Origin: Stackebrandtia nassauensis DSM 44728
GTDB lineage: Bacteria > Actinomycetota > Actinomycetes > Mycobacteriales > Micromonosporaceae
Assembly: GCF_000024545.1 (NCBI RefSeq)
Contig: NC_013947.1
Coordinates: 496,001 to 560,000, forward strand
Length of the DNA stretch: 64,000 nt
Direction: 5' to 3'
In this document: in pieces, positions 1-64,000 of the stretch
How the letters are laid out: each line of letters opens with the position of its first letter
Position numbering within the stretch: position 1 is the stretch's first letter
Made by a program: the position numbers and the translations under genes
Notes under the pieces: model-generated
Seen by the model: the letters and a program-made list of their open reading frames with translations, nothing else
Told to the model about the DNA's origin: nothing
Database searches by the model: none

Positions 1-1
1 G

Positions 2-166
2 GTGGAACGCCACTGCATCGCCAAGGACGGCGTCTGCGACGCGACCTCGCTGGACTCCTTCCGCGGCTACTTCCAGGACCACCCGAAGTACCCGGCCGAG
101 GGCGGCATCATCCCCAGCACGATCACGGCCGCGCCCAACAACGAGGTCGTCTGGCACCAGCCTTGA
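2..166 (+). CDS. 3' end of an unidentified protein (partial)
   Basis: The first 54 visible codons form an open frame that ends in TGA at 164-166, and the 5' part lies outside the window. Codon choice is strongly G/C-biased at third positions, as in a real gene. The visible tail has two cysteines near the front (HCIAKDGVCD), then a stretch with FRGYFQDHPKYP and the end WHQP. The paired cysteines would suit an exported protein, but I do not recognise the family and give no function. A strong hairpin follows 21 bases after the stop. Confidence 0.6.
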   Translation: MERHCIAKDGVCDATSLDSFRGYFQDHPKYPAEGGIIPSTITAAPNNEVVWHQP

Positions 167-187
167 TTCCCGTAGATGATGATGGGC

Positions 188-225
188 GGCACCCATCCCG
201 TGGCAAGTCGGGGTGGGTGCCGTTT
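188..225 (+). terminator. Intrinsic terminator after the partial gene
   Basis: A 13-bp stem (188-200 with 209-221, one G-U pair) encloses an 8-base loop and is followed by a short T-run. It sits downstream of the partial gene and upstream of the LuxR-type regulator. Confidence 0.7.
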
Positions 226-304
226 CGCGTCCTGTCGCGGATACGAGGTATGGCTTTTGGGGGCGGTGATGCTCTAACCTCACCTTGTCCACGCGTGAGG
301 GTGA

Positions 305-1285
305 GTGTGCGAAATGTTCGACGTGTTTGACCCCGAATCGGACCACGGACGTGTCTATCAGGCCTTGGTGTCCGCGCCCCGCAGTACCGTCGACGCGCTC
401 GCGAGGCGCACGCTGCTGTCGCCGAGCGCGATCCGCGACTCGCTGACGGAGTTGCAGCAGTTCGACGCCGTGACGCCCGTCGACTCCACCAAGGAGGTGT
501 GGGAGGCCCGGCGTCCCGACCTGGTGGCGGCCGAGGCGATGCGGCAGTTCGGGGCCTGGCGCACCCAGCTGCTGGAGGCCGAGGAACGGCTGACCACGGC
601 GTTTCGGTACGCGCGCTACGAGGAGACCAGCGCGATGGACTTCGAGATCCTCAAGGGCGCCGACGCGTTCTTCGAGCGTTTCAAGGTCCTGCAACCGTCG
701 GCGCGCAGCCACGTGTGGGCCATCGACCGGCCGCCCTACTACTGGGAGCCGGACGAGATCCACCGGCAGGAACGCATGCAGATCGAACAGATGGCGGCGG
801 GGATCACCTACCGCACCATCTATCAGGAGTCGGAGAGCGACTCGCCGGTCCGCAACGCCAGCATGGCCCGATCGGTTGCCAGCGGCGAGAACGCCCGCGT
901 CCTGGCCCGGCCGCCGATCAAGATGACCATCATCGACTGTGAGGTCGGCGTCGTCGCCCTCGACCCGCCCGAGGGGGCCGAAGGTTCACTGTCGACACTC
1001 CTGGTGCGGCGGTCGACGCTGCTCGACGCGTTCTGCAACATCTTCGAGTCACTGTGGAGCCTGGCGGTTCCGGTCAACCTGGACCGGCAGAACCAGGAGC
1101 TCAGCAAGCGGGAGCGGGAGATACTCACCCTGATGGCTTCGGGTGCCGGAGACGACGCGATCGCCCGTCGACTGGGGGTGTCGCGCCGCACCATCGTCCG
1201 TCACATTGGACGACTGCTGGAGCATCTGGGTTCGACCACCCGGTTCCAGGCGGGCGCCCAGGCGGCGCGGCGCGGCTGGCTCTAG
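305..1285 (+). CDS. LuxR-type regulator with TrmB-like N-terminal winged helix
   Basis: The protein has 326 residues. Its C-terminal 60 residues are a LuxR/FixJ helix-turn-helix (LSKREREILTLMASG, then DDAIARRLGVSRRTIVRHI). Residues about 14-70 look like a TrmB-type winged helix that would sense or bind at the front end, joined by a middle domain of unknown ligand. This TrmB-plus-LuxR arrangement is common in actinomycete orphan regulators. GTG at 305 was taken because a purine-rich GAGGGTGAG lies just upstream; ATG at 314 is an alternative. There is no receiver domain, so regulation by a two-component kinase is unlikely. The adjacent downstream FG-GAP gene is a possible but unproven target. 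Confidence 0.8.
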   Translation: MCEMFDVFDPESDHGRVYQALVSAPRSTVDALARRTLLSPSAIRDSLTELQQFDAVTPVDSTKEVWEARRPDLVAAEAMRQFGAWRTQLLEAEERLTTAFRYARYEETSAMDFEILKGADAFFERFKVLQPSARSHVWAIDRPPYYWEPDEIHRQERMQIEQMAAGITYRTIYQESESDSPVRNASMARSVASGENARVLARPPIKMTIIDCEVGVVALDPPEGAEGSLSTLLVRRSTLLDAFCNIFESLWSLAVPVNLDRQNQELSKREREILTLMASGAGDDAIARRLGVSRRTIVRHIGRLLEHLGSTTRFQAGAQAARRGWL

Positions 1286-1402
1286 CCCGATTGGACAGCC
1301 GGATTGTCGTGATTGCGCCATGATCCCTTTTTGTGGCAACATCATGGCGGCTCGTCGCGTGTGAGTCGTTGAGAGCTCGCATCAGTGATGAAGGAAGGCC
1401 CA

Positions 1403-2803
1403 ATGAGAAAATCACGTTTGTCCCCCCGTGCCCGCAAGGCGGGGGTGATCACACTGGCCGTAGCGGTCGGCGTGACGACGGTGGGAGCAGCGGCCGTGGC
1501 GTACGCCGACCCCGCCGAATCCTCCGTGCCCACGTCGTCGGACTTCGACGGCGACGGCAAGGACGACCTGGCCATGTCGGCGCAGAAGACCGACGAAGCC
1601 GCCGAGGACTCGGTCGTCATCGACTACACCACCGGTCTGGCGAACAAGGAGCTGTACCCGGAGTCGGCCTACGGCACCGACGGTTTCGGGGTGGGACTGG
1701 CCGCGGGGGACCTCAACGGCGACGGCTTCGACGACCTCGCGGTCGGCTGCGTCAACTGTGACTGGGAATGGGGCGGCGCGACCGTCTCCATCTACAACGG
1801 CTCCGCCGAGGGCCTCAAACCCGACTCGGCGGTCAACGCCGAGGTCGGCGACCCGACCTACGCCGTCGGCATCGGTGAACTCAACGGCGGGGGAAGCCTG
1901 GACGTCGGCTCGACTCGGCTGGGCGACGCCAGCGCGGTCTCCTCGCGCGGCGACGACGGCTGGTGGTCCGACAAGTGGGTCAACACCGGGATGCCGACCG
2001 ATGAGAACCGGCTGGGCTCGGTGGCCATCGGCGACGTCAACGGCGACGGCAAGGACGACCTGGTCATCGGCACCCCCACCGCCGACGGTGGTTCGATCAC
2101 GCTGTTCCCCGGCCCGGTGACCGAGGGCAAGAAGGACACCGTCAAGGCCGTCGAGCTCAGCCCGACGCTGCGCGACCTGGGCGCCTCGCTGGCCGTCACC
2201 GACGTGACCGGCGACGGTCTGGCCGACGTCATCGCCGGGGCCCCGACCTCGACGGTCGGCGGCACCAGCTGCGGCGCGGTCCAGCTGCTGATCGGCAAGA
2301 CCAACGGCATTGCCGCCGACTTCAGTCAGCGGCTCACCCAGGAGAGCGCCAACATCCCGGGTGTCTGCGAAGCCGGTGACGACTGGGGCCGTTCGGTGGC
2401 CGCGGGCAACGTCGACGGTGACGCCGGCGCCGAGGTCGTGGTCGGGGTCCCCGGCGAGGGCATCGACTCGCTGGGCAAGGCCGGTACCTACACCACGCTT
2501 CAGTCCACTTCGACCGGTCTGACCGGCACCGGTTCGTTCGGGGTCTCGCAGGCCACCGCCAACGTCCCGGGAACCGCGGAGTCCGGTGACGGCTTCGCCT
2601 CCGCGCTGGCGCTGCGGGACGTCAACGACGACGGCCGCATGGACGTCGTCATCGGTGCCCCCACCGAGGACGTCTCCACCGTCAAGGACGCCGGACAGGT
2701 CGTCACGGCGCTGTCCAGCGCCACCGGCGCGCCCGCCGCGGGCACCACCGAGGTGACCGGCAACAAGTACGGGCTCAAGCGATTGGGCTGGGAACTGGCG
2801 TAG
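1403..2803 (+). CDS. Secreted FG-GAP/integrin-alpha-like beta-propeller protein
   Basis: The start was placed at ATG 1403 because AAGGAAGG lies just before it; an in-frame GTG at 1385 is possible. Residues 1-40 are a basic N-region, a hydrophobic stretch and AYADP, a clear Sec signal peptide. The mature part holds seven FG-GAP units, each with a calcium-loop signature such as DFDGDGKDD, DLNGDGFDD, DVNGDGKDD, DVTGDGLAD or DVNDDGRMD followed by L/V-A/V-G/I-A. Seven units make one complete seven-bladed propeller. Proteins of this kind are extracellular and bind calcium; the partner is unknown. No enzymatic domain is fused, so it is probably an adhesive or structural exoprotein. Confidence 0.88.
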   Translation: MRKSRLSPRARKAGVITLAVAVGVTTVGAAAVAYADPAESSVPTSSDFDGDGKDDLAMSAQKTDEAAEDSVVIDYTTGLANKELYPESAYGTDGFGVGLAAGDLNGDGFDDLAVGCVNCDWEWGGATVSIYNGSAEGLKPDSAVNAEVGDPTYAVGIGELNGGGSLDVGSTRLGDASAVSSRGDDGWWSDKWVNTGMPTDENRLGSVAIGDVNGDGKDDLVIGTPTADGGSITLFPGPVTEGKKDTVKAVELSPTLRDLGASLAVTDVTGDGLADVIAGAPTSTVGGTSCGAVQLLIGKTNGIAADFSQRLTQESANIPGVCEAGDDWGRSVAAGNVDGDAGAEVVVGVPGEGIDSLGKAGTYTTLQSTSTGLTGTGSFGVSQATANVPGTAESGDGFASALALRDVNDDGRMDVVIGAPTEDVSTVKDAGQVVTALSSATGAPAAGTTEVTGNKYGLKRLGWELA

Positions 2804-2837
2804 TCACACCGCCGGGACCCACCCGGCGAACGCGGAA

Positions 2838-2876
2838 TCGGCGACCCCACACCGTCTGGGGTCGCCGACTTCTCTT
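2838..2876 (+). terminator. Intrinsic terminator of the FG-GAP gene
   Basis: An 11-bp perfect stem (2838-2848 with 2858-2868) with a 9-base loop is followed by CTTCTCTTT, 34 bases after the stop codon. Confidence 0.8.
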
Positions 2877-3202
2877 TGCCGTCGCCCTGCGGCAACAGGG
2901 CCGCACCGACTTCGATCAACCCTCCGGCCGGTGTGGTGGGTGCCGGTACATATGAACAACGATCGATGTAGCTCAAAGCGTTGTCCCCCAAAGGGACTAG
3001 AGCCGTTCGGGGGCCGAGACCATCCAAAAGTACGAATCCGGTGACCCCGTCGTAACCGTCTCATGCTCACCTCGTTGATTGAAGGGGCGGGATGTCCCAA
3101 GTGGTGTTACAGCGACGGCAATCGCTCTGCTGCAAGACATTCCACCCTCCTTTGCCGTCGGATCGCGACCGCGATGCCGTACCGATTGAAAGAGGGAGTC
3201 TG
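2877..3202. other. Intergenic region without a recognised gene
   Basis: About 330 bases lie between the FG-GAP terminator and the next start codon. The sequence is less GC-rich than its neighbours and probably holds the promoter of the downstream gene. An open frame runs back to 3092 in phase with that gene, but its N-terminal part does not look like coding sequence. I see no RNA gene. Confidence 0.5.
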
Positions 3203-3637
3203 ATGTCAGAACTGTGGACTGCCGTGGCGGCGCTGGCCGCCGTGGCAGCCGTGGTCACCCCGGTGCTGATGGTCCTTCGCACCCGCATGCGGGAGGCGAA
3301 GCGTCCGGCCTATGAGAAGGCCTGCGAGAACTTCGACCAGCTGGACCGGATGTCGGCCGCCGTCACCAGACGGTCGTTCACCAGGTCCGAACTGGACGAC
3401 GAGAGTTTCGACGACCTGCTCGGCGACCTGGAAGTCGTCGAGCGCAAGACCTTCGACGGCTGGCGGACGCGCAACGCCGCCCCGGTGCGGGAACTGATCT
3501 CCCACGCCAAGGCCATGTACCACGCCGAATCCGCCGACGATCCGGACTGGAAACTCAAGCAGGGCGTCGAGGCCGGAGCGATCCAGAAGACCCTGCGCCG
3601 CGCTCGCGCGGCTCTCTACCACCAATGGGGACGCTGA
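3203..3637 (+). CDS. Small N-terminally membrane-anchored protein of unknown function
   Basis: ATG 3203 was chosen over the longer frame because AGAGGGAG precedes it and the new N-terminus starts directly with a hydrophobic segment (about residues 5-25, alanine/valine-rich). The remaining 115 residues are charged and mostly helical, with many Arg, Asp and Glu, and end in RARAALYHQWGR. The topology would be a single N-terminal anchor with a cytoplasmic helical domain. I do not recognise the family. A bidirectional terminator separates it from the convergent sirtuin gene. Confidence 0.7.
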   Translation: MSELWTAVAALAAVAAVVTPVLMVLRTRMREAKRPAYEKACENFDQLDRMSAAVTRRSFTRSELDDESFDDLLGDLEVVERKTFDGWRTRNAAPVRELISHAKAMYHAESADDPDWKLKQGVEAGAIQKTLRRARAALYHQWGR

Positions 3638-3661
3638 CCGCGTTCCTCCCCGCGTGACCCC

Positions 3662-3697
3662 ATCGCCGAGACGGACCACCCGCGCCGTCTCGGCGAT
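3662..3697. terminator. Bidirectional terminator between convergent genes
   Basis: A perfect 13-bp inverted repeat (3662-3674 with 3685-3697, 10-base loop) lies exactly between the 3' ends of the anchored protein gene and the sirtuin gene, so it can serve both. Confidence 0.75.
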
Positions 3698-3707
3698 CCC
3701 GTTCCCG

Positions 3708-4454
3708 TCAACGGGTTTCGGCGACCCAGCGCGGCAGCTCGCGTTCGGCGAGCCCGGTGACGGCCGCGTGGAAACCGGGATTGAACGGCAACGGCTCCCG
3801 GGTCAACGCCACACACAGCGCACCGGCCTGCCGCGCCACCGCCACCAGGTTCGCCGCCGGGGACACCCCGCACGAGGTTCCGACGGCCAACAGCAGATCC
3901 GCCTCGGCGGCGGTGTTCCAGGCCCGCTCCAGATCCTCCAGGTCCAGCTGCTCCCCGAACAGCACGATGTCCGGCCGGGCCCGCCCGCCGCACCCGGCGC
4001 AGGACGGAATCGTCTCGCCGGTACCGACATAGGGCGCGACGAGGGCGCAGCCCGCGTCCAGACACCGCTGCCGGTGCGCGTTGCCGTGCAACTCGATCAC
4101 GTCCCGCTGCCCGCCGCGCTGATGCAGCCCGTCCACGTTCTGAGTGACCACCAGCAGGCTGGCGGTCCGGGCGAGCAGCGACTCCTCGGCACCGGCCAGC
4201 GCGCGGTGCGCCGGATTCGGTTGCGCGGCGGCCGCCAGGTGCGCCAGCCCGCCCCACAACCGCCACACGGCGGCCAGGTCGGTGCCGACGGTGTCGGCCT
4301 CGGCGGCGCGGGCGGCCTCGGGATCGTTCCAGGTGCCGTCGTCGCCGCGATAGGTCGGCAGCCCGCTGGGCCGCGAGATCCCGGCACCGGTGAGCACCAC
4401 GACGCGCGAATACTCCTTCAACGGAGCCAGTTCGGAAAGCGACACCTCGTCCAT
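3708..4454 (-). CDS. Sir2-family NAD-dependent protein deacylase
   Basis: The protein is 248 residues from ATG 4454 (an upstream TTG at 4481 would add nine residues). It shows the sirtuin NAD motifs GAGISRPSGLPTYRG near residue 23 and TQNVDGLHQRGG in the middle, the catalytic histidine in ELHGNAH, the zinc cysteine pairs CLDAGC and CAGCGG, and the late motif FGEQLD plus VGTSCGVSPAANL. The size is typical for a bacterial sirtuin. Its expected reaction is removal of acyl groups from protein lysines with consumption of NAD. It stands alone, with terminators on both sides, so the context does not indicate a specific substrate such as acetyl-CoA synthetase. Confidence 0.9.
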   Translation of the reverse strand: MDEVSLSELAPLKEYSRVVVLTGAGISRPSGLPTYRGDDGTWNDPEAARAAEADTVGTDLAAVWRLWGGLAHLAAAAQPNPAHRALAGAEESLLARTASLLVVTQNVDGLHQRGGQRDVIELHGNAHRQRCLDAGCALVAPYVGTGETIPSCAGCGGRARPDIVLFGEQLDLEDLERAWNTAAEADLLLAVGTSCGVSPAANLVAVARQAGALCVALTREPLPFNPGFHAAVTGLAERELPRWVAETR

Positions 4455-4485
4455 GCCCTCGACGATGCCAGACGCGCCCAAACGC

Positions 4486-4518
4486 CAGGCGTCCCGCCGG
4501 GTTACGACGGGACGCCTG
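4486..4518 (-). terminator. Terminator of the Tat-exported protein gene
   Basis: A perfect 11-bp inverted repeat (4486-4496 with 4508-4518, 11-base loop) lies 18 bases downstream of the minus-strand gene ending at 4537. Confidence 0.7.
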
Positions 4519-4536
4519 CCTGGAGAGGTGAGGTCT

Positions 4537-5424
4537 CTAACCGCGCTTGTACTTCTCCCACCACGTGAAGTCCACTTTGTATTCGTCGGGGGTGTTGTCG
4601 GCGTCGTGGTTGGCCAGGCCGTTCTTGCCGACGTAGTAGTCGTGGACCTGCGCCTGTGCCGAGGAGGAGAGGTCCGGGTCGGCCACGCCCACGGCGTGGA
4701 TGTGGTAGTCGAAACCCTGGTCGGGCGTACGCAGCCAGGCCGCGAAACCGACGGTCCGCAGCGCCTTGACCAGCTCCCAGCGTTCGGTCTCGCCCAGGCT
4801 GTTGACGCCGATGTCGATGACGCCGCCGCCGTCGTGGGTGCCCGCCGAACCCGGGTTGGAGTTGGTGTACGAGCCCTGGGTCAGCCCGATCTCGGCGCTG
4901 AACAGTTCGTCGGCCTTGGTCAGCATCTCCACGGTGCGGGTGTTGGTGCGTTCGCCGCCGTAGGAGTCGTTGCGGTCACCGGCGGCGACCTCGTTGACGA
5001 TCGTGAACTGGCCCTCGGCCAACTTCGTCAGCGTGGTCTTGCCCGGCAGGCCGTTGGCGTCGATGCCGGTGTAACCCAGTTCCTCCTGCCACTTCGCGTA
5101 CGCCTGGACGGTGGCCGAACCGAAGTGCTCGTCGACGTTCTTGCCCTCCAGCAGTTTCTTGGCCTCCATCGCCGTCTCGACGAGTTTCACGTGCGGGCCG
5201 CACGGGTCGGTCGGGGCCATGTCGGGCTTGGGCGGGTCGACCAGCGCGGCCACCAGGACCAGCTCCATGTCGACCTCGGCGAGCTTGGGGGAGGCGGGAT
5301 CCGCCAGGGCGTTGGACGCGATCCACGTCGACGGTACGGCGACACCGGCCGCCACCATGGCGGCGCGGGACAGTACCCATCGCCTCGACCGCGGGGTTTT
5401 CATACCCCTGGGCTGCTCGGACAT
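4537..5424 (-). CDS. Tat-exported peptidoglycan-binding protein, peptidase M15-like C-terminus
   Basis: ATG 5424 was chosen because AGGAGGGA sits at good spacing. The N-terminus has a twin-arginine motif (SRRWVLSR) followed by a hydrophobic stretch and ALADP, so export should be by Tat. A central part resembles a PG_binding_1 fold (VQAYAKWQEELGYTGIDANG, LPGKTTLTKL). The C-terminal half has GTHDGGGVIDIGV and later FDYHIHAVGV, a spaced His/Asp and His-x-His pattern like that of zinc-dependent M15-type D,D-carboxypeptidase folds. This suggests a wall-associated hydrolase of about 295 residues. The zinc ligands are inferred from pattern only. Confidence 0.65.
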   Translation of the reverse strand: MSEQPRGMKTPRSRRWVLSRAAMVAAGVAVPSTWIASNALADPASPKLAEVDMELVLVAALVDPPKPDMAPTDPCGPHVKLVETAMEAKKLLEGKNVDEHFGSATVQAYAKWQEELGYTGIDANGLPGKTTLTKLAEGQFTIVNEVAAGDRNDSYGGERTNTRTVEMLTKADELFSAEIGLTQGSYTNSNPGSAGTHDGGGVIDIGVNSLGETERWELVKALRTVGFAAWLRTPDQGFDYHIHAVGVADPDLSSSAQAQVHDYYVGKNGLANHDADNTPDEYKVDFTWWEKYKRG

Positions 5425-5554
5425 GTCTTGTCCCTCCTGCGAGGCCTGCTCACATATAGGCATCAATGGATCGAAATGCCATGTTCGCGGGTGCATACCG
5501 GAGTGTCAATACCGGATATGGAGGCATCATGGAGACCGCTTGCCATAACCGGGA

Positions 5555-6415
5555 TCAGTTGGCGGGCGGCGGTTCCTCTTCCACGACCACCGGGTGCTCC
5601 TGGGTGTCGGTGTCGTCGGGATTGGCGGGCCACACGGTCATCTCGATGCTGCCCGCCAGGTTCAGCGCCCCGGCCGCCGCGCCCGGCGGCACGACCGAGA
5701 AATCGCTGAGCCGCAGCAGCCGATGCCCCTCCGGAACCGAGGTCACCAGGTACCAGTTGTCGGCCTCGTCGGTGTAAACCCAGCCGGGCAAGGCTTCCGG
5801 CGGGATCGTCACGTCGGCCGGGTCGACGGCCGGTGCCGAAACGGGGGATTGCGTTGCGGGGGGCGAGCTGTCGGGCGTCGTAGTATGAACCCCATCAGCC
5901 GCCGACAAGTCGAGAGCAGGAGGTGAGCCGGGTGGCGACGCGACGGTCACCATGCCTGGATACGGCTTGCCGTACGAGATCTGCTCCGGGCTCACCTGTG
6001 TGGGTGGCCCCTGGATCGTGGGTGGTTGCGTCCGCGCCGATCGCGTGGCAGTCTGAACCTCTCCACCCAGGGGGGACGGCGCATTTATGAGTGCTGATAG
6101 TTCGATTTTGCTGGCGAGTTTGACAGCCGCCCAAGCAGTCAGCCCCAGCGTGATGAGCCCCGCCGCGGCGATCAGCGGCACCAGGACCCACAGCTTCGTC
6201 ACCGGCACCAGGGACACCCCCACCCCGGCCGCCGTGGCGCACAGCAGCACCCCGAGGACGACGCCGATGCGCGCGGGCGCGGCACCCATCCGGGGCCGTT
6301 CCGCCGAAGGCCACTTCGCGGCGGCCTTGGCCGAACCCAACGCCGTGGCCGACAGGGCGGTCAACACCAACCCCGCCACGGCGATGGCCGAAGCGGCGAT
6401 GATGATGCGCTCCAT
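5555..6415 (-). CDS. Membrane protein with proline-rich cytoplasmic tail
   Basis: The 286-residue protein has three predicted membrane segments in its first 105 residues (around 4-27, 47-68 and 74-98). A linker rich in Pro, Ser and Thr follows, then a C-terminal domain of about 85 residues that includes LPGWVYTDEADNWYLV and ends in an acidic EEEPPPAN. The start is supported by AGGAAGG upstream. It is divergent from the type IV secretion-like operon and shares its 243-base promoter region, so it may belong to the same system, but the family is not recognised. Confidence 0.65.
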   Translation of the reverse strand: MERIIIAASAIAVAGLVLTALSATALGSAKAAAKWPSAERPRMGAAPARIGVVLGVLLCATAAGVGVSLVPVTKLWVLVPLIAAAGLITLGLTAWAAVKLASKIELSALINAPSPLGGEVQTATRSARTQPPTIQGPPTQVSPEQISYGKPYPGMVTVASPPGSPPALDLSAADGVHTTTPDSSPPATQSPVSAPAVDPADVTIPPEALPGWVYTDEADNWYLVTSVPEGHRLLRLSDFSVVPPGAAAGALNLAGSIEMTVWPANPDDTDTQEHPVVVEEEPPPAN

Positions 6416-6586
6416 TCCTGTGCCTTCCTGGGTAACTCAAGCCTGGCCACACATGATCTCATCAACGACTGTCCGACGTACCGCCCCGAGGCTAAGGCAC
6501 ACAGCCCCACGGCGGGGGGACGGCCGCCCGACACTCGCCACCCGGCGCGCGCCGGACACCGTCCGCGCGAGTGTCACCCGTCCATG

Positions 6587-6601
6587 TGAAACTGATTGTC
6601 A
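6587..6601. promoter_or_regulatory. Zur/Fur-like 7-1-7 palindrome upstream of the secretion locus
   Basis: TGAAACTGATTGTCA matches the actinobacterial Zur consensus as I remember it (TGAAAATGATTTTCA) at 13 of 15 positions. It lies 58 bases before the first gene of the secretion-like operon and is A/T-rich in a GC-rich setting. A chance match cannot be excluded. Confidence 0.35.
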
Positions 6602-6658
6602 TTGTGTGGCCTCACGAGGTGAGGTTTTCGTGTTTTCTAGACATATGAAGGGCCGCGC

Positions 6659-6928
6659 ATGAGAGACATACCGTTCTTGATCGCGCTCCAGGCGGAGACG
6701 ATCAATACCAAGGGGATCATCGACTTCTTCCTGTCGAAGATCGCGCCGATCCTGCTGGCGATCCTGGGCATCATCTTCATCGCGCGCGCGAACAAGGGAG
6801 AGGTGTCGAAGGTGCTGACGTCCTCGACCATCGCCATCGTGGGACTGGCGTTCATCGCCGGTGCCGTGACACTCGTGTTGGTCGGTACGAGTCTTGTCGA
6901 CATCCTGTTCACCGACGAGGGCAACTAG
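6659..6928 (+). CDS. Small two-helix membrane protein, VirB2/TrbC-like
   Basis: The protein has 89 residues and starts at ATG 6659 behind AAGGG. It carries two hydrophobic segments (about 28-44 and 57-80) separated by a short basic loop (ARANKGEVSK). Size, two-helix hairpin and first position in a gene row that continues with PrgI/VirB3-, VirB4-, VirB6- and VirB8-like proteins suggest the role of the VirB2-class subunit, which in Gram-positive systems sits in the membrane. There is no cleavable signal peptide. The assignment rests on position and topology, not on a diagnostic motif. Confidence 0.6.
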   Translation: MRDIPFLIALQAETINTKGIIDFFLSKIAPILLAILGIIFIARANKGEVSKVLTSSTIAIVGLAFIAGAVTLVLVGTSLVDILFTDEGN

Positions 6929-6938
6929 GGCCGGTCCC

Positions 6939-7100
6939 ATGAATCCATTTGGCAGGCTGCGAAGGCCCCTGACGCTTCGCCTGGCGGCGTTGTCGTCGTC
7001 GCCCATGCAACACCGGTATGGGCTCCTCCTCCGCCTTGCCATGCTCGGTCAGGAACCTTCTCGCCGCACAAAGATCCACAGGACAGGCCCTCGTACATGA
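6939..7100 (+). CDS. Possible 53-residue coupled ORF
   Basis: An ATG at 6939 opens a basic, Arg/Leu-rich frame of 53 codons whose stop TGA (7098-7100) overlaps the ATG of the next gene as ATGA. This is the arrangement expected for translational coupling, and it fills what would otherwise be a 168-base gap inside a tight operon. There is no clear ribosome-binding site, and codon bias is weaker than in the neighbours (AGG, CCT, TCT, TTT appear). It may be a real small protein or only an accidental frame. Confidence 0.35.
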   Translation: MNPFGRLRRPLTLRLAALSSSPMQHRYGLLLRLAMLGQEPSRRTKIHRTGPRT

Positions 7101-7459
7101 AGCTGCGCACCGACGATGACATCTATCGGGCCCGACTGCTCTACCTCGGCCCGCCCGGGTACACCTTCCCGGTGCACCTGCCGTACGCCCAGTACGGGGT
7201 CTTCGCCGCGCTGCTCGCCCTCTACATGTTCATCCACTGGCTCATCTCCTTCGAAGTGGAGATCTTCCCCGCCTGGGAGATCGCGCTGGCCATGGTCAGC
7301 ACGTCGCTGATCTTCCGGTACGTGGACCCGGACCGCCCGGCTCGCGCGGTGATCCGGACGGTGCTCACCGACTGGCGGCGGACCCGCGAACCCGTCGCCG
7401 AACAGCGGGACCGCCGGTACTCGGCCAGCCGGATTCGAATTCGCCAGGAGCTGATATGA
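7097..7459 (+). CDS. PrgI/VirB3-like membrane protein
   Basis: The protein has 120 residues. An N-terminal cytoplasmic part of about 30 residues is followed by two closely spaced membrane helices (about 34-50 and 58-75, VFAALLALYMFIHWLISF and EIALAMVSTSLIFRYV), and a basic C-terminal tail with several Arg-Arg pairs. In Gram-positive conjugation systems a PrgI/TcpE-type protein of this layout is encoded directly upstream of the VirB4-type ATPase and docks it to the membrane. Here the stop overlaps the ATPase start by four bases (ATGA), which supports coupled synthesis. Confidence 0.65.
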   Translation: MKLRTDDDIYRARLLYLGPPGYTFPVHLPYAQYGVFAALLALYMFIHWLISFEVEIFPAWEIALAMVSTSLIFRYVDPDRPARAVIRTVLTDWRRTREPVAEQRDRRYSASRIRIRQELI

Positions 7460-10400
7460 CACCCACCCCTGACGAAGAACCCCAGTCGCGACCGCTGGCG
7501 GTGTTCAAGGCACCCAAGGCCGCGTCCAACGACACGACCGCGCTCGCGGACGTGGTCTTTGGCGAGCCTGCGAGCCAAAGCAGGCAGCACAGCGGCGAGC
7601 CTGCGAGCCAGCCTGCCCAGCGGGCCGAAGAGCCCGCCGACCAGGCAAGCCGTAGCGACAACGGCGCGCTGAGCGACGCGCCCGAAGGCCCGGCCACACC
7701 GAGTGGCCAGCCGTCTCCCCAAGTTCACCCGCAGGACACGCGACACGCGGAATCACCTGCGGAAAACCCCGATTCTCCACAGGAATCTCCACAGGGTTAT
7801 CCACAGGCTTCGGCCGGATCCCCGCATAAGTCTCCACAGGAAAATCCACAGGATCAACCGAGTTCTCCACAGCCCACGGCGAGTTATCCACAGGCTGGGC
7901 CGAGTTCTCCACAGGCTCCCCCCACGGGGACACCCGCCGATACCCCGAGTTATCCACAGGGTCCGGAGAGTTCTGCACAGCCCGATTCCGCGCCGGTTTC
8001 GGGCACTTCGGGACGCCGACGCCGAATCCAGGACATCGAGTTCCCGCAACCCGAACCCGAGAACCCGTTCGCGGAGGCCGAAGCCCGGGTGCTGGAGCAG
8101 ATCCGGGCCCGGCAGCGCGCCCAGGCGATGGCCGCCGAGACCCAGGTCGGCCCGCCCGACCCGCAGACCTCGCGACTGCGTCCCCGAATGGCCGACGAGG
8201 CCCCACCGCCGTCCGCGACCCGGCCCAAGAGCCGCAAGCGCACCCCGTCCAACCCGTTCGCCGAGACCGAGGCCGCCAACCGGGCGCTGGACGAGGCCCG
8301 CAGGGCCGCCGCCGAACAGGCCCGCGCCGAGCGCGCCCGCGTCGAGGCGACCGGCCAGATCAGCGCCAGCCCCGCGTCCGGTGCTCCGATCTCGGCCCAA
8401 CCGGCCTCACCCGGCCCGGTGTCGGCCCAACCGGTGAGCCCCGCGCCCGGACCACAGCAGGCCCCGCCACCGGCCCCCGGCATGCCGCCGGTCCCGACCA
8501 GCTTGCCGCCCGGCCCGCAGCAACCGGTCAACCCACCCACGGGCCAACAGCCCGTGGTCCCGCAACCGCCTGCCGCCGCCAACCCGCCGACCGGCCAGCA
8601 GCCGGTCGTCCAACCGCCAGCCGCCGCCAACCCGGCCACGGGGCAACAGCCGGTCGTCCCGCCCGCACCGCAGCCCTCGGCCCCGGTCAACCCGCCGACC
8701 GGCCAGCAACGCGCCGTCCGGCAACCGTCGAACCCCTATGTGGAGCCCCGCTCCGGCCAGCACTCGACCGTCGATCCTCGACTGTCCACACGCGCGGCCC
8801 AGCAGGCGGCACCGCAGTCACCGGCCCCCGCGCAGGCCCCGCCGCCCGCCAGACCGGCGGCGAACCCGCCCAGCGGCCAACACCCGACGGTCAACCCCGC
8901 CACCGGCCAGCAGCGCACCGTCAACCCGCCCAGCGGCCAGCACCCGACCGTCGACCCTCGACTGTCCACACGCACCACACCGCCGCAGCAGGCACCCGCG
9001 CCCGCCGACCCGAGCCACCAGCAACTGGTGCCGATGGCCCGGCCCGCGCCCGGCACCCAGCCGTCCGGCAAACCCACCAAACTTCCCAAGCCGCCCAAGC
9101 AGAAGGACCGCTCCGCGGCCCAGGAACTCGCGATCACCGAGATCGCCGGACACGCCACCTTCACCCCGACCGCCGTCACCGCCTGGTACCGGCTGCCCGA
9201 GGTGCGCTGGGCGTTCCGTCCCGACGCCGAACGCGAAGCCCTCATCTCCGCGATCGCCGAACAGTACGCGGGCATGGCGGGCTACCGACTCCACCTGCGC
9301 CGCACCACCCGGCCGTTCCCGGCCGACCAGTGGGCCCGCACGGTCGACACCAACACGCCGCAGCCGCTGCCGCCGGTGGCGGGCGCGCCCACCTGGGGCG
9401 ACCACCTGGTCAACGCCCAGCACCACCTCCACAACGTCCAGCACGCCGAGGGCGAGACCTACCTGGGCATCAGCTTCGCCCGCCGCACCCTCACCGACAC
9501 GCTCGGCGAGAAACTCGGCCGGGTCTTCAACCGCGGCACCAAACGCAGCGAACGCAGCCGCATCGAACGCGCCACCGAACAGTTCGACGAGGTCCTGAGC
9601 GCCTTCGGCGTCCGCGCCCGCCGCGCCACCAGCCACGAACTCGAGTGGCTGATCTTCCGCTCCGTCGCCCTGGGCATGGACCCGCCCCAGCTGCTGTCCG
9701 GCGTCCGCGACGGCCTGTGGGAACCCGGCGACGTCCTGGCCCTCACCGAACAGATCGAGCGCTACCGCACCCCCTACGGCTCCACGGTCAAGCTCGTCAA
9801 CCGGCTCACCGGCGAAGAACGGCACGTCGCCGTCCTCACCGTCGGCCGCATGGAGGACCTCGACATCCCCGAGCGCCACGAACCGTGGCTGCACTTCCAC
9901 GAACGCGCGCCCTGGCCGATGGAACTGTCCTCCCGCCTGGACATCCTCGGCCCCGGCGAGGCCTTCCGCAACCTTGAACACCGGCTGCGGATGATCCGCT
10001 CCCAGCAGCACGACTACGACGAACACGCCATGGACGCCCCGCCCGAACTCGAGCGGCTCGCCCAACGCGCCCTCAACGTCGGCGACGAGATGACCACCGG
10101 CCTGGCCACCGACGCGGCCCGCGTCCACGGCTGGCACCGCATCGCGGTGTCCGCCGACGACCGCGAGGAATGCCTGGAACGGGCCCGCAAACTCATCCAG
10201 ATGTACAACCGGGAACTGCGACTGTCGTTGCAGCACCCCAAGAACCAGGACTGGCTGGCCCGCGAGTTCATCCCCGGCGAACCGGTCGCCAACACCGGCT
10301 ACCTGCGCCGGATGCCGGTCCGCCTGTTCGCCGCCGCCCTCCCACAGGCGGCCTCCACCGTCGGCGACCAGCGCGGCGACCTCATCGGCCGCACCAGCGG

Positions 10401-11694
10401 CACCTGCCGCCGTCCGGTCTTCCTCGACCTGCACTTCCCCATGGAAGTCCGGGAACGCTCCGGCCTGGCCGTCTTCGTCGCCGAACCCGGCGGAGGAAAG
10501 TCCACCCTCATGGGCTCCCTGGGCTACCTGGCCGCCCGCCGCGGCGTCCAGGTCACCCTGCTCGACCCGTCCGGCCCGCTCGCCCGCCTGTGCGAGATGC
10601 CGGAACTCAAGCCCTACAGCAAGGTCCTCAACCTCACCGGCTCCCAACCGGGAACCCTGGCCCCGTACGCCCTCATCCCCACCCCGAAACGCGAACACTG
10701 GGACACGGGCCCCGAGGGCGACCGCGAGTACAACATCGCCCTGTCCAACGCCCGCGCCGAACGCCGGATGCTGGTACAGGACATCTGCTCCATGCTGGTC
10801 CCACCCCAGGTGGCCCGCGAATCCTCGACGGCCCGGCTGCTGCGCCACGCCGCCCGCCAGGTCCCCGCCGAAGAGACGTCCACACTGGAAGACATAGTGG
10901 ACTGCCTCCAGGACCAGGGTCACGACGGCTCCGAACTGGCGGCCCTGCTGCTGGACGCCGCCGAGATGCCACTGGCCATGCTCTTCTTCGGCTCACCACC
11001 AGCGGACATGCTCACCGACGACGCCACCCTCACCGTCATCACGATGGCCGGGCTGCGGCTGCCGGACCTGAAGATCGAACGCGAATACTGGTCGGCCGAG
11101 GAAGCCCTGGCGCTGCCCATGCTCCACACGGCCCACCGACTCGCCGTCCGCCGCTGCTACGGCGGCGACATCCACCGCCGCAAGCTGGTCGGCCTCGACG
11201 AGGCCCACTTCATGGAGGGCTGGCGCTCCGGGCGCTCGTTCCTGGTCCGGATGGCCCGCGACTCCCGTAAGTGGAACCTGGCGGCACTGGTGGCATCGCA
11301 GAACCCGACCGACATCCTGGGTCTCGACGTCCAGAACCTGGTGTCGACGGTGTTCGTGGGTCGTATCGCCGAGGACCCGCAGATCGCGGCCGAGGCACTG
11401 CGAATGCTCCGCGTCCCGAGGGATGTGGGTTACGAGCAGACGCTGGCGGGCCTGTCGGAGGCCGATATCGCCGGTTCGCAGCGGTTGAACTACCGCGAAT
11501 TCATCATGCGCGACGTCGACGGACGGGTGCAACGAATGCGCGCGGATATCTCCTATGTCCCAAGACTTCTGGAATACTTGGACACCACACCCGGTGGCCG
11601 GGAGGCTGCCGAGCGTCCGGCGAACGCACCAACAGCGCCGGGTACAGCCTCTCAGCGAACCGGACCGGCGGGAAGCCAGATGGGATCGGGATAG
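7456..11694 (+). CDS. VirB4/TraC-like secretion ATPase with long repeat-rich N-terminus
   Basis: This 1412-residue protein is about twice the size of usual VirB4 ATPases. Residues 1 to about 545 are low-complexity and rich in Pro, Gln, Ser and Ala, with SPQ/YPQ tripeptides (about 100-178) and NPP-TGQQ-PVV / SGQH-PTV repeats (about 355-510). The conserved part starts near residue 555 and contains a VirB4-type N-domain and a RecA-like motor: Walker A EPGGGKST with Lys1015 and Walker B VGLDEAHF with Asp1248-Glu1249. It should energise substrate or subunit transfer through the membrane complex encoded around it. The extension is probably disordered and cytoplasmic. Translation is coupled to the preceding gene, and the following gene starts 3 bases after the stop. 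Confidence 0.85.
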   Translation: MTPTPDEEPQSRPLAVFKAPKAASNDTTALADVVFGEPASQSRQHSGEPASQPAQRAEEPADQASRSDNGALSDAPEGPATPSGQPSPQVHPQDTRHAESPAENPDSPQESPQGYPQASAGSPHKSPQENPQDQPSSPQPTASYPQAGPSSPQAPPTGTPADTPSYPQGPESSAQPDSAPVSGTSGRRRRIQDIEFPQPEPENPFAEAEARVLEQIRARQRAQAMAAETQVGPPDPQTSRLRPRMADEAPPPSATRPKSRKRTPSNPFAETEAANRALDEARRAAAEQARAERARVEATGQISASPASGAPISAQPASPGPVSAQPVSPAPGPQQAPPPAPGMPPVPTSLPPGPQQPVNPPTGQQPVVPQPPAAANPPTGQQPVVQPPAAANPATGQQPVVPPAPQPSAPVNPPTGQQRAVRQPSNPYVEPRSGQHSTVDPRLSTRAAQQAAPQSPAPAQAPPPARPAANPPSGQHPTVNPATGQQRTVNPPSGQHPTVDPRLSTRTTPPQQAPAPADPSHQQLVPMARPAPGTQPSGKPTKLPKPPKQKDRSAAQELAITEIAGHATFTPTAVTAWYRLPEVRWAFRPDAEREALISAIAEQYAGMAGYRLHLRRTTRPFPADQWARTVDTNTPQPLPPVAGAPTWGDHLVNAQHHLHNVQHAEGETYLGISFARRTLTDTLGEKLGRVFNRGTKRSERSRIERATEQFDEVLSAFGVRARRATSHELEWLIFRSVALGMDPPQLLSGVRDGLWEPGDVLALTEQIERYRTPYGSTVKLVNRLTGEERHVAVLTVGRMEDLDIPERHEPWLHFHERAPWPMELSSRLDILGPGEAFRNLEHRLRMIRSQQHDYDEHAMDAPPELERLAQRALNVGDEMTTGLATDAARVHGWHRIAVSADDREECLERARKLIQMYNRELRLSLQHPKNQDWLAREFIPGEPVANTGYLRRMPVRLFAAALPQAASTVGDQRGDLIGRTSGTCRRPVFLDLHFPMEVRERSGLAVFVAEPGGGKSTLMGSLGYLAARRGVQVTLLDPSGPLARLCEMPELKPYSKVLNLTGSQPGTLAPYALIPTPKREHWDTGPEGDREYNIALSNARAERRMLVQDICSMLVPPQVARESSTARLLRHAARQVPAEETSTLEDIVDCLQDQGHDGSELAALLLDAAEMPLAMLFFGSPPADMLTDDATLTVITMAGLRLPDLKIEREYWSAEEALALPMLHTAHRLAVRRCYGGDIHRRKLVGLDEAHFMEGWRSGRSFLVRMARDSRKWNLAALVASQNPTDILGLDVQNLVSTVFVGRIAEDPQIAAEALRMLRVPRDVGYEQTLAGLSEADIAGSQRLNYREFIMRDVDGRVQRMRADISYVPRLLEYLDTTPGGREAAERPANAPTAPGTASQRTGPAGSQMGSG
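7773..7958 (+). repeat. Cluster of DnaA-box-like 9-mers inside the ATPase gene
   Basis: TTATCCACA occurs exactly at 7797-7805, 7884-7892 and 7950-7958, and TTCTCCACA at 7773-7781, 7863-7871 and 7905-7913, all on the same strand. Further near-matches (ATCTCCACA, GTCTCCACA, AAATCCACA, TTCTGCACA) lie between them. The first is the canonical DnaA box; both fit the Streptomyces-type consensus as I recall it. They are produced by S/Y-P-Q codons written with locally unusual TAT, TCT, CCA and AGT. Confidence 0.6.
8523..8970 (+). repeat. Degenerate in-frame repeats encoding NPP-TGQQ-PVV / SGQH-PTV units
   Basis: About ten imperfect units of roughly 10-16 codons encode NPPTGQQPVV- or NPPSGQHPTV-like peptide. 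The longest copies (about 8745-8800 and 8925-8980) are nearly identical over more than 40 bases, and both end in CTGTCCACA (8782-8790 and 8962-8970). They expand the disordered N-terminus of the VirB4-like ATPase and are a likely site of length variation. Confidence 0.75.
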
Positions 11695-11697
11695 CCC

Positions 11698-13569
11698 ATG
11701 ACCACTGCCCCTCACGCACGACAACGCCTTCGACGTGTCCTGGCACGCCTCGCGCTGGTGGCGGTGGCGGCGCTGGCGGTGCTGTTCTTCAATCCGGGGA
11801 CGGCTAACGCGGAGGATAAGAGTAAGTGCACTGTTGAGCAGTGGCACAACTCGCCGAAGACCTGTGCCGCGAAGCTTCCCAAACCCAGTGGCCAGACTTG
11901 TAAAGAGCCGCCGGTTCCAGGCTCCCCTGACACCGGCATGGCGGGTTGGTTCGCCGAACCGGACCTGCCCAAGGACAGCGATGTCCAGGGTATGTACACA
12001 AAGTACGGATATGGAGGTTACGACCTCAACCTGTACGGCGCCGACTGCACCGGCGAACTTCCCGGTGGAGCCCAATCCGGCAACGATCTCGCCAACCTGG
12101 AGTTCACGCTCGCGACCGGCATAATCGGCTCTGCGAACGGCTTGCGGCAAGCGGCCTGGGAGCCGAGCGGCATGTGGGGCTGGGCCGACAACTTCGTGGA
12201 GAAGGCGTCGAGCGCCATCTACGAGAAGGTCTTCAGTGTCTTCGGTGCGATCACCATCGGGCTGGTCGGTCTCTATCTACTGTGGCGTTCCAGGCAGGCC
12301 GACATGTCGATGGCGGTGACCACGGCGGGGTGGGCGGTGCTTGTACTTGTTGTGGTTACAGCTGTCGCGGCCTATCCCACCGAATCGGCGAAGTACGCAG
12401 ACTCGGCACTCACCGGTTCTCTCAACGTCATCCAGGATGCGGTGGGGCCCCCCGCCGAGGAGGACTGCCCTGGTAACGAGGACTGCGACGACACCCGGGC
12501 GCCCGCCCTGCGTGCCTCGGACATGGCCACCGGCGAGATCCTTTACAACAACTGGGTGCGTTCGGTCTTCGGACAGAGCCCCGAGGTGGAATACGCCGGG
12601 AACAACAAGAAGAAGGTCACCGACTACAACTCGGCTTATAAGTACGGCCCTGCGCTGTACGACGCCCAAGCGTTCAGCTGGAAGGAAATCAACGACCTGC
12701 GTAAAGCCAAACCCGAAGAACGGGAAGGCATGCGCAAGGACATGGTGGACGACAAGAAGGACCAGTGGCGCAAGGTCACCGCGCTGATTGAGAAGGAAGA
12801 CCCGGAGGTCTACTACAACATCACCGGCGCTAACGGCTGGGACCGTGTGGGTACTGGATTCCTGGCGCTGTTGTCAGCGATCTTCTTCGCGCTCTTCGAC
12901 ATCACGGCGTCCATCTTGATCATTCTGGGCTTCCTGATCATCCGATGGGCCGTGGTGGCGTTGCCGCTCATCGGGACGATTGCCATGCTGCGGCCCGCGT
13001 CGGCGGGCTTCAAACGCCTCATCTCGGCGGTGCTCGCCGCCGTCATCAACGTGATCGTCTTCGGCGTCGCTGCGGCCGTGTACCTGTTCGCCGTCAGTCA
13101 GATCCTCGCCGCCAGTTTGCCGGGGTGGCTACAGGTTTTGCTCATCGGACTCATCGGAGCGGTTGCGTGGATGTTGCTGCGCCCATATCGAAGAATCGGA
13201 TCGTTGCGCGGCGGAACCAGCCTCAGTGACGCCGCGTTCGGACGCAAGTCCAAAGTCGAAGTGGAACAGAAGGTGGTCATCAAGAAGGACGGCCGCCCCG
13301 AGGACCAATCCGACGAGGTCGAATCCAGCATCGATACCAATACGAAGGAACCGCTCATGGCCGGGGCCAAGGGGTCGCGGTCCAATGCCGGTCGCGCGGA
13401 AGGCGATGCCTCCAAAGGCTTGCCACCCCGACCCACACCGGGGCGTTCCGCCCCGGAATCGGGAAGCGGTTCAGAAGCACGGCCCGGCTACGCGGTATAT
13501 CGCCCCAGCTCGAGTGGAACCGGACAACAGGCGGGTGACCGTCCCCTGGTCGCCGTCCGGCCAGACTAA
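11698..13569 (+). CDS. VirB6/TrbL-like polytopic membrane protein with signal peptide
   Basis: The 623-residue protein starts 3 bases after the ATPase stop. Residues 1-38 form a signal peptide ending in ANAED. An extracytoplasmic cysteine-containing part follows, then membrane helices near residues 175-195 and 205-225, a hydrophilic loop with a CPGNEDC pair, and a cluster of four to five helices at about 380-500. The tail of 120 residues is hydrophilic and likely disordered. Polytopic proteins with large loops directly downstream of VirB4 are typically the VirB6-type channel component. No catalytic motif is visible. The cysteine pairs outside the membrane could form disulfides. Confidence 0.7.
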   Translation: MTTAPHARQRLRRVLARLALVAVAALAVLFFNPGTANAEDKSKCTVEQWHNSPKTCAAKLPKPSGQTCKEPPVPGSPDTGMAGWFAEPDLPKDSDVQGMYTKYGYGGYDLNLYGADCTGELPGGAQSGNDLANLEFTLATGIIGSANGLRQAAWEPSGMWGWADNFVEKASSAIYEKVFSVFGAITIGLVGLYLLWRSRQADMSMAVTTAGWAVLVLVVVTAVAAYPTESAKYADSALTGSLNVIQDAVGPPAEEDCPGNEDCDDTRAPALRASDMATGEILYNNWVRSVFGQSPEVEYAGNNKKKVTDYNSAYKYGPALYDAQAFSWKEINDLRKAKPEEREGMRKDMVDDKKDQWRKVTALIEKEDPEVYYNITGANGWDRVGTGFLALLSAIFFALFDITASILIILGFLIIRWAVVALPLIGTIAMLRPASAGFKRLISAVLAAVINVIVFGVAAAVYLFAVSQILAASLPGWLQVLLIGLIGAVAWMLLRPYRRIGSLRGGTSLSDAAFGRKSKVEVEQKVVIKKDGRPEDQSDEVESSIDTNTKEPLMAGAKGSRSNAGRAEGDASKGLPPRPTPGRSAPESGSGSEARPGYAVYRPSSSGTGQQAGDRPLVAVRPD

Positions 13570-13622
13570 AGAGGACAGATATCGGTGTATACGTTCGTAC
13601 TCAACAGCGGTGGTAACGCCTG

Positions 13623-14129
13623 ATGTCTCGCAAGATCCTCCGCATCCTCGGATCCCGCTACGGCATCGCCGCCATCCTGTTGGTGGTCGTCATCATCGTC
13701 GTGGGCCTCGCGCGTGCCAACGGCGGCACTGATTCCGACACGACGGTCGATGGGTCGGATTCGATGGGTACCGAAGACGCGGGCGAACCGAACGACGGCG
13801 TGGTCACCGAGTCCGATGAGGAATCGGCGGAGAGCAGCCTTCCCAAGAAAGCGGTGGACAACGCCACCGAGTTCGCGAAGGCTTATATCAAGACCGATCG
13901 ATCCGCCAAAGCGTGGCGGGCCGATGTCGGCAAGAACGCCACCCAGAAGGTCAAGGACGAACTGAAGTACATCGACCCGGAAGTCGTTCCCATCAAAGAA
14001 ATTACGGACGATCCAAGCGCGGAGGGACAAACAGTCAGGTTCCCGACTGACGCGGGCTTGCTGATACTGCGTATGAAAGTGCAGGATGAAGTATGGCTCG
14101 TCGACGGCATCGATCTCGATAAGTCATAG
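13623..14129 (+). CDS. VirB8/TcpC-like bitopic protein
   Basis: The protein has 168 residues, with an N-terminal basic segment, one membrane helix (about 14-31, IAAILLVVVIIVVGLA) and an acidic linker. The extracytoplasmic domain of about 90 residues begins with ATEFAKAYIKTDRSAKAWRADV and ends in WLVDGIDLDKS, which resembles the NTF2-like fold of VirB8/TcpC scaffolds. Its place between the VirB6-like protein and the cell-wall hydrolase fits that role. The predicted function is to assemble the translocation channel; this is inferred from topology, pattern and neighbours. Confidence 0.6.
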   Translation: MSRKILRILGSRYGIAAILLVVVIIVVGLARANGGTDSDTTVDGSDSMGTEDAGEPNDGVVTESDEESAESSLPKKAVDNATEFAKAYIKTDRSAKAWRADVGKNATQKVKDELKYIDPEVVPIKEITDDPSAEGQTVRFPTDAGLLILRMKVQDEVWLVDGIDLDKS

Positions 14130-14161
14130 CTCCCCGGAAAGCAAGGAAAGTACCGACCGCA

Positions 14162-15301
14162 ATGGATACCCCGGCCGAGAACGAGGAGTCTGCCTCCACC
14201 GTCCGCCGCTGGACGCGTAAACGCCTCTGGTGGACGATCGTCGCAGCGACGACCGCGTTGTTGTGCTGCGGTGGTACGACCTTCTACGTCGTTTTCCTGA
14301 CGGTCAGCAACAACAGCGACACCGGGGCCGCCAACTACGCGGGTTGTGGCAATGGCACGGAGATCTCCATCAGCGGCGACATGCCGAAGATCAACGACCT
14401 GAACGAAGAGCAGGTCGGCAACGCGGCCATCATCATCCAGACCGGGCAGAAGCGGAACATGTCACCGCGAGCCTGGGTGATCGCCGTGGCCACCGCGATG
14501 CAGGAATCCACGCTGCACAACTACGGACATCTTGGCGACCGCAACGACCACGACTCGCTTGGTCTCTTCCAGCAGCGCCCTTCCAAGGGTTGGGGAACCC
14601 CTGACCAGGTCACGGACCCTGAATACGCCTCCACGAGCTTCTACAAGCGGCTGAAGAAGGTCGAGGGCTGGGAGTCGATGGACCTCACCGCCGCCGCCCA
14701 GGCAGTCCAGCGCTCGGCCTTCCCGGACGCTTACGCGAAATGGGAACCCCTCGCGACCGACGTCGTCAACGTCCTCACCGAAGGTGGTGCCCGCACTGCC
14801 GCCGACGGTGGCAAGTCGGGCGAATGTGCCGAGGGTGCCGAGATCGCCGCCTCGGGTTGGACGGCTCCGGTGAAGGACGGCATCGTCTCCGGTTTCCGTA
14901 CCCCGCAACGGCCCGACCACTACGGTGTCGACCTGGGATCCAAGCGCGGCACCGAGATCCGCGCGGCCGCGAGTGGCGTCGTCACCACCTCCGAGTGCAA
15001 TGCCTCCACCAATAACTGTGATGTGGACGGTTCGCCATCGGTGCTGGGTTGTGGCTGGTACGTGGACATCGAACACGCCAACGGCATCATCACCCGCTAC
15101 TGCCACATGGTCGAACAACCCAAGGTCGATGTGGGACAACGGGTCAAGGCTGGCGAGGTCATCGGCATCTCCGGATCGTCCGGTAACTCCTCCGGGCCGC
15201 ACCTGCACTTCGAAGTCCACGAGGGTGGGGACGCCTCCAACAACGGCGCCATCGACCCCGTCGCGTGGATGAAGCAGCAGGGGATCAACATCGACGGTTA
15301 G
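14162..15301 (+). CDS. Bifunctional wall hydrolase: lytic transglycosylase-like plus M23 peptidase
   Basis: The protein has 379 residues and an N-terminal membrane anchor (about 22-48). Residues about 80-195 resemble a lysozyme-like transglycosylase domain (VATAMQES with candidate acid Glu115, then SLGLFQQRP). Residues about 240-370 form an M23 zinc endopeptidase with HYGVD (His253, Asp257) and HLH (His347, His349). The two together cut glycan strands and peptide bridges, as VirB1-type proteins do to let a secretion channel pass the wall. It closes the secretion-like operon, and its stop overlaps the convergent gene by four bases. Confidence 0.88.
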   Translation: MDTPAENEESASTVRRWTRKRLWWTIVAATTALLCCGGTTFYVVFLTVSNNSDTGAANYAGCGNGTEISISGDMPKINDLNEEQVGNAAIIIQTGQKRNMSPRAWVIAVATAMQESTLHNYGHLGDRNDHDSLGLFQQRPSKGWGTPDQVTDPEYASTSFYKRLKKVEGWESMDLTAAAQAVQRSAFPDAYAKWEPLATDVVNVLTEGGARTAADGGKSGECAEGAEIAASGWTAPVKDGIVSGFRTPQRPDHYGVDLGSKRGTEIRAAASGVVTTSECNASTNNCDVDGSPSVLGCGWYVDIEHANGIITRYCHMVEQPKVDVGQRVKAGEVIGISGSSGNSSGPHLHFEVHEGGDASNNGAIDPVAWMKQQGINIDG

Positions 15302-15837
15302 TCGTCGGACGTCACGTTCTCGACTTTGGAGACACAAAAGCTGTCTCCGTCGGGTTTGACCGTGACGTCGTAGTTCCAGACAATGAACGAAGGGTCGACC
15401 TCGAGCTCCACCCGCATGGGAAACAGTGTGCCGCCGTCGACGGCTTCACCATTCACGTTCTCGAAGGTCACGGTGGCTTCGGACAAGACGCCCTCCGAGG
15501 CCTCCCAATCGGTGAGCTCCTTGGTGAGCTGTTTCGGTGTCAGGCCGGTGAAACCGTCGCACAACAGCGGATCGGCCTTAGTCGGTTCCCGGTGCACCAG
15601 CGAGAACTGGAGTACTCGGCGCGCGGTCTGGTTGGCGTCCTCGACAGGTTTGTCCAAATTGCTCTCCGGCGACTTGTCCACCAACCCATCGAACATCCAC
15701 CCCGCGAGATAAACCGCGACCAGCAGCACCCCCCAAGTCCCCAGCAAGCTCCCCGACCGTCCCCACGAGCGTTTCGGGTCGGGGTACGAGTCCGCCTCGC
15801 CCTCCGCTTGCCGCGTCCGGGGTTGCTGCACGCTCAT
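15298..15837 (-). CDS. Membrane-anchored protein facing the secretion operon
   Basis: ATG 15837 gives 179 residues (GTG 15840 is possible). The layout is a short hydrophilic head, one membrane helix (about 30-48, LLGTWGVLLVAVYLAGWMF) and an extracytoplasmic domain of 130 residues with two cysteines (LLCDGF, SFCVSK). The domain pattern with ANQTARRVLQFSLVHREP and later FIVWNYDVTVKPDG is similar in style to small VirB8/lumazine-binding-like accessory domains, but I cannot assign it. Because it ends inside the last codons of the hydrolase gene it may be part of the same locus. Confidence 0.6.
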   Translation of the reverse strand: MSVQQPRTRQAEGEADSYPDPKRSWGRSGSLLGTWGVLLVAVYLAGWMFDGLVDKSPESNLDKPVEDANQTARRVLQFSLVHREPTKADPLLCDGFTGLTPKQLTKELTDWEASEGVLSEATVTFENVNGEAVDGGTLFPMRVELEVDPSFIVWNYDVTVKPDGDSFCVSKVENVTSDD

Positions 15838-15889
15838 CACGTCGCCCAGCGTATCGAAGTTCCCGCCGTGTCCGTGCCGCTCGCTCCGG

Positions 15890-16444
15890 CTAGGAACCGA
15901 AGTCGACGTCCGCCGTCATGACCGTGGCGCAGTCGCGGCCCGGGGCGGCGTGGTGGGACCAGTAGAGGTTGGTGTGCGCGATGACGAGGTCGGGGCTGGG
16001 TGAGCCCCATTTGGAGGTGTCCTCCGTGGTGTGGGCGTCGCCGACAAGGGTGGTGTCGTAGCCGCGGGCCAGGGCGCCGTGCAGGGTGGAGCGGATGCAC
16101 GCGTCGGTTTGGGCGCCGGAGATGTACAGGTGACCGACGCCCAGGTCGGCCAGGACGGCTTCCAGGTCGGTCTCCTCGAAGGAGTCGCCCCAGTTCTTGG
16201 GGATCAGCGGTTCGGTGGCGGCGGGTTCGAGTTCGGGGGCGATGTGCCATTCGGGGCTGCCCTCGATGAGCTGCTTGTCGGAGTGCTGGATCCAGATGAC
16301 CGGGACGTCGGCGCCACGGGCCTGGTCGACGAGGGTGGCGATGTTGGCCACGACCGCGTCGCGGGCGTGGCCTTCGGCCACCACGCCGGTCTGGACGTCG
16401 ATGACGAGCAGCGCCGAGTTGGGGCGGTTGGAGAGGGTGGGCAT
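15890..16444 (-). CDS. Isochorismatase-like cysteine hydrolase
   Basis: ATG 16444 (AAGGGG upstream) gives 184 residues. The isochorismatase/nicotinamidase triad is present: Asp16 in LLVIDVQ, Lys83 in PKNWGDSF and Cys116 in SGAQTDACIRST, with the expected cis-peptide surroundings. Family members hydrolyse isochorismate, nicotinamide or carbamoyl-type amides. The neighbourhood (leuA) gives no substrate clue. It is a small stand-alone hydrolase downstream of the leuA terminator. Confidence 0.85.
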   Translation of the reverse strand: MPTLSNRPNSALLVIDVQTGVVAEGHARDAVVANIATLVDQARGADVPVIWIQHSDKQLIEGSPEWHIAPELEPAATEPLIPKNWGDSFEETDLEAVLADLGVGHLYISGAQTDACIRSTLHGALARGYDTTLVGDAHTTEDTSKWGSPSPDLVIAHTNLYWSHHAAPGRDCATVMTADVDFGS

Positions 16445-16512
16445 GGTTCCCCTTCGCGGTGCGGTTGGGCCGGAGTTTTGCCACCGTAGCCGGGGGTTGT
16501 GACATTTCGCCA

Positions 16513-16548
16513 GCGTGTGGCACCGGTCCGACGGCCGGTGCCACACGC
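16513..16548 (-). terminator. Terminator of leuA
   Basis: A perfect 14-bp inverted repeat (16513-16526 with 16535-16548, 8-base loop) lies just downstream of the leuA stop on the minus strand. Confidence 0.8.
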
Positions 16549-16555
16549 CGGGACG

Positions 16556-18673
<2,118 letters not shown>

Positions 18674-18856
18674 ATGGTCGGCATGGAAACCGTGACCGCG
18701 AATCGAAACCGTCCACCACACGACAGCCCGGGAATGGTCGCCGGGAAGCTCATGTCCTCGGCGGTCTACGCCGCCGGCAGCTACGCGCAGCGCGCCCGCA
18801 CCACCTGGACGCTGTGGCTGCGCAACGCCGAGAAACCGCCGCACGCGGACCTGTAA
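18674..18856 (+). CDS. Small 60-residue protein, antisense to the nitroreductase 3' part
   Basis: The frame has almost only G or C in third positions (for example TAC GCC GCC GGC AGC TAC GCG CAG CGC GCC CGC ACC ACC), which supports real coding on this strand. GAGAGA precedes ATG 18674. The protein has a polar head, then VAGKLMSSAVYAAGSYAQRARTTWTLWLRNAEKPPHADL-type sequence (shown in parts: amphipathic Ala/Tyr helix, then a Trp-rich basic segment). I do not recognise the family. Its 3' end sits where a normal nitroreductase would stop on the opposite strand. Confidence 0.6.
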   Translation: MVGMETVTANRNRPPHDSPGMVAGKLMSSAVYAAGSYAQRARTTWTLWLRNAEKPPHADL

Positions 18857-19434
18857 CTCGGCCAGGATCAGTTCGTCGAGGGGCTTACGGCGCCTGGGAT
18901 TGTCGTCGGGGCCCCGCAGGTCGTCAGGCAGGGCGGCCGGGTCGCCGGCGACGCCGATCGCGGCGACCGTCGTGGGTACCAGTTCTTCGGCAAGACCGAA
19001 CTCCTCGGTGACGGCGGACGGGGAGAACCCCGCCATCTGCCGTACCGTCAGCCCCTCCGCCTGCGCCTGCACCACCAGGTGCGCCATGGCCTGCCCCAGG
19101 TCGTAGGCCGCGTGCGGCAGCGGGCCCTTGGCGTTGGCGGTGACGCGCACGGCCACCAGCAGCAGCGCCGCGTGTCGCGCCCACTGCTGGTTGCCGGGTC
19201 GCAGTGTCGCCAGCACCCGCGCGAACACCGGCGAGTCCCGGCGTCCCACGATGAACCGGGACGGCTGCGTGTTGCCGCTGGACGGCGCCCAGCGGGCAGC
19301 CTCCAGCAGTGCCGTGACCTGGGCGTCGGTCACTTTGCCCGACGGGTCGAAGGCGCGGGTGGAATAGCGGGTGGCCAGCAGCGGGTGCAGCGGCTGGGAC
19401 GTGACGGCGTGGCGGGAAGTCATCGCCGCCAAGC

Positions 19435-20220
19435 CTATTGAGGCTTCTTCGACTTGGACTTGCTGGGCGAGGGTTTGGGCGGCGGCGAGGTCCCCAGCGG
19501 GGTGGCGTCCTCGTCGGCGTCGGGCAGGGTCAGCTTCCCCGGCCCCGAACCGGGTTCGCCCTTCAGTTTCAGCGACCCGAAACTGGCCTTGGCGGCGGTG
19601 ACGATGCCGTCGGAGCGCAGGCAGTAGACGCCGCTGGGGATCGGGGACGAGACGGTGACCGAGTTGCGCTCCAGCCAGAAGCACTGGCCCGCGACGCCCT
19701 TGACGTCCTCGGCGTAGGCGACCGAGATCGGGGAGGAGCGGTTGATCATGACGTCGAGCCAGTCGGTGAAGACGTGCTGTACCACCGGATCGATCGTCGA
19801 CGGGATCTTGTCGTCCTTCGTGTCGACCCGGGCGCAGCTGTCGCGCTTGCCCTCGACACATTGGACATAGAAGTCGCGGTGCCGGGCGATGGTCACGTCG
19901 GCCTTGCCACCCTGGGCGCCGCCGGGAACCTCCACGCTCCAGCGGTCGTCGGCGGCCAGTTCGACCGAGACCTCGACGGGCTTGTCGCCCGGACGGGTCA
20001 GCTCGTAGGTGGCGCTGTAGTCGCGGCCCTTGGCCGCCGCGGCCAGCCCCGCCAGCTCGCCCGCCGCCGAGGAGGTGCCGATGGGCGCCCGGTCGCTGGT
20101 GATCGCGGGCGCCGGGGACGGGCTGGGCTTCGCGGTGTCGGCGGCCGAGCCGCTGCCGCAGCCCGTCAGCGCCACCGTCGCCAGCGTGAACAGGGATATT
20201 GCCGCGAAAATCCGCACCAT
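19435..20220 (-). CDS. Secreted lipoprotein, LppX/LprG-like size
   Basis: The protein has 261 residues with a lipoprotein signal peptide and lipobox LTGC (Cys21). A Pro/Ser linker is followed by a domain of about 180 residues with alternating strands and four cysteines ([31 protein letters not shown]), then a Pro/Ser/Lys-rich tail ending in SKSKSKKPQ. It is probably exported, lipid-anchored and disulfide-bonded. The family is not recognised. The gene is divergent from lysC and directly upstream of the nitroreductase gene, likely in one transcript with it. Confidence 0.75.
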
Positions 20221-20345
20221 GTTATTTTGCGCACCCGCCGCTGGAAGGGCCGCCGCGACGCGCCGTAGCTACCGGTAGGCTGAACGCGGCCAGGAGAGCG
20301 CCACGACGAGGTGGCCAGCAGAACGACGCAGAAAGCGGTGCTTCC

Positions 20346-21611
20346 GTGGCGCTTGTCGTCCATAAATACGGCGGTTCCTCCGTGGAGAACGCCGAACGCA
20401 TCAAACGAGTCGCCGAGCGTATCGTCTCGGCGCGAAAGCGCGGGGACGACGTTGTCGTGGTCGTGTCGGCCATGGGCGACACCACCGACGAGCTGCTGGA
20501 CCTGGCGGCCCAGGTGTCGCCGCTGCCGCACCCCCGCGAGCTCGACATGCTGCTGACCGCCGGGGAACGCATGTCGATGGCGCTGCTGGCGATGGCCATT
20601 AACAACCTCGGCTTCGAGGCCCGGTCGTTCACCGGTTCGCAGGCGGGCATGATCACCACCTCGGTGCACGGCAAGGCCCGCATCATCGACGTCACGCCGG
20701 GCCGCATCCGCGGCGCCCTCGACGAGGGGGCGGTGGCGATCGTCGCCGGGTTCCAGGGCATCGCGCAGGACACCAAGGACATCACGACGCTGGGACGCGG
20801 CGGTTCCGACACCACCGCGGTGGCGCTGGCGGCGGCCCTGCACGCCGACCGCTGCGACATCTACTCCGATGTGGACGGCATGTTCACCGCCGACCCGCGG
20901 ATCGTGCCCAACGCGAAGCTCATCGACCAGATCACCTACGAGGAGACCCTGGAGCTGGCCGCCAGCGGCGCCAAGATCCTGCACCTGCGCGCCGTGGAGT
21001 ACGCGCGCCGTTTCAACCTGCCGCTTCGTGTCCGTTCGTCGTACTCAAACAAGCCCGGAACCCTCGTGACCGGCTCAATGGAGGACCTTCCCGTGGAGCA
21101 AGCACTCATCACCGGCGTCGCGCACGACCGCAGCGAAGCCAAGATCACCGTCCTGTCGGTTCCGGACGAGCCGGGTCAGGCCGCCGAACTGTTCGAGGTC
21201 GTCGCCGACGCCGAGATCAACATCGACATGATCGTCCAGAACATCTCCACGAAGGACTCCGGACGCACCGACATCTCGTTCACGCTGCCCAAGGACGACG
21301 GGCCCACCGCGATGGCCGCGCTGCAGAAGGCCCGCGACAAGATCGGCTTCGCCGGACTGCTGTACGACGACCACATCGGCAAGGTGTCCCTTGTGGGCGC
21401 CGGGATGCGGTCCCACCCGGGTGTCACCGCGACCTTCTGTAAGGCGCTGTCCCAGGCGGGCGTCAACATCGAGATCATCTCCACCTCGGAGATCCGGATC
21501 TCGGTGGTGTGCCGCGACACCGAACTGGACACCGCCGTGTCGGCCGTCCACGAGGCATTCGAACTCGGCGGCAGCGAAGAAGCCGTCGTATACGCCGGAA
21601 CCGGAAGGTAG
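20346..21611 (+). CDS. lysC: Aspartate kinase, alpha subunit (with internal beta start)
   Basis: GTG 20346 begins [13 protein letters not shown], the diagnostic N-terminal kinase motif, and gives 421 residues, the length I remember for the Corynebacterium alpha subunit. The kinase part has [18 protein letters not shown]. Two C-terminal ACT domains (about 265-410) bind lysine and threonine for feedback control. The enzyme phosphorylates aspartate, the entry to lysine, methionine, threonine and diaminopimelate. An upstream frame extension (to 20199) does not look coding. asd follows after 6 bases, as in other actinobacteria. Confidence 0.95.
21093..21611 (+). CDS. lysC: Aspartate kinase beta subunit from an internal start
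   Basis: An in-frame GTG at 21093 is preceded by GGAGG at 8-base spacing within the lysC coding sequence. Initiation here would give a 172-residue protein that starts [19 protein letters not shown] and contains only the two ACT domains. Corynebacterium and Bacillus lysC are known to make such an in-frame beta subunit that completes an alpha2beta2 enzyme, and the Corynebacterium beta subunit has the same length as I recall it. Confidence 0.65.
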
Positions 21612-21617
21612 CGATAC

Positions 21618-22676
21618 ATGAGTAGGAAACCGACTCTGGCCGTTGTGGGAGCGACCGGGGCCGTCGGCTCCGTCATGCTCGACGTCATCTCGCGCCGCGC
21701 CGACGTGTGGGGCGAGATCCGCCTGATCGCCTCGCCGCGGTCGGCGGGCCGCAAACTGCGGGTCCGGGGCGAGGAAGTGACCGTCCAGGCCATCAGCGAG
21801 GAGGTCTTCGAGGGCGTCGACGTCGCCCACTTCGACCTGCCCGACGAGGTGTCCGCGCACTGGGTGCCCATCGCCGCCGCCAAGGGCGTCATCGTCGTCG
21901 ACAAGTCCGGCTACTTCCGGATGGACCCCGACGTGCCGCTGGTGGTCGCCGAGGCCAACCCCGAGGCGGTCCGCAACCGTCCCAAGGGGATCATCGCCAA
22001 CGCCAACTGCACCACGCTGGCCCTCATCCCGTCGCTTGCGGCACTGAACCGCTCCTTCGGGCTGGTGTCGATGTCGGTCGCGTCCTACCAGGCGGCTTCG
22101 GGCGCCGGGCAGGCCGGATTCGACAGCCTCTACGACCAGCTGGGAGCCGTGGCGGGCAAACGCGACCTGGGCACCGTGTCCGGTGACGTCCGCGAGGCGA
22201 TCGGCGAGGGCGGTGACGACACCTTCGGCGCGCCGCTGGCGCTCAACGTCGTGCCCAAGGTGGGCGGCTGGCGCCCCGACGGCTGGACCTCCGAAGAACT
22301 GAAGGTGCGCAACGAGTCCCGCAAGATCCTCGACCTTCCCGACCTGAAGGTCGCCTCGACCTGCGTGCGGGTTCCGGTCGCCACCGGGCATTCCCAGGCT
22401 GTCCACGCGACCTTCTCCTCGCCGGTGTCGGCCGACGCGGCCCGCAAGGTGCTCGCCGAGGCTCCCGGCGTGACCGTCGTCGACGACCCGGACAACAACG
22501 TGTACCCGATGCCGATCGACGCCACCGGCCGCGACGACACCCTCGTCGGACGTATCCGCACCTCGATCGACTTCGACAACTCGCTGGAGTTCTTCGTCGT
22601 CGGCGACAATCTGCTCAAGGGCGCCGCGCTCAATTCGGCTCAAACCGCTGAATTGTTGCTTCCGGAACTAAGCTAG
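21618..22676 (+). CDS. asd: Aspartate-semialdehyde dehydrogenase
   Basis: The protein has 352 residues. The N-terminal NADP-binding motif VVGATGAVGSVM, the catalytic cysteine in NANCTTLALIPSL and a conserved C-terminal CVRVPVATGHSQAVH with the active-site arginine/histidine identify the enzyme. It reduces aspartyl phosphate, made by LysC encoded 6 bases upstream, to aspartate semialdehyde. The two genes form the conserved actinobacterial lysC-asd operon. Confidence 0.95.
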   Translation: MSRKPTLAVVGATGAVGSVMLDVISRRADVWGEIRLIASPRSAGRKLRVRGEEVTVQAISEEVFEGVDVAHFDLPDEVSAHWVPIAAAKGVIVVDKSGYFRMDPDVPLVVAEANPEAVRNRPKGIIANANCTTLALIPSLAALNRSFGLVSMSVASYQAASGAGQAGFDSLYDQLGAVAGKRDLGTVSGDVREAIGEGGDDTFGAPLALNVVPKVGGWRPDGWTSEELKVRNESRKILDLPDLKVASTCVRVPVATGHSQAVHATFSSPVSADAARKVLAEAPGVTVVDDPDNNVYPMPIDATGRDDTLVGRIRTSIDFDNSLEFFVVGDNLLKGAALNSAQTAELLLPELS

Positions 22677-22782
22677 CTAAACCGGTAAATTCAAACAGAG
22701 GGCAAACCGAGTAAGCCGTCCTTCCGGTGGAGTCAAGCCGTCTTCTTACCTGGAACCATCGAAGAGCGACAGAGGAGGTTTC

Positions 22783-23145
22783 ATGGCAAGGTTGCGTAGA
22801 CGGTGGCTCGTGGCGGCCGCCGTCGTGGGGGCGGTCGCGGTAGCTGGACCGGCGACCGTAGCGATAGCCGAGGCCGCGATAGAACCGCGGACCGGTTGCA
22901 GCGATTCGATGAACTCGGACGTTCCCGGCGGGCTGGCGCATTGGGAGGCCAGCTGCGACAACGGCAACATCACCGTGTCCGGCTGGGTCAAGGACACCCG
23001 CACCGACGGGAAATGCGCCCGCGTCAAGGCTTTCATCGACCAGAAGTGGGAGTACAGCGACAAGGCCTGCCCGTCAGGCGACGTCGACAAGTTCAAGCTC
23101 ACCGGCGACGGCAACGACGCCAAGGTGTACCTGTACACCTCTTAG
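22783..23145 (+). CDS. Small secreted protein with four cysteines
   Basis: A very good ribosome-binding site (GAGGAGG) precedes ATG 22783. Residues 1-30 are an Arg-rich head, hydrophobic core and AIAEAA cleavage site, so export by Sec is expected. The mature protein of about 90 residues has four cysteines (TGCSDS, ASCDNG, GKCARV, KACPSG) and alternating strands, typical of a small disulfide-bonded beta fold. The family is unknown. It ends at a bidirectional terminator. Confidence 0.8.
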   Translation: MARLRRRWLVAAAVVGAVAVAGPATVAIAEAAIEPRTGCSDSMNSDVPGGLAHWEASCDNGNITVSGWVKDTRTDGKCARVKAFIDQKWEYSDKACPSGDVDKFKLTGDGNDAKVYLYTS

Positions 23146-23170
23146 GACTGACGAGCCCGACTCGTCAGTC
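23146..23170. terminator. Bidirectional terminator
   Basis: A 10-bp perfect stem (23146-23155 with 23161-23170, 5-base loop) lies between the convergent ends of the small secreted protein gene and the DUF5685 gene. Its right arm overlaps the last codons of the latter. Confidence 0.75.
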
Positions 23171-24223
23171 GCAGGGACAGCAGCAACCGTCACAGGGACA
23201 GTCGCAGCAGTCGCACTTGTGGCAGCAGCCCTCGCGGGGCCGGCGTGACCAGGGGCCCTCGAAGTTGCTGGAGCAGCAGCACTGACAAGTGCACGCGACG
23301 ATCAACGCCGCGCCGCAGCCCGCCCAGAATCCCCTTGGGGCGGGATGCGCGCCGTGGTGCTGATGGTGATGCGCGTGCGGGTACGAATTGCGCATCGTGT
23401 GTTCGGCGTGATCGACCAGCAGCGATCGCGCCAGCTCGCCCGGCCCGATCCCGGCTTCGGCCAGCGCGGCGTCGATGTCGGCGATCGCCGCGTGACACAA
23501 CCGGTGCGCCTCGGCCATCGGGGTCTCGGTGGCGGCCAACGGATTCCACGACCCCCGCTGACCGTCCTGCTCGAGATCGGACACCGCGTCCACCAGGTGC
23601 GCCAGCCGTCCGAACGCCCGCCCGGCCCGCGCCAGCGGCGCCGCGTTGTCCGGCCGCCCGGCCATGACCGCCGTGTGCCCGAACAGCGCCGCCGTGGCTT
23701 CCTCCGTCGGCGCGGTGACGGCGGTCAACGGCGTCGACGCCGAGGCACCGGCCTCGACCTCGCGTTGCCGACCGACGGCGGCGAGCAGCGCGGCGGCGTC
23801 GAAGTCGATGTCGTCGCCCACCCGCAGCGCCTTGGTTTCCAGCCGCCGTGACACCTTCCGGCCGACCGTGGCCAGTGACCGCCGCCGCGCCAGCCCGTCC
23901 CCGTCGTCGATGTGGTCGTTGATCTTGGCGGTGGCCAGCAGCACCGACGCCACGGCCGACAGTCGCGCGGCGGTCCCGTGCACGACGGAAGCGGTCCGCA
24001 GTCCCCGCAACGCGCACGGCCCCGCGGTGCGCCGCTGTGGCTCGGCACCGGTCTGGGCCTCCACCAGCGCGGACAGCACCAGGCTGTCGTAGTTGGTGGC
24101 CAGCCGTGTCGACTGTCCGAAGTCGTCACGAAGTGCCAGGCACAGTCCACAGAAGTGGGACAGCCACTCGTGCAGCATCGGCTCGTCCATCAGTCGCGAA
24201 CACGGCCGCAGTAGTCCGAACAC
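23165..24223 (-). CDS. DUF5685-family protein with cysteine-rich C-terminus
   Basis: GTG 24223 (GGAG upstream) gives 352 residues. The N-terminal FGLLRPC, the LSHFCGLCLALRDDFGQSTR motif, a mid Cys and a helical bundle with DHIDDGDG are typical of DUF5685 proteins, formerly named RegA-like regulators in actinomycetes. After a His-rich stretch (HAHHHQHHGAH) the C-terminus becomes extreme: about 18 cysteines within the last 65 residues in pairs and triplets (CTCQCCC, EGCCHKC, CDGCCCPCD). Metal binding or membrane palmitoyl-like attachment are possible readings. The activity of the family is not established to my knowledge. Confidence 0.75.
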   Translation of the reverse strand: MFGLLRPCSRLMDEPMLHEWLSHFCGLCLALRDDFGQSTRLATNYDSLVLSALVEAQTGAEPQRRTAGPCALRGLRTASVVHGTAARLSAVASVLLATAKINDHIDDGDGLARRRSLATVGRKVSRRLETKALRVGDDIDFDAAALLAAVGRQREVEAGASASTPLTAVTAPTEEATAALFGHTAVMAGRPDNAAPLARAGRAFGRLAHLVDAVSDLEQDGQRGSWNPLAATETPMAEAHRLCHAAIADIDAALAEAGIGPGELARSLLVDHAEHTMRNSYPHAHHHQHHGAHPAPRGFWAGCGAALIVACTCQCCCSSNFEGPWSRRPREGCCHKCDCCDCPCDGCCCPCD

Positions 24224-24254
24224 CGGTGCTCCAAGGGGTGGGAGGCGTCTGAAT

Positions 24255-24289
24255 GTCGCGTGAGTATACGCAATGGAGACTCACGCGAC
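24255..24289 (-). terminator. Terminator of topA
   Basis: An 11-bp perfect inverted repeat (24255-24265 with 24279-24289) lies 7 bases beyond the topA stop on the minus strand. Confidence 0.8.
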
Positions 24290-24295
24290 GGTTCC

Positions 24296-27055
24296 TCAGG
24301 CGTCCTCGCGGGGGTTGCCGGTCTTCTTCTTGGCGGCCGACTTCTTCGCGGCCTTCTTGGTCGTGGTGGTCTTCTTGGCGGTTTTCTTGGCCGCCTTCTT
24401 CACCGTTTTCTTCGCCGTCTTCTTGGCGGTGGTCTTCTTCGCCGCCTTCTTCGCGGCCTTCTTGGCCACCGGGGCCTTGGCGCGGCGTTCGGCCAGCAGT
24501 TCCGAAGCCCGGTCGATCGTGATGTCCTCGATCGTGTCGGTCTTCTTCAGCGAGGCGTTGGTCTCGCCGTCGGTGGCGTAGGGGCCGAAGCGGCCGTCCT
24601 TGATGACGACGGTGAGCTTGGTGGCCGGGTCGGTGCCCAGTTCCTTCAGCGGCGGGCGGGCCGCCTGACGTCCCCGTTTCTTCGGTTGGGCCAGCAGGGC
24701 CTGGGCCTGTTCCAGGGTGACCGTGAAGAGCTGCTCCTCGGTCTCCAGGGAGCGGTAGTCGCGTTTCTTGACGACGTAGGGGCCGTGCGGGCCGAGCCCG
24801 GCGCGGACCTCCTCGCCGTCGGCGTCGACACCGACCAGCCGGGGCAGGGTGAGCAGCCGGACCGCGTCGTCGAGGGTGATGTCCTTGAGTTTCATGTCGG
24901 ACAGCAGGGACGCGGACTTCTCGCCGCTGGTGACGTAGGGACCGTAACGGCCGGACTTGGCGTAGACGATCTCACCGGTCTCGGGGTGCTCGCCGAGTTC
25001 GCGTTCGCCCGAACCGACCTCGTAGAGTTCCTCGGCCTTGGCCTGGGTGAGCTCGTCGGGGGCCAGGGAGTCGGGGATGGAGACGCGTTCGCCGGGCTCG
25101 CCGGGTTCGGCGGTGGGGGCGAAGCGTTCCAGGTAGGGGCCGTAGCGGCCGACCCGGGCCACGACCCGGCGCTCCTGTTCGTCGGTGAACAGCGGGATGG
25201 AGTTGACGCCGCGCGCGTCGATGCGGCCCAGTTCCTCGGCGACGAGTTTCTTCAGGCCACCGGAGGCCGCGACGGTGCCGTCGGCGGCGTTGTTGCCGCC
25301 GAAGTAGAAGCTGCGCAGGAACTCCAGCGAACGGCCCTCACCGGCGGCGATGTCGTCCAGTTCGGACTCCATGCCCGCGGTGAAGTCGTAGTCGACCAGC
25401 CGGGCGAAGTGCTTCTCCAGCAGGCCCACGACCGCGAAGGCCAGGAAGGCCGGGATCAGGGCCTGGCCGCGTTTGAAGACGTAGCCGCGGTCCTGAATGG
25501 TCTGCATGATGGACGCGTAGGTGGAGGGACGGCCGATGCCGCGCTCCTCCAGGGCTTTGACCAGGGAGGCTTCGGTGTAGCGGGCGGGGGGCTGGGTGCG
25601 GTGTCCGGCGGGTTCGAGGGAGTCGGCGGTCAGGGCCTGGCCGCGTTCGAGTTCGGGCAGGCGACGCTCGGCGTCGTCGGCCTCGCCCTCGTCACGGGAC
25701 TCCACATAGGCCTTGAGGAAGCCGGGGTCGGTGATGGTCTTTCCGGACGCGGAGAACTCGCAGTCCTCGCCGGTGGCGGAGGTGACGTTGATGCGCACCG
25801 AGACCGAGTTGCCGACCGCGTCGGTCATCTGGGAGGCGATGGTGCGGCGCCAGATCAGCTCGTAGACCCGAAGCTCTTCAGTGGACAGTTCGCTGGCCAG
25901 CTCCGAGGGGGTGCGGAAGCTGTCGCCCGACGGGCGGATCGCCTCGTGGGCCTCCTGGGCGTTCTTGACCTTGCGGGCGTAGCGGCGCGGCTCGGCGGGC
26001 ACGAAACGCTCGCCGTACAGCTGCGCGGCCTGCCTGCGGGCCGCCGTCAGCGCCGTCTCCGACAGGTTCGTGGAGTCGGTACGCATATAGGTGATGTAGC
26101 CGTTCTCGTACAGCCGCTGCGCCAACCGCATCGTCTGGGCGCTGGACTGCCGCAGCTTGCGGGACGCCTCCTGTTGCAGCGTCGAGGTCATGAACGGCGG
26201 GTAGGGGCGGCGGCGGTAGGGCTTGTTGTCGACCTTGCCGACGGTGTAGGGGACGTTCGCCAGCCGGGCCGCCAGACCCCGGGCACCGGCCTCGTCGAGG
26301 TGGACCACACCGGCCTTGGGGCGGCCGGTCTCGGCGTCGAAGTCCTTGCCGGTGGCGACCCGGTCGCCGTCGAAGGACAGCAGGTTGGCCGCGAAGTCGG
26401 CACCGTCCTTTGTGCGCAACTGGGCGGTGATTCCCCAGTAGTCGGCGGTGACGAACCGCATCCGGGCCCGTTCCCGCTCCACCACGATGCGGGTGGCCAC
26501 CGACTGCACCCGGCCCGCCGACAGCCGCGGCATGACCTTCTTCCACAGCACCGGCGAGACCTCGTAACCGTAGAGGCGGTCGAGGATCCGGCGCGCCTCC
26601 TGGGCGTCCACTAGGGATCTGTTGATCTCGCGGGGGTTGTTGACGGCCTGGGTGATCGCGGACTTGGTGATCTCGTGGAAGACCATGCGCTTGACGGGAA
26701 CCTTGGGCTTCAGGGTTTCCAGGAGGTGCCAGGCGATGGCCTCCCCCTCGCGGTCCTCATCGGTGGCCAGTAGGAGTTCGTCGGCTTCCGCCAGTTGGTC
26801 CTTGAGGGTCTTGACGTGGGCCTTGCGATCCGGATTGACCACATAGAGCGGTGCGAAGTCGTTGTCGACGTCGACGCCGAGCCGGGACCAGGGTTCCTTG
26901 GCGTACTTGGGCGGAACCTCTTTGGCGTTGCGGGGCAGGTCCCGGATGTGCCCGAGGCTGGAGTCGACCATGTAACCATCGCCGAGGTACCCGGCGATGG
27001 TGCGGGCCTTTGCCGGTGACTCGACAATGACCAGACGTTTCGTGGTTTGCGCCAC
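24296..27055 (-). CDS. topA: DNA topoisomerase I with lysine-rich tail
   Basis: GTG 27055 starts VAQTTKRLVIVESPAKARTI, the toprim N-terminus, and gives 919 residues. The acidic toprim motif, SSLGHIRDLP and the active-site tyrosine Tyr323 (GYITYMRTDS) are visible. Instead of zinc ribbons the C-terminus has four repeated TopA_C-type domains (KSGRYGPYV, RFGPYATDG and similar) and ends with about 50 residues of KKAAKK-type repeats. This basic tail is characteristic of actinobacterial TopA and raises processivity on DNA. The enzyme relaxes negative supercoils. The gene is monocistronic, with its own promoter and terminator. Confidence 0.96.
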   Translation of the reverse strand: MAQTTKRLVIVESPAKARTIAGYLGDGYMVDSSLGHIRDLPRNAKEVPPKYAKEPWSRLGVDVDNDFAPLYVVNPDRKAHVKTLKDQLAEADELLLATDEDREGEAIAWHLLETLKPKVPVKRMVFHEITKSAITQAVNNPREINRSLVDAQEARRILDRLYGYEVSPVLWKKVMPRLSAGRVQSVATRIVVERERARMRFVTADYWGITAQLRTKDGADFAANLLSFDGDRVATGKDFDAETGRPKAGVVHLDEAGARGLAARLANVPYTVGKVDNKPYRRRPYPPFMTSTLQQEASRKLRQSSAQTMRLAQRLYENGYITYMRTDSTNLSETALTAARRQAAQLYGERFVPAEPRRYARKVKNAQEAHEAIRPSGDSFRTPSELASELSTEELRVYELIWRRTIASQMTDAVGNSVSVRINVTSATGEDCEFSASGKTITDPGFLKAYVESRDEGEADDAERRLPELERGQALTADSLEPAGHRTQPPARYTEASLVKALEERGIGRPSTYASIMQTIQDRGYVFKRGQALIPAFLAFAVVGLLEKHFARLVDYDFTAGMESELDDIAAGEGRSLEFLRSFYFGGNNAADGTVAASGGLKKLVAEELGRIDARGVNSIPLFTDEQERRVVARVGRYGPYLERFAPTAEPGEPGERVSIPDSLAPDELTQAKAEELYEVGSGERELGEHPETGEIVYAKSGRYGPYVTSGEKSASLLSDMKLKDITLDDAVRLLTLPRLVGVDADGEEVRAGLGPHGPYVVKKRDYRSLETEEQLFTVTLEQAQALLAQPKKRGRQAARPPLKELGTDPATKLTVVIKDGRFGPYATDGETNASLKKTDTIEDITIDRASELLAERRAKAPVAKKAAKKAAKKTTAKKTAKKTVKKAAKKTAKKTTTTKKAAKKSAAKKKTGNPREDA

Positions 27056-27092
27056 TTCAGTTAATCCCACTCGTGAATCGGATGTCAGGGCA

Positions 27093-27120
27093 TACCTAAT
27101 TGCTACGGACCGATTGTCAA
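27093..27120 (-). promoter_or_regulatory. Candidate topA promoter
   Basis: On the minus strand TTGACA (27120-27115) is separated by 16 bases from TAGGTA (27098-27093), about 38 bases before the topA start. The -35 hexamer is perfect and the -10 is actinobacterial in style. The short spacer would make it sensitive to supercoiling. Confidence 0.5.
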
Positions 27121-27227
27121 AGGTAACGTCCAATAGGCGACCGCGGTTGCGCACCCCAAATTCTTGTGCGCGCTTCACCCGAAATATTCGGGTACGGGCG
27201 AGAGCCACCCTAACGCGGGGGCACGGC

Positions 27228-27737
27228 TCACTGACACTGCTTTACCGCTTCGAACGCGTTCTTGAGTTCCTCGGAGTCCAGTTCGGCGACCTGCGGGACC
27301 GCGTCGTAGTCCTTCGCCAGCTGTTTCATCGCCGCGGCCACCTCGTCATAGAAGTCACCCTTACCCGCGTCGAGTTTTTCTATGCGGTCGTGCGCGGTGC
27401 GGTAGGCGTCACGGGTGGCCGCCAGCGACTCGGTGAAGCGTTTCGCCATCCGCTCGCCGTCGGCGATGTCGGGCACGCCCGCCGCCTCGATGCCGGCGCG
27501 GGCGTCCTCGCTGATGTCAGCGGCCCCGGCCAACAGCTTCAGCAGGTCCTTCTTGGCCTGCGTCGGGGAGGACTCGGGGTCCATGGCCGCGTTGGCCTCG
27601 GCGGTGAGGTCCTCGATGCCGGTCTTCCACGGTTCCAGGGCCGCGCACACGTCGGCGGCCCATTCCTCGGCGTCCACCTGGGAACCGCATCCCGACAGGG
27701 CGAGGGCGGCGACCAGCAACCAGGCGACAGCACGCAT
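27228..27737 (-). CDS. Lipoprotein with helical domain
   Basis: ATG 27737 gives 169 residues with a signal peptide and lipobox LSGC. The mature part is almost entirely helical and acidic, ending in a lone Cys (AVKQCQ) that may pair with the one near the N-terminus (DVCAALEPW). The gene lies between topA and hppA in the same direction, separated from hppA by a strong terminator. The family is not recognised. Confidence 0.75.
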   Translation of the reverse strand: MRAVAWLLVAALALSGCGSQVDAEEWAADVCAALEPWKTGIEDLTAEANAAMDPESSPTQAKKDLLKLLAGAADISEDARAGIEAAGVPDIADGERMAKRFTESLAATRDAYRTAHDRIEKLDAGKGDFYDEVAAAMKQLAKDYDAVPQVAELDSEELKNAFEAVKQCQ

Positions 27738-27764
27738 GGGTCTCAACCTACCGGGGCGAGATGA

Positions 27765-27795
27765 AGCCCCCGGACTCAAACGGAGTCCGGGGGCT
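27765..27795 (-). terminator. Terminator of hppA
   Basis: A perfect 13-bp GC-rich stem (27765-27777 with 27783-27795, 5-base loop) lies 38 bases downstream of the hppA stop. Confidence 0.85.
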
Positions 27796-27833
27796 CTAAC
27801 GCGATACTCGCGCGAAAACGAGCGTGCGCGATA

Positions 27834-30179
27834 TCAGGCGTCGACCTTTTCCTTGTCGGCGCCGTTGTCGGACGGCTTGTCCTCGCCGACGGTGATCGGC
27901 TTGGAGCGGCTCCAGCCGACGGCGGCGACGATGATCAGCAGCGCGACCACGGCGATCGAGATCCGCACCGCCGGGTTCGGGTTCTCGCCGTAGGACGAGA
28001 ACATGATCACGGCGGGGGCGATCAGCAGCGAGACCAAGTTCATGACCTTGATCAGCGGGTTGATCGCCGGACCGGCGGTGTCCTTGAACGGGTCGCCGAC
28101 GGTGTCACCGATGACGGTGGCGTCGTGGGCCTCGGAGCCCTTGCCGCCGTGAGCGCCGTCCTCGACGGCCTTCTTGGCGTTGTCCCAGGCACCACCGGAG
28201 TTGGCCAGGAAGATCGCCATGAGCACGCCGCAGGCGATGGCACCGGCCAGGTAGGCCGCCAGCGCGCCCGCGCCCAGGCCGAAACCGACCGCGATCGGCG
28301 CCAGGATCGCCAGCAGACCCGGCGTCATGAGCTCGCGCTGCGCGTCGCGGGTGCAGATGTCCACGACCCGGCCGTACTCGGGGCGCTGGGTGCCGTCCAT
28401 GATGCCCGGGAACTCCCGGAACTGGCGGCGCACCTCGAAGACCACGGCACCGGCCGAACGCGACACCGCGTTGACGGCCAGACCCGAGAACAGGAACACC
28501 ACGGCCGCGCCGACGATGACGCCGACGATGTTGGCCGGGTTGGCGATGTTGAGCAGCACGTCGATACCACCGTCGGCGAGCTTGCCGCCCTCGGCCAGCG
28601 CGACGTTGATGGCACTGGTGTAGGAGCCGAACAGCGCGGTGGCCGCCAGCACGGCGGTCGCGATCGCGATGCCCTTGGTGATGGCCTTGGTGGTGTTGCC
28701 GACGGCGTCCAGGTCGGTGAGGGTGCGCGCGGCCTCCTCGTCGATGTCACCGGACATCTCGGCGATGCCCTGCGCGTTGTCGCTGATGGGCCCGAAGGTG
28801 TCCATGGCGACGATGACGCCGACCGTGGTCAGCAGACCGCAACCGGCCAGCGCGATGGCGAACAGCGACACGAACATCGCGGTGGCGCCACCCAGCAGGA
28901 AGGCGCCGTACACACCCGCGCCGATGACCAGCGCCGAGAACACCGCCGACTCGAAGCCCAGCGAGACACCCGACAGGATGACGGTGGCCGGTCCGGTCAG
29001 CGAGGTCTTGGCGACGTCGGAGACCGGACGCTTCTCGGTCTCGGTGTAGTAGCCGGTCAGCGCCATGATGGCGGCGGCCAGGACGATACCGATGACCACG
29101 GCGACGATCGCGGTGACCTGCGGCGAGAACGGAACGCCCTTGTGGACGGCTTCCTCGACGCCCAGCGCGGCCCAGGTGTTGGGGACGGTCGCCAGGATCG
29201 CCCCGGCGCTCAGCACGGCGGCCAGCACCGCCGAGATGAAGAAGGCCCGGTTGATCGCGGTCAGGCCGTTCTTGTCCGAGGCGCGCAGCTTGGTGATGAA
29301 GACACCGAAGATCGCGGTGACGATGCCGACGGCACCGATGATCAGCGGCAGCACCAGGCCGGTGTCGCCGAAGGCGATCTGGCCCAGGATCAGCGAGGCC
29401 ACCAGGGTGACGGCGTAGGACTCGAACAGGTCGGCGGCCATGCCGGCGCAGTCGCCGACGTTGTCACCGACGTTGTCGGCGATGGTGGCGGCGTTGCGGG
29501 GGTCGTCCTCGGGGATGCCCTGCTCGACCTTGCCGACCAGGTCGGCGCCGACGTCGGCGGCCTTGGTGAAGATGCCGCCGCCGACCCGCATGAACATGGC
29601 CAGCATGGCGGCACCGAAGCCGAAGCCTTCCAGCACGGTGGCCGCGTTGCCCTTGAAGACCATGACGACCACGGCCGCGCCCAAGAGGCCCAGACCGACG
29701 GTCAGGAAGCCGACGACGCCACCGGTGCGGAACGCGATGGCCATGGCCCCGGTACGGCTGCCGTCGCGGGCGGCCGAGGCGACCCGCAGGTTGGCGCGGG
29801 TGGCAAGACCCATCCCGGCCCAGCCGATGAAGGCACTGAACCCGGCGCCCACGACGAAGAAGGCGCTGCGGCCCGCCTTCACCATGGTCTCGGAGTCACC
29901 GACATCGTGTACCGGCAGGAACCACAGCAGCACCATGGCGATGACGACGAAGATCGCGAGCGTCCGGAACTGGCGCTTCAGGTAGGCCGAAGCTCCTTCC
30001 TGGACGGCACCGGCGATCTCCTGCATTTTCTTGGTGCCCTTGCCGGTGGCAAGCACCATCTTGACCAATGCGGCGGCGAAGCCGAGCGCGATCAGCGCCA
30101 ATACGGCCGCGAGGATGACGTACGTCAGGTTGACGCCAACCGCATCGCCTTGCCCATCGGCAAGCAACGATTGAGACAT
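27834..30179 (-). CDS. hppA: Membrane-bound H+-translocating pyrophosphatase
   Basis: The protein has 781 residues and about 16 membrane segments. The family signature DVGADLVGKVEQGIPEDDPRN and the acidic motif DNVGDNVGDCAGMAADLFE identify a membrane pyrophosphatase, which couples PPi hydrolysis to ion export. The sequence GNTTKA, with Lys where potassium-dependent enzymes have Ala, points to the potassium-independent proton-pumping class. The start ATG is preceded by AGGAGA. In Streptomyces the gene also lies beside bldG and near topA, and the order here is the same. Confidence 0.95.
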   Translation of the reverse strand: MSQSLLADGQGDAVGVNLTYVILAAVLALIALGFAAALVKMVLATGKGTKKMQEIAGAVQEGASAYLKRQFRTLAIFVVIAMVLLWFLPVHDVGDSETMVKAGRSAFFVVGAGFSAFIGWAGMGLATRANLRVASAARDGSRTGAMAIAFRTGGVVGFLTVGLGLLGAAVVVMVFKGNAATVLEGFGFGAAMLAMFMRVGGGIFTKAADVGADLVGKVEQGIPEDDPRNAATIADNVGDNVGDCAGMAADLFESYAVTLVASLILGQIAFGDTGLVLPLIIGAVGIVTAIFGVFITKLRASDKNGLTAINRAFFISAVLAAVLSAGAILATVPNTWAALGVEEAVHKGVPFSPQVTAIVAVVIGIVLAAAIMALTGYYTETEKRPVSDVAKTSLTGPATVILSGVSLGFESAVFSALVIGAGVYGAFLLGGATAMFVSLFAIALAGCGLLTTVGVIVAMDTFGPISDNAQGIAEMSGDIDEEAARTLTDLDAVGNTTKAITKGIAIATAVLAATALFGSYTSAINVALAEGGKLADGGIDVLLNIANPANIVGVIVGAAVVFLFSGLAVNAVSRSAGAVVFEVRRQFREFPGIMDGTQRPEYGRVVDICTRDAQRELMTPGLLAILAPIAVGFGLGAGALAAYLAGAIACGVLMAIFLANSGGAWDNAKKAVEDGAHGGKGSEAHDATVIGDTVGDPFKDTAGPAINPLIKVMNLVSLLIAPAVIMFSSYGENPNPAVRISIAVVALLIIVAAVGWSRSKPITVGEDKPSDNGADKEKVDA

Positions 30180-30283
30180 TTACTCTCCTGGAATTTTTAA
30201 TCCCCGTTGGGCCCGGGGCGATAACCAGCGGAGTGTAACCATCGCCACTGTGGGCCGCAAGCGGCGGCATTCGGGTCGAGTGG

Positions 30284-30715
30284 CTATAGCGGCCAGGCCA
30301 TTCGGACGATGGTTCCGACGCCGTCCTCGCCCTCGATGACCTGTAGGTCCGAGACCAGACCGGCCAGCAGCGTCAGGGCGACCTCTTCGGCCAGGGCGTC
30401 CTCGTCGCTCGGGGACGCCGCCAGATCGGTCACGCCGTTACCAGCAATGCTCAAAGAGTTGCGCGAAACCGGGGCGAAATCAGCAACTTCAGCCACAAAT
30501 CTCTCACCAATCGCCAATTTCATCCGCACCAGCTTCGTGACCCCGTGGCGGCGGTGCCGGGCCACCGCCCGAGAACACGCCTCACCGGCGGCCTGGCGCA
30601 CCTCGTCGATGAACTCGGCGGCCAGCTGCGCCTGCGCGGCCGCCGAGGCCGCCACCAGCCGCGCGGTACGCACATGCACCGGCGACGGTGTGAATCCAAA
30701 ACGGACCGTCGGCAT
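30284..30715 (-). CDS. RsbW/SpoIIAB-like anti-sigma factor partner of BldG
   Basis: The protein has 143 residues with a GHKL/HATPase-like layout: FIDEVRQAAGEACSRAVARH (N-box region), VADFAP, and a C-terminal GVGTIVRMAWP. It lies 3 bases downstream of the anti-anti-sigma gene, as does orf3 behind bldG in Streptomyces. It should bind a sigma factor and be captured by unphosphorylated BldG. The N-box asparagine that coordinates magnesium in SpoIIAB appears to be replaced (EACSRAV), so ATP binding or kinase activity may be atypical. Confidence 0.8.
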   Translation of the reverse strand: MPTVRFGFTPSPVHVRTARLVAASAAAQAQLAAEFIDEVRQAAGEACSRAVARHRRHGVTKLVRMKLAIGERFVAEVADFAPVSRNSLSIAGNGVTDLAASPSDEDALAEEVALTLLAGLVSDLQVIEGEDGVGTIVRMAWPL

Positions 30716-30718
30716 GAC

Positions 30719-31048
30719 TCAGCCGTCCGCCGGAAGTTCGGCGCGGATGTCGAGGACGGTGTCCAGCCCGGTCAGCTGGAAGATCTTGAGCATCTGCTGA
30801 CGGGCGCACACGATGACCAGCTTGCCGCCGCTCTCTCGCAGCCGCCGCAGCACACCGATGATGACGCCCAGTCCGGTCGAGTCGCAGAACTCTACCCCGT
30901 TGACGTCGATGGCCAGCCTGGAGACGTTCTTGGCGAGTTCGGCGTGCAGGGCCTCACGCAGTTCGGTCGCCGTGAACATGTCGATCTCGCCACCCACCGC
31001 GACCACCGTGTACTCACCGTCAGTCCGGGTGCGGATTGTCAGTTCCAT
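30719..31048 (-). CDS. bldG: BldG-like anti-anti-sigma factor (STAS domain)
   Basis: The protein has 109 residues and consists of a single STAS domain. GGEIDMFTATELREAL and FCDSTGLGVIIGVLRRL give the classic phosphorylation site (Ser in DSTGLG). The length, the IFQLTGLDTVLDI end and the neighbours (anti-sigma gene, hppA, topA) match Streptomyces bldG, which controls development and antibiotic production through phosphorylation-dependent binding of anti-sigma factors. The gene symbol rests on this similarity and gene order. Confidence 0.85.
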   Translation of the reverse strand: MELTIRTRTDGEYTVVAVGGEIDMFTATELREALHAELAKNVSRLAIDVNGVEFCDSTGLGVIIGVLRRLRESGGKLVIVCARQQMLKIFQLTGLDTVLDIRAELPADG

Positions 31049-31160
31049 CGCCTTCCCGCCTCATCGTCCGATAGCTGTTGACAGACTAGTCAGGATCGCG
31101 ACGGCGTGTAGGCGAGGCGGGTTGTTGGGGCAGACCGGCGACGGTGCCATACTCGAGTGC

Positions 31161-31604
31161 ATGCACGCAGGCGCGCTCGCCAAGGACTTTCCCACGGTTA
31201 CTTTGGACACTTCGGCGCTTGAAGCGGCGAAGCTGATGGCGGGAAACGACCTTCCCGGTCTGATCGTGCTGGGCTCCAACGGTTGTCCCTACACGGTCCT
31301 GGGCGGCACCCAGGTGTTGCGGATGTCGGTTCCTCTGTATATACAGGACGATCCGACGCTGGCCGGGGTCGTGGACGAGGCCGCCGCCGACACCTTCGTG
31401 GCGGGACTGGGGAACAAGACAGTCAGGGAATTGCTGCCCGAGGAACCCTTCGACCTGCCGGTGGTCGGCGCCAGGGCGACGCTGCTGGAGGTCGCGGCGC
31501 TGATGGCCCGGGTGCGGATCCCGGTGGTGGCGGTGGTCGACAACGACACGCTGCTGGGCGCGATCACCGTCGACAGCCTGCTCGACCACGCCCTGGGCAC
31601 CTGA
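31161..31604 (+). CDS. CBS-domain protein
   Basis: ATG 31161 gives 147 residues made of a pair of CBS motifs (residues about 8-60 and 90-147). Typical elements are TSALEAAKLMAGNDLPGLIVLGSNG and LLEVAALMARVRIPVVAVVDNDTLLGAITVDSLLDHAL. Such Bateman modules bind adenosyl ligands and here stand alone without an effector domain. The gene is divergent from bldG and convergent with the response regulator, ending 5 bases from it. Confidence 0.8.
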   Translation: MHAGALAKDFPTVTLDTSALEAAKLMAGNDLPGLIVLGSNGCPYTVLGGTQVLRMSVPLYIQDDPTLAGVVDEAAADTFVAGLGNKTVRELLPEEPFDLPVVGARATLLEVAALMARVRIPVVAVVDNDTLLGAITVDSLLDHALGT

Positions 31605-31609
31605 GCCCT

Positions 31610-32218
31610 TCAGATCCAGCCCTGCTCCCAGGCGGCGTGGGCCGCGGCGTGCCGGGAGGAGACGCCGAGCTTCGTCATCGCCGAGGACAGGTAGTTGCGC
31701 ACCGTCCCGGGCGCCAGATGCACCGCCGCGGCGATGTCGGCGATCGAGGCGCCGGTGCGGGCCGCCCGCAGCACCTCCAGTTCCCGGGTGGTCAGCGGGC
31801 ACTCGTCCTCGGTGAGCGCCGAGGCGGCGATGTCCGGATCGACGTAACGCCGTCCGGAGTGGACGTCGCGGATGATCTCGGCGAGCCGTTCGGCGGGCGT
31901 GGTCTTGGGGACGAAGGCGCTGACCCCGGCCGCCAACGCTCGCCGCAGCACCCCGGGGCGGGCGTGCCGGGTGACCAGCACGATCCTCGGCGGCGTGGGC
32001 TGCCGCAGGATCTGTTCGGCGGCGACCAGGCCGTCGGCGGGCGGCATCTCCAGGTCGAGGACGGCGATGTCGGGACGGGACTCCGCCGTGGCCGTGACCG
32101 CGGCGGTGCTCGTGTCCACCTCGGCGACGACGTCGAGGTCGGATTCGAGGTCGAGCAGCGCCACCAGGGCGCCGCGCAGCATGGCCTCGTCGTCGGCCAC
32201 CAGGATCCGGATCGTCAC
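31610..32218 (-). CDS. NarL/DesR-type response regulator
   Basis: GTG 32218 overlaps the kinase stop by four bases (GTGA), giving 202 residues. The receiver domain has the acidic pair (VADDEAM), the phospho-acceptor in DIAVLDLEMP and Lys in FVPKTTP. The C-terminal LuxR-type helix-turn-helix reads LTTRELEVLRAARTG and IAAAVHLAPGTVRNYLSSAMTKLG. It forms a two-component pair with the kinase just upstream. The divergently encoded ABC exporter is the probable target, as in DesKR- and LiaRS-like systems. Confidence 0.92.
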   Translation of the reverse strand: MTIRILVADDEAMLRGALVALLDLESDLDVVAEVDTSTAAVTATAESRPDIAVLDLEMPPADGLVAAEQILRQPTPPRIVLVTRHARPGVLRRALAAGVSAFVPKTTPAERLAEIIRDVHSGRRYVDPDIAASALTEDECPLTTRELEVLRAARTGASIADIAAAVHLAPGTVRNYLSSAMTKLGVSSRHAAAHAAWEQGWI

Positions 32219-33438
32219 CTCGTCGATCCTTCCGTGTCGGGGGAGCGGCCGGGATCGGGAGGGGCTGCCGCGCGCGGCAGTCTCGCCGAGACCGTGAACC
32301 GTCCGGCCTCGGACCGCCAGTCGAGGCTGCCGCCGACGGCCTCGAAGCGGTCGCGCAGCCCGGCAAGGCCGGTGCCGTCGCCGCTGGTGGCTCCTGAGTC
32401 GGCGCCGTCGTTGCGGATGCGCACCGACAGGCCCTCGCCGGTGGCCGTCAGGTCGAACTCGGCCCGGGTAGGCCGGGCGTGCCGCAGGATGTTCGTGGTC
32501 GCCTCCCGGATCAGCAGGCCGAGTTCGCGTTCGCCCGCGAAGCCCCGGCCGGGATCGGTGCCGGGCAGGTTCGCGGTGGCCTCGATGCCCGCGGCCGTCA
32601 GCACCTTGGTGGCGTTGGTGATCTCGGTGCCGGGCGAGACACTGCGGTAGCCCGCCACGACGGCGCGGGTGTCGCTCAGCGCGTCGCGGGCCAGGTCCTG
32701 CACCTCGCGCATCAGCGCCACCGCCTTGTCGGGGTCGCGGCCGCCGAGCCGCGCGGCCAGTTCGCTCTTGAGCGCGATCACCTGCAGGTGGTGGCCCTGG
32801 ATGTCGTGCAGGTCGGCGGCGAACCGCAGCCGCTCCCGCGTCACCGCGAGCTCGGCCGCGACACTGCGGGCCTGCTCCAGCTGCCGGGCCACGTCGAAAC
32901 TCCACCACTGCACCCAGATGATCGCCGCGAACGACGCCACCAGCGCGGCGACGCCGAGCACGGTCAGCGGGGCGGCCAGCCCGGCGCGGGCCAGCAGCGC
33001 GGTCGCGGCGGCGATCAGCCCCGTCATGACGACCAGCGCGGCCAGCCGGTGTCGCGCGGGCAGCCGCAGGATCACCGCGGCGGTGAGCGCGCTGGCCAGC
33101 AGCAGCCAGCCCAGCGGCCGGTACGGGAACGGGGAGATCAGCCACGCGGTGCCCGCCAGCCCGGCCGCCGCGACGGCGAACAGGACCCAGTCGGCGAGCG
33201 TCGGCCAGTCGCGGGCCTCGTGCCGGGTCACGGCGTCGAACCAGCGGACGCTCACCACCGTCGCCACGGCGAAGGCGATCAGGATCAGTGCCAGCACCCC
33301 GCCGGGATGGTCGTGCCGGATCGCCTGGATGGTCCCCACGGTGGCCGCCGTCAGCGGATAGGGGATGAGGAACCACCAGGTGTAGCGGCGCAGCCAGGTC
33401 AGGCGGCGCTGGCCGGTGTGCGGGGGCGAGTCGGGCAT
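32215..33438 (-). CDS. DesK-type sensor histidine kinase
   Basis: The protein has 407 residues. Five to six membrane helices fill residues 20-175 with hardly any extracellular loop, so the signal is probably sensed in the membrane. The dimerisation/phosphorylation segment has LRFAADLHDIQGHHLQVIALKSELA (quoted in parts: acceptor His in DLHD), typical for HisKA_3, and the ATPase domain ends with DGTGLAGLRDRFEAVGG. It phosphorylates the response regulator encoded next to it. Confidence 0.92.
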   Translation of the reverse strand: MPDSPPHTGQRRLTWLRRYTWWFLIPYPLTAATVGTIQAIRHDHPGGVLALILIAFAVATVVSVRWFDAVTRHEARDWPTLADWVLFAVAAAGLAGTAWLISPFPYRPLGWLLLASALTAAVILRLPARHRLAALVVMTGLIAAATALLARAGLAAPLTVLGVAALVASFAAIIWVQWWSFDVARQLEQARSVAAELAVTRERLRFAADLHDIQGHHLQVIALKSELAARLGGRDPDKAVALMREVQDLARDALSDTRAVVAGYRSVSPGTEITNATKVLTAAGIEATANLPGTDPGRGFAGERELGLLIREATTNILRHARPTRAEFDLTATGEGLSVRIRNDGADSGATSGDGTGLAGLRDRFEAVGGSLDWRSEAGRFTVSARLPRAAAPPDPGRSPDTEGSTR

Positions 33439-33594
33439 GGAGCAAGTATGCGGCGTCCGGCGTCGTGACGCCGGGCCCGAAGCCGTCCTGAGCAGGATCG
33501 ATGACAGATGTCATCGAGGTTCATGACTGACGCACACAGGCGGGTGGTTTCTTGCCACTACCCGGTTTCCGGCCCGAGCCGCAGGCTGGTCCAC

Positions 33595-34566
33595 ATGACA
33601 CGAACCCACACTGTTTCCAGTAGACGGAACCCTGAGCTGGCGGGCGCTCGACCCGCGATCCACGCGTCCGGGCTGCGGTGCCGCTACGGCGACTACCTCG
33701 CCGTCGACGGCGTCGACCTGAGCGTGCGACCCGGAGAACTGTTCGCGCTGTTGGGAACCAACGGCGCGGGCAAGACCACCACGGTGGAGACCCTCGAAGG
33801 CCACCGGCGCGCCGACGCCGGAGACATCAGCGTGCTGGGCCGCGACCCGTACCGGCACCGGCGGCAGCTGGCCGGGCAGGTGTCGATGGTGCTGCAGGAA
33901 TCCGGCTTCACCGCGAACCTCACCGCCGCCGAGACCCTGCGACTGTGGCGGCACCTGAACCGGGGCCGCACCGGCCCCGCCGACCCACTGGCCGATGTGG
34001 ACCTGAGTCACCGGGCCGACGTGCGGGTCGGCCAGCTGTCCGGCGGCGAGAGACGACGCCTCGACCTGGCGCTGGCCATCTCCACGGCTCCGAGTGTCCT
34101 GTTCCTCGACGAACCCACCACCGGCATGGACCCGACGTCGCGCGAACGCACCTGGGCGCTGCTGCGAAACCTCGTCGACTCCGGTTGCGCCGTCCTGTTG
34201 ACCACGCACTACCTGGAAGAGGCCGAGGAACTGGCCGACCACCTCGCGATCATGCACAAAGGACGCGTGGCGGTGGCCGGGACCGTCGCCCAGGTCGCCG
34301 CCAGCCACGCCGCGAAGATCGGTTGCGCCCTGCCCGCCGCGATCGACGCGGCGAGTCTGCCGCGCTTCGACGGCGACGTGTCCCTCATGGACGACGCCCT
34401 GACGGTGCGCACCACACGTTTGCAGGCCGACCTGCATCTGCTCCTGAACTGGGCCAACGACAACCGCCTCGACCTGGGCCAGCTGACCGCCGCCGAAGCG
34501 TCGCTGCGCGAGGTCTTCGCGGCGGTACAGGCCACCGACATCACCACCGACACGAACGGACGCTGA
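33595..34566 (+). CDS. ABC exporter ATPase (DrrA-like)
   Basis: ATG 33595 gives 323 residues. Walker A GTNGAGKTT, signature LSGGERRRLDLAL, Walker B VLFLDEPTTGMD and the switch histidine in LLTTHYLEE are intact. The C-terminal extension of about 90 residues is typical of drug or lipid exporters of the DrrA type. The permease follows after 2 bases and a small membrane protein after that. The divergent two-component system suggests induction by membrane or antibiotic stress. Confidence 0.9.
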   Translation: MTRTHTVSSRRNPELAGARPAIHASGLRCRYGDYLAVDGVDLSVRPGELFALLGTNGAGKTTTVETLEGHRRADAGDISVLGRDPYRHRRQLAGQVSMVLQESGFTANLTAAETLRLWRHLNRGRTGPADPLADVDLSHRADVRVGQLSGGERRRLDLALAISTAPSVLFLDEPTTGMDPTSRERTWALLRNLVDSGCAVLLTTHYLEEAEELADHLAIMHKGRVAVAGTVAQVAASHAAKIGCALPAAIDAASLPRFDGDVSLMDDALTVRTTRLQADLHLLLNWANDNRLDLGQLTAAEASLREVFAAVQATDITTDTNGR

Positions 34567-34568
34567 CG

Positions 34569-35324
34569 ATGAACCCCACGACGACCAACGCGACCGGCCC
34601 CCGGATCCCGGCCTGGCTGGTGCTGACCGGCATGGAACTGCGGCTGATCCTGCGAAACCGTTCCATGGCCCTGACCGCGATCGTGATGCCGCTGGGCTTC
34701 GCGGGGGTCATCCTGGCCATGAGCGACGCCGCCACCGCCGACCTGGCCACGATGAACCTCACCATGCTGGCGGGCTTCACCGTCTACATGACCGCCACCA
34801 TGACGCTGGCCCACCACCGCGCGGCACTGTTCCTCAAACGCGTCCGCTCCTCCCCGGCGTCCACGACCGGCATCGTGCTCGGCTTCGCGACGGCGCCCAT
34901 ACTGCTGTTCGTCGGACAGTCGCTGCTGTTCATCGCGATAACCGGTGCGGTCAAAGGCATCCTGCCCGCCCAGCCGCTGATCCTCGTCGCGGCGGCAGTC
35001 ATCGGTGCCGTCACCTGCGCGGCCCTGGCCTTCCTGACCGCGTCGTTCACCAAGACCCCCGAGGCCGCGCACTTCACCACCATGCCCGGCTTCGCCGTCC
35101 TGTTCGGAGGACTGATGTGGGTGCTGTCCACGCCCCCCGACGAGGTCACCGTCCCGACGCTGGCGCTGCCGGGCACCGCCGTCACCCAGCTGCTGCGCTA
35201 CGCCTGGTCGGGCGAGGGCTCGATCGAGATGGGACTGCTGTGGCCCGCCGTGGCCTCGGTGACGGTCGCCGTGCTGTCCTGCGCGGTCGCCGCCCGGCTG
35301 TTCCGCTGGGAACCCCGCGACTGA
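34569..35324 (+). CDS. ABC-2 type permease
   Basis: The protein has 251 residues with six membrane segments and an ABC-2 layout: a cytoplasmic amphipathic ELRLILRNRSMAL element before helix 1, and a basic loop HHRAALFLKRVRSSPAST between helices 2 and 3. It pairs with the ATPase whose stop lies 2 bases upstream. The exported substrate is unknown. Confidence 0.88.
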   Translation: MNPTTTNATGPRIPAWLVLTGMELRLILRNRSMALTAIVMPLGFAGVILAMSDAATADLATMNLTMLAGFTVYMTATMTLAHHRAALFLKRVRSSPASTTGIVLGFATAPILLFVGQSLLFIAITGAVKGILPAQPLILVAAAVIGAVTCAALAFLTASFTKTPEAAHFTTMPGFAVLFGGLMWVLSTPPDEVTVPTLALPGTAVTQLLRYAWSGEGSIEMGLLWPAVASVTVAVLSCAVAARLFRWEPRD

Positions 35325-35359
35325 CAACCCACCATCCACATTCGATTCAAGGAGCGACC

Positions 35360-35587
35360 ATGTCCCACTCGTCATTCGTCCACACCGCACTGACCGGAAG
35401 ACTCGCCGACAACGTCAAGACCGAGGTCCTGCTGAGCCTGCTCGTCATCGGACTGGTCACCGGCATCAGTATCGCCCGCCTCGACGGTGCGTGGCTGTAC
35501 GCCCTGCCCGCCATCGCGGTCGGCTACAGCGCCGTGCGGATCGCCTTGGTGGCCAGGCGAACCCGGAGACGCGCCCGCGCCGACTGA
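35360..35587 (+). CDS. Small two-helix membrane protein of the exporter operon
   Basis: A strong AAGGAGCG precedes ATG 35360. The 75 residues hold two membrane helices (about 22-38 and 45-62) and a very basic tail (ARRTRRRARAD). It follows the ABC permease by 35 bases and is probably cotranscribed. The function is not known; an accessory role to the exporter is an inference. Confidence 0.7.
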   Translation: MSHSSFVHTALTGRLADNVKTEVLLSLLVIGLVTGISIARLDGAWLYALPAIAVGYSAVRIALVARRTRRRARAD

Positions 35588-35594
35588 CGCGGCC

Positions 35595-37874
35595 TCACAC
35601 GGAGGCGATCGTGGCCGAGCGGATCGTGTGCAGCGCGATCGTGTGCAGCATGTCGGTCCGCTTGTCCTCGGCCCGCAGGTATCCGGCGCCCATCGACACC
35701 GGGCGCAGCAGCTTGCGGATCGGCTCGCCACCACCGTCCACATACTCCACCCACACCAGGGCCCGGTCGGGGACCGCCTCGCGCAGCACCTCGACCGCGT
35801 CCTCGTCCAGCCGCTGTCCCCGCGCCATCGTCTCGGCGCGGGGTTCGGTGTGCTTCAGGTGTTCCACCAGCGCCGCCAGCGGCGCTCCCTCGACGCGGGG
35901 AGTGGGGTCGGCGGTCTTGTCGGGCCGGACGACCCGGGTGGCGCGGGGCGCGACGGACTTGTCGATCACGATGGAGCCCGAGGAGTCCTCCGCGACCGGG
36001 GTGTGGCCCGCCTCGCGCAGCATCGACAGCAGACCCGGCAGCGGCATCGGGCTGACGATGACGGTGGGGGCCAGCCGCCGCAGCGCCGCGTCGGCGAGAC
36101 GGCGGTCGGCGAGGACCTGGACCAACAGCGCCTCGTCCTCGCTGCGCACATAGGAACCCGCGTATCCGGCCCGCAGGCCGCCGTGGCGTTTGGCGACGTC
36201 GTCGATGAGGTAGTCCAGCGCCTGCGGCAGTTCGCCGGGGCAGCGGCGGGCGAACACGCCGCGGATGTCCTCGCGGGCGTAACCCGCGTCCAGGGCGGCC
36301 CGCAGACTGGCCTCGGTGACCCTGTGGACGGTGGGGGACTCGCGTTCGGCCACCAGGGCCAGCTCGGCGGCCAACAGCGGCGACGGATGGCCGGGGACGA
36401 TCACGGTGAGGTCGCCCTGGACCACCATCTCGTCGATCGGGACCGGCAGCAGGTCGTCCAGGGTGGTGTGCAGCGGATCGGTTTCGGGCGTGTGGATGCC
36501 CAGCGGATCGTCGTGGTCGGGTTCGGCGACCAGCAGCCGCCCGAACTCGGTGACGGCGTCGCGGGCGATGATGCCCAGAAAGGACGCCTGCGTGTGGACG
36601 GCGCGCACCGCGTCGTCGGCGCGGCGTCGCGGGTGCCGCCAGCCGCACACCTCGACGGTCAGCTCGGTGTCGATCGGGGTCCCCGGCGCCTGCTCGGCCA
36701 ACAGCCGCAACACTTCCCGGCGGTACCGGGGCGCCGAATGCGACACCAGCGACGGCGACAGCACAGTGGACGGACGAGTGCGGCCGGGCCGGGCGCCCAG
36801 CAGCCGGATGTCGCGTTCGGCGTCGAGCCAGGCCCGGGCCAACCGGGACCAGCGCATCGACAGCGGCGCCGAGCGCCAGCCGTCGTAGCCGTGGCTGGGC
36901 ATCCAGGCCTCGCCGTCGCGACCCAGCAGTCCGGCGGCGAAACACGCCTCCAGCAGCAGCGCCGCGTTGGCGTCCGACAGGTCGCAGGTCCGGGCCAGCC
37001 GGTGCAGCGCCTGCATCCCGATGCCGCCGGACTTCACCTCGGGCGGCGCCTCGGCGGTGAGGACCTCCAGCAGCAGGTCGGTCAGCCGCACCACCTCGCA
37101 CACCTGCGCGGTGCCCGCCGAGTCCACCGCGACCGGCGAGATCGGTTGGGGCAGTTCGGGTTGGCGGCGCAGTGTCCCCAGCGGTCCGGCCTCGCGGCGC
37201 AGTAGGACGCCGACCTCGCGCGGCAGTTCGACGGTGTCGGCGGCGACCGGCACCAGCAGATGGTGGGCCAACAGCCACCGCACCGGGGTGTCGGCCGGAG
37301 TCTGGGCGTAGGCGTCGGTGACAGTCCCCAGTGGAGGACCTGCGGCGAGTTTGTCCAGGACGGTGCGCGACTGCGGCGGCGCGGCCAACACGGTGCGCCG
37401 CAACGCGGCGGCGTCGTCGACGAGCTTCCCGGCCTCGCTACTGAGTTCGGCGGCCGGACGCCCCAGCCCCGCCGGGTACGGCCCGCACACCTCGGCCAGG
37501 CACGCGGGGTGCCGCAGCTCCTCGTCCGGCCCCCACACCAACCCCAGCCCGCGCAGCGTCGCGATCGCGACGCCGACGTCCGACAGGTCCGGGGTGACGG
37601 TGGCCAACAGGTTCACCGAGGTCACCGGCCCGTCCTCGTCCTCGGTGCCCACCAGCCGCAGCCCGTCCAGCACCCGCAACGTGAACTCGTCGAGCCGGTC
37701 CAGCGCCCGCGACACCGACGCGGGGGTGCGCGCGCGAATGGTCAGCGCCTCCATGTCGGCGGGAACCGGCACGGCCAGATCGGGACGCGCGCGCAGCAAA
37801 GCCGCGAGCGTCTCGTCGGGTACCGCCCGCAGGGCCGCCGCCAACGACCGGGGTACCAGGGAATGCGTGGCCAT
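35595..37874 (-). CDS. XPB-like helicase-associated domain protein without motor domains
   Basis: ATG 37874 is preceded by AAAGGTG and gives 759 residues. The sequence is rich in helical winged-helix-like stretches (MATHSLVPRSLAAALRAVPDETLAALL at the front, given in part; SRALDRLDEFTLRVLDGLRL). The C-terminal third has the helicase-associated pattern YVRSEDEALLVQVLADRRLADAALRRLAPTVIVS-like (partly quoted) seen in actinobacterial neighbours of XPB. No Walker A or DEAD/DEAH motif is present, so it is not a helicase by itself. In many actinobacteria a similar gene adjoins an XPB-type helicase gene; none is seen here. Confidence 0.75.
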   Translation of the reverse strand: MATHSLVPRSLAAALRAVPDETLAALLRARPDLAVPVPADMEALTIRARTPASVSRALDRLDEFTLRVLDGLRLVGTEDEDGPVTSVNLLATVTPDLSDVGVAIATLRGLGLVWGPDEELRHPACLAEVCGPYPAGLGRPAAELSSEAGKLVDDAAALRRTVLAAPPQSRTVLDKLAAGPPLGTVTDAYAQTPADTPVRWLLAHHLLVPVAADTVELPREVGVLLRREAGPLGTLRRQPELPQPISPVAVDSAGTAQVCEVVRLTDLLLEVLTAEAPPEVKSGGIGMQALHRLARTCDLSDANAALLLEACFAAGLLGRDGEAWMPSHGYDGWRSAPLSMRWSRLARAWLDAERDIRLLGARPGRTRPSTVLSPSLVSHSAPRYRREVLRLLAEQAPGTPIDTELTVEVCGWRHPRRRADDAVRAVHTQASFLGIIARDAVTEFGRLLVAEPDHDDPLGIHTPETDPLHTTLDDLLPVPIDEMVVQGDLTVIVPGHPSPLLAAELALVAERESPTVHRVTEASLRAALDAGYAREDIRGVFARRCPGELPQALDYLIDDVAKRHGGLRAGYAGSYVRSEDEALLVQVLADRRLADAALRRLAPTVIVSPMPLPGLLSMLREAGHTPVAEDSSGSIVIDKSVAPRATRVVRPDKTADPTPRVEGAPLAALVEHLKHTEPRAETMARGQRLDEDAVEVLREAVPDRALVWVEYVDGGGEPIRKLLRPVSMGAGYLRAEDKRTDMLHTIALHTIRSATIASV

Positions 37875-37961
37875 CACCTTTAACGGTACGTCCACCGGCC
37901 GACGCCCGCAGTCGCACGGGAGCCCGCGCGTGACCCGTCCGGCTCATGAGACACTTCGATC

Positions 37962-38144
37962 ATGACGGAGACGCGACGCAGCAGGATCAAGCCGGTTAAG
38001 GACGGTTACCTGCCCATCACCGAGCTCACCTCACCGGTCTCGGCGGCCGGTTCGCCGTTCGGTGAGGACGGGGAGGTCTTCCCGCTGCCGGTCGACCAGC
38101 TCAACTACGAGCACTCCGAACCGGTTCCGCCGCGCGAGCACTGA
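37962..38144 (+). CDS. Small hydrophilic 60-residue protein
   Basis: Third codon positions are almost all G or C and the frame starts at ATG 37962, divergent from the helicase-associated gene. The protein is soluble with a basic head (TETRRSRIKPVKDGYLPI) and an acidic tail (LNYEHSEPVPPREH). There is no clear ribosome-binding site directly upstream, so the mRNA may be leaderless. Its last 40 bases overlap the end of the convergent gene. The family is not recognised. Confidence 0.55.
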   Translation: MTETRRSRIKPVKDGYLPITELTSPVSAAGSPFGEDGEVFPLPVDQLNYEHSEPVPPREH

Positions 38145-39526
38145 GCCTTCGCCGCCGGTCGGGCCGAATTCACCAGCGCTAACCGATCGGATTTCGGCCG
38201 GTCCATCCACGGACGCGGGTCGGGCGGCGTGTACGCCTCGGGAATGTCCGGGCCCTCGTGCTCCGTGAGCGGCTCTCGCACCCACTTCGCGTTGATGCCG
38301 TCCTGCTCGGCGAAGGACACCATGGCCTTGGCGAGGACTTCGCCACCGTCGTACAGGTGGTTGCTGGCCAATGCACTGTAACGCTGCAACTTCGTGCACA
38401 GCGTCTCCCACGGCTGTGAGGCATTGCCCATCGGTTCGACGGCGGTGCCGCTGACCGTCGACAGTGCTGTCGAAGCCGAACCGAACTGTCCTGCCAGTTT
38501 CGGGACCGTGGTCGTCGCGTGGCGATGGGTGTCCGCCAGGTCGGCGGCCAGGACGGTGTCGGCCGCGCCCAGATCGCCCCGACCGTCGTACATGTTGGCC
38601 GGTTTGGTGTCGGGGTCGAGTTCCGGCCGGTGCGAGTCGGCGAGGCCGTTGTCGGCGTTGAGTGCCTTGACGACCTGGCCCTCCCGGTGGTCGAACTCCT
38701 CGACCCGCTCGGCCACGGCGTCGAACATCTGGTTCAGCACCTCCTCGACGGTGCCGGCCGAGATGCTGGCCTCGACGGTGGTCCGGGCGGCGACGGCCAC
38801 CGTACCGCTCAGCAATGACCAGGCGATGGCCGCGGTGGTGCCGCCGGTGGCGACGGAGCCCAGCAGGCCGATGAGGGCGCCGGCGACGGCGAAGCCCATC
38901 AGGCCGCTGGACCCGTACTCGTCGTCGCGGATGGCGTTGAGGGCGGTGACGGTTTCGTCGGTTATGGACCTCATGTCCTTACCCGCCGCGGTGAGCAGGT
39001 TGAACATGTTGCCCAGCGCCGTGGCCAGTTCGGCGGCCATCGCGCCCTGATTCTCGGCTACGTCGACCATGTCGCCCAGGTAGTCCGCGAACCGGTCGGC
39101 GACGCGGCCGGTGAAGGCGTCGTTGGCGGTCAGCAAGGTCTGCAGGCTGCCAATGCCGCCGGGCACCGTCATGGCCAGGTCCTTGGCGACCCGGTTGACG
39201 ACCTGCCGCTTGTGGATCAGTGAGGACGGGTCGCGGCCGTGCAGCCACTCGTACTGGGACGGCACCTGCTGGATCTGCTCGATGTCGTAGGGGTCGGCCG
39301 GGTACGAGAAACGGTCGATGAGGTCCTTGTTCAGCTTCTCGGTGGCGTCGTTGAGCAGCTCGCCCGATTTGTTCCCGCCGTTGAGGCGCTCGATGAAGCG
39401 TTCCCGTTCGGCCAGTGCCGCTTCGGCGGCGGCCTCCTGGACCCGCTGTGACATGGCGGTCAGGTCCCAGGGGTCGGCGGGTTCCATGTTCTCGGCGAGA
39501 TCCGCCCAGAAGCCCGAGTCGTTCAT
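38105..39526 (-). CDS. Unknown helical protein with central hydrophobic hairpin, intact paralogue
   Basis: The protein has 473 residues and no signal peptide. The N-terminal 220 residues are helical and polar. A glycine-rich hydrophobic double stretch (about 222-262, GFAVAGALIGLLGSVATGG and IAWSLLSGTVAVAA) follows, then another helical region and a conserved end with QPWETLCTKLQR, SNHLYDGGEVLAKA and QDGINAKWV before a PDPRPWM motif. The layout resembles long helical substrates of ESX/type VII-like export, but no WXG signature is clear. A broken tandem paralogue lies just upstream. It starts at ATG 39526 after GTGAGGAC. Confidence 0.65.
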   Translation of the reverse strand: MNDSGFWADLAENMEPADPWDLTAMSQRVQEAAAEAALAERERFIERLNGGNKSGELLNDATEKLNKDLIDRFSYPADPYDIEQIQQVPSQYEWLHGRDPSSLIHKRQVVNRVAKDLAMTVPGGIGSLQTLLTANDAFTGRVADRFADYLGDMVDVAENQGAMAAELATALGNMFNLLTAAGKDMRSITDETVTALNAIRDDEYGSSGLMGFAVAGALIGLLGSVATGGTTAAIAWSLLSGTVAVAARTTVEASISAGTVEEVLNQMFDAVAERVEEFDHREGQVVKALNADNGLADSHRPELDPDTKPANMYDGRGDLGAADTVLAADLADTHRHATTTVPKLAGQFGSASTALSTVSGTAVEPMGNASQPWETLCTKLQRYSALASNHLYDGGEVLAKAMVSFAEQDGINAKWVREPLTEHEGPDIPEAYTPPDPRPWMDRPKSDRLALVNSARPAAKAQCSRGGTGSECS

Positions 39527-39536
39527 TGTCCGTCCT

Positions 39537-39570
39537 CACGTGTGCGCGGCCGTGTCACCGCACAGTGATT
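39537..39570 (-). promoter_or_regulatory. Conserved element upstream of the intact paralogue
   Basis: The plus-strand sequence GTGCGCGGC, CGTGT and CCGCACAGTGATT closely matches 40971-41005 in front of the other paralogue. It lies 11-44 bases upstream of the start codon, so it may be a promoter or operator, or simply a relic of the tandem duplication. Confidence 0.4.
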
Positions 39571-39666
39571 GTGGGTCCCGAAGGCCCGACTTGCACCCGT
39601 GGAATTCTCCACTCTGGCCGTTCGGACGGCGGGCGCTCGGACCTTCGGGTCGGCTCTCGAACGCGT

Positions 39667-40950
39667 TCACCGCATCCACGGCGGCAGGTTCGGGTCCGGC
39701 CGCGTGTAGACGTCGGGGACCTCGATGTGCTCGACCGGTTCGATGGTCTCGTTGACCCACTTCGCGTGGATGCCGTCCTGACGCGCGAACTCCACCGTGG
39801 CCTCGGCCAGGTTGTGGCCGCCCTCGTACAGGTGGTTGCCGGTGATGGCGGTGACCCGTTGCAGCCGGTTGCACAGTTCCTCCCACGGCTGGTAGGCCGG
39901 GCCCAGTGCCATCGCACCGCTGCCGGTGGCCGAACTGATCGACTCCGAGGCCTTGCCGAACACCTCCGCCAGTCGCGGCACCGCGTGGGTGGCGGCGGCG
40001 TGGGTCCGGGCCAGGTTCACCGCGAGACTGTCGCCGACGGCCTTCGTGTCGTCCTCGCCCTCGTAGGTGTTGGCCTTGACGCGGGTCGGGTCCAGGGAAC
40101 GGTAGTACTCGTCGGCGATGCCGAGGTCCTGGTTGAGCCCCTTCACCAGTTCGTCCTGCTGCTCGGTGAACTTGTCGCAGCGGTCGGCGATGGCCTAGTT
40201 CATCTGCGCCAGCACGTCCTCGACCGAGTCGCCCGACACTCCCGCCGAGGTGACCGCCGTACCCGTCACGCCCACCACGCCGCTCACCAGCGCCCACGCG
40301 ATCGCGGCGGTACCGCCGGTGACGGCCGCCCCGACACCGACGATGGCACCGGCGACCGCGAAGGCCATCGCCCCGCCGTCGCCGCTGCCGCCGTCGCGGA
40401 TCTCGTCGAGGGCGGCGATGGTCTCGTCGGCGATCGAGTACACGTCGTCGCGCGCGGCACCCAGCAGCTTGTTCATCTGCGTCACGGCGGTGGCCAGTTC
40501 GTTGGCGAAGCTGGACTGGGCGTGGGCGGCGTCCTTGGCGATGTTCAGGAAGTTCGCGAAGGCGTGCGGGGTGCGGCCGGTGAAGTGGTCGGTGTCGTCG
40601 AGCCGGCTGCTGAGGGTCTCGATGCCGTGCGGCAGTTCGATGTCCAACCGGGTGGTCGCGGACACCATGGCTTCGAGCTTCGCGGGCAGGTCGGACGGAT
40701 CCCGGGTCTCCAGCCACAGGAAGTGCGAGGGGATCTCGCTGATGAAGTCCTTCGCGTAGGCGTCGGGCGGCGGCGGCGGCGCGCCGCCCAACTCGTCGAC
40801 CGGCAGGTTGCGGTTCTGGTCGGCCAGCTCCGCCAGCCAGGCGTCGGCGGCGTGCTCCTGCACCTGCTCGGCCTTGCCGCGGATGTCCCAGCTGTCCGAC
40901 CCGGCCGTGTAACTCTCGAAGAAGTCGGTCAGCCAGTTTCCGTCGTTCAC
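39667..40950 (-). pseudogene. Tandem paralogue interrupted by an in-frame amber codon
   Basis: Read from GTG 40950 the frame encodes a close relative of the intact gene downstream: DFFESYTAGSDSWDI at the front, FTGR, the hydrophobic AFAVAGAIVGVGAAV segment and DSVEDVLAQMN. It then meets TAG at 40197-40195. The same frame continues without any shift as AIADRCDKFTEQQDELVKGLNQDLGIADEY and so on (partly quoted) to QPWEELCNRLQR, NHLYEGG, QDGIHAKWV and a normal end at 39667. A single C-to-T change in a CAG codon would explain the stop. Either it is a recent pseudogene, or two polypeptides are made. Confidence 0.8.
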
Positions 40951-40970
40951 GTACGTGTCCTCACTGTTCG

Positions 40971-41005
40971 CGTGTGGCGCGCGGCGGTGTTGCCGCCCAG
41001 TGATT
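40971..41005 (-). promoter_or_regulatory. Conserved element upstream of the broken paralogue
   Basis: This is the counterpart of the element at 39537-39570, sharing GCGCGGC, GTGT, CCGC and CAGTGATT in the same order at a similar distance from the start. Confidence 0.4.
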
Positions 41006-41084
41006 CTCGGACGTGACCGGGGTGTTCGCACCCGAAGACTTTCGCGGTCGGGCCGTTCGGCCAGCCCCGCGTCGCACCTTCGGT

Positions 41085-42863
41085 TCAGTCGTCGGAGGCC
41101 AGCTCCAGCCAGCGTTCCTCCAGCTCACCCTGCTGGATGCCCAGCTGTGTCAGCTGTGCGGTCAGGTCGTCCAGTTTCGCCGCGTCGGTGGCGTGCTCGG
41201 CCATCGCGGCGTGCAGGTCCTTCTCCTTGGCCGCCAGCTTCTCCAGCTGTCGCTCGATCCGGGCGACCTCCTTCTTCGCGGCGCGGCTGTCACCGGCGCG
41301 CTGCCGGGTCGGGGTCGGTTCGTCGCCGCCGGACAGCTGCTGTTGTCGACGTTCGAGGTACTCCTCGATACCGCCGGGCAGCATCCGCAGGTTCTGGTCA
41401 CCCAGCAGCGCGTGCACCGTGTCGGTGGTGCGCTCCACGAAGTACCGATCGTGGCTGACGACGATCATCGAACCCGGCCAGTCGTCCAAAAGGTCTTCGA
41501 GCTGTGTCAACGTCTCGATGTCGAGATCGTTGGTCGGTTCGTCGAGGAACAGGACGTTGGGTTCGTCCATCAGCAACCGCAGCAACTGGAGTCGCCGCCG
41601 TTCCCCACCGGACAGGTCGCCCACGACCGTCCACTGTTTGGTGCCGGTGAAGCCGAAGCGTTCGCACAGCTGCCCGGCCGACATGGTGCGGCCCTTGCCG
41701 AGGTCCACGTGTTCGCGGACCCGCTGCACCGCCTCCAGCACCCGCCAGGTCTCGTCCAGTTCGACGACCTCCTGCGACAGGTAGGCCAGCTTCACGGTCT
41801 TGCCGACCACGACCCGGCCCGTCGACGGCTGCCGCTCTTCGCGGGCCGCGGTGGCCAGCGTGCGCAGCAGCGAGGTCTTCCCGGCGCCGTTGACGCCGAC
41901 CAGCCCGATCCGGTCACCCGGGCCCAGCTGCCAGGTCAGGTCGGTCAGCAAGGTCTTGTCGCCCGCGGTGACGGTGACGTCCTCCAGCTCGAACACGGTC
42001 TTGCCCAGCCGCGAGTTGGCGAACTTCATCAGCTCCGGGGAGTCGCGGGCGGGCGGTTCGTCCGCGATCAGGGCGTTGGCCGCGTCGATGCGGAACTTCG
42101 GCTTCGAGGTGCGGGCGGGCGGACCGCGCCGCAGCCACGCCAGTTCCTTGCGCATCAGGTTGGCGCGTTTACCGGCCTCGACGGCGGCGATGCGCTCCCG
42201 CTCGGCCCGCGCCAGCACGTAGGCCGAATAGCCGCCCTCGTACTCGTGCACGTTCCCGTCCTGGACGTCCCACACCCGGGTGCACACCTCGTCGAGGAAC
42301 CACCGGTCGTGGGTGACGACCGCCAGCGCGCACCGTCGATCCCGGACGTGCCGGGCCAGCCACGCGATGCCCTCGATGTCGAGATGGTTGGTCGGTTCGT
42401 CCAAAAGCAACAGATCGTGTTCGCCGATCAGCAACCGCGCCAACGCGACCCGCCGCCGCTCCCCACCCGACAGCGGCCCGACGGTCGAGTCGAGACCGTG
42501 CTCCAGACCCGGCAGGTCCAGGCCGCCGAACAGTCCGGTGAGGATGTCGCGGGTCTTGGCGTCCGAGGCCCACTCGTGCTCGGCCATGCCGCGCAGCACC
42601 TGCTCGCGGACGGTCTTGTCGGGGTCCAGGTCGTCGCGCTGGCTCAACAGGCCCAGCCGCAGCCCGGACGAGTGTGTGACCCGCCCCGAATCGGCGGGCT
42701 CGTCGCGCGCCAGCACCCGCAGCAGCGTCGACTTGCCGTCCCCGTTGCGGCCCACGACCCCGACGCGTTCGTTGGCACCGATACCCAGCGACACCCCTTC
42801 GAGCAGGGTCCGGTTCGGAAACGCCTTGCCTACGGCCTCAAGGTTGACGAGATTGACGGCCAT
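41085..42863 (-). CDS. ABC-F family ATPase
   Basis: The protein has 592 residues with two complete nucleotide-binding domains in one chain and no membrane part. The first has GRNGDGKST, LSGGERRR and LLLLDEPTNHLD; the second has GVNGAGKTS, LSGGERRR and VLFLDEPTNDLD. A basic linker, KRANLMRKELAWLRRG, lies between them, and a C-terminal coiled coil (about 510-590) follows. This is the Uup/EttA-type arrangement of ABC-F proteins that act on the ribosome or on DNA branch structures. The coiled-coil tail favours the Uup subtype. Its start overlaps the stop of the GlxA-type regulator gene. Confidence 0.92.
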   Translation of the reverse strand: MAVNLVNLEAVGKAFPNRTLLEGVSLGIGANERVGVVGRNGDGKSTLLRVLARDEPADSGRVTHSSGLRLGLLSQRDDLDPDKTVREQVLRGMAEHEWASDAKTRDILTGLFGGLDLPGLEHGLDSTVGPLSGGERRRVALARLLIGEHDLLLLDEPTNHLDIEGIAWLARHVRDRRCALAVVTHDRWFLDEVCTRVWDVQDGNVHEYEGGYSAYVLARAERERIAAVEAGKRANLMRKELAWLRRGPPARTSKPKFRIDAANALIADEPPARDSPELMKFANSRLGKTVFELEDVTVTAGDKTLLTDLTWQLGPGDRIGLVGVNGAGKTSLLRTLATAAREERQPSTGRVVVGKTVKLAYLSQEVVELDETWRVLEAVQRVREHVDLGKGRTMSAGQLCERFGFTGTKQWTVVGDLSGGERRRLQLLRLLMDEPNVLFLDEPTNDLDIETLTQLEDLLDDWPGSMIVVSHDRYFVERTTDTVHALLGDQNLRMLPGGIEEYLERRQQQLSGGDEPTPTRQRAGDSRAAKKEVARIERQLEKLAAKEKDLHAAMAEHATDAAKLDDLTAQLTQLGIQQGELEERWLELASDD

Positions 42864-43867
42864 CAACAAGCCCCGGTAACGGTGAACACGGCGGCTAACG
42901 ATACCTGCGCTGTCGCGCCGCCGCGAAACGCGCGCCGGTAGGCGCTGGGGGAGGTGCGCATGAGGCGGGCGAAGTGGTGCCGAAACGTCACCGAGGTGTC
43001 GAAGCCCACCGCCGCCGACACCTGCTCGATCGACGACTCGGTGGTCTCCAGCAGCGCCAGGCTGGCCCGCACCCGCTGTTCGATCAGCCACCGGATCGGG
43101 CTGGTTCCGGTGCTGCGCGCGAAGTTGCGCTGGTAGTGGCGCGGCGACATGTGGGCGCGCTCGGCCAGCACGGTGATCGTGACGGGTTTGTCGAGGTTCG
43201 CCGCCGCCCAGGCCATCGAGGCCGCCAGCCGGTCGTCCTCGGGATCGGCGCTCAGCGGCGTCTCGATGAACTGGGCCTGGCCGCCCTCGCGGTGCGGCTG
43301 CACCACCAGCCGCCGCGCCACCCGGTTGGCGATCGCGGCGCCGAAGTCCTTGCGTACCAGGTGAAGGCACAGGTCCAGCCCGGCGGCCTGACCGGCGCTG
43401 GTGAGGATGTCGCCGTCGTCGATGTACAGGACGTCGGAGTCGACGGCGACCAGCGGATGGCGCCCGCGCAGCTCGGCGGCATGCGCCCAATGGGTCGCGG
43501 CCCGACGCCCGTCCAGGATCCCGGCCCCGGCCAGTGCGAAGGTCCCCGAGCACAGCGACACCACCCTCGCCCCCCGACGGTGTGCCTGCCGCACGGCGGT
43601 GACGACCTCGGGCGACGGCGGATCGGTCATGTTGGGCACGCCGGGGACGATGACGGTGTCGGCGGCGGCGAAGACGTCCAGCCCGTGCGGGGTGTCGAAG
43701 CGGGCCCCACCCAGCGCCGTCACCACCCCCGGCCGCTGCGCGCACATGGACAACTCGTACCAGTCGAGGCCGGGCTCGGGAGCGGGACGTCCGAAGACCT
43801 CGGCGGCCATTCCGGCGGTGAACCCGGAGGTGTCGTCGAACAGCAGCACCGCGACGTGATGGGTCAT
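42863..43867 (-). CDS. GlxA-type regulator (DJ-1/PfpI plus AraC domains)
   Basis: The protein has 334 residues. The N-terminal 170 residues form a DJ-1/PfpI-like domain (VAVLLFDDTSGFTAGMAAEVFG and the nucleophile-type SLCSGTFALAGAG, each quoted in part) that probably senses a ligand. The C-terminal 110 residues hold two AraC helix-turn-helix motifs (ITVLAERAHMSPRHYQRNF and IEQVSAAVGFDTSVTFRHHF). Its gene is divergent from an MFS transporter that it may control, and its TGA overlaps the ATG of the ABC-F gene. Confidence 0.9.
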   Translation of the reverse strand: MTHHVAVLLFDDTSGFTAGMAAEVFGRPAPEPGLDWYELSMCAQRPGVVTALGGARFDTPHGLDVFAAADTVIVPGVPNMTDPPSPEVVTAVRQAHRRGARVVSLCSGTFALAGAGILDGRRAATHWAHAAELRGRHPLVAVDSDVLYIDDGDILTSAGQAAGLDLCLHLVRKDFGAAIANRVARRLVVQPHREGGQAQFIETPLSADPEDDRLAASMAWAAANLDKPVTITVLAERAHMSPRHYQRNFARSTGTSPIRWLIEQRVRASLALLETTESSIEQVSAAVGFDTSVTFRHHFARLMRTSPSAYRRAFRGGATAQVSLAAVFTVTGAC

Positions 43868-43938
43868 GTCGCAATATTAGCGGTTATCGTCATTCGCGCC
43901 ACTGGTGCGATGTTTGCGCAGGTGACAGCATTATCGAC

Positions 43939-45138
43939 ATGACAGTCAGCATCGAACGCCCCACCACCGTCCGGGGCCCGGCCGCCTGGCAGGTCGGCCT
44001 GGCCGGAACCGCGATGATCGCCGCCACGTTCGGCTTCGCCCGCTACAGCTACGGCCTCTACGCCCCCGCCCTGCGCGCCGAGTTCGACCTGTCGGTCGGC
44101 CTGGTCGGCCTCATCGGCTCGGCCACCTATGTCGGGTACCTTTTGTCGCTGCTCGTCGTCGGCGTGTTCTCGCAACGCCTCGGCCCCCGCCCGTTGGTGG
44201 TCATCGGCGGTCTGTCGGCGGCGGTCGGCATGCTGGCGGTCGGCCTGGCCACCGGTCCGTGGCTGCTCGTGGCCGGACTCGTGCTGGCGGGTACCAGCCC
44301 CGGCTGGGCCTGGGCGCCGTACTCCGACGCCGTCGACCGGCTGGTGGAGCCGGGCAAGCGGCAGCGCGTCATGGGTCTGATCCCCAGCGGCACCGCCTTC
44401 GGCGTCGTCCTGGCCGGACCGGCCGCCTTGTTCCTGTATGGACCCGTGTGGCGGGTCGCCTGGCTGGTGTTCGCGGTGATCACCTTCGCCGTCACCGTCT
44501 ACAACGCACTGATCCTCCCGGGAACCCGCCGCCGGGAGACACCAGACGTCGAAACCCAAGCGCGCGTGGGACCATCGTGGTTCCTCCGCCCCGGCGTGAC
44601 GCGGCACTACCTGACCGCGTTCTCCTACGGGCTCATCGGCGCCATCTACTGGACCTTCGCCGTCGAGGCCATCGCCGCCGACTCCACCCGCTCCACGGCC
44701 CCACTGTTCTGGACCCTCATGGGCGCGGTCGGCATGCTCGGCGCACTGGCCGGAGTCGCGATCGGACGCTACGGCCTGCGAGTCGTCCACATCGGCCTGT
44801 TCGCCTCGATGGCGGCGGCGATCCTGCTGCTGGGCCTGGCACCCGGCTCACTGGCGGCCGTCATCGCCTCGGCCGTCCTCTACGGTCCGGCGTTCATGGC
44901 CGGATCGAGCCTGCTGCAGGTGTGGAGCTACGAGCTGTTCCCCGACCGACCCACCACCGGCTTCAGTGCGACGGTGTTCTTCATCGGCATCGGCACGATC
45001 CTGGGCCCGACGCTGGCCGGTCAGATCGCGAGCGGCTGGGGTCTGGGCATCACCTTCGTGGCCACAGCGACCGTCGCGGCCGCCACCCTGGCGATCGCCC
45101 CGCGGCGCCAAGCTGCCATCCGCACGCCACGGCGCTGA
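43939..45138 (+). CDS. MFS transporter (YbfB/CynX-like)
   Basis: The protein has 399 residues in 12 membrane segments. The early motif FGFARYSYGLYAPALRAEF and the loop RLGPRPLVVIGG are typical for MFS transporters of the YbfB type. The gene lies 71 bases from the divergent GlxA-type regulator, so it is probably under its control. The substrate is not known. The intergenic strip contains A/T-rich patches suited to two promoters. Confidence 0.88.
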   Translation: MTVSIERPTTVRGPAAWQVGLAGTAMIAATFGFARYSYGLYAPALRAEFDLSVGLVGLIGSATYVGYLLSLLVVGVFSQRLGPRPLVVIGGLSAAVGMLAVGLATGPWLLVAGLVLAGTSPGWAWAPYSDAVDRLVEPGKRQRVMGLIPSGTAFGVVLAGPAALFLYGPVWRVAWLVFAVITFAVTVYNALILPGTRRRETPDVETQARVGPSWFLRPGVTRHYLTAFSYGLIGAIYWTFAVEAIAADSTRSTAPLFWTLMGAVGMLGALAGVAIGRYGLRVVHIGLFASMAAAILLLGLAPGSLAAVIASAVLYGPAFMAGSSLLQVWSYELFPDRPTTGFSATVFFIGIGTILGPTLAGQIASGWGLGITFVATATVAAATLAIAPRRQAAIRTPRR

Positions 45139-45195
45139 CATCCGGCCGCGATTATCGTTGCTGGTAGCTTCGCTGCCGCATCCTAGGACGACTTC

Positions 45196-46071
45196 GTGAC
45201 CGACCCGCTCGCGCCGTACAACGCCGGAAGCGACCCGCTGGCCCCGCCGCCCGCGACGCCTCCGGCGTCGGCCGTGCCCGTACCGGAGCCCAAGTCGGTG
45301 ATGGAGCCGCGTCCGGCGGCGCCGCTGGAGGACGCGAAGCCGCGCGTCGCCAGGCCGGGGACCTCGCGGCCGGATGGGCCGCCCGCCAGTCCCGGGGCCA
45401 GCGTGCATGAGGCGAACGTCGTGGATTTGCCACCGCTGCCGCGCAAGCGGTCGCTGTTGTGGCGGATCGTGTCGTTCTCGTGGGAGTTGACCATCGGGGT
45501 CACGATCGCGCTCGTCATCCTCGTGGCCGGTGGGGTGTTCTACGTCGTGGACTGGGCCAAGTCGTTGGGGCCCACGTATTCCGCCGCCGAGTTGTACGAG
45601 GACGGCCGGTACTCCATGACGGTGAAGGACGGCGACAAGGTCATCCTCGACACCTACCTGGACCAGGTTGGCGCTTGGGATCACGACGGTTGCGACAGCA
45701 TCGCCACCGACAAGGCCGTCCAGTCCGCGGTCGTCGAAGCGGGCTGCGAGTTCGGCATCGAGGGCGTGTACGAGCGCGCCGACCTGCACTACACGATCTA
45801 CCAGCGCATCCTGGAGTTCCCCGACGCCGGTGCGGCGAAGCGGGGTGGGCAGGCACTTGGCGACGCCGAGGAGTTGCCCGGGAAGGTCAGCTTCAGTGTC
45901 GAGATGCCCGAGGACGGCAAGACCGGTGCCGTGGTTGATGTCGAGGGACGGTTCGTCATCTTCACCGTCGCCGCGATCGAACCCGAGGGCGAGAAGAACC
46001 TGGCCGAGGCCGAGGAAGCGATCGACGCCCTCCACACCGAGCACCTGAACGTGCTGGTCTGGCAGGACTAG
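45196..46071 (+). CDS. Membrane-anchored protein with proline-rich cytoplasmic head
   Basis: GTG 45196 gives 291 residues. About 85 residues of Pro/Ala-rich, likely disordered sequence precede a single membrane helix (about 95-120, ELTIGVTIALVILVAGGVFYVV). The extracytoplasmic domain of 170 residues has two cysteines (HDGCDSI, EAGCEFG). Orientation is type II. I do not recognise the domain. Confidence 0.7.
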   Translation: MTDPLAPYNAGSDPLAPPPATPPASAVPVPEPKSVMEPRPAAPLEDAKPRVARPGTSRPDGPPASPGASVHEANVVDLPPLPRKRSLLWRIVSFSWELTIGVTIALVILVAGGVFYVVDWAKSLGPTYSAAELYEDGRYSMTVKDGDKVILDTYLDQVGAWDHDGCDSIATDKAVQSAVVEAGCEFGIEGVYERADLHYTIYQRILEFPDAGAAKRGGQALGDAEELPGKVSFSVEMPEDGKTGAVVDVEGRFVIFTVAAIEPEGEKNLAEAEEAIDALHTEHLNVLVWQD

Positions 46072-46105
46072 GCGAGTTGCCCCACGCCGAGTAACGTCAC
46101 TATCC

Positions 46106-46960
46106 GTGCAGATAGAGAAATTCGTCGATCAGTTTGAGCTGCTCGCCGAAGCGCACGGGATCACCACCGCCGCGCTCCTCCAACGACTTGAGCGGCAGGA
46201 CGATGACCGGCCGCGCTGGATCGCGGTCGAGAACGGACGCGGGATCGGTGTCGCATCAGCGTCGATGACCCCCGATCGGAAGGTGCGGCTGTGGCTGGAC
46301 TGCCGGGACTCCATCGCGTATCAGCCGCTGGTGCGCGCCGCGTCGGCCGCTTTTCGGACCGATGTGTACACCAGCGTGAGCGGGTCGGATCTGTTGCTGC
46401 GGCGGGCTTTCACCGCCGAGGGTTTTCGGCTGGACTACACCGAGGACGTGTTCGCCGCCCGGTTCACCACCGCCGCTGTGGCGTTGCGCAAGGCCAGGCT
46501 GCCCGACGGGTTCAGCCTGATCACCGCCGATCAGGCCGACGGGCGCAGCTGGTTTACATTGGACAATACTTTGCGTCAGGATATCCGGGGCAACGAGGGT
46601 TGGCGCGGTGACCTGAAGTGGTTCGCCGAGCACACGCACGGGGCTTCGAACTTCGATCCCGCCGCCCACATCATCGCCGTCGACGACACCAACGGCGAGT
46701 ACGCCGGGCTGGTGCGGTTCTGGAATCGGCCGGGGGCCTCGCCCCGGCTGGGGATGCTCGCGGTGTTGCGGCAGTACCGGGGTTGCGGGTTGGGCAGCGC
46801 GCTGTTGGCCCGGGGGGTGGAGGTCGCTTCGACGTGGGATCACGAGCGGTTCACCGGCGAGACCGCTCGTGAGGCGACCGAGATGCGGGCACTGTGGATC
46901 GCCATGGGCGGGACCGAGACCGACAGCCGTCAGACCCTGGTGTTGCGGCGCGGCGACTGA
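46106..46960 (+). CDS. GNAT-family acetyltransferase
   Basis: The protein starts at GTG 46106 and has 284 residues. The C-terminal half is a GNAT fold with the acetyl-CoA loop pattern RLGMLAVLRQYRGCGLGSALLARGVE (partly quoted; RxxGxG form). The N-terminal half may be a second, degenerate GNAT unit (GIGVASASMTPDRKVRLWLDC), as in mycothiol-synthase-like tandem enzymes, but no function can be named. It converges with the helicase gene with one base between the ends. Confidence 0.75.
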   Translation: MQIEKFVDQFELLAEAHGITTAALLQRLERQDDDRPRWIAVENGRGIGVASASMTPDRKVRLWLDCRDSIAYQPLVRAASAAFRTDVYTSVSGSDLLLRRAFTAEGFRLDYTEDVFAARFTTAAVALRKARLPDGFSLITADQADGRSWFTLDNTLRQDIRGNEGWRGDLKWFAEHTHGASNFDPAAHIIAVDDTNGEYAGLVRFWNRPGASPRLGMLAVLRQYRGCGLGSALLARGVEVASTWDHERFTGETAREATEMRALWIAMGGTETDSRQTLVLRRGD

Positions 46961-46961
46961 G

Positions 46962-49253
<2,292 letters not shown>

Positions 49254-49321
49254 GACACCGATGCTGGCACAGGGCCCACACCCGCCGCCACGCGCTCGGG
49301 GCCGTGGGTTGAGTCTGGCGA

Positions 49322-49813
49322 TCAGGCCCGGAAGATCTCGCCGTCCTTGACGGTGACCTTGACCTCGGCCAGCGGCTTGGTGGCCGGGCCACCGGCGACG
49401 GTGCCGTCGACGTTGAACTTGGATCCGTGCTTCGGGCAGGTCATGACGCCGTCCTTGGGCGCCTCTACCGGCACGCCCTTGTGGGTGCAGGCGCGGTCGA
49501 AGGCCTTGAAGGTGCCCTTCTCCGGCTGCACGATGACGAGGTCGTCGACGACCTTGCCGCCCCCTTCGGGAATGTCGGCCTCCTTGGCCAGCGCCTTGGA
49601 GCCGCTGTCGCCGGAGTCGCTGGTCTTGTCCTCGCTGGTCTCCTTGTCCCCGCTGCCGGTGTCGTCGGTACTGCCACCGCACGCGGCCAGCACCGCGGCG
49701 GCCGAGGCGCCGACGGCGCCGCACAGCACCCCGCGCCGCGACGTGCTGATCACGTTCGCGGCCAGTGTCCTGGCCCGCTCGGTAAGTGCCGTCGAGGTGT
49801 CGAGATCAGTCAC
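49322..49813 (-). CDS. Rieske [2Fe-2S] protein, exported and possibly lipid-anchored
   Basis: The protein has 163 residues. The N-terminus has a twin-arginine pair (STSRRGVLCG) and ends in LAACGG, so it may go through Tat and receive a lipid on Cys45. A Ser/Asp/Lys linker is followed by a Rieske domain with the cluster motifs CTHKG and CPKHGS. Small exported Rieske proteins of this type are common in actinomycetes; their electron partners are mostly unknown. It is divergent from the ECF sigma factor gene. Confidence 0.88.
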   Translation of the reverse strand: MTDLDTSTALTERARTLAANVISTSRRGVLCGAVGASAAAVLAACGGSTDDTGSGDKETSEDKTSDSGDSGSKALAKEADIPEGGGKVVDDLVIVQPEKGTFKAFDRACTHKGVPVEAPKDGVMTCPKHGSKFNVDGTVAGGPATKPLAEVKVTVKDGEIFRA

Positions 49814-49996
49814 TGTCCATCACATCCATGCTCTTGAAGTTCCCGGCGACGAATGGCCGCCTGGTATGCACTACGCACGTGGTGCTCGACCGGTTCAATG
49901 TCTCAGGATATTTTTGAACCACCGGCCGTCCGGCGTCGTACACACCGTTATGAGGACTCTCGTTTCGGCGGGTACCGGAGAGCGCGGGCGGCACCG

Positions 49997-50569
49997 ATGA
50001 CGAGGACGCGCATGGACGAAGCCACACCGAGCACCGGCTTGAGTGCTTCCATGTCGGCCGACGAGCAGCTGATCCACGCGCTGCACGCCGAGCACGCCGA
50101 CGCGCTGTGGCGGTACGCGTGCCGCCTGACCGGTGGCGACGAGGCGCGGGCGCAGGACGCGGTGCAGGAGACGCTGCTGCGGGCCTGGCGGAACTCGCGG
50201 GTGCTGGCGTCCTCGCCGGACCACGCGCGGCGCTGGCTGTACCGCACGCTGCGCAGCCGGGTCATCGACGAGTGGCGGTACCGCAAGAACCGCCCGGAGG
50301 TGATCACGGACACGCTGCCGGAACGGCACGCCGCCGATCACGTCGACTCGGCGTTGCAGGGCCTGCTCGTGGTGGAGGCGCTGCGCAAACTCAGCCCGGC
50401 CCACCGGGAGGTGCTGATGGAGTGCTTCTACGGTGGACGAAGTGTGAACGAGGCGGCGGAGAAACTGGCGATACCGGCCGGAACCGTCAAATCGCGGCTC
50501 CATTACGCGCTGCGGGCGCTGAAGTTGGCGCTGGAGGAAGCCGGAGTGGTCAGGAGGGAGGAACGATGA
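49997..50569 (+). CDS. ECF sigma factor
   Basis: ATG 49997 gives 190 residues; ATG 50012 and 50051 are alternatives. Region 2 reads ALWRYACRLTGGDEARAQDAVQETLLRAWRN (partly quoted) and region 4 LSPAHREVLMECFYGGRSVNEAAEKLAIPAGTVKSRL (partly quoted), with YRTLRSRVIDEWR between. It overlaps the anti-sigma gene by four bases (ATGA). This layout resembles the SigK/SigL-type pairs of mycobacteria and Streptomyces. The signal is probably sensed by the membrane anti-sigma factor. Confidence 0.9.
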   Translation: MTRTRMDEATPSTGLSASMSADEQLIHALHAEHADALWRYACRLTGGDEARAQDAVQETLLRAWRNSRVLASSPDHARRWLYRTLRSRVIDEWRYRKNRPEVITDTLPERHAADHVDSALQGLLVVEALRKLSPAHREVLMECFYGGRSVNEAAEKLAIPAGTVKSRLHYALRALKLALEEAGVVRREER

Positions 50570-51237
50570 GCGACTGCGCATTCCCGCACGACGCGGCGGC
50601 TTACGTGCTCGGCGCGCTCGAACCCGCTGAGCGGGAACGTTTCGAAGCCCACCTGCCCGAGTGCGAGTCCTGTGCCGCGACGGTACGGGAGTTCACCGAG
50701 CTGCCGGGCGTGCTGGCCCATGCCCCGGTGGAGGAACTGTCCGCCGAACCGGCGCCCGAGACCCTGCTGCCCACTTTGGTGAGAAAGGTCCGAAAAGACC
50801 GACGCCGCCGACTGTTTCGCGCCGTCGTCGTCACCGCGGCGGCCGTGGCGCTGTTCGCCGTGGGTGCCCTCACCGCGGTGAACCTGTTCACCTCCGAGGC
50901 CACCGCGCCGTCCCTGGACGTCGCGCTGCAACCGATCGCGGCGGTGCAGATCACCAGCGAGGCCGGGATGATCCCCCAGAACGAGGGCACCCGGATCGAG
51001 CTGTCCTGCGACGAGAAGAACACGGACGACAACCCCGACAGCGGCTACGGCGGCAAGTACGCCTACCGGCTCGTCGTCACCAACACCAAGGGTGAAACCG
51101 ACGTGGCCGGCAGCTGGACCGGAGCCGACGACGGTTCCACCCGGGTGGTCCTGTTCACGCGCTGGAAACCGCAGGATATCGCGTCGCTGGAGATCCAGAC
51201 CATGGACAAGAAACCGATCATGCGGTGGCGGGCCTAA
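50566..51237 (+). CDS. Zinc-finger anti-sigma factor
   Basis: AGGAGGGAGG precedes ATG 50566. The 223 residues start with a ZAS-type zinc motif (CAFPHDAAAYVLGAL then RFEAHLPECESC, i.e. His...Cys-x2-Cys) that holds the sigma factor. One membrane helix (about 87-108) and an extracytoplasmic domain of about 110 residues resembling RskA follow. Translation is coupled to the sigma gene. Release would need regulated proteolysis of the outer domain. Confidence 0.9.
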   Translation: MSDCAFPHDAAAYVLGALEPAERERFEAHLPECESCAATVREFTELPGVLAHAPVEELSAEPAPETLLPTLVRKVRKDRRRRLFRAVVVTAAAVALFAVGALTAVNLFTSEATAPSLDVALQPIAAVQITSEAGMIPQNEGTRIELSCDEKNTDDNPDSGYGGKYAYRLVVTNTKGETDVAGSWTGADDGSTRVVLFTRWKPQDIASLEIQTMDKKPIMRWRA

Positions 51238-51243
51238 GGCGTT

Positions 51244-52161
51244 CTACGCCAGCGTCACCAGCGACTGCACCGCCCAGTGGTCGGAGGGCGTGAGGCCGTC
51301 GACCGACCAGGTGTTGACGGCGGTCTTGGCCACGGCGGTACCGGGAGTCGCCAGGACCCAGTCGATGCGGTCGCCGCCGTCGACCGGTTCGGGTTTCCAA
51401 CCGTTGAAGGTCCCGTAGGCGGGGGTCAGCTGCTGTTCGGCGGTCTCCCAGGTGTCCTCAAGGGTGGTTCCGTCGACGAGGGTCGTGTATGGAGCCGTGC
51501 CCTGCGCGGTGTTGAAGTCGCCGGTCACGAGCACCGGGACGTCGAAGGAGGCGACCAGTTCCTTGATCTGGGCGGCGCTCTTCTCACGGGACGGGGCCGA
51601 CTTGTGGTCGAGGTGGGTGTTGACGAGGACGAATTCCTTGTCGGAGGCGGAATCGGTGAACCGCAGCCAGGTCATCATCCGGGGGATCTCGTTGCCCCAG
51701 GTCGTCGAGCCCATGGACTGTGGAGTGTCCGAATGCCACAGATGGCCGTAGTTGGTGACGCGCAGCCGGGAGGTGTCGTACAGGACCGCGGTGGCCTCGT
51801 CCTCGCCGCCGCCCCGACGGGACAGGTGGACCCAGTCGTAGCCCTTCTGGTCGGCCAGCAGGTGCTGTCCCTGGTGGAGCAGTCCCTCCTGGGTTCCCAG
51901 GATGGTGGGGCGTTCCCGGCCCAGCAGTTCCTTGATGAGGATGCGGCGCTCGGCCCAGGAGTGGGGGGACGGGTCGGTGTCCCAGCGGACGTTGAAGGTC
52001 ATGACGTGGAGTTGTTCGCCGGTGGCGGGTCCGATCAACGGTTCCTCCTTGGCGCGGGTTCCGGCGTGGGCGGTCGCGGCGAAGCCGGTGCCGCCCGACA
52101 GCGCGGCGGCGGCCACCGTCGCCCCCAACAGGGTGCGACGGCGGAAGGTGGGGGAGGACAT
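51244..52161 (-). CDS. Exported endonuclease/exonuclease/phosphatase-fold protein
   Basis: ATG 52161 gives 305 residues. The N-terminus has RRRTLLGATVAAAALSGG, a Tat-type signal. The catalytic pattern of the EEP fold is seen: MTFNVRWD (Asn), GTQEGL (Glu), VNTHLDHKS (His), VTGDFNT (Asp-x-Asn) and a late SDHWAV (Asp-His). Relatives include phosphodiesterases, nucleases and sphingomyelinase-like enzymes; the substrate cannot be told. It converges with the anti-sigma gene. Confidence 0.9.
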   Translation of the reverse strand: MSSPTFRRRTLLGATVAAAALSGGTGFAATAHAGTRAKEEPLIGPATGEQLHVMTFNVRWDTDPSPHSWAERRILIKELLGRERPTILGTQEGLLHQGQHLLADQKGYDWVHLSRRGGGEDEATAVLYDTSRLRVTNYGHLWHSDTPQSMGSTTWGNEIPRMMTWLRFTDSASDKEFVLVNTHLDHKSAPSREKSAAQIKELVASFDVPVLVTGDFNTAQGTAPYTTLVDGTTLEDTWETAEQQLTPAYGTFNGWKPEPVDGGDRIDWVLATPGTAVAKTAVNTWSVDGLTPSDHWAVQSLVTLA

Positions 52162-52489
52162 GAGGGGGATCCTTCGCTTCGGAAACGGACAGTTCCGTTG
52201 ATCTAACACGAATACGTCACACCAATCAACAAACGATTGTGAAATCGTCCATAGCGGAGACGGGAATAGCTACTAAAGCCACTTAAAGTGAGATCACGAA
52301 GCAGCATCGTATTGATCAATTTCCATAACACCTGGGGGACGAGCGGGTAAATACCGAGGATAGGGCCGAGGGTCTCTAGTGATGCTCGTCAATTCTCATT
52401 GGCATAAAGCGGTGTTCAAGTTCTATGGTTCTCTTATCCCGCCGAAAAGGGGAGTGTCTTGTCGGCGGGGTCAACGAAGGAGGGAAACC
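52162..52489. other. A/T-richer intergenic region with leader hairpin
   Basis: About 330 bases, clearly less GC-rich than the surroundings, separate two divergent genes. Near the right end, 52438-52445 pairs with 52462-52469 (8 bp), placing a hairpin just before the ribosome-binding site of the 46-codon gene. Otherwise nothing was recognised. Confidence 0.5.
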
Positions 52490-52630
52490 ATGACCATCAA
52501 CAGCACACCGACCGTTCCGCCCCAAGCCGCCTCGATCGAAGCGGTTCCCGCCGGAAACGCGCACCCGGGCGCCTCGCCGCGTCCCAAGCGTTACCACGGT
52601 CGGCACCGCCGCCCGCGCAACGCGGGCTGA
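52490..52630 (+). CDS. 46-residue basic peptide gene of unknown function
   Basis: A near-ideal AAGGAGGG lies before ATG 52490. The peptide has a Pro/Ala-rich front (TINSTPTVPPQAASIEAV) and a strongly basic end (KRYHGRHRRPRNAG). It lacks cysteines and a signal peptide. A leader hairpin precedes it and a strong terminator follows, so it looks like a complete small transcription unit. RNA or DNA binding by the Arg/His tail is one possibility; I do not recognise a family. Confidence 0.6.
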   Translation: MTINSTPTVPPQAASIEAVPAGNAHPGASPRPKRYHGRHRRPRNAG

Positions 52631-52647
52631 CCCCAAAAGCCACCAAC

Positions 52648-52685
52648 AAGGGCCGCACTTCCCGGGGAGGGGAGGTGCGGCCCTT
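52648..52685. terminator. Strong terminator after the 46-codon gene
   Basis: A 15-bp stem (52648-52662 with 52671-52685, one G-U pair) with an 8-base loop lies between the small gene and the convergent ABC-2 permease gene ending at 52687, so it can serve both. Confidence 0.85.
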
Positions 52686-52686
52686 C

Positions 52687-53490
52687 TCATGTCCCGGTGC
52701 CGGTGTAGTTGCGCAGCTGGTACATCCAGATCCGGTAGCCCACGACGGTCACCACGAGACCGGCCAGGGGCGACGCGTAGGCCAGCCAGCTCGGCAGCCC
52801 GGTGGCCTCGGCGTGGCCCAACAGCACCGACGCGGGCAGGTAGGCGACGAACACCACCGGGATGACGGCCGTCAGCGCCCACAGCCCGATGCCGCCGAAG
52901 ATCTTCGCCGGGTAGTTGCCGAACATCGAGAAGATCTGGTCGGTGGTGAACCGCAGCTGGTCGGCCTTGACGAAGCGGAAACTGGTGCAGGACAGTCCCA
53001 GCTGCACCCCGCCCTCCAGCAGCGCGCCGCCGATCAGGGCCACGATGAGGAAGGCCACCTTCCATGCCGTCCACTCGACGTTCACCAGGGTCACGGCGAC
53101 GCCCAGCAGCACGATGCCACCGATCAGGTCGCCGACCGGCGCGAACCAGATCCTCGTGGTCATCAGCTGCACCAGCGGGTTGACCGGCCGCACCAGGAAC
53201 CTGTCGAAGGTGCCCTCCCGGATGTAGCGGCTCAGCTGACTCAGCGGGCTGAGCAGCACCACCCACAGGCCGTGCGAGCACAGCCGCATCCCGTACAGCA
53301 GCGCCATGTCGCTGATGCTCCAACCCGCGATGGCGTCGAAGCGGGCCAGGATCACCCACACGGTCAGGAAACCCGAGCCCTGGAACAGCAGCCCGGCGAT
53401 CATGCTGAACACCAGGTCGGCCCGGTACTGCGCCACGCAGCGCACCGCGCCGCCGTACAGGATCACCGCCGCCCGCAACTGCCACCACAT
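52687..53490 (-). CDS. ABC-2 family permease (DUF990-like), second subunit
   Basis: The protein has 267 residues and six membrane segments. FDRFLVRPVNPLVQLM and the YPASVLLGHAEATGLPSW-like late loop (FVAYLPASVLLGH) match the paired ABC-2/DUF990 permeases often annotated as daunorubicin or viologen-type exporters. It is the last gene of a three-gene operon, 4 bases after the first permease. Confidence 0.85.
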   Translation of the reverse strand: MWWQLRAAVILYGGAVRCVAQYRADLVFSMIAGLLFQGSGFLTVWVILARFDAIAGWSISDMALLYGMRLCSHGLWVVLLSPLSQLSRYIREGTFDRFLVRPVNPLVQLMTTRIWFAPVGDLIGGIVLLGVAVTLVNVEWTAWKVAFLIVALIGGALLEGGVQLGLSCTSFRFVKADQLRFTTDQIFSMFGNYPAKIFGGIGLWALTAVIPVVFVAYLPASVLLGHAEATGLPSWLAYASPLAGLVVTVVGYRIWMYQLRNYTGTGT

Positions 53491-53494
53491 CGTC

Positions 53495-54274
53495 CTAACC
53501 TCCCTGCACCACGGTCTTGCGGACGGCGCGTCGCCACACCAGCACGGCCGTGGCGCTCAGCAGCACCAGCCAGGTGAACTGCACGCCGATGGCCTGCCAG
53601 GCCGCGGTCCCGGTCAACTGTCCGACGTAGATGGACGCGGGGGTGAACACGATGGCCTGGAACGGCAGCCACGACAGCGCGGTCGCCAGCCAGTCGGGCA
53701 TGAACCACAACGGCACCAGCGCTCCGGACAGGAAGGCGTTGACGACGAAGTACATGAAGTTCAGGCCGTGGACCTCCAGGGTCCAGAACACGATCGACGA
53801 CAGCAGCAGGTACATGCACAGGTTGACCAGCCACGCCAGTACCGCCGCGATCAGGTACAACCCCAGGTGTGCTGGAGCCGACAGTCCGGCGAAGACCGCG
53901 CCGACCGGCAGCACCACGACGATCATCAGCAGTTTGATGCCCAGCTGCGCGACGCTGCCCCACAGTGTCTGTTCCATGAACGGCAACGGCCGCAACAGGT
54001 CCACGCCGACGCCGCCGGTGTTGACGCGTTCGTGCACCCAGTCGTCCATGTCGTCGTGCGCGATCAGCGAGTGGATCGTGGAGATCGTGACGTAGGTCGT
54101 CATCACCGCCAGCGAAACGCCGTCGACAGTGGATCGTCCGTCGTAGACCGCGCGCCACACCGTCGCCAGCAGCAGCATCTGCAGCAGCGGCCCGATGAGC
54201 CAGATGATGATCTCGAAGCGGTAGGCCAGCAGCGCCTTGAACCGGGTGCCCAGGTACGCGATGCGCGGCGTCAT
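53495..54274 (-). CDS. ABC-2 family permease, first subunit
   Basis: The protein has 259 residues and six membrane segments. It has the companion pattern VHERVNTGGVGVDLLRPLPF and a late AFLSGALVPLWFMPDWL. Its ATG overlaps the ATPase gene stop by four bases. With the second permease it would form a heterodimeric membrane part. The substrate is unknown. Confidence 0.85.
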   Translation of the reverse strand: MTPRIAYLGTRFKALLAYRFEIIIWLIGPLLQMLLLATVWRAVYDGRSTVDGVSLAVMTTYVTISTIHSLIAHDDMDDWVHERVNTGGVGVDLLRPLPFMEQTLWGSVAQLGIKLLMIVVVLPVGAVFAGLSAPAHLGLYLIAAVLAWLVNLCMYLLLSSIVFWTLEVHGLNFMYFVVNAFLSGALVPLWFMPDWLATALSWLPFQAIVFTPASIYVGQLTGTAAWQAIGVQFTWLVLLSATAVLVWRRAVRKTVVQGG

Positions 54275-55257
54275 CCGGTGTCACCGCGTTCGGCGTACAT
54301 CTTCCTGATCACGTCCTCCAGGTCCGGTTCGGACACCGACAGGTCGGTGATCTCGTACCGGGCCGAGATCTCGGCGATCAGCCTCGCCACCGGTGTGGTG
54401 GTGGGGTCGAACGACAGTCGCACCGCGCCGCCCTCATGGGACACGACCTCGGCGCCCGGGACCTCGACGTCGGCCGGGTGCGTCAACTGGACGGCGAGTT
54501 CCCGGTGCGGCGAGTACTTCTCCTTCAGCGGCCCCACCGGCCCGTCGTACAGGACGAGCCCGTGGTCGATCAGGATCAGCCTGCGGCACAGTCGTTCCAC
54601 GTCGTCCATGTCGTGGGTGGTCAGGATGATCGTGGTGCCGGTGTCGGCGTTGAGTTCGGCGATGAACTCCCGGATGCGTTCCTTGGCGATGACGTCCAGG
54701 CCGACGGTCGGCTCGTCCAGGTACAGAATGGGCGGTTCGTACAGCATCGCCGCGGCCAGGTCGCCGCGCATCCGCTGGCCCAGCGACAGCTGCCGCACCG
54801 GTGTGTCCAGGAAGGACGACATGTCGAGCAGTTCGGTGAACCGCTCCACGTTCTCGGCGTACTTCGCCTTGGGGACCTGGTAGAGCTTGCCGATCAGCTT
54901 GAACGAGTCGATCAGCGGCAGGTCCCACCACAACTGGGTGCGCTGTCCGAACACGACCCCGATGTTGCGGGCGTTGCGCTGCCGGTGTTTGTACGGCACC
55001 ACCCCGGCCACCTCGATGTCGCCCGAGGTCGGGGTCAGGATGCCGGTCAGCATCTTGATGGTGGTGGACTTCCCGGCCCCGTTGGGCCCCAGGTAGCCGA
55101 CCAACTCGCCGGGTTCGATCGCGAAGTCGATGCCGTCCACGGCCCGGATGGCTTCGTAGTCCCGGCTGAACAGTTTGCGTACGGTGGCGAAGCGCCCGGT
55201 CTTCGGGCGTAGTCGCCGGAATTCCTTGACCAGGGCTCGCGTCTCAATCAAGGGCAT
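54271..55257 (-). CDS. ABC exporter ATPase (NatA/DUF990-associated type)
   Basis: The protein has 328 residues. Walker A GPNGAGKST, the LSLGQRMRGDLAAAMLYEP signature (LSLGQ form typical of this subfamily), Walker B ILYLDEPTVGLD and the switch THDMDDVERL are intact. The N-terminal FRRLRPKTGRFATVRKLFSRDYEAIRAVDG insert (partly quoted) is typical for the ATPases that serve paired DUF990-like permeases. It is the first gene of the operon. Confidence 0.9.
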   Translation of the reverse strand: MPLIETRALVKEFRRLRPKTGRFATVRKLFSRDYEAIRAVDGIDFAIEPGELVGYLGPNGAGKSTTIKMLTGILTPTSGDIEVAGVVPYKHRQRNARNIGVVFGQRTQLWWDLPLIDSFKLIGKLYQVPKAKYAENVERFTELLDMSSFLDTPVRQLSLGQRMRGDLAAAMLYEPPILYLDEPTVGLDVIAKERIREFIAELNADTGTTIILTTHDMDDVERLCRRLILIDHGLVLYDGPVGPLKEKYSPHRELAVQLTHPADVEVPGAEVVSHEGGAVRLSFDPTTTPVARLIAEISARYEITDLSVSEPDLEDVIRKMYAERGDTG

Positions 55258-55280
55258 CGCCGAACGTTATCGGGACGGCG

Positions 55281-55317
55281 CGAACCCGGGCAACCCGATT
55301 ACGGTCGCCCGGGTTCG
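55281..55317 (-). terminator. Terminator of the aldo-keto reductase operon
   Basis: A perfect 11-bp stem (55281-55291 with 55307-55317) lies 8 bases beyond the reductase stop on the minus strand. Confidence 0.75.
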
Positions 55318-55324
55318 AGTGTCG

Positions 55325-56332
55325 CTACTCGCGGGTGACGGAGGTGCCGCCGCCGCTGCCGGGGTAGCGGGTGCCCGCCATCCGCTCGGCGATCGGGTCG
55401 AGCGAGTCCAGTTCGGACCGCGTGAGTTCCAGTCCGACGGCGCCGAGGTTCTCGGTCAGCCGGGAACGCTTGCGGGTGCCCGGAATCGGCACCACCGACA
55501 GGCCGTGCGCCTCGGCCCGCTGGTGCACCCAGGCCAGCGCCACCTGTCCCCAGGTGACGCCCCGGTCGGCGGCGACCTTGGCCAGCAGGTCCCGCACCTT
55601 GGCGTTGGCGAGGGCGTTGTCGCCGGTCAGCCGGGAGTGCCCGAGCCGGTGGTCGGACTCGCCCAGTTCGGCGGCGTCGGTGAACAGTCCCGCCAGGAAT
55701 CCGCGCCCCAGCGGCGCGTACGGGACGAAGGCGGTGCCCAGTTCGGCGGCGGCCGGAACCACCTGGGTCTCGACGTCGCGGGTGATCAGCGACCACTCCG
55801 ACTGCACCGCCGTGATCGGGTGGACCGCGGCGGCGGCGCGCAGCTCCGGCGCCGTCACCTCCGACAGCCCCAGGTGCCGCACCTTGCCTTCGGTGACCAG
55901 TTCGGCCATCGCGCCGACGATCTCCTCGATCGGCGTCTCGGGGTCCAGCCGGTGCATGTAGTACAGGTCGATGACGTCCACGTTCAACCGCCGCAGGCTC
56001 GCCTCGATGGACTGCCGGACATAGGCCCGGTCGCCGCGGAACGGCCGTCCCGGTGAACCGTCGTAGACGATGCCGAACTTGGAGGCGATGACGACCTCGT
56101 CGCGGTGCGCGGCGAAGAACGGCGCCAGGAACTCCTCGTTGCCGCCCGCGCCGTACATGTCGGCGGTGTCGAACAGCGTCACCCCGGATTCGAACGCGGT
56201 CTCCAAAGTGGCGCGCGCCTCGTCGGCGTCGAAACCGTTGGCGTCGTTCATCATCAGCATGCAGCCCAGTCCCTGGGCGCCGACGGTCGGTCCATGCGAT
56301 CCCAAGGGGACGGACGGTATGGCTGTGGTCAT
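55325..56332 (-). CDS. Aldo-keto reductase
   Basis: ATG 56332 gives 335 residues. The catalytic tetrad is visible: Asp in LFDTADMYG, Tyr in the same motif, Lys in VIASKFG and His in LYYMHRLD. The TIM barrel ends with the NADPH-binding VPIPGTRKRSRLTEN. It belongs to the AKR13/YajO-like bacterial branch. The start overlaps the MerR gene stop by one base, so reductase and regulator are one operon, possibly for detoxification of carbonyl compounds. Confidence 0.92.
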   Translation of the reverse strand: MTTAIPSVPLGSHGPTVGAQGLGCMLMMNDANGFDADEARATLETAFESGVTLFDTADMYGAGGNEEFLAPFFAAHRDEVVIASKFGIVYDGSPGRPFRGDRAYVRQSIEASLRRLNVDVIDLYYMHRLDPETPIEEIVGAMAELVTEGKVRHLGLSEVTAPELRAAAAVHPITAVQSEWSLITRDVETQVVPAAAELGTAFVPYAPLGRGFLAGLFTDAAELGESDHRLGHSRLTGDNALANAKVRDLLAKVAADRGVTWGQVALAWVHQRAEAHGLSVVPIPGTRKRSRLTENLGAVGLELTRSELDSLDPIAERMAGTRYPGSGGGTSVTRE

Positions 56333-56763
56333 CACTGCTCCTCGCGGCAGACGGTGTCGTAGTGCTCGATCTTGAAATCCAGGACGGTTTCGAAGCTGCG
56401 CAGCTCCGCCAGCTGCGCCCGCAGCCGTTCCCGGTGCGCCAGCAGCATGTCGCGGCGCTCGGCGGAGGTGTGCTCCCCGGCCCGCATCAGCTCGGCGTAA
56501 CGCACCATCTCGGCCACCGGCATGCCGGTCTGCCGCAGCCGGGACACGAAACCCAGCCACCGCAGGTCGTCGTTGCGGTACCGGCGTTCACCGCTGTGGT
56601 TGCGGTGCACGTCGGTGACGAGGCCGATGCGTTCGTACCAGCGCAGCGTGTGCGCGCTCATCCCGGTGAGCCGGGCCGCCTCGGCGATGCTGTACGCGTC
56701 CGAACCGTCGGGCATCGGCATGTCCGGGTCGGGCTTGATGTCGGCGGGAACGGTGTCGGTCAC
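56332..56763 (-). CDS. MerR-family regulator
   Basis: The protein has 143 residues with an N-terminal MerR winged helix (YSIAEAARLTGMSAHTLRWYERIGLV, partly quoted, then RYRNDDLRWLGFVSRLRQTGMP) and a coiled-coil dimer helix. There is no metal-binding cysteine cluster; the single late Cys (DTVCREEQ) is at the very end. This type often controls a cotranscribed aldo-keto reductase. A matching palindromic operator lies upstream. Confidence 0.9.
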   Translation of the reverse strand: MTDTVPADIKPDPDMPMPDGSDAYSIAEAARLTGMSAHTLRWYERIGLVTDVHRNHSGERRYRNDDLRWLGFVSRLRQTGMPVAEMVRYAELMRAGEHTSAERRDMLLAHRERLRAQLAELRSFETVLDFKIEHYDTVCREEQ

Positions 56764-56803
56764 TGTGAAACCTCCTGGTTACGGGCGCGAGCCAAAGCTA
56801 GCC

Positions 56804-56823
56804 GCTTAGAGCGCACTCTAAGC
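56804..56823 (-). promoter_or_regulatory. Palindromic operator of the MerR gene
   Basis: GCTTAGAG-CGCA-CTCTAAGC is a perfect 8-bp dyad with a 4-base centre, 41 bases upstream of the MerR start. A 20-bp dyad of this kind is the usual MerR-family binding site within an over-long promoter spacer. Confidence 0.65.
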
Positions 56824-56929
56824 AAATATCGGGAGCGAGGATTTGTCACACCGACCGGATAGAACTAACGTCATACGGGCGTGACCGGCGACGCGACCAC
56901 CCACGGCCCTTTTCGATCAAGGACGAGAC

Positions 56930-57898
56930 ATGAACGACCCGACCCAGCAGTTCGAGCCGCATCGGCGTGAACTCACCGGTTACTGCTATCGCATGCTCGG
57001 TTCGGCCTTCGAAGCCGAGGACGCCGTGCAGGAGACCATGGTCCGGGCCTGGAAGAACTTCGACCGCTTCGAGGGCCGCTCCTCGGTGCGTTCCTGGCTG
57101 TACCGCATCGCGGGCAACGTCTGCTTCGACATGCTGCGCAGCCCGCAGCGTCGGGCCCGGCCCTCGGACCTGACCGGGCCGAGCACCGCCGACGACATGC
57201 CGGGACCGCCGCTGTCGGAGTCGACCTGGATCGGCCCGATCCCCGACAGCCTGGTCGCCGCCGACCCGGCCGACCGCGCCGTCACCAAGGACTCGGTGAA
57301 GCTGGCCTTCATCGCGGCGCTGCAGAAACTGCCCGCCAAACAGCGCGCCGTCCTGGTGCTGCGCGAGGTGCTGGACTGGTCGGCCGCCGAGACCGCCGAA
57401 CTGCTGGAACTGAGCGTCGCCTCGGTCAACAGCGCGCTGCAACGGGCCCGCGCCACCGTCGCCGACCTGGACGAGGGCGTCACCGACGACCGCGACCCGC
57501 TCGACAAGGACCAGCAGGAACTGCTCGACAACTACGTGTCGGCCTTCGAGGCCTACGACCTGGACGCGCTGACGCATCTGCTGCACGAGGACGCGACCCT
57601 GTCGATGCCGCCGCTGGACCTGTGGCTGCGCGGTGCCGACCAGATCCGGGCCTGGTTCCTCGGCACCGGCTGCGGCTGCCGCGGTTCCAAACTGGTGCCC
57701 GTGGCCGCCAACGGTGTCCCCACGTTCGCCCAGTACCGGCCCAGCGAGGACCCCGAGGTGTGGAAGCCGTGGGCGCTCATCCTGCTGGACATCCGGGACG
57801 GCCAGATCGTGGCGCAGAACAACTTCCTGGACGTGGAGCGGCTGTTCCCGCTGTTCGGCCTGGCCATGGAGTACCGGCTGCCGAAGGCCACCGCCTGA
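56930..57898 (+). CDS. ECF sigma factor with SnoaL-like C-terminal domain (SigG/SigJ class)
   Basis: AAGGACG precedes ATG 56930. The 322 residues split into sigma region 2 (LTGYCYRMLGSAFEAEDAVQETMVRAW, partly quoted), region 4 (LPAKQRAVLVLREVLDWSAAETAELLELSVASVNSAL, partly quoted) and an NTF2/SnoaL-like domain of about 130 residues (YVSAFEAYDLDALTHLLHEDATLSMPP, partly quoted). Such C-terminal domains replace a separate anti-sigma factor and modulate activity. It is monocistronic, with a strong terminator. Confidence 0.92.
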   Translation: MNDPTQQFEPHRRELTGYCYRMLGSAFEAEDAVQETMVRAWKNFDRFEGRSSVRSWLYRIAGNVCFDMLRSPQRRARPSDLTGPSTADDMPGPPLSESTWIGPIPDSLVAADPADRAVTKDSVKLAFIAALQKLPAKQRAVLVLREVLDWSAAETAELLELSVASVNSALQRARATVADLDEGVTDDRDPLDKDQQELLDNYVSAFEAYDLDALTHLLHEDATLSMPPLDLWLRGADQIRAWFLGTGCGCRGSKLVPVAANGVPTFAQYRPSEDPEVWKPWALILLDIRDGQIVAQNNFLDVERLFPLFGLAMEYRLPKATA

Positions 57899-57910
57899 CC
57901 CGCGAGCACG

Positions 57911-57949
57911 CGTCCGCCGGAGGCTCCGTGGTGGAACCTCCGGCGGACG
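57911..57949 (+). terminator. Terminator of the SigG-type gene
   Basis: A perfect 13-bp stem (57911-57923 with 57937-57949) starts 13 bases after the stop; it also lies just beyond the convergent STAS gene end. Confidence 0.8.
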
Positions 57950-57951
57950 GC

Positions 57952-58233
57952 TCAGGTCAGGACGGCCTCCATGCCGGTGACGCGCAACAACATCAGCAGT
58001 CGCGGCCCGATCCCGGAGAGGATCAGCTGAGCGCCGTGGCGTTTGGCGGTCAGCGACAGTTTCGCCAGCGCGTCGAGGGTGCTCTTGGACGGTCGCTCGA
58101 CCGTCCGCACGTCACACACGACGACCTCGGGGCGATGTTCGATGAGGAATTCGGTGAACTCGTCGAGCAGCGCCGCCAGATCGTCGACGCCGACATCCTC
58201 GTCGAATCGCCACTGGGCTTTCGCGCCCGGCAT
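57952..58233 (-). CDS. STAS-domain protein with altered phosphorylation motif
   Basis: ATG 58233 gives 93 residues: one STAS domain with VVVCDVRTVERPSKSTLDALAKL (partly quoted) in the place of the usual D-S-T-G-L loop, and the end GPRLLMLLRVTGMEAVL typical for the family. Because the conserved Asp-Ser-Thr-Gly is missing, regulation by serine phosphorylation is uncertain. It overlaps the DUF998 gene stop (TAATG), which indicates coupled translation. Confidence 0.75.
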   Translation of the reverse strand: MPGAKAQWRFDEDVGVDDLAALLDEFTEFLIEHRPEVVVCDVRTVERPSKSTLDALAKLSLTAKRHGAQLILSGIGPRLLMLLRVTGMEAVLT

Positions 58234-58886
58234 TATTCGGTCGCGGCGCGCACGCGCGACAGGTCGGCGGTGACGGCGGCGGCCCACACCCAGATGATGA
58301 TCCCCCCGGCCAGCAGGTACCGGAAGTCGCCGAGCCCGAAGGCCAGGCCGCTGGACAGCAGGTAGACCACGGGAACCACCCAGCTGACCACGGCGGCGGC
58401 GCCGCGTTGTTGCCAGCGGTACCGGCGGGCGACGATGATGCTCGCCGCGATCAACGCGACGCCGATGGCGGCCGGGGCGAGGCCGTGCAGGATGCCATGC
58501 CAGGTGAGCGTCTCGGGAGCGCCCTGCGGGGTCCCGGCCGGGTAGCCGAAGGCCGGGTCGGTGACGAAGACACCGCCCCACACCAGTCCCACGCCGTAGA
58601 TGCCGAACAGGATCGGAAGCCAGGTGCGCCCGGGGCCGGTGCGCACGGTACGGCGGATGCCGACCGCCGAGGCCGTGACGAGCAGACCCGCGACGACGAA
58701 GTTGGCGATCTGCAGCCAGCCGCCCTCGCCGGTCGACAACTGGCTCAACGCGTTGACCTTCGGATCGAAACCCGGACGGGTCAGCTCCTGTGCGACAACG
58801 ACGAGACTGAACAACGGGCCGCCGATCGCGCCGCAATACAGCAGCATGCGGGTCGTCGGGGACGGTCGGGGGTTCTGTGTGGTCAT
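58233..58886 (-). CDS. DUF998-family membrane protein
   Basis: The protein has 217 residues in six membrane segments, with the family pattern FDPKVNALSQLSTGEGGWLQ between helices 1 and 2 and LTWHGILHGLAP later. The function of DUF998 proteins is not known. It is the first gene of a pair with the STAS protein. Confidence 0.85.
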   Translation of the reverse strand: MTTQNPRPSPTTRMLLYCGAIGGPLFSLVVVAQELTRPGFDPKVNALSQLSTGEGGWLQIANFVVAGLLVTASAVGIRRTVRTGPGRTWLPILFGIYGVGLVWGGVFVTDPAFGYPAGTPQGAPETLTWHGILHGLAPAAIGVALIAASIIVARRYRWQQRGAAAVVSWVVPVVYLLSSGLAFGLGDFRYLLAGGIIIWVWAAAVTADLSRVRAATE

Positions 58887-58959
58887 GGCTGCTTCCCTCT
58901 TTCCTCATCAGGCGACGCGAACGGTGGATCCGCGTTCACTGGTTAGACGAGAGCCGCGG

Positions 58960-59243
58960 TGCCGATTCATCGGTTCCGGACTGACCAAGTGGCCCGGTGG
59001 CCTTAGAAGCGAAAGTCCCTGCCGTTTCGGACCTAGGGCTCTTATCCGAGAAGCCGGTTCGCGATTGGATCAAGACAGGTGGAACTCACCAGCAGCGGCG
59101 ATGGAAACGTCAGAAAGGACGTGAGGAGTCGCCGAGAGAACCACCAAGTCGGCGAGTACACCGACTTCCCACGGTGTCGCCGACCTGTCCGGGGAGCAGG
59201 ACAGTCACGCGGGGCGGAATGGTTAGGATTCCGCCCCGCTTTT
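58960..59243 (+). ncRNA. Candidate structured RNA ending in an intrinsic terminator
   Basis: No convincing coding frame covers this stretch, but the plus strand is densely self-complementary. Hairpin A is 59096-59101 with 59129-59134, enclosing 59107-59111 with 59118-59122. Hairpin B is 59146-59152 with 59161-59167. Hairpin C is 59185-59190 with 59199-59204. A small stem at 59078-59081/59087-59090 precedes them. All lead into a terminator at 59209-59239 plus TTTT. 59148-59155 can instead pair with 59177-59184, which excludes hairpin B. The 5' border is a guess. I do not recognise an RNA family; a leader attenuator for the lanthipeptide operon or a free small RNA are both possible. Confidence 0.4.
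59209..59243 (+). terminator. Strong intrinsic terminator upstream of the lanthipeptide genes
   Basis: A perfect 12-bp stem (59209-59220 with 59228-59239) and a 7-base loop are followed by TTTT. No plus-strand protein gene lies upstream of it within several hundred bases, so it must end an RNA that starts in the noncoding region. Confidence 0.8.
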
Positions 59244-59472
59244 CAATGTCCACTTTCCACAGGGCACCGACAACCTCACCGCCGCCTCGAAACCGGAGGC
59301 GGCGGTCTTCGTGCGCGTCCACCGAGTATCCATGCGATTACCACACTCCCGGCGCGGAGAAACTCATCGGTAAGCAATGAGCTCCTCACTGTCGGATAGA
59401 TACGAACGGAGGTGTTTGACGGGTAACCGCCTCACCACAATGGGGAATCACGCACAACCGAAGGCAGGCGGT
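59244..59472. other. Leader region of the lanthipeptide synthetase gene
   Basis: This stretch has another hairpin (59281-59288 with 59296-59303, 7-base loop) and then 170 bases of lower GC content directly before the synthetase start, where its promoter should lie. An in-frame extension back to 59377 does not look like synthetase sequence. I could not identify a RamR-type binding site. Confidence 0.45.
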
Positions 59473-62034
59473 ATGGACGAGCAGTACGAAGCGTTCTGCA
59501 TGGCGGATTCAACGTTCTACGACGCCATGTACTCGGCCGAGACCGCTGGTGTCTCGTTCCCGGTCGCGGAACGGGAACTGTCGCCGGAATGGCATCGGTC
59601 CGAACAGGACGACTGGCTCGTCTTCCGTCGTCCCGACCGCGAGATTCCCGGTCAGGGATGGAAGATCCACGCTTCGGCCAGTATGGAGTCGGCGCAGCGG
59701 GTGCTCGAAGAGGTATGGGACTACTGTGTACCGCGCGGCATCGCGTTCAAGTTCCTGCGCTCGCCCAACGCGCTGCTGGTCCGGGTCTCCAAGTACGCGC
59801 CCCGCGGTTACAGCGGCAAACTCGTCACGATCTACCCGGCCGACATCGGCCAGTGCGAGACGATCCTCAACGAACTGGGCGCCCGGTTGGAAGGCGTCGA
59901 CAACCCGTACGTCCTCAGCGATCTGCGCTGGGGCACCGGACCGCTGCACGTCCGTTATGGAGCCTTCGCCAACCAGTACACCGTCGACGAGAACGGTCAG
60001 ACGGTCGAGGCGATCCTCGACGGGGACGGCAAACTGGTCGCCGACGACCGGGGACCGGTGTTCCGCATCCCCGAGTGGGAGACGCTGCCGGAGTTCCTTC
60101 AGCCCCACCTGGAGGCGCGCAACGCCGTCACGGTCGCCGAACTGCCCTACGCCATCGACGGGGTGCTGCACTTCTCCAACGGCGGCGGCATCTACCGCGC
60201 CCGCGACACCCGGGACGGGAAACGCGTGGTGCTCAAGGAGGGCCGTCCGCACGCGGGCCTCGACGGCAAGGGCCGCGACGCCGTGCAGCGGGTGGAGCAC
60301 GAGTACAACATCCTCAAGCAACTGTCCGGAATCGAGGGTGTTCCGGAGGTATACGACCTGTTCTGGTTGGGAGAACACCGATTCCTGGCGATGGAGTACG
60401 TCGAGGGTGAGGTGCTCAGCAAGGCGATCGTGCTGAAGTACCCGCTCATCGACCCCGGCGCCACCGAAGCCGAGTTCGCGACCTTCACCGACTGGGCGCT
60501 GGAGGTGCACAACCAGGTCAGCAAGACCATCGCGGAGATCCACGCGCGGGACGTCGTCTACGGCGACCTGCACCTGTTCAACATCATCGTGGACGAATCC
60601 GACCGGATCCGGCTGCTGGACTTCGAGGTCGCCGACGCGGCCGACTCCGCCGAGCGCCCGGCGCTGGGCAACCAGGGCTTCACCGCCCCCCGCGACATCG
60701 TCGGCCCGGCGGCCGACCGGTACTCGCTGGCCTGCCTGCAACTGGCGCTGTTCATGCCGATGACCAACCTGCTCGGCCTGCACCGGCTCAAGGCCCGGCA
60801 CTTCGTCGAGATCATCACCGCGCACTTCCCGGTGCCCGACGGGTACTTCCGCGAGGCCCTCGACCAGATCGCCCCGGCCACCATCACCGACGCCCCGATC
60901 CGGATCGAACCCGAGACGGAGCAGTGGCCGCGACTGCGCGACGACCTCGCCAAGGCCATTGTGGCCAGTGCGACCCCACAGCGCGAGGACCGGCTGTTCC
61001 CCGGCGACGTGCAGCAGTTCGCCGTCGGCGGCCTGGGCCTGGGCTACGGCGCCGCCGGTGTCCTGTATGCCCTGTCGGTCACCGGTGCCGGGCGGCACGA
61101 ACGGTTCGAGGACTGGCTGATCGACAGGTCGCTGCGACCCGTCCAGGGCACCCGGCTGGGACTGTACGACGGCCTCAACGGTGCCGCGTTCACCCTGGAT
61201 CACCTGGGGCACCGGCAGGCCGCGCTCGACGTCGTCGACATCTTCCTGGCCGAGAAGTGGGAGTCCCTCAACACCGACCTGGCCAGCGGCCTGGCCGGGG
61301 CGGGACTGAACCTGCTGCACCTGGCCGGACCCGACGAACCGGAACTGGTGGAACGCGGCCTGCGCTGCGCCGAACTGGTCGCCGCCGACATCGGCGAGCT
61401 GGCCGAGGCCACCGACTCCTCCGGCGGCGGCGAACCGTGGGCCGGGCTGATGCGCGGCGACTCCGGCCGGGCGCTGCTGATGCTGCGCGCCTACGCCGAG
61501 ACCGGCGACCCCGGTTTCCTGGACCGCGCCGAGACGGCGCTGCGACGCGACCTGAAACGCTGTGTCACCAGCAAGACCGGCGCGCTGGAGGTCAACGAAC
61601 GCTGGCGCTCGATGCCGTACCTGGAGGCCGGAAGCGTCGGGATCGGGCTGGTGCTGCGCCAGTACCTGCGGGTCCGGCACGACGAGGAACTGGCCCAGGC
61701 GGCCGAGGACATCGACCTCGCCGCACAGTCCCCCATGTACATCCTGCCCGGCCTGTACGACGGCCGCGCCGGGATCCTGTTGTACCTCGCCGAAACCCTC
61801 GCCGACCCGTTGTCGGAGAGTTCCGTGCGCCGTCAGGTGCGCGCATTGTCCTGGCACGCCCTTCCCTACGCGGACGGCGTCGCTTTCCCCGGAAACGGTT
61901 TGCTGCGGCTCTCGATGGACCTGGCAACCGGCGGCGCCGGAGTCCTGCTGGCTCTTGGCGCCGTCCTGCACGACCAACCTGTCCACGCTCCGCTGCTGAC
62001 CCTCAAAGACACCCGCGGCGCCCGCCGCGAGTGA
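59473..62034 (+). CDS. Class III lanthipeptide synthetase (LanKC, RamC/AmfT-type)
   Basis: ATG 59473 gives 853 residues in the three-domain order of class III enzymes: an N-terminal lyase domain (about 1-210), a Ser/Thr-kinase-like domain (about 220-480; GDLHLFN with Asp365, DFE with Asp383) and a C-terminal LanC-like cyclase. The cyclase keeps the barrel pattern (GLYDGLNGAAFTL, GLAGAGLNLLHLA, GLYDGRAGILLYL) but lacks the Cys/Cys-His zinc ligands of class I, II and IV enzymes. It phosphorylates Ser in the precursor, eliminates phosphate and closes (methyl)lanthionine or labionin rings. The precursor gene follows after 35 bases. Confidence 0.95.
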   Translation: MDEQYEAFCMADSTFYDAMYSAETAGVSFPVAERELSPEWHRSEQDDWLVFRRPDREIPGQGWKIHASASMESAQRVLEEVWDYCVPRGIAFKFLRSPNALLVRVSKYAPRGYSGKLVTIYPADIGQCETILNELGARLEGVDNPYVLSDLRWGTGPLHVRYGAFANQYTVDENGQTVEAILDGDGKLVADDRGPVFRIPEWETLPEFLQPHLEARNAVTVAELPYAIDGVLHFSNGGGIYRARDTRDGKRVVLKEGRPHAGLDGKGRDAVQRVEHEYNILKQLSGIEGVPEVYDLFWLGEHRFLAMEYVEGEVLSKAIVLKYPLIDPGATEAEFATFTDWALEVHNQVSKTIAEIHARDVVYGDLHLFNIIVDESDRIRLLDFEVADAADSAERPALGNQGFTAPRDIVGPAADRYSLACLQLALFMPMTNLLGLHRLKARHFVEIITAHFPVPDGYFREALDQIAPATITDAPIRIEPETEQWPRLRDDLAKAIVASATPQREDRLFPGDVQQFAVGGLGLGYGAAGVLYALSVTGAGRHERFEDWLIDRSLRPVQGTRLGLYDGLNGAAFTLDHLGHRQAALDVVDIFLAEKWESLNTDLASGLAGAGLNLLHLAGPDEPELVERGLRCAELVAADIGELAEATDSSGGGEPWAGLMRGDSGRALLMLRAYAETGDPGFLDRAETALRRDLKRCVTSKTGALEVNERWRSMPYLEAGSVGIGLVLRQYLRVRHDEELAQAAEDIDLAAQSPMYILPGLYDGRAGILLYLAETLADPLSESSVRRQVRALSWHALPYADGVAFPGNGLLRLSMDLATGGAGVLLALGAVLHDQPVHAPLLTLKDTRGARRE

Positions 62035-62069
62035 TACACAAGAAAATCCTTTTTGGAAGGACTACTCAC

Positions 62070-62222
62070 ATGGCACTTCTCGACCTGCAGGGCCTCGAGT
62101 CCCCCGCTGACCTGTCCGCCACCCGAGGCGGCAGCAGCGGCAGCGGCCACAGCTGCCCGAGCAACCTGAGCGCGACCCTGTGCGGCGGCACCAGCGGCCT
62201 CAGCGTCCTCATCTGCCACTAG
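62070..62222 (+). CDS. Class III lanthipeptide precursor with three ring motifs
   Basis: GGAAGG precedes ATG 62070. The peptide has 50 residues. The leader starts MALLDLQGLE, with the LLDLQ recognition box of SapB/AmfS-type leaders, and runs to about the Gly-Gly at 20-21. The core contains three consecutive Ser-x2-Ser-x3-Cys units: Ser22-Ser25-Cys29, Ser31-Ser34-Cys38 and Ser42-Ser45-Cys49, with His50 last. SapB has two such units. Each can become a labionin or lanthionine-plus-dehydroalanine ring. From memory this matches stackepeptin of Stackebrandtia nassauensis, reported as a class III peptide with multiplied motifs. Confidence 0.95.
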   Translation: MALLDLQGLESPADLSATRGGSSGSGHSCPSNLSATLCGGTSGLSVLICH

Positions 62223-62232
62223 GCCCGCCAGT

Positions 62233-62275
62233 CGTGGCCCTCGGTCATACCCTCCCCGGCCGTCCGGGGGCCACG
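62233..62275 (+). terminator. Nested hairpins between precursor and exporter genes
   Basis: An outer stem (62233-62240 with 62268-62275) and a competing inner stem (62254-62259 with 62264-62269) follow the precursor stop. There is no T-run, so it may act as a partial attenuator or mRNA end that keeps precursor levels above exporter levels. Confidence 0.5.
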
Positions 62276-62289
62276 GCTCGCGAGAACTC

Positions 62290-63996
62290 ATGACGTTCAT
62301 TCGCGACGAAGAGCGCCCCCGGAAGCTCGGTGACATAGCCCGGCGTCCGGGGGCGTGGCTTCCCCTGATCGGCGCATCCGCCCTCATAGGAACGGCGAGC
62401 ACCCTGTCGCTACCAACAGTGCTCGGGCATGCCGTCGACTCGATCGTCGCCGGTGCCGACGGCGGCGGGTGGATGTGGTTGGCGATGGGAATCATCGCCG
62501 CGGGCGTACTGAGCGACTTGACCGATTCTTATGCGTCCTCGGCAAGTCTCGCCGGTACCGCGGCCTGGCTGCGCGGCACTGTGGTGCGTCACGTGCTGGC
62601 CCTCGGCGCCCGTCCGCCGCGCCGATTCGACACCGGAGACCTGGTCACGCGCGTCTCGGCCAACAGCGTCGACGCGGCGCGGACCGGTCCCGGTGTCGTC
62701 TCAGGCGTCTCGGCGGTCGTCCCGGCGGCGGGAAGCCTGGTCCTTCTGGCCATGATGGACATATGGCTGGCGGTGGCCTTTCTGGGGGGCGTCGCGCTGG
62801 TCGCGATCGTGTTGCGGGTCTTCACTTCCCGGACCGCGTCCGTGACCGCCGACTACCAACGGGTACAAGGACGTCTCGCGGCGCGCCTGACTGAGGCAAC
62901 GGCGGGAGCGCGTACGATCGCCGCCGCGGGGTCGGCGCGTCGCGAGGCCAACCGGGTGTTGACCGATCTGCCGCAGCTGTCCGAGCATGGACGGCGCACC
63001 TGGCGGGTGCTGGCCTCGGCCAGCGCCCAGGGAGCGGTGGCGGGACCGCTGGTGCTCATCAGCGTGCTGGCCGTCGGCGGCCTGGGCCTGTGGCAGCGGC
63101 GACTGACCCCGGGCGAGCTGTTCGCGGCCGCCCAGTACGCGGTGATCGGCGCGGGCCTGGGCGGACTGACGAGCGTCTTCGCGGCACTGGCCCGCTCGAT
63201 GGCGGGCGGCAAAAGGGTCCTGGAACTGCTGCGGCTGGACCCGGTCGGCCACGGCGGCGACGAGCTGCCCGACGGCGGCGGCGAACTGGAGTTCCGGGGC
63301 GTCAGCGTGTCGGCTCCCGCACCCGAGACCGACGACGAGGCCGACGATGCCGACACTCCCGCATCCCTTCTGACCGACGTGAACCTGCGACTGCCCGCGG
63401 GCAGCGCGGTCGCCGTCGTCGGCGACGACACCAAGTCGGTGCTGGCCGAACTCGCCGCCCGGCTGCGCGACCCCGACTGTGGTCAGGTGCTTTTGGACGG
63501 TGTGCCGCTTTACCGCCTGTCCCGGCGGCGACTGCGCGAGGCCGTCGGCTACGCGCCCGCCCAACCCGTCCTGGTCGGCGCCACCGTCGCCGAAGCGCTG
63601 GGCCCCAACAGTTCCCAGGACGACATCCGCGACGCCGCCACGGCGACCCACTGCCACGACTTCATCGCGAAACTGCCGTTGGGCTATGAGACACCCCTGG
63701 ACGAGGTCCCGATGTCCGGCGGCGAACGGCAACGCCTCGGCCTGGCTCGCGCCTGGCGGGCCGGTCGGCTGCTCGTCCTCGACGACGCTACCTCCAGTCT
63801 GGACACCGTCACCGAGCTTCGGATCGGACACGCCCTGTTCAACGGCGACAACCGAACCCGACTCATCGTGACCTACCGCGCCTCCACCGCCGCCCGCGCC
63901 GACCTCGTCGTGTGGTTGGAGGCAGGTCGGGTCAAGGCCGTCGGACCCCACGCCGAACTGTGGGCCGTTCCCCGGTACCGGGAGGTATTCGGGTGA
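62290..63996 (+). CDS. ABC exporter half-subunit with degenerate ATP site (RamA/AmfB-like)
   Basis: The protein has 568 residues: six membrane helices (about 20-300) and a fused nucleotide-binding domain. The signature MSGGERQRLG (475-484) is good. Walker A is degenerate (GDDTKS, 378-383), Walker B has Asp instead of the catalytic Glu (LVLDDATSSLD, Asp498-Asp499), and the switch histidine is replaced by Tyr529 (VTYRAS). Such halves work as heterodimers with an intact partner, as RamA with RamB in Streptomyces. It should export the modified lanthipeptide. Confidence 0.9.
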   Translation: MTFIRDEERPRKLGDIARRPGAWLPLIGASALIGTASTLSLPTVLGHAVDSIVAGADGGGWMWLAMGIIAAGVLSDLTDSYASSASLAGTAAWLRGTVVRHVLALGARPPRRFDTGDLVTRVSANSVDAARTGPGVVSGVSAVVPAAGSLVLLAMMDIWLAVAFLGGVALVAIVLRVFTSRTASVTADYQRVQGRLAARLTEATAGARTIAAAGSARREANRVLTDLPQLSEHGRRTWRVLASASAQGAVAGPLVLISVLAVGGLGLWQRRLTPGELFAAAQYAVIGAGLGGLTSVFAALARSMAGGKRVLELLRLDPVGHGGDELPDGGGELEFRGVSVSAPAPETDDEADDADTPASLLTDVNLRLPAGSAVAVVGDDTKSVLAELAARLRDPDCGQVLLDGVPLYRLSRRRLREAVGYAPAQPVLVGATVAEALGPNSSQDDIRDAATATHCHDFIAKLPLGYETPLDEVPMSGGERQRLGLARAWRAGRLLVLDDATSSLDTVTELRIGHALFNGDNRTRLIVTYRASTAARADLVVWLEAGRVKAVGPHAELWAVPRYREVFG

Positions 63997-64000
63997 GACT
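63993..64000 (+). CDS. Start of the second exporter half (cut by window end)
   Basis: GGAGG at 63981-63985 stands 7 bases before a GTG at 63993 that overlaps the TGA of the preceding gene (GTGA). In ram/amf clusters the second ABC half follows directly. Only two codons are visible, so the identity is an inference. Confidence 0.45.

What the first reader, a model, noticed from the sequence alone, without database searches (positions are those of the whole stretch)
59473..64000. Class III lanthipeptide cluster whose precursor has three SapB-type ring motifs
The 50-residue precursor shows three Ser-x2-Ser-x3-Cys units in a row (22-25-29, 31-34-38, 42-45-49) against two in SapB/AmfS, behind a classic LLDLQ leader, with LanKC and an exporter in the same operon. 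The extra N-terminal ring unit is Gly/Ser/His-rich (SSGSGHSC) while the other two carry Leu/Ile/Val like SapB, so the product should have a polar ring plus two hydrophobic rings, an unusual amphiphile. I recall a reported 'supersized' peptide, stackepeptin, that fits, so the peptide itself may be known; its biological role in sporulation or aerial growth is less clear.
Basis: partly seen in the sequence, partly recalled or inferred. Interest (0 to 1): 0.75.

Follow-up and report, generated by a model that had tools for sequence, protein, structure and literature searches.

The report
Known three-ring lanthipeptide: stackepeptin gene cluster
This is almost certainly the gene cluster of stackepeptin, a published three-ring relative of the bacterial surface peptide SapB, so the main finding is ordinary; what is added here is that its polar first ring belongs to a conserved group of peptides found in several actinomycete families.

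Summary
Window 62070-62222 (+) encodes a 50-residue SapB/AmfS-family precursor with three Ser-x2-Ser-x3-Cys units behind LLDLQ, between a class III synthetase LanKC (59473-62034) and an ABC exporter half (62290-63996). Just past the window follow a second ABC half and a convergent LuxR-type regulator: the ram/amf layout. The genome has one LanKC over cut-off and one RamS-family precursor, so this is almost certainly the published stackepeptin cluster; the stackepeptin paper itself was not readable. Added here: three-unit precursors in 25 of 81 genomes with a RamS match (own genome included) and in six further named genomes. Ring 1 reads SSxS[GKN]HSC in 25 of 32 of them. On a LanKC tree this type, with two relatives lacking ring 1, is one well-supported clade. 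The polar ring is conserved, but its chemistry and role are untested here. Verdict: already known peptide, low surprise.

The parts
59473..62034 (+). LanKC, class III lanthionine synthetase (RamC N-terminal domain, kinase, LanC-like), 853 aa from this ATG (the open frame begins at 59377)
   Evidence: NF038151 1048.9 bits over cut-off 575, match from residue 5; PF25816, PF00069, PF05147
62070..62222 (+). Precursor peptide, 50 aa: LLDLQ leader and three SxxSxxxC units
   Evidence: PF19402 51.2 bits; NF033212 47.2 bits; sequence
62133..62156 (+). Codons of ring unit 1, residues 22-29 (polar, SSGSGHSC)
62160..62183 (+). Codons of ring unit 2, residues 31-38 (SNLSATLC)
62193..62216 (+). Codons of ring unit 3, residues 42-49 (SGLSVLIC)
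62223..62289 (+). Intergenic stretch with a strong predicted hairpin between precursor and exporter genes
   Evidence: 62218-62292 folded as RNA: -39.4 kcal/mol, z -3.95, 0 of 200 shuffles as low
62290..63996 (+). ABC exporter half 1 (568 aa)
   Evidence: PF00664 60.1 bits, PF00005 51.1 bits. The second half and the regulator lie just outside the window at G000:C1:560016-561725 (+) and 561722-562402 (-)

Best explanation
This is the stackepeptin biosynthetic cluster of Stackebrandtia nassauensis, a SapB/AmfS-family class III lanthipeptide system with three ring units. Inferred working: LanKC binds the LLDLQ leader, phosphorylates core serines and eliminates them to dehydroalanine, then joins each Cys to its S-x2-S partner, giving lanthionine or labionin at each of three units. 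The two ABC halves export the product, an unclustered host protease trims the leader, and the convergent LuxR-type protein regulates the operon as RamR/AmfR does. The mature peptide most likely acts at the hyphal surface as a SapB-like amphiphile (about 0.6), with the polar ring 1 as its conserved hydrophilic end. Shown here: gene content, motif, conservation and tree. Inferred: all chemistry, export, regulation and function. The confidence given is for the identity of the cluster.
For: One 6,841,557-bp contig, exactly the size published for S. nassauensis (PMC3035245, passages). One LanKC over cut-off and one RamS-family match in the whole genome. PMC6429369 says that S. nassauensis has been studied for its stackepeptins (passage); PMC8123854 says stackepeptins were found by genome mining and characterised by heterologous expression and tandem MS (passage); the title of Jungmann 2016 says 'supersized' and 'motif multiplication' (reference lists). 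Order KC-A-T1-T2 with a convergent regulator, as described for ramCSAB/ramR and amfTSAB/amfR in PMC13380574 (section). Matches to T1 and T2 follow the precursor in 12 of 12 named three-unit loci; the regulator match is downstream and convergent in 10 of 12. Ring 1 pattern and Ser codon use.
Against: The stackepeptin paper is not held and no held paper prints the two core strings searched for, so the published sequence was not compared letter for letter. The strain is recorded as non-sporulating, with aerial mycelium on some media only, so a SapB-like role is unproven. The four same-genus genomes listed have no RamS match. Of 12 named loci, one has the regulator match upstream and one has none in the stretch held.
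Confidence: 0.95

Rival explanations
1. The first unit is not cyclised: it is a Gly/Ser spacer that happens to fit the motif, and the active product is a two-ring SapB analogue.
For: Ring 1 is Gly/Ser-rich in this peptide. Two members of the same LanKC clade lack it, L070 and L077. pN/pS over ring 1 was 0.95, no lower than ring 3 at 0.92 and above ring 2 at 0.60.
Against: SxxSxxSC is kept in 26 of 32 three-unit precursors and His at the same place in 25 of 32. Invariant Ser positions of ring 1 use both AGC and TCN codons, which the pN/pS count partly treats as non-synonymous steps. The stretch between leader and ring 1 varies in letters and length.
Confidence: 0.1
2. Same cluster, but the product is mainly an antimicrobial or signalling peptide and not a surface-active morphogen.
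For: The strain is recorded as non-sporulating. Function was not tested here.
Against: Family and five-gene layout match those of the morphogenetic SapB/AmfS systems.
Confidence: 0.3

Closest known systems
Stackepeptin of S. nassauensis (Jungmann et al. 2016, doi 10.1021/acschembio.5b00651)
   Different: None found; its sequence and ring map were not readable here. The gene names StaA/StaKC are recalled.
SapB (RamS) / AmfS of Streptomyces
   Same: LLDLQ leader, SxxSxxxC units, LanKC, two ABC halves, LuxR-type regulator.
   Different: Three units instead of two; the extra N-terminal unit is polar and holds His.
Durhapeptin (PMC13380574)
   Same: Same family and a five-gene layout with ABC proteins and a response regulator.
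   Different: Two SxxSxxxC units; described as highly hydrophobic.

Membership tests
Class III lanthipeptide system | LanKC synthetase with RamC N-terminal, kinase and LanC-like domains | tested here: met
SapB/AmfS family precursor | Match to NF033212 / PF19402 over the curated cut-off | tested here: met
   47.2 against 25 bits; 51.2 against 24.3 bits
SapB/AmfS family precursor | ram/amf gene content: KC, S, two ABC halves, LuxR-type regulator | tested here: met
   compared with the text of PMC13380574. At E <= 0.001 Pfam showed no membrane domain for the second ABC half and no receiver domain for the regulator
SapB/AmfS | Two ring units and morphogenetic (aerial growth) activity | tested here: inconclusive
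   three units, not two; activity not testable here
Stackepeptin | Encoded in S. nassauensis | tested here: met
Stackepeptin | Precursor identical to the published one | not testable with these tools
   paper not held; two core strings not found in held papers
Labionin/lanthionine peptide | Dehydration and ring formation at all three units | not testable with these tools
   needs mass spectrometry

The most novel reading that the evidence does not exclude
Stackepeptin is one member of a dispersed three-ring lanthipeptide subfamily whose polar, histidine-bearing first ring (SSxS[GKN]HSC) was added early in one LanKC clade, is kept across Stackebrandtia, Glycomyces, Longispora, Pseudonocardiaceae and Actinopolymorphaceae, and was lost at least twice. 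The ring would have a function of its own, such as binding a metal or a surface partner, beyond the two hydrophobic SapB-like rings.
Probability: 0.35. Interest if true: 0.4.

Novelty: already known. Interest (0 to 1): 0.2.

Why it matters
The peptide itself is published. The added value is a natural comparison set: close relatives with and without ring 1 (L083 against L070; L067 against L077) that would let the role of the polar ring be tested directly, and a clear motif by which to find more three-ring members.

Tried and rejected
Considered and set aside: a new lanthipeptide class (the family models pass their cut-offs); chance motif (0 of 200,000 shuffles); a peptide unique to this genome (32 three-unit precursors after removing six duplicate loci). 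The idea that the ring-1 His and the C-terminal His go together was dropped by eye on the table: the K-for-H peptide and the four STGC-type peptides still end in His, and some HSC-type peptides do not (L087, L097, L102). The pN/pS comparison of the rings (0.95, 0.60, 0.92) did not show stronger constraint on ring 1; I set it aside because Ser AGC/TCN switches count in part as non-synonymous. The entropy comparison (mean over the five columns outside S/S/C: 0.61, 0.76, 1.04 bits for rings 1-3) is biased towards ring 1, because its 26 rows were chosen for a SxxSxxSC ring 1. AGC/TCN mixing is also seen at the Ser positions of rings 2 and 3, so it shows protein-level constraint on ring 1 but nothing special to it. 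A sigma-70-type promoter scan upstream found nothing. A single origin of all three-unit precursors is only weakly supported (84, 78). The two two-unit rows inside the clade are read as losses; a later exchange of precursor genes was not excluded.

Papers seen: PMC13380574 (passages and one section); PMC6429369, PMC12328550, PMC10885120, PMC11251773, PMC7296275, PMC8123854, PMC7268733, PMC3035245 (passages only); for PMC12328550 and PMC7296275 the passages were reference-list entries. Jungmann 2016 was seen only as a reference-list entry. Other papers were seen in search listings only.

Full report
What is there. The window is G000:C1:496001-560000 of a genome held as a single 6,841,557-bp contig. 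Window 59473-62034 encodes a class III lanthionine synthetase (NF038151, 1048.9 bits against a cut-off of 575). Window 62070-62222 encodes a 50-residue precursor that passes the RamS (PF19402) and SapB_AmfS_lanti (NF033212) cut-offs. Window 62290-63996 encodes an ABC exporter half.

Beyond the window. Nineteen bases after the first ABC half comes a second one, and a LuxR/GerE-type regulator reads towards it on the other strand. At E <= 0.001 Pfam reported no receiver domain for the regulator and no membrane domain for the second ABC half. This content and order match what is given for ramCSAB/ramR and amfTSAB/amfR (PMC13380574, section).

Identity. The contig length equals the published genome size of Stackebrandtia nassauensis LLR-40K-21 (PMC3035245, passages). 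The genome has one LanKC over the cut-off; the next best, at 628896-631364, scores 287.5 bits, under it (of 14 control genomes in that search one has a match over the cut-off). It has one RamS-family match at E <= 1 (none of 14 control genomes over the cut-off). PMC6429369 says that S. nassauensis has been studied for its stackepeptins (passage), and PMC8123854 that stackepeptins were found by genome mining and characterised by heterologous expression and tandem MS (passage). The stackepeptin paper's title speaks of a supersized peptide with motif multiplication (reference lists); the paper is not held. I conclude that this is the stackepeptin cluster. The published sequence was not compared.

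How it most likely works. Phosphorylation and elimination of serines by LanKC, then addition of each Cys to its S-x2-S unit to give lanthionine or labionin, is established for the class (recalled; ring types stated in passages of PMC11251773 and PMC7268733). None of the five cluster genes matched a protease family. Proteases outside clusters serve other class III peptides, and products occur as mixtures trimmed to different lengths (PMC10885120, passages). This genome has five M1-peptidase matches, which I did not test further. Ring type, export, regulation and function are inferred.

Relatives. In 200 genomes of the family (the tool's grouping, own genome included), 81 have a RamS match at E <= 0.01, and none of 14 control genomes. 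A script given 100 loci found 121 precursor places: 38 with three units, 78 with two, 5 with one, and none in L107. A unit there is [ST]-x2-[ST]-x(2-5)-Cys. Of these, 27 have three strict SxxSxxxC units and five have a ring 1 one residue shorter. By handle, 26 of the 32 lie in 25 of the 81 genomes, own genome included (G019 has two), and six in further named genomes: Actinopolymorpha rutila, Actinophytocola xanthii and gossypii, Amycolatopsis deserti, Kibdelosporangium aridum and Actinosynnema sp.. No other genome of the same genus is among the 81; four are listed without a match, and 99 further genomes without a match are not listed.

Ring 1. It reads SSxS[GKN]HSC in 25 of 32. Of the other seven, four read SASSTGC or SSSSTGC, one SGTSKSC, one has Lys for His, and L103 has a hydrophobic unit instead. 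Among the 26 SxxSxxSC peptides the four invariant serines of ring 1 use both AGC and TCN codons (19 and 7, 18 and 8, 20 and 6, 13 and 13), so the protein letter is kept while the codon changes. The same mixing is seen in rings 2 and 3. pN/pS did not single out ring 1: 0.95, 0.60 and 0.92 for rings 1, 2 and 3.

Tree. LanKC was sought in 70 of the 100 loci (the 30 search loci L014-L043, about 3 kb or less each, were left out) and found in 68. Six duplicates and two partial rows were dropped, leaving 60 rows (quick method). The 31 three-unit rows need three changes of state; they lie with three two-unit rows in a 34-row clade with support 99. Within it, the HSC-type rows, L093 and L113 (27 three-unit rows), with two two-unit rows, form a 29-row clade with support 100. 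In a 54-row tree without six distant rows, holding the 31 together without L070 and L077 is rejected (p-AU 9.7e-103), which fits two losses of ring 1. One origin for all 31 is favoured but weakly supported (84 and 78). L103 has no LanKC in its 8-kb stretch and could not be placed.

Gene order in named relatives. In 12 of 12 named three-unit loci (L109-L120) matches to both ABC halves follow the precursor, best piece only and with the second half partly covered in L110, L116 and L118. The regulator match is downstream and convergent in 10, upstream in L109 and not found in L113. The window's upstream DUF998 gene had no match in these loci.

Print status. All seven held papers with the word stackepeptin were looked at in passages. 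One lists stackepeptin in a subfamily with 2-3 cysteines (PMC11251773). The listings for class III with labionin or Stackebrandtia (20 of 31 shown), for the core strings (none) and for Glycomyces with lanthipeptide showed no title on this wider three-ring group; I did not read those papers for it. Subscription papers, the stackepeptin paper among them, and supplementary tables were not searched, so this is no claim of priority.

Verdict. A correct observation of an already published peptide. Interest 0.2.

Noticed in passing
window 62223-62289: Strong predicted hairpin between the precursor and exporter genes (-39.4 kcal/mol, z -3.95), possibly a partial terminator or transcript stabiliser.
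   Followed up: partly
window 59209-59239: Terminator-like hairpin upstream of LanKC (one found in the region, 1.5 expected in shuffles).
   Followed up: no
L009:2822-5416 (G000:C1:628821-631415): A second RamC/kinase/LanC-like synthetase, under the LanKC cut-off and perhaps class IV, with a small ORF upstream (L009:2490-2726) that holds several Cys and could be its precursor.
   Followed up: partly
G000:C1:3691065, 3830181, 5751749 and 231780: Further LanC-like matches over the Pfam cut-off in the same genome, so other lanthipeptide or LanC-like genes are likely.
   Followed up: no
L095: Two precursors in one cluster: a two-unit SapB-like peptide and one with a polar SSHSHSC first unit.
   Followed up: no
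L103: Three units without the polar first ring and no LanKC in the 8-kb stretch.
   Followed up: no
L042: Two-unit precursor with two extra Cys in the Gly-rich spacer.
   Followed up: no
L070 and L077: Two-unit precursors inside the three-unit LanKC clade, each next to a three-unit relative.
   Followed up: yes
window 56930-57898: ECF-type sigma factor with a SnoaL-like C-terminal domain.
   Followed up: no
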